NCBI GenBank assembly: GCA_005788935.1
Contig: SYAK01000266.1
Span: 1-13,959, forward strand
Length of the DNA: 13,959 nt
DNA from: Pseudomonadota bacterium
GTDB lineage: Bacteria > Myxococcota > UBA9042 > PHBI01
Direction of reading: 5' to 3'
This document shows, in pieces, positions 1 to 13,959 of the stretch. A model generated the notes under the pieces. It was not told the origin of the DNA. It was given only the letters and a program-made list of their open reading frames with translations, and searched no databases. The translations under genes were made by a program, and so were the position numbers. The first letter of the stretch is position 1. Every line of letters begins with the position of its first letter.

Positions 1-303
1 CGGATCGGCTCGCCGCTGAATGGTGATTCAGTCGGTGTGTGCGCCGACGCCGCGATGGCCGAGTGAACGCGCCAAACCCGCCTGCAATGCGGCCGAACCC
101 CAAACCCTGGGATTGGCGCCGCCGGGGTGGTTGACGGCTGAACCGCGGATCGGCTCGCCGCTGAATGGTGATTCAGTCGGTGTGTGCGCCGACGCCGCGA
201 TGGCCGAGTGAACGCGCCAAACCCGCCTGCCATGGGGTCGAGCCCAAAACCCTGGGATTGGCGCCGCTGAGCCTGTGCCGCAAGCCGCTGAACGGTCATT
301 CAG
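1..303. repeat. Tandem 145-base repeat with hairpin ends
   Basis: Bases 1-85 recur without a mismatch at 146-230, a period of 145. After that the copies diverge but stay alignable to about 267. Each unit has a perfect hairpin CTGAAT-GGTG-ATTCAG (16-31 and 161-176). A third, degenerate hairpin (288-303, one stem mismatch) follows at a spacing of 127. The other half of the unit (71-120 and 216-265) has a core around CCCTGGGATTGG that reappears near 1701 and 1842. No convincing gene is seen here; the short reading frames across it simply repeat with the unit. It looks like a non-coding dispersed repeat (REP- or MITE-like) caught in a recent tandem duplication. The left boundary may lie outside the window. 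Confidence 0.85.
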
Positions 304-384
304 TCATGCCCAGGCGTCTCGCCAATCAACGCGTTGGATCGCATCACCCTCGCTTGCCAGGCCGATAACCTGCAGGCCCTTGGG

Positions 385-398
385 GGTGGGAACCCACC
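385..398. terminator. Palindrome downstream of the - strand module
   Basis: GGTGGG-AA-CCCACC is a perfect 6-base inverted repeat with a 2-base centre. It lies 37 bases past the stop codon of the - strand gene ending at 436. No T-tract follows on the - strand, so it is not a classical intrinsic terminator. It could be a U-tract-less terminator or a protein-binding palindrome. The position suits a terminator, but evidence is weak. Confidence 0.25.
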
Positions 399-435
399 AC
401 GCGACGAGGTCTCATGTTTCACGCAAGCGAGCGCT

Positions 436-696
436 TTACGCAATGGGCGTTCGGAGTGCCGCAGCGCACCGCTCGGCCGCGCGCGCCACCGCCTCCTGCT
501 CCCAGCGCTCGGAGGCCGCGTTCCACGCCTCGACGGTGCGGAACTTATGGACGCCCGGCACCATGCGTCGCGGCGCTCCGGCGGCCGCGATGGCGAGCAC
601 GTGTGCGACGGCCTCCCAGTCGACCCCTCGCTCGGCCCGCGCCGCCTCGGTCGCCTCGTTCATCGCCTCCACGCTGCGAAACCTGCGGACCGGCAT
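436..696 (-). CDS. Small partner protein of a nucleotidyltransferase (86 aa)
   Basis: This 86-residue protein has two copies of one short motif: R-F-R-S-V-E-A-M-N-E-A at about residues 5-15 and K-F-R-T-V-E-A-W-N-A-A at about 51-61. They are separated by a helical stretch, and the C-terminus is rich in Ala, Glu and Arg. Its ATG lies one base after the TGA of the upstream nucleotidyltransferase (TGA-G-ATG), so the two are probably translationally coupled. From memory, small proteins with a 'FRSVEEM' start sit beside such nucleotidyltransferases in myxobacterial genomes. Its function is unknown. By analogy with other nucleotidyltransferase pairs it could be the second half of a toxin-antitoxin-like module. 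The frame is intact although its partner is broken. The repeated motif supports a real protein. Confidence 0.7.
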   Translation of the reverse strand: MPVRRFRSVEAMNEATEAARAERGVDWEAVAHVLAIAAAGAPRRMVPGVHKFRTVEAWNAASERWEQEAVARAAERCAAALRTPIA

Positions 697-697
697 C

Positions 698-1171
698 TCA
701 GCCCTCCCCGAGGTCGAAGCGGGCCTGCAGTCTCAGCGCGTCGGCCTTGTCCTGAGGTCTCACGGTGTCGCGCTTCATCCGGTACAGTTGACGCGGCGTC
801 ACGACCGTCATCGGCACGCCCCGCCAGGTCGTCTCTGCCGCTTCGAGATCGTCGAAGGCGAAGGACTCCCTGAGGCGCGCGAGGATGTCGATGGCGAAGG
901 CGCCATCGGGTGTCACGCATTGAATCGCTGGATAATATCCCGAAAGATCGTCGGTGGAGAGCTCGTCGAGGCTCGGGTCGTCATCGAAGACGGCCTTCTA
1001 CGCGCGCCTCAGCTTCCCGACGTTCAGCGCGTCGGGCGAGATGAACAAATCAAGGCCCTGCGTGCCGCGCGCGAGGCCGTGGGCGTTCATTGCGACCGCG
1101 CCGACGACCTTGTAGCGGACCCCCTCGCGCCCGAGCGACGCGAGGATGCGGGTGATGAGGTCAACATCCAT
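698..1171 (-). pseudogene. Nucleotidyltransferase (AbiEii/MNT-like), disrupted by in-frame TAG
   Basis: Read from the ATG at 1171, one continuous frame encodes about 157 residues of a small nucleotidyltransferase-superfamily protein. The N-terminal part has the strand-helix V-V-G-x-V-A-M-N-A-H-G followed by a T-Q-G-L-D-L-F segment. The C-terminal part ends in the characteristic L-Y-R-M-K-R-D-T-V-R-P-Q-D-K-A-D. A TAG at 998-1000 (codon 58) interrupts the frame while homology continues unbroken on both sides. The first acidic residue of the expected D-x-D metal-binding pair is Gly (GGC where GAC is expected). Both lesions are compatible with single-base changes and suggest an inactive gene; a fragment of 72 residues could still start at the ATG at 916. 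It is followed after one base by its small partner. A sequencing error at the TAG cannot be excluded, but it would not explain the missing Asp. Confidence 0.75.
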
Positions 1172-1363
1172 GGCACACGCCTACGCCCGCTCGAGGCGCC
1201 CGACCAGAGCCCAGCCAGACGCTTCAAGCGCTGCTTCGAGGCGCCTTGGCGGTCGACACGCGGACGCAGCTCCGGCTGGGTGCGGTGCTCAGGCTCTGAA
1301 CCTGGCTGCCGGACATGGAGGCGTTGCTTCCCGCCGCGGCGTTCATTCTGCGATCCCTGTCAG

Positions 1364-1768
1364 ATGTCTCGCATGCACGCATCGCAAGTCACCGAAGCGG
1401 TTTCGGCCTGGTCTCTCCGGCTCGCGCTCGTGGCCGTCACTCTGGCCGTCTGCGACACCCTCGAGCCGCAGGAACCTCGCCGCCACCTCATCGAGGCCCC
1501 CGCACTCTGCGTCGTCGACAAGGACGACGCCGCCACGCTGTGCTGCCTGGGCGAGGTCTGCGCGGCGACCTGCGACGACGGCCTCAGGAAGGGTGACCAA
1601 ACCGATGTGGATTGCCGCAGCGACACCAGCGACGACGGTCCGTTGGACACCACCTGCGCCGACGGTGCTCGCGGCTGCGCCTCCAGCGCCGAGCGTTCGC
1701 GTCAAACCCGCCCGCCATGCGGTCGAACACCAAACCCCGGGATTGGCGTCGGCGTGGGCCACGACTGA
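1364..1768 (+). CDS. Cys-rich secreted protein remnant
   Basis: Starting at the ATG at 1364 (or 1373), the product has a hydrophobic segment L-R-L-A-L-V-A-V-T-L-A-V-C (residues 18-30). It looks like a secretion signal, with a poor lipobox because Val precedes the Cys. A Cys-rich region follows (C49, C60, C61, C66, C70, C84, C98, C105). Residues 70-84 fit C-x-D-G-x3-G-D-x-T-D-x-D-C, a degenerate form of the C-N-D-G-x-x-N-G-x-E-T-D-x-D-C-G-G motif known from large extracellular myxobacterial proteins. The last 22 or so residues (113-134) are translated from a copy of the dispersed repeat, so the original C-terminus was probably lost. I would treat it as a truncated gene. Upstream, 1172-1363 shows no recognisable gene. 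Confidence 0.4.
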   Translation: MSRMHASQVTEAVSAWSLRLALVAVTLAVCDTLEPQEPRRHLIEAPALCVVDKDDAATLCCLGEVCAATCDDGLRKGDQTDVDCRSDTSDDGPLDTTCADGARGCASSAERSRQTRPPCGRTPNPGIGVGVGHD

Positions 1769-1890
1769 CCCGGGACTCAGCTCGCGACTGAATCGTGATT
1801 CAGTCGGTCCGGGACCCAACGCCTCCGGCACCGAGGGTTGGCTTCAACCCAGCCTGCCATGCGGCAAAACCCCGAACCCTGGGATGTGGG
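1684..1890. repeat. Diverged copies of the dispersed hairpin repeat
   Basis: Two further copies of the element at 1-303 occur here. One core is at about 1701-1750 and another at about 1842-1889; both carry the G-C-C-A-T-G-C-G-G and C-C-C-x-G-G-G-A-T segments in the same order and orientation as the first cluster. The hairpin CTGAAT-CGTG-ATTCAG is intact at 1788-1803, followed by TCGGT as in the first cluster. Substitutions are far more frequent than between the two tandem copies, so these are older. Read on the - strand, the two cores would encode similar peptides (x-A-W-x-A-G-L-x-x-T-L-G-A-G-G), which only reflects the shared sequence. Confidence 0.75.
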
Positions 1891-2095
1891 GTACGGGCGG
1901 AGGCGGCCGTGGCGAGGGCGTCAGGCAGCGCGATGCGGTGGTTCGTGGCCGGGCCGTTGACCATCTGGAAGCGCTTGCGGGCTGTGCTGCGCCCCGGCCC
2001 TCCTCCAGAACGGCGACGCCAAGCGCGGGGCTGGCATGCGACGCTGGTCGCGACGGCCATGACCGCGGGGCGCGAGCTGTGTTAAAGGCGGCGCC
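1769..2095. other. Gene-free stretch before the helicase
   Basis: Apart from the repeat copies ending near 1890, I see no recognisable gene in these 327 bases. Open frames on both strands lack family resemblance. Just before the helicase ATG lies TTAAAGG (2082-2088), the only AT-rich patch. It could hold a weak -10 element, but no convincing -35 is present. Confidence 0.5.
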
Positions 2096-3862
2096 ATGGC
2101 CGAACTCCGCCCACGTCGCACCGTCTCCGTCGCGCCGACGCGCACTGTCAGCGCGGCCCGCAAGCCTGCGTCACGCCCGCTGAGGGCCTGGGTCCTCGAC
2201 GTGCCGTTCGCGATGCGCGGGGCGGCTCGCGAGCATGGGGCGCGCTGGGACGCGGAACATCGGGTGTGGCTCTATCGCGGCGTGACCCTGCCGCACGGAC
2301 TTGCGCCGATGGCGGCCCAGCCGTGGTCGCTCGAGGCGCGGGCCGAGCGGGCCTTGAACAAGGGGCTCATCCCGAACTCCGAGGCCGCTCCGCGGACGAT
2401 GACGCCGCGCCCGCACCAGCAAGCCGGCGTCGCAGCCATCCACGCCGCCCACGCAGCCGAGCTCGGGGGCTTCCTGCTAGCCGACGACGTGGGGCTCGGC
2501 AAGACGCTGACGGCCTGGGCGGCGATCGACGGGCTGCCGGACATGGCCACCGTCCTCATCGTCTGCCCGCTCGCGGTCGTGGCCCACTGGCGCCGCACCA
2601 TCGCAGCGTGGGGGGACGGCGAGCGGGACATCGTCATCCTGAACTACGAGCGCCTCGGCAAGCTCTTCGAGGTCGAAGACGACGCGCGCGGCAAGGTGAA
2701 ATCGGCGCGGGGGCTTGCGCGCCGGGGTCACGCCGAGCAATTTGATACCATCATTTGGGACGAGAGCCATCGCCTGAAGAACCCGACCGCGGCCCGCTCG
2801 AAGTTCGCGGCCAAGCTCGGGGCCGAGGCGCGGTTCGTGCTCTGGCTGTCGGCGACGGCGGGGCAGAACCCGCTCGAGCTCTCGTATCTGGCGCCGCTGC
2901 TCGCGCGCAGCACCGGGACGAGCGCCCGCTCGCTGAAGGACTTCGAGGCCTGGTGCGCCAGGATCGACCTCGGGGTCACCCGCGGGGCCTTCGGGCGCTG
3001 GGACTGGCGCGGCGACGCGGCCGACTGCGAGCGCGTGCGCGGGCTGCTCTTCGACCCGGGCAAGACGGGGGCCGCTGCGGGGCTCAGGCGCCGTCCCGAG
3101 GACATCGTGGGCTGGCCCGAGCTCAACCGCATCCTGACACCGCTCGCCCTCGACGCCGAGGGGAAGGCGCTCTACCAGACGGCGTGGGAGGCCTTCCGCG
3201 ACGCCCTCGCACAGGCCCGCGAAGGCGCTCCCGCGGACCGCGACCCCGCGCCGCGTACGGGGCGACGCAGCGCGAGCGAGCTGAAAGCCTTGCGCGACGC
3301 CGCCTCGAACCGGCTCACCGCCACGCTGCGGCTGCGCCAGAAGGCGTCTCTGCTGCGTGTTCCGGGTACGATCGACCTCGCGCTCGAGCTGCTCGAGGCG
3401 AGGCTGCGGGTCGCCATCTCGGTGGGGTTCATTGAGACCCTCGAGGCCATCGCGGCGGCGCTCGCGGCCGAGGGGGTCCGCGCCGAAGTCATCGCGGGTG
3501 CGAGCACCGCCACCGAGCGGGAGGCCGCCCGCCTGCGCTTTCAGCGTGGCGAGACCCCCGTCGTGCTGTTCACGGTCGAGGAGGGCATCTCGCTCCATCA
3601 GGGCGAACACGAGGACGTCCCTCGGGCGCTCGTCATCCACGACCTGCGCTGGTCGGCCATCCAGATGGCGCAGATCGAGGGCCGCTGTCATCGCGACGGG
3701 CGCTTCGCACAGGCCTACTGGACGTTCGCCGAAGACACACTCGAGGAGCAAATCGCAGGCATTGTGTGCCGACGCATCCAGGCGATGAAGGGCATGATCG
3801 GCGACGACACCGAGACCTTGAAGGAAATCGAGCGGCTCCTCGAGGCGAACGCGCTCGGATGA
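2096..3862 (+). CDS. SNF2-family DEAD/DEAH helicase with DUF5710-like N-terminus
   Basis: The 588-residue protein is an ATP-dependent DNA translocase/helicase of superfamily 2. Residues about 33-62 (V-P-F-A-M-R-G-A-A-R-E-H-G-A-R-W-D) match the DUF5710 fold often attached to DNA-processing proteins of mobile elements. The helicase core follows: Q-motif-like R-P-H-Q-Q (105-109), Walker A D-D-V-G-L-G-K-T (130-137), Walker B D-E-S-H (222-225), motif III S-A-T (252-254), a motif V-like V-E-E-G-I-S-L-H (494-501) and motif VI Q-x-x-Q-I-E-G-R-C-H-R (523-533). All key residues are present, so it should be active. The compact core and the A-T-A-G-Q-N-P-L-E-L-S-Y-L segment resemble helicases of tailed phages and integrative elements. 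No other phage gene is nearby, and the decayed repeat region sits just upstream, so it may be a relic or a solitary acquisition. The ATG at 2096 is preceded by no clear ribosome binding site. Confidence 0.88.
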   Translation: MAELRPRRTVSVAPTRTVSAARKPASRPLRAWVLDVPFAMRGAAREHGARWDAEHRVWLYRGVTLPHGLAPMAAQPWSLEARAERALNKGLIPNSEAAPRTMTPRPHQQAGVAAIHAAHAAELGGFLLADDVGLGKTLTAWAAIDGLPDMATVLIVCPLAVVAHWRRTIAAWGDGERDIVILNYERLGKLFEVEDDARGKVKSARGLARRGHAEQFDTIIWDESHRLKNPTAARSKFAAKLGAEARFVLWLSATAGQNPLELSYLAPLLARSTGTSARSLKDFEAWCARIDLGVTRGAFGRWDWRGDAADCERVRGLLFDPGKTGAAAGLRRRPEDIVGWPELNRILTPLALDAEGKALYQTAWEAFRDALAQAREGAPADRDPAPRTGRRSASELKALRDAASNRLTATLRLRQKASLLRVPGTIDLALELLEARLRVAISVGFIETLEAIAAALAAEGVRAEVIAGASTATEREAARLRFQRGETPVVLFTVEEGISLHQGEHEDVPRALVIHDLRWSAIQMAQIEGRCHRDGRFAQAYWTFAEDTLEEQIAGIVCRRIQAMKGMIGDDTETLKEIERLLEANALG

Positions 3863-3871
3863 CCCACCTTG

Positions 3872-3894
3872 ACGCACGTGATGACGTGATGCGT
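3872..3894. repeat. Tandem ACGTGATG pair inside a short inverted repeat
   Basis: Ten bases after the helicase stop codon, ACGTGATG occurs twice in direct succession (3876-3883, 3884-3891), framed by the arms ACGCA and TGCGT. It could be a small operator or a weak terminator. There is no T-tract. The rest of the 191-base gap to 4054 contains no gene I can support. Confidence 0.3.
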
Positions 3895-4018
3895 GCACCG
3901 CACCAGCCGACGCCCTGACCGCCGGATCCCAGCGTCAACCCACGCCCAACCCCAGGCCACGCGCCGCCAGGCGGCCCGCCGCGATCGCCCCAGGTCACGC
4001 TGCGAGGAGGCCCCTTGC

Positions 4019-4047
4019 TTGCGGACCGCGCCCGGACCCGCTAGCGT
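4019..4047 (+). promoter_or_regulatory. Putative promoter, leaderless for the SDR-fold gene
   Basis: TTGCGG (4019-4024) and TAGCGT (4042-4047) are separated by 17 bases. TAGCGT fits the TANNNT -10 consensus and ends 6 bases before the ATG at 4054. Transcription would then start at or next to the A of the start codon, giving a leaderless mRNA. No Shine-Dalgarno sequence lies just before this ATG, which agrees. Confidence 0.5.
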
Positions 4048-4053
4048 CCGTCC

Positions 4054-5055
4054 ATGGCCACAGCGAAGCCCACGACGCAGCCGAGACAGCCCGAGGCAGC
4101 CGCCTTCCCGGTCGCGCTGCTGACCGGCAGCGATCACAGCCCGGGGCGCGAGACCGCGCTCGCGCTCGCGCGCGCCGGATTCAAGGTCTGGGCCGTCGTA
4201 CCGTCGGCCGAGGACGCCGCCATCCTCGCGCGGGAGGCCCGCGGCCTCGCGCTGATGCCGGTCGTGCTCGACGTGACGGACGGGCGCGACCGGGCCCGCG
4301 TAGTCGCCGACATCGTGGACATCGACGGCCGCCTCGACGCCCTCATCCTCGACGTCGCTACGACCCTCGAAGGTCCCCTCGCGCTGCTGTCCGACAATGA
4401 GGTCTTCCAGCTCTTCGATCGCAACGTCCTCGCGACCTTCGGCTTCATCCGGGACACCCTTCCGCTGCTCAAGGCCGCACCGCGCGGGCGGATCATCGCC
4501 TTCTCGCCGCTCTCGGGCGACCTCGCCATCCCGGGGATGGGGGCCGCCTCGGCCGCCCGCTTCGCCCTCGACGCGCTCTTCTCGGCCTGGCGCACCGAGC
4601 TCGGCGCTGACGGGATCGCGCTGACGCTGCTCGAGACCGGCCCTGTCCGCTCCGAGCCCGCCCGCCCCGCCAGCCTGTCGGCCCGCGCCGCCGCCGAGGC
4701 CCGCGAGGATGGTCCGTGGCGGCCGTTCATCGCCCGCTTTCTGGCGCTGCGGCTCGCGATGATGACCCGCGCCCTGCCTCCCTCCGACGTCGCCGAGGCC
4801 CTCGTGACGCTCGCGGCGACCGAGTCCCCGCCACAGCAGCTGTCGCTCGGCGGCCCGAGCCGCACCCGGCGCGTCCTGCAGGCGCTCTTGCCAGCCCGCG
4901 CCCTGCAGCGCCTGGTCGGGGTCGTCTTCACGCCAAGCGTTCCGACGCAGCCCGCCGCCGCGCCGACCCCCGACACCGGCCGCCCGACACCGACCCCGCG
5001 ACCGAGCCCTCGCTGGGGGGGCCGCCCACGGGCCGTGCCGCCCGCCAAACTCTGA
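4054..5055 (+). CDS. SDR-fold protein lacking the catalytic triad (probable pseudoenzyme)
   Basis: The 333-residue protein has the fold signature of classical short-chain dehydrogenases. It shows an N-terminal Rossmann strand with V-A-L-L-T-G-S (27-33), an L-D-V-T-D segment, an N retained in F-D-R-N-V-L (about 125-130), G-R-I-I-A-F-S-P-L-S-G (145-155), and G-A-A-S-A-A-R-F-A-L (163-172) before a typical helix and E-T-G-P-V. The active site is gone. The Ser position is Pro152, the Tyr is Ala165 and the Lys is Arg169; the middle Gly of T-G-x3-G-x-G is Ser and N-N-A-G is absent. Tyr to Ala and Lys to Arg (AAG to CGC) need at least two base changes each, so this is not a reading error. The C-terminus (about 290-333) is Pro/Arg-rich and probably disordered; a run of seven G falls in it near 5015. 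It is first of four close-packed genes. A structural or regulatory role is more likely than oxidoreduction. Confidence 0.8.
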   Translation: MATAKPTTQPRQPEAAAFPVALLTGSDHSPGRETALALARAGFKVWAVVPSAEDAAILAREARGLALMPVVLDVTDGRDRARVVADIVDIDGRLDALILDVATTLEGPLALLSDNEVFQLFDRNVLATFGFIRDTLPLLKAAPRGRIIAFSPLSGDLAIPGMGAASAARFALDALFSAWRTELGADGIALTLLETGPVRSEPARPASLSARAAAEAREDGPWRPFIARFLALRLAMMTRALPPSDVAEALVTLAATESPPQQLSLGGPSRTRRVLQALLPARALQRLVGVVFTPSVPTQPAAAPTPDTGRPTPTPRPSPRWGGRPRAVPPAKL

Positions 5056-5089
5056 CGCCCGCATCCTCTCGACACCCGGAGCCGCCTCC

Positions 5090-5698
5090 ATGGCCAAGAC
5101 GCCCTCGAACATGGTTCCCCTCGGCACGCCCGCGCCCGACTTCTCCCTGCCCGACGCACGCGCCTTCGCGACCGGGGCCACGCTGTCGGATTTGCCGCGC
5201 GTGTCCCGCTCGGACCTCGACGGCGCCCCGGCACTTCTGGTAATGTTCGTCTGCAATCACTGCCCGTTCGTGGTCCATATCCGCACGCCGCTCGCGCGCC
5301 TCGCGCGGGCCTGGCAAGATCGAGGCGTCGCTGTCGTGGCCATCGCGAGCAACGACTTCGCCCGATATCCCCAAGACGGCCCCGAGGCCATGGCGGCCCT
5401 CGCGCGCGAACTCGACCTGTCCTTCCCCTACCTCGTCGACGCCGACCAGCGCGTCGCGACGGCCTACCAGGCCGCCTGCACGCCTGACTTCTTCCTGTAC
5501 GACAGCGCCCGCCGCCTCGTGTACCGGGGGCAGCTCGACAGCGCGCGCCCCGGCAACGACGTGCCCGTGACTGGCGAGGACCTTGGTCGCGCCATCGAGG
5601 CGGTCCTGACGGGGGCCCCGCCGCTCGCCGAGCAGACCCCAAGCCTTGGCTGCAACATCAAGTGGCGCCCCGGCCACGAGCCGCCCTGGTTCGGCTGA
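5090..5698 (+). CDS. Thioredoxin-fold protein, peroxiredoxin-like-1 family
   Basis: The 202-residue protein belongs to the AhpC/TSA-like thioredoxin family with a PRX_like1 domain, and the whole chain matches it. P-A-P-D-F-S-L-P (14-21) begins the domain, V-C-N-H-C-P-F-V (54-61) holds the redox pair C55/C58, and A-I-A-S-N-D (84-89) and A-A-C-T-P-D-F-F (128-135) are family hallmarks. The chain ends in the typical Y-R-G-Q-L-D-S-A-R-P-G-N, P-V-T-G-E-D-L and G-C-N-I-K-W-R-P-G. It is full length, has no signal peptide and is presumably cytoplasmic. Its physiological substrate is not established for the family; thiol-disulfide exchange or peroxide reduction is likely. A clear ribosome binding site, GGAG (5078-5081), lies 8 bases before the ATG. 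It follows the SDR-fold gene after 34 bases, suggesting a shared transcript. Confidence 0.9.
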   Translation: MAKTPSNMVPLGTPAPDFSLPDARAFATGATLSDLPRVSRSDLDGAPALLVMFVCNHCPFVVHIRTPLARLARAWQDRGVAVVAIASNDFARYPQDGPEAMAALARELDLSFPYLVDADQRVATAYQAACTPDFFLYDSARRLVYRGQLDSARPGNDVPVTGEDLGRAIEAVLTGAPPLAEQTPSLGCNIKWRPGHEPPWFG

Positions 5699-5727
5699 GC
5701 CACGGTCACCCGCGCGAGTCCGTCACG

Positions 5728-6777
5728 ATGCCCCCAGCCAACGCCACCCAGCCGCTCGTCACTTGCAGCCTCGACGGCGTCATCGGCGGGGCCGCTGCCT
5801 ATCGCCCCGTCGAGCCGTGGGAGCGGGGCTGGGGCTCGCCGCTCACGCCCGTCCTGTGCTCGAACGTGCGGTGCCTCGCGTGTGCCACCCCGGTTCGCGC
5901 AGTGCTCGGACACGCCCTGCCCGAAGGCCTGTGGCGGTCCATCGACTTCGCGGGACGCCTCAAGCCCATCCCCGAGCTGTTGCGACTCGTCTCGGCGCCC
6001 GCGGTCCGCACGTGGATGTGCGCCTGCCGGACCGTCTCGCTCGACGCGGCGCACCCCCTCGCCCATGGCGTCCTCGTGTCCCCCGAGGCCGGACGCCTGC
6101 GTCTGCCCTGGCGGTGCGCTGGGCACCTCCCGCCACCCACCAACGCCACGCTTGACGGGCATCTGTTACCGACAGACCCGACGGCTTGGTTCGCACACGT
6201 CGACGCCCTCGTCCTCGGCGAGACACCCGCCCCGACGCGCCGGCGCTCGGTGCATGACGTGTCCCACCCGGCCTTCCAGCTCGCGCATCGCCTCGTCCAT
6301 CTGTCCGACGGACGCCTGCAGCGGGCGCTCGGCGAGCGAGTGGCGCGGACCTGGCTGACAGCGCTCGAGACCCGACCGAGACAGGTCGCGGTCGACCTTT
6401 ACCGCCTGCTGCCGCGCTTCTTCGGAAGCGAGGGCCTCGCGGTGGCGCTCGCCGAGGACGCAGAGGCCTTCGACACGCGCGTGACGGCGCCCGACGGGGA
6501 GCCGCTCGGCCGTCGCCTGCGTCTCGCGTGTGCAACCCAGGTCCAGCGCCTCCCGGACCGGGCGATGCTCGACGCGATGCGGCAGGACCTGTCGCGAACA
6601 CCCAAGTCTCGCTTGCATGGCCTCGATTACGGGGACTCCGCCCTCGTCGACGCGCTCGCCCGGCTCGACCCCGACTGGCTGCGCGCCGCGGGTCCAGAGC
6701 TCGCGCACGCGCGCCGCGACCTCCCGACGGAGGTCCGCGCGAACCTCGCGCGCCTGCACCCCTCTCCGTCCGCCTGA
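5728..6777 (+). CDS. Unrecognised protein with Cys/His clusters (349 aa)
   Basis: I do not recognise this family. I chose the ATG at 5728, 29 bases after the preceding stop; an in-frame ATG at 5662 would overlap that gene heavily. The N-terminal third carries possible metal-binding groups: C-x4-C-x2-C at C44, C49 and C52, then C98-A-C100 and C130-x2-H133, together enough ligands for one or two zinc sites. The C-terminal two thirds (about 165-349) look alpha-helical, rich in Leu, Ala and Arg, without Cys clusters. There are no signal peptide or transmembrane segments. It sits between the peroxiredoxin-like gene and the B3/B4 gene with a 9-base gap to the latter, so it is probably co-transcribed. 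GC-rich codon use matches the neighbours, supporting a real gene. Confidence 0.75.
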   Translation: MPPANATQPLVTCSLDGVIGGAAAYRPVEPWERGWGSPLTPVLCSNVRCLACATPVRAVLGHALPEGLWRSIDFAGRLKPIPELLRLVSAPAVRTWMCACRTVSLDAAHPLAHGVLVSPEAGRLRLPWRCAGHLPPPTNATLDGHLLPTDPTAWFAHVDALVLGETPAPTRRRSVHDVSHPAFQLAHRLVHLSDGRLQRALGERVARTWLTALETRPRQVAVDLYRLLPRFFGSEGLAVALAEDAEAFDTRVTAPDGEPLGRRLRLACATQVQRLPDRAMLDAMRQDLSRTPKSRLHGLDYGDSALVDALARLDPDWLRAAGPELAHARRDLPTEVRANLARLHPSPSA

Positions 6778-6786
6778 GACCCCGAC

Positions 6787-7431
6787 ATGCACCTCCTTGC
6801 GCACAATCCGCACCTGAGACTTCACGCGTTCCTGACCGACTGGGGCGCGCCGCTCGCGGAGCTTCCCTCGTCCGAGGCCCTGACAGCCGCGATGCGTGCG
6901 GACGCCAACGCCCCGCTGCAGGCGCACGATGCGCTGCGGGCCGCGGTGCGGGACCTCCTGCGGTTCCATGGCTTCAAGCCGACCGGGCGCAGCAAGCCCT
7001 CCTCCGAGTACCTCCTGCGCGCCGCCTCCGAGGCGCCCGATGGCCGTCTTCCAGTCATCAACGCCGCGGTCGATCTCGGCAACGCCGTGTCGCTCCACAG
7101 CGGGTTGCCGCTCAGCGTCATCGACCTCGACCGGGCCCGGGCACCGCTCTCCGTCGCCCCGGGAGCCGCAGGTGCCGCCTACGTCTTCAACCGCTCGGGC
7201 CAGACGATCGACGTGACGGCGCTGCTGTCCCTCCAGGACGCCGACGGCCCCTGCGCGAACCCGGTCAAGGACGCGCAGCGGACGAAGACGGATGGCACGA
7301 CGCGACGCACCCTGACGGTCCTCTGGGGCGTCTCGGGCTTCTCGGAGCACACCGACGCTGCGGCGGCCTGGTGGCGGGTGCTCGCCGCGACACACCCGAC
7401 CGCGTCGACGCACGTGTTCGACGCGCTGTGA
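6787..7431 (+). CDS. B3/B4 domain protein (tRNA-editing-like)
   Basis: The 214-residue protein resembles stand-alone B3/B4 domains, the fold that forms the editing module of the phenylalanyl-tRNA synthetase beta subunit. The signature runs G-F-K-P-T-G-R-S-K-P-S-S-E-Y-L (62-76), then L-P-V-I-N-A-A-V-D-L-G-N-A-V-S-L (88-103) and S-G-L-P-L-S-V-I-D-L (105-114). A later segment, K-T-D-G-T-T-R-R-T-L-T-V (167-178), fits the second half of the domain. The first 55 residues are a family-variable helical lead. Free-standing members may act on mischarged tRNAs or bind small molecules, but their substrates are generally undefined. It is the last of four genes with gaps of 34, 29 and 9 bases. Identification of the fold is fairly secure; the role is inferred. 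Confidence 0.8.
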   Translation: MHLLAHNPHLRLHAFLTDWGAPLAELPSSEALTAAMRADANAPLQAHDALRAAVRDLLRFHGFKPTGRSKPSSEYLLRAASEAPDGRLPVINAAVDLGNAVSLHSGLPLSVIDLDRARAPLSVAPGAAGAAYVFNRSGQTIDVTALLSLQDADGPCANPVKDAQRTKTDGTTRRTLTVLWGVSGFSEHTDAAAAWWRVLAATHPTASTHVFDAL

Positions 7432-7507
7432 TGGACGTCCCGCCAAGGGCCGGCCGGTCGCATTTCGGGTTTGTAACCTGCAGACCTTTGAGGCAAGCAT
7501 CCCGACC

Positions 7508-8761
7508 ATGAACCCAACCCCGCTCGGCCGCAGCGCGCGTGCGCGCCTGGTATCCCTTGCTGGCGGCGTCCTCCTGAACGCGACGCCGGGCGACGCCGGA
7601 GCCGAGGAGCAACCTCCAGCCGAGTCGGCGATCCCCAGCGTCGAGGCCTCCCCGGCCGAGCCACCCGAGGCGCCTCCCGAGGAGGACACACGTCCCGTCG
7701 ACCCGTGGGCCTCCCCCGATGTGGACGCCTGGCTCCGCGAACAGGGGGTCGAGGCCGAGAGCACGCGCGAGACGGTCCGCTTCAACGTCGGCGGCTTCGC
7801 GGACGTGGACCTCCACGGCTCGAGCTCGGGCGGCCACGGCCACAACGAGTTCCACATCGGACAGCTGGTCTTTCACGGCCTCGCAGACCTCACCCGCGGA
7901 TTCGGGGCCTTCATGGAGGTCTCCGTCAACAGCGAGCCGAAGTGGGAGACGCGGGTCGAGCGCCTGCTGCTGTTCTGGGAGCTGAACGACAACCTCAAGC
8001 TGTCGATGGGCCGCCATCACATCCCGGTCACCTGGTGGAACTCGACCTTCCACCACGGGCTCTGGCTGCAGACGACCGCGCGCCGCCCGGTCATCGTCGG
8101 CTACAACGACGCCTTCGTGCCGAACCACGCCGTCGGCCTCAACGCCGAAGGCAAGGTGCCCGGCCTCGAGTCCCTCGGGTTCCGCTACCAGCTCGGCCTC
8201 AACGGGGGCGGTGATGACCACCTCCACAGCGGCACCGCCACGACGCACCACGCCGAGCTGCGCGCGGCCTGGACCGCCGGGCTGTTTCTCGAGCCGCCAG
8301 CCCTTCCGCGGCTTCGCCTCGGTGCGGTGGTCTTCGCGGACCCGCTTCGGCACCGCGAGGGGCGCCTCGTCGACGAGTTGACGGTCGGCGCGCACGTGGC
8401 CTACACCTCCGAACAACCCGAACTCATCGCGGAGGTCGTCCACGTCCGTCATGATGTGGGCGCCCTCGAGGATGGCACGGGGGCTGGCGCGTTCTCGCAC
8501 TGGGCCTGGTACGTGCAGGCGGCCTGGCGCCTCCCGGGTGCGGCCTCGGCGTTCAAGCCTTACGCGCGCTACGAGGCCTTGACGCTCGACCCGACGGGTG
8601 ACCCGACCCTCGCGTCCGCCTCGGGCACGCGGCTCTTCCTGGCTGGCACGCGCATCGACGCGACCCCGTGGCTCGCCCTGAAGGTCGAAGGTGCGTGGCG
8701 CCATCGCGACGGGACGGACGACACCCTCGAGGCCCTCGTGCAAGCGAGCGCCGCATGGTGA
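7508..8761 (+). CDS. Outer-membrane beta-barrel porin-like protein
   Basis: The 417-residue protein starts with a basic, hydrophobic signal-like sequence (1-32, probable cleavage after G-D-A-G-A). A Pro/Glu-rich linker follows (33-70), then alternating hydrophobic/polar strands from about 88 to the end. It finishes in A-W, an aromatic C-terminus typical of BAM substrates. Conserved-looking parts are N-V-G-G-F-A-D-V-D-L-H, V-E-R-L-L-L-F-W, and G-R-H-H-I-P-V-T-W-W-N-S-T-F-H-H-G-L-W. These resemble a porin-like family that I recall beside short PstS-like proteins and histidine kinases. Histidines cluster at residues 103, 110, 112, 116 and 123, which might bind metal. It overlaps the next gene by 7 bases, so it heads the sensory cluster. 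Upstream, a possible -10 TAACCT (7474-7479) and GAGG (7490-7493) fit a short leader. The transported substrate is unknown. Confidence 0.78.
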   Translation: MNPTPLGRSARARLVSLAGGVLLNATPGDAGAEEQPPAESAIPSVEASPAEPPEAPPEEDTRPVDPWASPDVDAWLREQGVEAESTRETVRFNVGGFADVDLHGSSSGGHGHNEFHIGQLVFHGLADLTRGFGAFMEVSVNSEPKWETRVERLLLFWELNDNLKLSMGRHHIPVTWWNSTFHHGLWLQTTARRPVIVGYNDAFVPNHAVGLNAEGKVPGLESLGFRYQLGLNGGGDDHLHSGTATTHHAELRAAWTAGLFLEPPALPRLRLGAVVFADPLRHREGRLVDELTVGAHVAYTSEQPELIAEVVHVRHDVGALEDGTGAGAFSHWAWYVQAAWRLPGAASAFKPYARYEALTLDPTGDPTLASASGTRLFLAGTRIDATPWLALKVEGAWRHRDGTDDTLEALVQASAAW

Positions 8762-9258
8762 CTCGGACCGCACGATGCATGGCAGTCGTCGCGCTGCACC
8801 TCGCACTGGTCGCCACGCTGTGCTGTGGGCGCGAGTCTGCGGCCCGGGCAGCCGAGCCAAAGCCGGCGATCGTCGTCGTGCACGCTGGCGTGCCAGTCCG
8901 CAACCTGAGCCTCACCGAGCTGCGCGAGCTGGTGCTCGGCCAGCGGCGCTTCTGGGCGGGAGGCGCCCGCGTCGAGCTCATCGTCGAGGCTGGCGCGGGA
9001 CCGGGCCGCCGCGGGTTCGTCGAGACGCTGTCGCACATGACGGATCTCCAGTTCCAGCAGTACTGGGTCGGGCAGATCTTCAGCCAGCGCGCGACCCGCG
9101 CCCCGCGGGCCGCTCCCGACCGGCGCCTGGCGCTCGCGCTGGTCTCGGCCATCCCTGGCGCCTTGACAGTCGTCGAGGACGGCCCGCTGCCAACCCGGAC
9201 GCACGCCGTGACAGTCGACGGCCTCGCGCCCGGTGACCCGCGCTACCCGCTCCGATGA
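8755..9258 (+). CDS. Short PstS-like periplasmic substrate-binding protein
   Basis: The 167-residue product begins at the ATG at 8755, inside the 3' end of the porin gene (ATGGTGA). Residues 9-33 form a signal peptide with a hydrophobic core and a plausible cut at A-R-A-A. The mature part matches the short PstS-like (PBP-like-2) type: V-V-H-A-G-V-P-V, L-S-L-T-E-L-R-E-L-V-L-G-Q-R-R-F-W (51-67), G-A-R-V-E-L, then L-Q-F-Q-Q-Y-W-V-G (98-106) and I-P-G-A-L-T-V-V. It is about half the length of a transport PstS, and no pstC, pstA or pstB lies nearby, so a sensing role is more likely than uptake. It overlaps the following kinase by 4 bases (ATGA). The ligand could be phosphate or another oxyanion; the sequence does not decide. 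Confidence 0.78.
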   Translation: MVTRTARCMAVVALHLALVATLCCGRESAARAAEPKPAIVVVHAGVPVRNLSLTELRELVLGQRRFWAGGARVELIVEAGAGPGRRGFVETLSHMTDLQFQQYWVGQIFSQRATRAPRAAPDRRLALALVSAIPGALTVVEDGPLPTRTHAVTVDGLAPGDPRYPLR

Positions 9259-10991
9259 GTCTGCTCGGGGCGCCGATGGCCTCGCGCGGACACGGGACGC
9301 TGCGTTTCAGGCTGCTCGCGAGCCTCGCGACGTTTGTCGCGCTCGCCGTGGTCGGCGTCATGCTGACGCTCTCGGGGCGGACCGAGCGGGACGCCCTGCT
9401 CGAGGGGTTTGCGCAGACGTGGCTGCGCGGACAGGCCGAGGCGCGGCTCGAGCGATGCGTGGCCGACCTGCACCGACAGCTGACGCTGTTGTCCCAGGGC
9501 TTCACGGGGGCGGCTGGCGAGGCGCTCGCGCCTGAGGTCCGACAGGGGTTCGAGGTGGGGCTCACGGCCTGCGCGGGTGAAGTCGCCCTGCTGCGCGACG
9601 AGCCAGCGGCCACCGCGCTGCTGCCCGACATCGAGGCGCTGCTCGAAGACCTGCGCTTCGTCATCACGCGCCTCGGTGTCGACCATGTGGAGGCCATCTC
9701 GCGTCAGGCGCTCGAGGTCGACCCCGTCGCAGAGGTCCTTGTGGCCACACGGTTCCCAACGTTGCGGGCCGACCTGTCCCGCGAGCTCGAACGCCTGCGG
9801 GAGGGGATCGGCGCGGTCGGGGCGCGGGCCGATCAGACCCTCCTCATCGCGCTCATCGGGCCCATCGTCGCCTTCGCGCTCATCGCTGGCCTCCTCCTGC
9901 GTCGGGTGCTCGGCAGCCTCCGCGCACTCGGGGACGCCATGGCCGCAATCGGATCCGGCAAGCTCCACCACCGCGTCGAGGTGGGCGGACGGGACGAGTT
10001 CACGGCGCTCGGCGAACGCATCAACGCGATGGCTGCCCGCCTGACGGCCAGTCAGCAGGAGCTTTCGACCTACGCGGCCGAGCTCGAGCGGTCGCTCGCC
10101 TCGCTGAGAGATGCGCAGGAGACCGCGGTGGAGCAGCAGAAGCTCGCGGCGCTCGGCGAGCTGGTGGCGGGCGTGTCGCACGAGGTGAACACCCCCCTCG
10201 GCGTCGCCGTGACGTGCGCATCCCTCGTCGAGGAACACCTCCGGACGCTGCGGGAGGCCTCCGACGGCGGGACGGCGACCCGCGGGCTGTTGCGGCGCCT
10301 GACAACCGACCTCGAAGAAATCCTGCGCCCGCTGCAGGACAACCTCGCACGGGCCGCCCGCCTCGTCAGCTCGTTCAAGCAGGTGGCGGTGGACCGGGGC
10401 TCGGTGACGACCCGGACGGCGCCGCTCGATCAGTGGGCGAACGCGGTCCGCCAAAGCCTCGCACCTGCCCTGCGGCAGCAACGGGTCACGGTGGCGCTCG
10501 ACGTCGCCCCAGTCTCGCTGCGGGTGGCGGCGGGCGAGCTCGAGCAGATCCTGTCGAACCTCATCCTCAACGCCTGCATGCACGCCTTTCCGGAGGGGGC
10601 GGACGCGGCGCCAGACCCGGCCTCGCGGGAGGTGCGGGTCGCGGCCGCGGTGACAGCGGGCGCGGACGGTCGGGAGGCCCTGACCCTGACGGTCGCCGAC
10701 AGCGGGGTCGGGATGCCGCCAGAGGTCGCGGCGCGCGTCTTCGAGCCCTTCTTCACGACGCGGCGAGGACGGGGTGGTTCTGGGCTCGGGATGCACATCG
10801 TGCATCAGCTCGTTCACGAGCGTTTCGGAGGGCGCGTCGAGCTGGCTACGGCCCGCGGCGAAGGGACCCGATGGACGCTGACCCTGCCGATGCCCACCGA
10901 GGCGCTCGCACGCGCCGACGCAGACTGGCGGAGCAATGAATCGGCCGTGGACACGGGTTCTGCGATACCCACGCCCCCCGAGATGCAGTAA
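9255..10991 (+). CDS. Membrane sensor histidine kinase (HAMP-HisKA-HATPase)
   Basis: The 578-residue kinase has a first membrane helix at about 17-39, a mostly helical periplasmic domain at 40-193 with Cys68 and Cys106, and a second membrane helix at about 194-216. A HAMP region (216-268) and coiled coil (268-295) follow. The H-box V-S-H-E-V-N-T-P-L-G has the phospho-acceptor H309. The ATPase part has N-box N-L-I-L-N-A (435-440), G1 D-S-G-V-G-M, F-box F-E-P-F-F-T-T and G2 G-S-G-L-G-M, so it should be active. The start overlaps the PstS-like stop (ATGA), implying coupled expression. The natural hypothesis is that the PstS-like protein contacts its periplasmic domain. It has no receiver domain, and the nearest one is in the kinase at 11522. 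The last 30 or so residues after the ATPase are a disordered tail. Confidence 0.92.
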   Translation: MSLLGAPMASRGHGTLRFRLLASLATFVALAVVGVMLTLSGRTERDALLEGFAQTWLRGQAEARLERCVADLHRQLTLLSQGFTGAAGEALAPEVRQGFEVGLTACAGEVALLRDEPAATALLPDIEALLEDLRFVITRLGVDHVEAISRQALEVDPVAEVLVATRFPTLRADLSRELERLREGIGAVGARADQTLLIALIGPIVAFALIAGLLLRRVLGSLRALGDAMAAIGSGKLHHRVEVGGRDEFTALGERINAMAARLTASQQELSTYAAELERSLASLRDAQETAVEQQKLAALGELVAGVSHEVNTPLGVAVTCASLVEEHLRTLREASDGGTATRGLLRRLTTDLEEILRPLQDNLARAARLVSSFKQVAVDRGSVTTRTAPLDQWANAVRQSLAPALRQQRVTVALDVAPVSLRVAAGELEQILSNLILNACMHAFPEGADAAPDPASREVRVAAAVTAGADGREALTLTVADSGVGMPPEVAARVFEPFFTTRRGRGGSGLGMHIVHQLVHERFGGRVELATARGEGTRWTLTLPMPTEALARADADWRSNESAVDTGSAIPTPPEMQ

Positions 10992-10994
10992 CCT
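10989..10994 (+). promoter_or_regulatory. Putative leaderless -10 element for the BLUF gene
   Basis: TAACCT fits TANNNT and lies exactly 6 bases before the ATG at 11001; its first three bases are the stop codon of the preceding kinase. No Shine-Dalgarno sequence precedes the ATG. No good -35 is seen at 16-18 bases upstream, so this is weaker than the site at 4019. If real, the BLUF gene can be transcribed separately from the porin-kinase genes. Confidence 0.35.
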
Positions 10995-11000
10995 CGCGCC

Positions 11001-11525
11001 ATGCAACCGCCGCGCGAGCCATCCGTCCCAGCCGCCCCGACCGACTCGGCTGCATCGGCCGAGTGGAACGCAGCGACGCCTGGCGATGGGCCCGCCGGCG
11101 AGGAGCTGCTGCGCCTGTGGGGTTATACGTCATCCTATACGGGCACGGACGTGACGCGAGATCTGCAGGATATCGGGGAGGTCTCGCTCCGCAACAATCG
11201 CCGGGACCGCGTGACGGGAGCCCTCCTCTTCGATGCCGGGCGCTTCGTCCAGGTCCTCGAAGGCCCCGCCCCGAGCGTCGGCCGCATCATCGACCGCATC
11301 GGACAGGACCCGCGCTGCGCCGAGGTGGTCGAGCTGTTCGATGTCGTCGTGACACATCGCTCGATGGATGACTGGGACCTGTGGGTCGGGCGGACCGTCG
11401 GCGACGACGGGCTTGCCGCTGACGAGCTCTCCCGGTTTCGTGACATGTACCAGCGCGGCTTCCGCCTCGACGCCATCGGGTTCGTGACGCTGCTGCGTTC
11501 CCTCATCCGGAGCCTCGAGCGTTGA
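11001..11525 (+). CDS. BLUF-domain blue-light photoreceptor
   Basis: The 174-residue protein is a stand-alone BLUF (flavin-binding blue-light sensor). After a Pro/Ala-rich lead (1-35), the domain spans about 36-130. Key residues are visible: Tyr42 in G-Y-T-S-S, Asn66 in R-N-N-R-R-D-R-V-T-G, Gln84 in F-V-Q-V-L-E-G and Trp125 in D-D-W-D-L. The Met that normally sits two residues after this Trp (Met106 of AppA) is Leu127. The C-terminal part (about 140-174) is helical, as in short BLUF proteins that signal through partner contacts. No output domain is fused. Its stop codon overlaps the start of the next kinase gene, so that kinase is the obvious partner. Presumably it is cytoplasmic with FAD or FMN. 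Confidence 0.92.
   Translation: MQPPREPSVPAAPTDSAASAEWNAATPGDGPAGEELLRLWGYTSSYTGTDVTRDLQDIGEVSLRNNRRDRVTGALLFDAGRFVQVLEGPAPSVGRIIDRIGQDPRCAEVVELFDVVVTHRSMDDWDLWVGRTVGDDGLAADELSRFRDMYQRGFRLDAIGFVTLLRSLIRSLER
11509..11524 (+). promoter_or_regulatory. Ribosome binding site and TTG start of the REC-kinase gene
   Basis: GGAG (11509-11512) lies 9 bases before TTG (11522-11524), which overlaps the BLUF stop as TTGA. The first ATG downstream (11544) is out of frame. The next in-frame alternative, a GTG in the first REC strand, would delete the domain's start. The TTG is therefore preferred. Confidence 0.6.
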
Positions 11526-13144
11526 CGTCTCTCCCCCCGCCGCATGACGCCTCGCTCGACGACGAGCTGCTGCCAGAAGACGAGCACGAGGCCGTCGCCC
11601 CGGCCGCGGCGCTGTCACACACGCGCTTCGGACCGCGACCAGCCTCGCCCGTCGGCAAGGCCTGGAAGGTGCTGATCGTCGATGACGACCGCGACGTGCG
11701 CCTCGTCAGCGAGCTCGCGCTGCGGGGGCTCGCGGTGGACGACCGGCCAGTGTCCCTGCTGTTCGCCGCCAACGCGGCCGAGGCGCGGTCGCTGCTGCAC
11801 GCCCACGACGACATCGCGGTGGCCCTCGTCGACGTCGTGATGGAGAGCCAGCAGGCCGGCCTCGAGCTGGTGCGCTGGATCCGGGGCGACCTCGGCAACT
11901 GGTGGGTGCGGCTCGTGGTGCGGACCGGCGAGCCGGGAAGCGCGCCGGAAGCGCGTGTCATGGCCGATCACGAGCTCCACGACTACCTCGCCAAGTCCGA
12001 GACGACCGCGCGGCGACTCGTCAGCTGTGTCACCGGTGCGCTGCGGGCGTGGCGCGACCAGCACACCATCCGCCTTCAGCGGAGCGGTCTGCAGACCGTG
12101 CTGCAGGCGGTCGACGGGCTGTTCGCGAACCGCGAGCTCGACGCGCTGCTCGGAGCCGTCCTGCGCGAGACAGCGACGCTGCTGGCCCCCGCGGCCGATG
12201 GCGCGTGGCTCATCGAGGCCCTCGGCGTGACGTCCCCCGACAGCCACCGACTCGGACCCGAGGTGGTCTGCCACGCGACGCTCGACGGCACGCGCCCGCC
12301 CGAAGCCATCCTCGGAGCGGACCTGCCCGAGCCGGGGCGCATCGTGGTCCGGCCCGGATTCGCGGTCTACCGCTTCGACATCGACGGCGACAGCCGCCTC
12401 ATCATCGCCCTGCGCCGCGCGGACATCAGCCCGTGGGAGTGCCAGCTCGTGGAGCTCTACGGGCACGCGGTCGCCCTGTCGCTGCGCCACAGGACCGCGT
12501 GGGATGCGGCGATATCGTCGATTTCGCGGGCGCTCGAGGAGCGCGAGGTGATGCTGCGCGAAATCCACCACCGCGTGAAGAACAACCTCCAGATCACCGC
12601 CAGCCTGCTCTCGTTGCAGGCCGACGGTTGCCTGTCGCCCGAGGCGCGCGGCGCGCTTGCCGACAGCGTCTCGCGCGTGCGCTCGATGGCGCTTGTTCAC
12701 CAGCAGCTCTACGCGGGCCGCGACCTCGCCCGCATCACGCTCGACGAGTTCTGTCGCACGCTCGCGACCCTGCTGCGCGCGAGCCTCGCCCCCGACGCCA
12801 TCCTCGAGCTCGACCTTGAGCCCGCCTCGGTCAGCATCGATCAAGGCATCCCTTGCGGCCTCATCCTGAACGAGCTGCTCACGAACGCGTTGAAGCACGG
12901 CAAATCCAAGGACGGGCGCGTCCGCATCCACCTGACGGTCACCGAGGACGCGCACCACGTCTCGCTCACCGTGCGCGACGAAGGACCCGGGTTGCCCGGC
13001 ACCATCGACGAAATCTCCATGAACTCTCTGGGCTTGCAGATGGTCGAGTCCCTGGCGCGCCAGCTTCAGGCCAGGCTCACCTGCGACAATGCGCCTGGCG
13101 CCCGCTTCGTCCTCCGCATTCCGCGCGGGCCAGCCCCTTCCTGA
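11522..13144 (+). CDS. Response regulator-kinase: REC-DUF3369-HisKA_2-HATPase
   Basis: The 540-residue cytoplasmic protein begins with an acidic lead (1-45). A receiver domain follows (about 48-165): acidic triplet D54-D56, phospho-acceptor Asp104 in A-L-V-D-V-V-M, T135 and K158 in Y-L-A-K-S-E-T. Residues about 166-325 match DUF3369, the GAF-like domain that follows REC in such regulators. A HisKA_2 H-box follows, L-R-E-I-H-H-R-V-K-N-N-L-Q (345-357; H350 is the likely phospho-site). The ATPase part has N-E-L-L-T-N-A (450-456), D-E-G-P-G-L-P and S-L-G-L-Q. Everything needed for both phospho-acceptance and kinase activity is present. The gene starts with TTG in a 4-base overlap with the BLUF stop. 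It could receive phosphate from the membrane kinase at 9255 and be tuned by BLUF. Its own target regulator is not in the window. Confidence 0.9.
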   Translation: MTSLPPPHDASLDDELLPEDEHEAVAPAAALSHTRFGPRPASPVGKAWKVLIVDDDRDVRLVSELALRGLAVDDRPVSLLFAANAAEARSLLHAHDDIAVALVDVVMESQQAGLELVRWIRGDLGNWWVRLVVRTGEPGSAPEARVMADHELHDYLAKSETTARRLVSCVTGALRAWRDQHTIRLQRSGLQTVLQAVDGLFANRELDALLGAVLRETATLLAPAADGAWLIEALGVTSPDSHRLGPEVVCHATLDGTRPPEAILGADLPEPGRIVVRPGFAVYRFDIDGDSRLIIALRRADISPWECQLVELYGHAVALSLRHRTAWDAAISSISRALEEREVMLREIHHRVKNNLQITASLLSLQADGCLSPEARGALADSVSRVRSMALVHQQLYAGRDLARITLDEFCRTLATLLRASLAPDAILELDLEPASVSIDQGIPCGLILNELLTNALKHGKSKDGRVRIHLTVTEDAHHVSLTVRDEGPGLPGTIDEISMNSLGLQMVESLARQLQARLTCDNAPGARFVLRIPRGPAPS

Positions 13145-13150
13145 GTCCCC

Positions 13151-13798
13151 ATGCAAGACGCTCCGACGCCCTACCAGCGGCCCATCCGTGCTCAGTACGT
13201 CGACCCGTACGAGGTCATCTGGCTCGCCACCGCCCGCCGTCTCGGCCTCACCATCGGGCGTGACCCGGCGATCTTTTCCCTGACCCTCGGAGACGGGAAG
13301 CTGTGGCTCGGGCCGCGCCACGACCTCGACCCGGACGACACGCTGGCCCAGATGCTCTTCCACGAGCTCTGCCATTGGTTCACCAACGGTATCGAGACCT
13401 TCCATCAGGCCGACTGGGGCTTCGACCTCGGCGACGATGACGACCCGCGCGAGTTCGGCTGCCTGCGGCTTCAGGCGTGGCTCGCGGACCGCTACGACCT
13501 GCGCGCGATGTTCAGCCCGACGGGCAAGTTCCGCGCCTACTTCGACCGCATCCCGCTCGACCCGCTCGCGCCGCTCGACGACGGCCCCTCCGAGGCGGAG
13601 ATCATCGCCATCGCCCGCCGCGCCATCGCGACGAGCCGCCTCGATCCGTACGCAGGCCTCGTGGACTCCGCCCTCGAGGCGACAGCCCGCCTCAAGGCGA
13701 CCCTCGCGCCGTTTTCCTCGGATTTCGCGCCCGAGCTCGACGCCTCGCGCCTCCCCTGTCTCTGGTTCGTCCCGACCCCGACCTTCGAGGCGCCGTAA
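13151..13798 (+). CDS. Putative zincin-like metalloprotein (HELCH motif)
   Basis: The 215-residue protein carries H-E-L-C-H (71-75) in a helix, matching the HExxH zinc motif of metallopeptidases. R-E-F-G-C-L-R-L-Q-A (100-109) follows about 26 residues later, where Glu101 could be a third ligand as in gluzincins. The region around Y-V-D-P-Y-E-V-I-W-L-A and L-G-L-T-I-G-R-D at the N-terminus appears well structured. There is no signal peptide, so it is presumably cytoplasmic. I recall similar uncharacterised proteins in myxobacteria but cannot name a family. Its ATG is 6 bases after the stop of the REC-kinase, so it belongs to the same transcript. A peptidase role is inferred only from the motif. 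Confidence 0.72.
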   Translation: MQDAPTPYQRPIRAQYVDPYEVIWLATARRLGLTIGRDPAIFSLTLGDGKLWLGPRHDLDPDDTLAQMLFHELCHWFTNGIETFHQADWGFDLGDDDDPREFGCLRLQAWLADRYDLRAMFSPTGKFRAYFDRIPLDPLAPLDDGPSEAEIIAIARRAIATSRLDPYAGLVDSALEATARLKATLAPFSSDFAPELDASRLPCLWFVPTPTFEAP

Positions 13799-13837
13799 GC
13801 GCGCCTCCATGACTGCACCATCCCCGGAGTCAGCACC

Positions 13838-13959
13838 ATGCGCTACCTGAAACGCCTCGCAGCACCCACCCTCGCGCTCGCCTCCGTGTCGTGCGGGGAT
13901 GGCCTTGGTGGGTTCCTCATCTCGAACGCGAAGGAGCTCGAGCTCGGCGCACAGCTCGA
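13838..13959 (+). CDS. N-terminus of a lipoprotein, possibly M48 peptidase (partial)
   Basis: Only the first 40 codons are in the window. GGAG (13826-13829) lies 8 bases before the ATG. Residues 1-18 are a signal sequence (M-R-Y-L-K-R then a hydrophobic core) ending in S-V-S-C-G-D, a loose lipobox. Soon after comes I-S-N-A-K-E-L-E-L-G-A-Q-L, which resembles the segment just after the signal peptide in M48-family (BepA/YggG-like) peptidases. The catalytic HExxH would lie beyond the window, so the family call is tentative. The frame runs off the end intact. Confidence 0.55.
   Translation, partial: MRYLKRLAAPTLALASVSCGDGLGGFLISNAKELELGAQL

Follow-up and report, generated by a model that had tools for sequence, protein, structure and literature searches.

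A distinct lineage of short BLUF blue-light receptors tracks the REC-DUF3369 module, and neither the output enzyme nor the sensor kinase encoded beside it, in the 13,959-nucleotide stretch of DNA analysed here (the window) and in its relatives. The interpretation developed here, which we consider evenly balanced between right and wrong, is that this lineage is a plug-in light subunit of REC-DUF3369 that would place any attached output (HisKA_2 kinase, class III cyclase or HD-GYP phosphodiesterase) under both blue-light and two-component control; as a natural coincidence detector, the assembly would respond to light together with a second signal.

The locus comprises six ORFs on the + strand, which lie exactly where a preliminary description of the DNA had placed them and are joined by overlaps of 7, 4 and 4 bases and gaps of 9 and 6 bases. 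The first encodes a porin-like outer-membrane protein of 417 aa (7508..8761), named from a sub-threshold Porin_O_P match, an above-threshold match in its counterpart from genome G084 and the gene order in loci L119-L122. It is followed by a single-lobe PstS-like protein of 167 aa (8755..9258) and a membrane HAMP histidine kinase of 578 aa (9255..10991), which has His309 and no receiver. The fourth gene encodes a short BLUF blue-light receptor of 174 aa (11001..11525), assigned from PF04940, three invariant residues and its clade in a tree. The fifth encodes a 540-aa protein with a TTG start (11522..13144) and the order REC (Asp104)-DUF3369-HisKA_2 (His350)-HATPase_c, which rests on Pfam matches, conserved residues, and a predicted model with its fold matches. 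His309, Asp104 and His350 were all found where they had been described. The sixth gene, a putative member of the unit, encodes a 215-aa protein (13151..13798) in which a HELCH motif is visible; it matched no Pfam or NCBIfam family over cut-off, and its single-sequence model had no match among the 42 loci examined. The same-strand run extends upstream of 7508, with ORFs at 4054-5055, 5090-5698, 5662-6777 and 6787-7431, and 76 bases separate these from the porin-like gene. No sigma-70-like promoter was found within 7300-13959, where terminator-like matches were at background level, and no Rfam family or tRNA was found.

The BLUF protein matched PF04940 with 66.8 bits against a curated cut-off of 25. 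Tyr42, Asn66 and Gln84, the flavin-site triad of BLUF, were invariant in 11/11 rows, the window included, and they also aligned with a solved BLUF cyclase; the equivalent of AppA Met106 is Leu127. A search with the protein gave 13 matches, six of them close (P0151-P0156). In a 68-row tree the window, these six proteins and the four linked genomes considered below formed a clade (99/96) with no outsider among the 57 other rows. An 85-row tree recovered the same clade at 99/96 with one outsider, L213; neither tree included the weak BLUF places L209-L212, and the long-branch rows L207, L204, P0163 and L188 were in the 68-row tree only. L213 is a solitary BLUF gene in a gammaproteobacterial genome (G423), situated between purK and an ABC_tran-type gene. 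Clade-like BLUFs were sought with a profile (A3) in two classes, those of G006 (Gammaproteobacteria; 274 genomes) and G383 (Alphaproteobacteria; 240 genomes), and in two phyla, those of G384 (129 genomes) and G004 (126 genomes). The profile matched 112 places in the two classes (63 + 49) and four in the two phyla; G423 stood out at E 6e-42, the next best being G1053 at 1.5e-24. No REC-DUF3369 was present near the ten best BLUF rows of each class (20 loci, L213-L232, of the 112 places), and neither G423 nor G558 had a DUF3369 match at E <= 0.001.

In the 540-aa protein, REC (residues 50-162) scored 28.9 bits, just below the Pfam cut-off of 30.2, and REC folds were matched in the fold search. 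DUF3369 scored 43.3 bits over the first 64 of its 168 positions only, HisKA_2 scored 87.2 bits at 347-420, and HATPase_c was found at 447-535. REC therefore precedes DHp and CA within a single chain, as in Rec-controlled histidine kinases of the LvrB type. Families matched by Pfam at E <= 0.1 were REC, DUF3369, HisKA_2, HWE_HK and HATPase families only, and PATAN was not among them. Asp104 and His350 were invariant in 19/19 rows, as were two residues upstream of REC (D13 and L17; window included), which supports the TTG start. Across 43 REC-DUF3369 rows the phospho-acceptor set was intact, with Asp in all 42 rows that have a letter at that position (one gap), Thr in 42 and Ser in one, and Lys in 43. 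The protein had 2119 matches; 18 of the 120 listed (P0031-P0048) had both DUF3369 and HisKA_2 and spanned >= 90% of it. When it was aligned to genome contigs, nearly all of the matches listed (80 loci) covered the kinase part only, the one near-full-length match being L017 (Nitrospirota; residues 38-536, 36% identity). No BLUF match was found in L017 or L031, though REC-DUF3369-type proteins adjoin kinases there.

Linkage in relatives was surveyed in 377 genomes of the phylum of G001 (Myxococcota by its record). DUF3369 was detected in 72 genomes at E <= 0.001 and over the cut-off in 34 (37 places), and BLUF in 50 genomes (59 places). A DUF3369 gene adjoined four of the 59 BLUF places (G084, G138, G199 and G001), and the other 55 had no REC-DUF3369 within ~3 kb on each side (less where the contig ends). 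Conversely, 33 of the 37 DUF3369 places had no BLUF place beside them, some of them on contigs that end nearby (e.g. L141). The preliminary description took as evidence against itself a failure of BLUF and the REC-kinase ever to co-occur with the porin, PstS-like protein and kinase in relatives. That failure is not seen, since G084 carries a porin, a PstS-like gene, a HAMP kinase, a REC-DUF3369 protein and BLUF in one string. One relative thus confirms the co-occurrence in full, and four genomes confirm the BLUF-DUF3369 core. The REC-DUF3369 protein of G084 ends in a class III cyclase, not a HisKA_2 kinase. In G138, G199 and G001, BLUF is followed by REC-DUF3369-HD_5 and then by a kinase of the PAS-PAS type, in contrast to the HAMP type of the window; these domains were assigned by Pfam in G138 and G001, which both have the HD and GYP motifs, and by ORFs of equal length in G199. 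These three loci had no porin or PstS-like match in the fetched stretch, and their genomes had no PstS-like match at all. In the window the BLUF and REC-DUF3369 genes share 4 bases (TTGA). A 4-base overlap also occurs in L119, L138 and L139 if the ATG starts are used, whereas L140 has a 22-base gap between the two genes.

Chance as the source of BLUF adjacency was considered and rejected (Fisher p 3e-6 for clade against adjacency, counting 55 other phylum places and 19 other loci, four unplaced ones included, as outside the clade); for the chance estimate, genomes were taken as 6.2 Mb and a neighbourhood as 6 kb. Elsewhere among the BLUF places, a kinase piece lies some 2 kb away in L189 and L199, and a weak HisKA_2-like match (E 8e-3) lies next door in L161. 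Among metagenome sequences, P0003, P0032 and P0152 appear to share a contig of 23913 bases, which would carry PstS-like, REC-kinase and BLUF genes, and P0008 and P0155 appear to share one of 5733 bases. Contigs of 5731, 11179 and 31133 bases each had a PstS-like and a REC-kinase match with no BLUF match listed, and BLUF therefore looks accessory.

REC-DUF3369 is a general input module with several kinds of output. Cyclases exceeded the Pfam cut-off in L119, L142 and L147 and were detected by a custom profile in L143, L145 and L149; HD-GYP outputs were found in L138 and L140, GGDEF in L144 (cut by the contig end), and GGDEF-EAL in L146 (cut) and L148. Among the loci scanned, a HisKA_2 output was found in the window. 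In a tree of 43 REC-DUF3369 rows, the window and G084 fell in a 22-row clade (100/98), and G001, G138 and G199 grouped with G060 in a separate clade (99/97). A single BLUF clade is therefore found on at least two REC-DUF3369 lineages, which implies that BLUF was either lost repeatedly or moved to, or joined, more than one lineage. The BLUF-linked loci differ in sensor kinase (HAMP or PAS-PAS), in the presence or absence of envelope genes and in output enzyme (kinase, cyclase or HD-GYP). As BLUF and REC-DUF3369 are constant while all of these vary, the simplest explanation is that BLUF acts on REC-DUF3369. Replacement of the HisKA_2 part by cyclase (G084) or HD-GYP (G001 and G138, and G199 by its equal ORFs) likewise suggests that REC controls an interchangeable output.

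The upstream genes form a unit of their own. Porin_O_P (PF07396; cut-off 20.9) scored 13.5 bits in the window and 22.2 bits in the G084 counterpart, and the G335 counterpart had no Pfam match at E <= 0.01; the label 'porin' is thus weak in the window itself, with support from the G084 counterpart. The PstS-like protein had no Pfam or NCBIfam match. Its residues 34-167 align to ~120 residues of PstS chains that are 236-378 residues long, a span that corresponds to one lobe, so that the 167-aa protein is about half a PstS and lacks the two-lobed architecture. In a profile alignment it has aeaspeR where 4exl has AAGSGSR, and so lacks the GSGS-R loop, which has a phosphate role in PstS. The periplasmic-ligand branch of the preliminary description is accordingly weakened as a PstS sensor, and phosphate sensing is doubtful for a one-lobe protein. 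A phosphate-sensing operon was considered and rejected, the PstS being half-sized and no ABC transporter part being found among the 11 window proteins scanned.

A search with the PstS-like protein gave 30 matches (7993 candidates scored), and its profile matched 47 of the 377 genomes. In the four strongest places (E < 1e-30: G084, G332, G335 and G224; L119-L122) the porin, PstS-like and kinase genes are consecutive in every case; no second PstS-like locus was found in the order of G084 (22 genomes, E <= 0.001) or in its class (52 genomes, E <= 1e-18). A REC protein adjoining this trio was visible on three of the four contigs, those long enough to show one: a REC-DUF3369-cyclase in L119 (G084), a REC-HisKA-HATPase-REC hybrid without DUF3369 in L121 (G335), and in L122 (G224) a protein without DUF3369 or an output recognised by Pfam, the L122 cyclase match (19.1 bits) being below cut-off. 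BLUF was present in one of these three loci (L119). These differences suggest that the trio is a unit with changing REC partners, and it is not tied to DUF3369, which two of the four trio genomes lack (G332 and G335; no match at E <= 0.001). G335 and G224 are also absent from the 50 BLUF-matching genomes, and one member of the BLUF clade is solitary; all of this argues against a fixed system of the five families.

These observations can be accommodated by a two-input node, in which the membrane kinase and BLUF both act on REC-DUF3369 and the output is a Rec-controlled kinase. The HAMP kinase, working at the envelope alongside the porin and the one-lobe PstS-like protein, would autophosphorylate at His309 and pass the phosphate to Asp104 of the REC-DUF3369 module. 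BLUF would bind REC-DUF3369 in trans and modulate it in response to blue light, much as PixD acts on the response-regulator-like PixE. Control of the HisKA_2/HATPase part would be allosteric, by way of the long helix preceding His350, as in LvrB; His350 would then be autophosphorylated and feed a response regulator encoded elsewhere. Relatives carry this BLUF-REC-DUF3369 core with a class III cyclase or HD-GYP phosphodiesterase as the output. We give this model an even chance, because two of the four trio genomes lack DUF3369 and the structural superposition on LvrB is poor: the predicted model of the 540-aa protein (pTM 0.51) matched LvrB chains (8vc9) at Foldseek ranks 2-7 with TM 0.2-0.3 and rmsd 28-29, which indicates a common domain order rather than a superposable shape. 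Also against the model stand the solitary clade member L213, whose genome has no DUF3369 match, the separation of the BLUF-linked modules in the REC-DUF3369 tree, the metagenome contigs and the loci L017 and L031 that gave no BLUF match, and Leu127 at the position of AppA Met106.

The preliminary description had instead proposed a linear, light-modulated phosphorelay from His309 to Asp104 to His350. Its first step is plausible on gene context, as 13 of the 15 DUF3369 places with E <= 1e-20 (all but L147 and L150) have a histidine kinase gene next to them. In the membrane kinase of the window, Pfam gave HAMP, HATPase_c and HisKA, the last at 24.6 bits against a cut-off of 26.9. All three relay residues are present, two of them invariant as noted above. 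The second step is unlikely, since in relatives with a linked BLUF the part bearing His350 is exchanged for a cyclase or HD-GYP. Pfam at E <= 0.1 gave no HPt domain among the scanned window proteins (the locus only), HisKA_2 has its own ATPase domain and so can autophosphorylate, and the published Rec-HK example (PMC13269768) is allosteric. In the cyclase and HD-GYP relatives the Asp phosphate must work without a downstream His, which makes allostery the economical reading for the kinase as well. The second kinase is thus better read as a histidine kinase under Rec control, with Asp104 phosphorylation and BLUF as the tuning inputs, and the full relay is very improbable.

BLUF might alternatively act on the membrane kinase and not on REC-DUF3369: its gene begins 9 bases after the HAMP kinase gene in the window, and a kinase gene occurs in 5/5 BLUF loci. 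However, REC-DUF3369 adjoins BLUF in all five of these loci (all chosen for having DUF3369 close by), the kinase gene adjoins it only in the window, and the kinases differ in type (HAMP versus PAS-PAS), leaving this alternative improbable. It is somewhat less improbable, though still unlikely, that BLUF is co-transcribed yet functionally separate, so that light and envelope sensing share only an operon. The many DUF3369 places without an adjoining BLUF (33/37) and the solitary clade member would fit such an arrangement; membership of one clade, repeated adjacency with mostly 4-base overlaps and association with three output types argue against it.

Several known systems resemble the locus in part. 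PPHK has a GAF domain, the light domain of EL346 is LOV, and PixE is PatA-like (PATAN-REC). In EL346 and Brucella LOV-HK the light domain is in the same chain, whereas the BLUF of the window is a separate protein; similarly, PPHK, a dual-sensor kinase of Leptolyngbya (6oap, 6oaq, 6ob8), binds bilin itself. In Synechocystis, as described in passages of PMC5899715, the short BLUF protein PixD has a response-regulator-like partner, PixE, in trans. The window shares this plan of short BLUF and partner, but its partner is REC-DUF3369 with an enzymatic output, and a PatA-like partner is absent from it. In Leptospira, passages of PMC13269768 describe an upstream kinase (LvrA) that activates a protein (LvrB) with an N-terminal REC before the kinase core. 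The window protein likewise has REC ahead of the kinase core and, on the model above, an upstream kinase; LvrB is Rec-DHp-CA, whereas in the window protein DUF3369 separates REC from a kinase core of the HisKA_2 type, and BLUF is the proposed partner. In VCA0210, REC and DUF3369 precede an HD-GYP phosphodiesterase that is active (PMC4212101, whose main text does not contain the word BLUF); this protein shares REC-DUF3369 with the window and differs in output (HD-GYP versus HisKA_2). Among 5.39 million papers, mainly from outside subscription journals, two mention DUF3369, in passages on HD-GYP proteins and with no BLUF in the main texts; among the titles and abstract openings listed for BLUF partners and operons, for BLUF in myxobacteria, or for PstS, porin, kinase and DUF3369, none describes this composition.

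No function has been assigned to DUF3369; if BLUF binds REC-DUF3369, the domain would gain a role in partner docking and signal integration. A gate that combines light with phosphorylation would then be testable with a few soluble proteins, and the natural kinase, cyclase and HD-GYP versions would be ready-made optogenetic parts. The family would also offer a clear example of a conserved sensory core on which the output domain is exchanged. Of these results, we value most the persistence of one BLUF lineage beside REC-DUF3369 while outputs are exchanged, a pattern suggestive of a device in which light is combined with another signal.

In the window, the six-gene string is preceded on the same strand by a run of genes (4054-7431) encoding a short-chain dehydrogenase, an AhpC/TSA-type protein, an uncharacterized protein of 371 aa and a protein with a B3/4 domain, which scores 28.5 bits, slightly under its cut-off. 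This run is separated from the porin start by 76 bases. Further left lies a gene (2096-3862) whose product resembles SNF2-family helicases and carries DUF5710 at its N-terminus, and the left edge itself (1-267) is a tandem repeat of 1.8 copies of a 145-base unit with 95% matches. The string is closed by the gene for the HELCH-motif protein (13151-13798), which belongs to no known family and for which no counterpart was found in the 42 loci searched; it is possibly a metallopeptidase. An open frame with an ATG follows on the plus strand and is truncated by the window edge (13838-13959).

A lone member of the window's BLUF clade was found close to purK in a gammaproteobacterium (L213:8853-9296), and a search of the genome carrying it gave no match to DUF3369. 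In a Nitrospirota locus (L017:8094-13492), a kinase, a REC protein with a HisKA_2-type kinase end and a second REC-kinase are encoded consecutively, and the locus gave no match to BLUF.

In one myxococcotal locus (L121:6796-12244), the porin, PstS-like and kinase genes adjoin that of a REC-HisKA-HATPase-REC hybrid that lacks DUF3369; the trio is therefore also found beside other REC proteins. Another myxococcotal locus (L122:1479-10608) encodes two REC proteins, one of which adjoins the trio; the other is a REC-DUF3369-cyclase accompanied by a separate kinase gene of its own.
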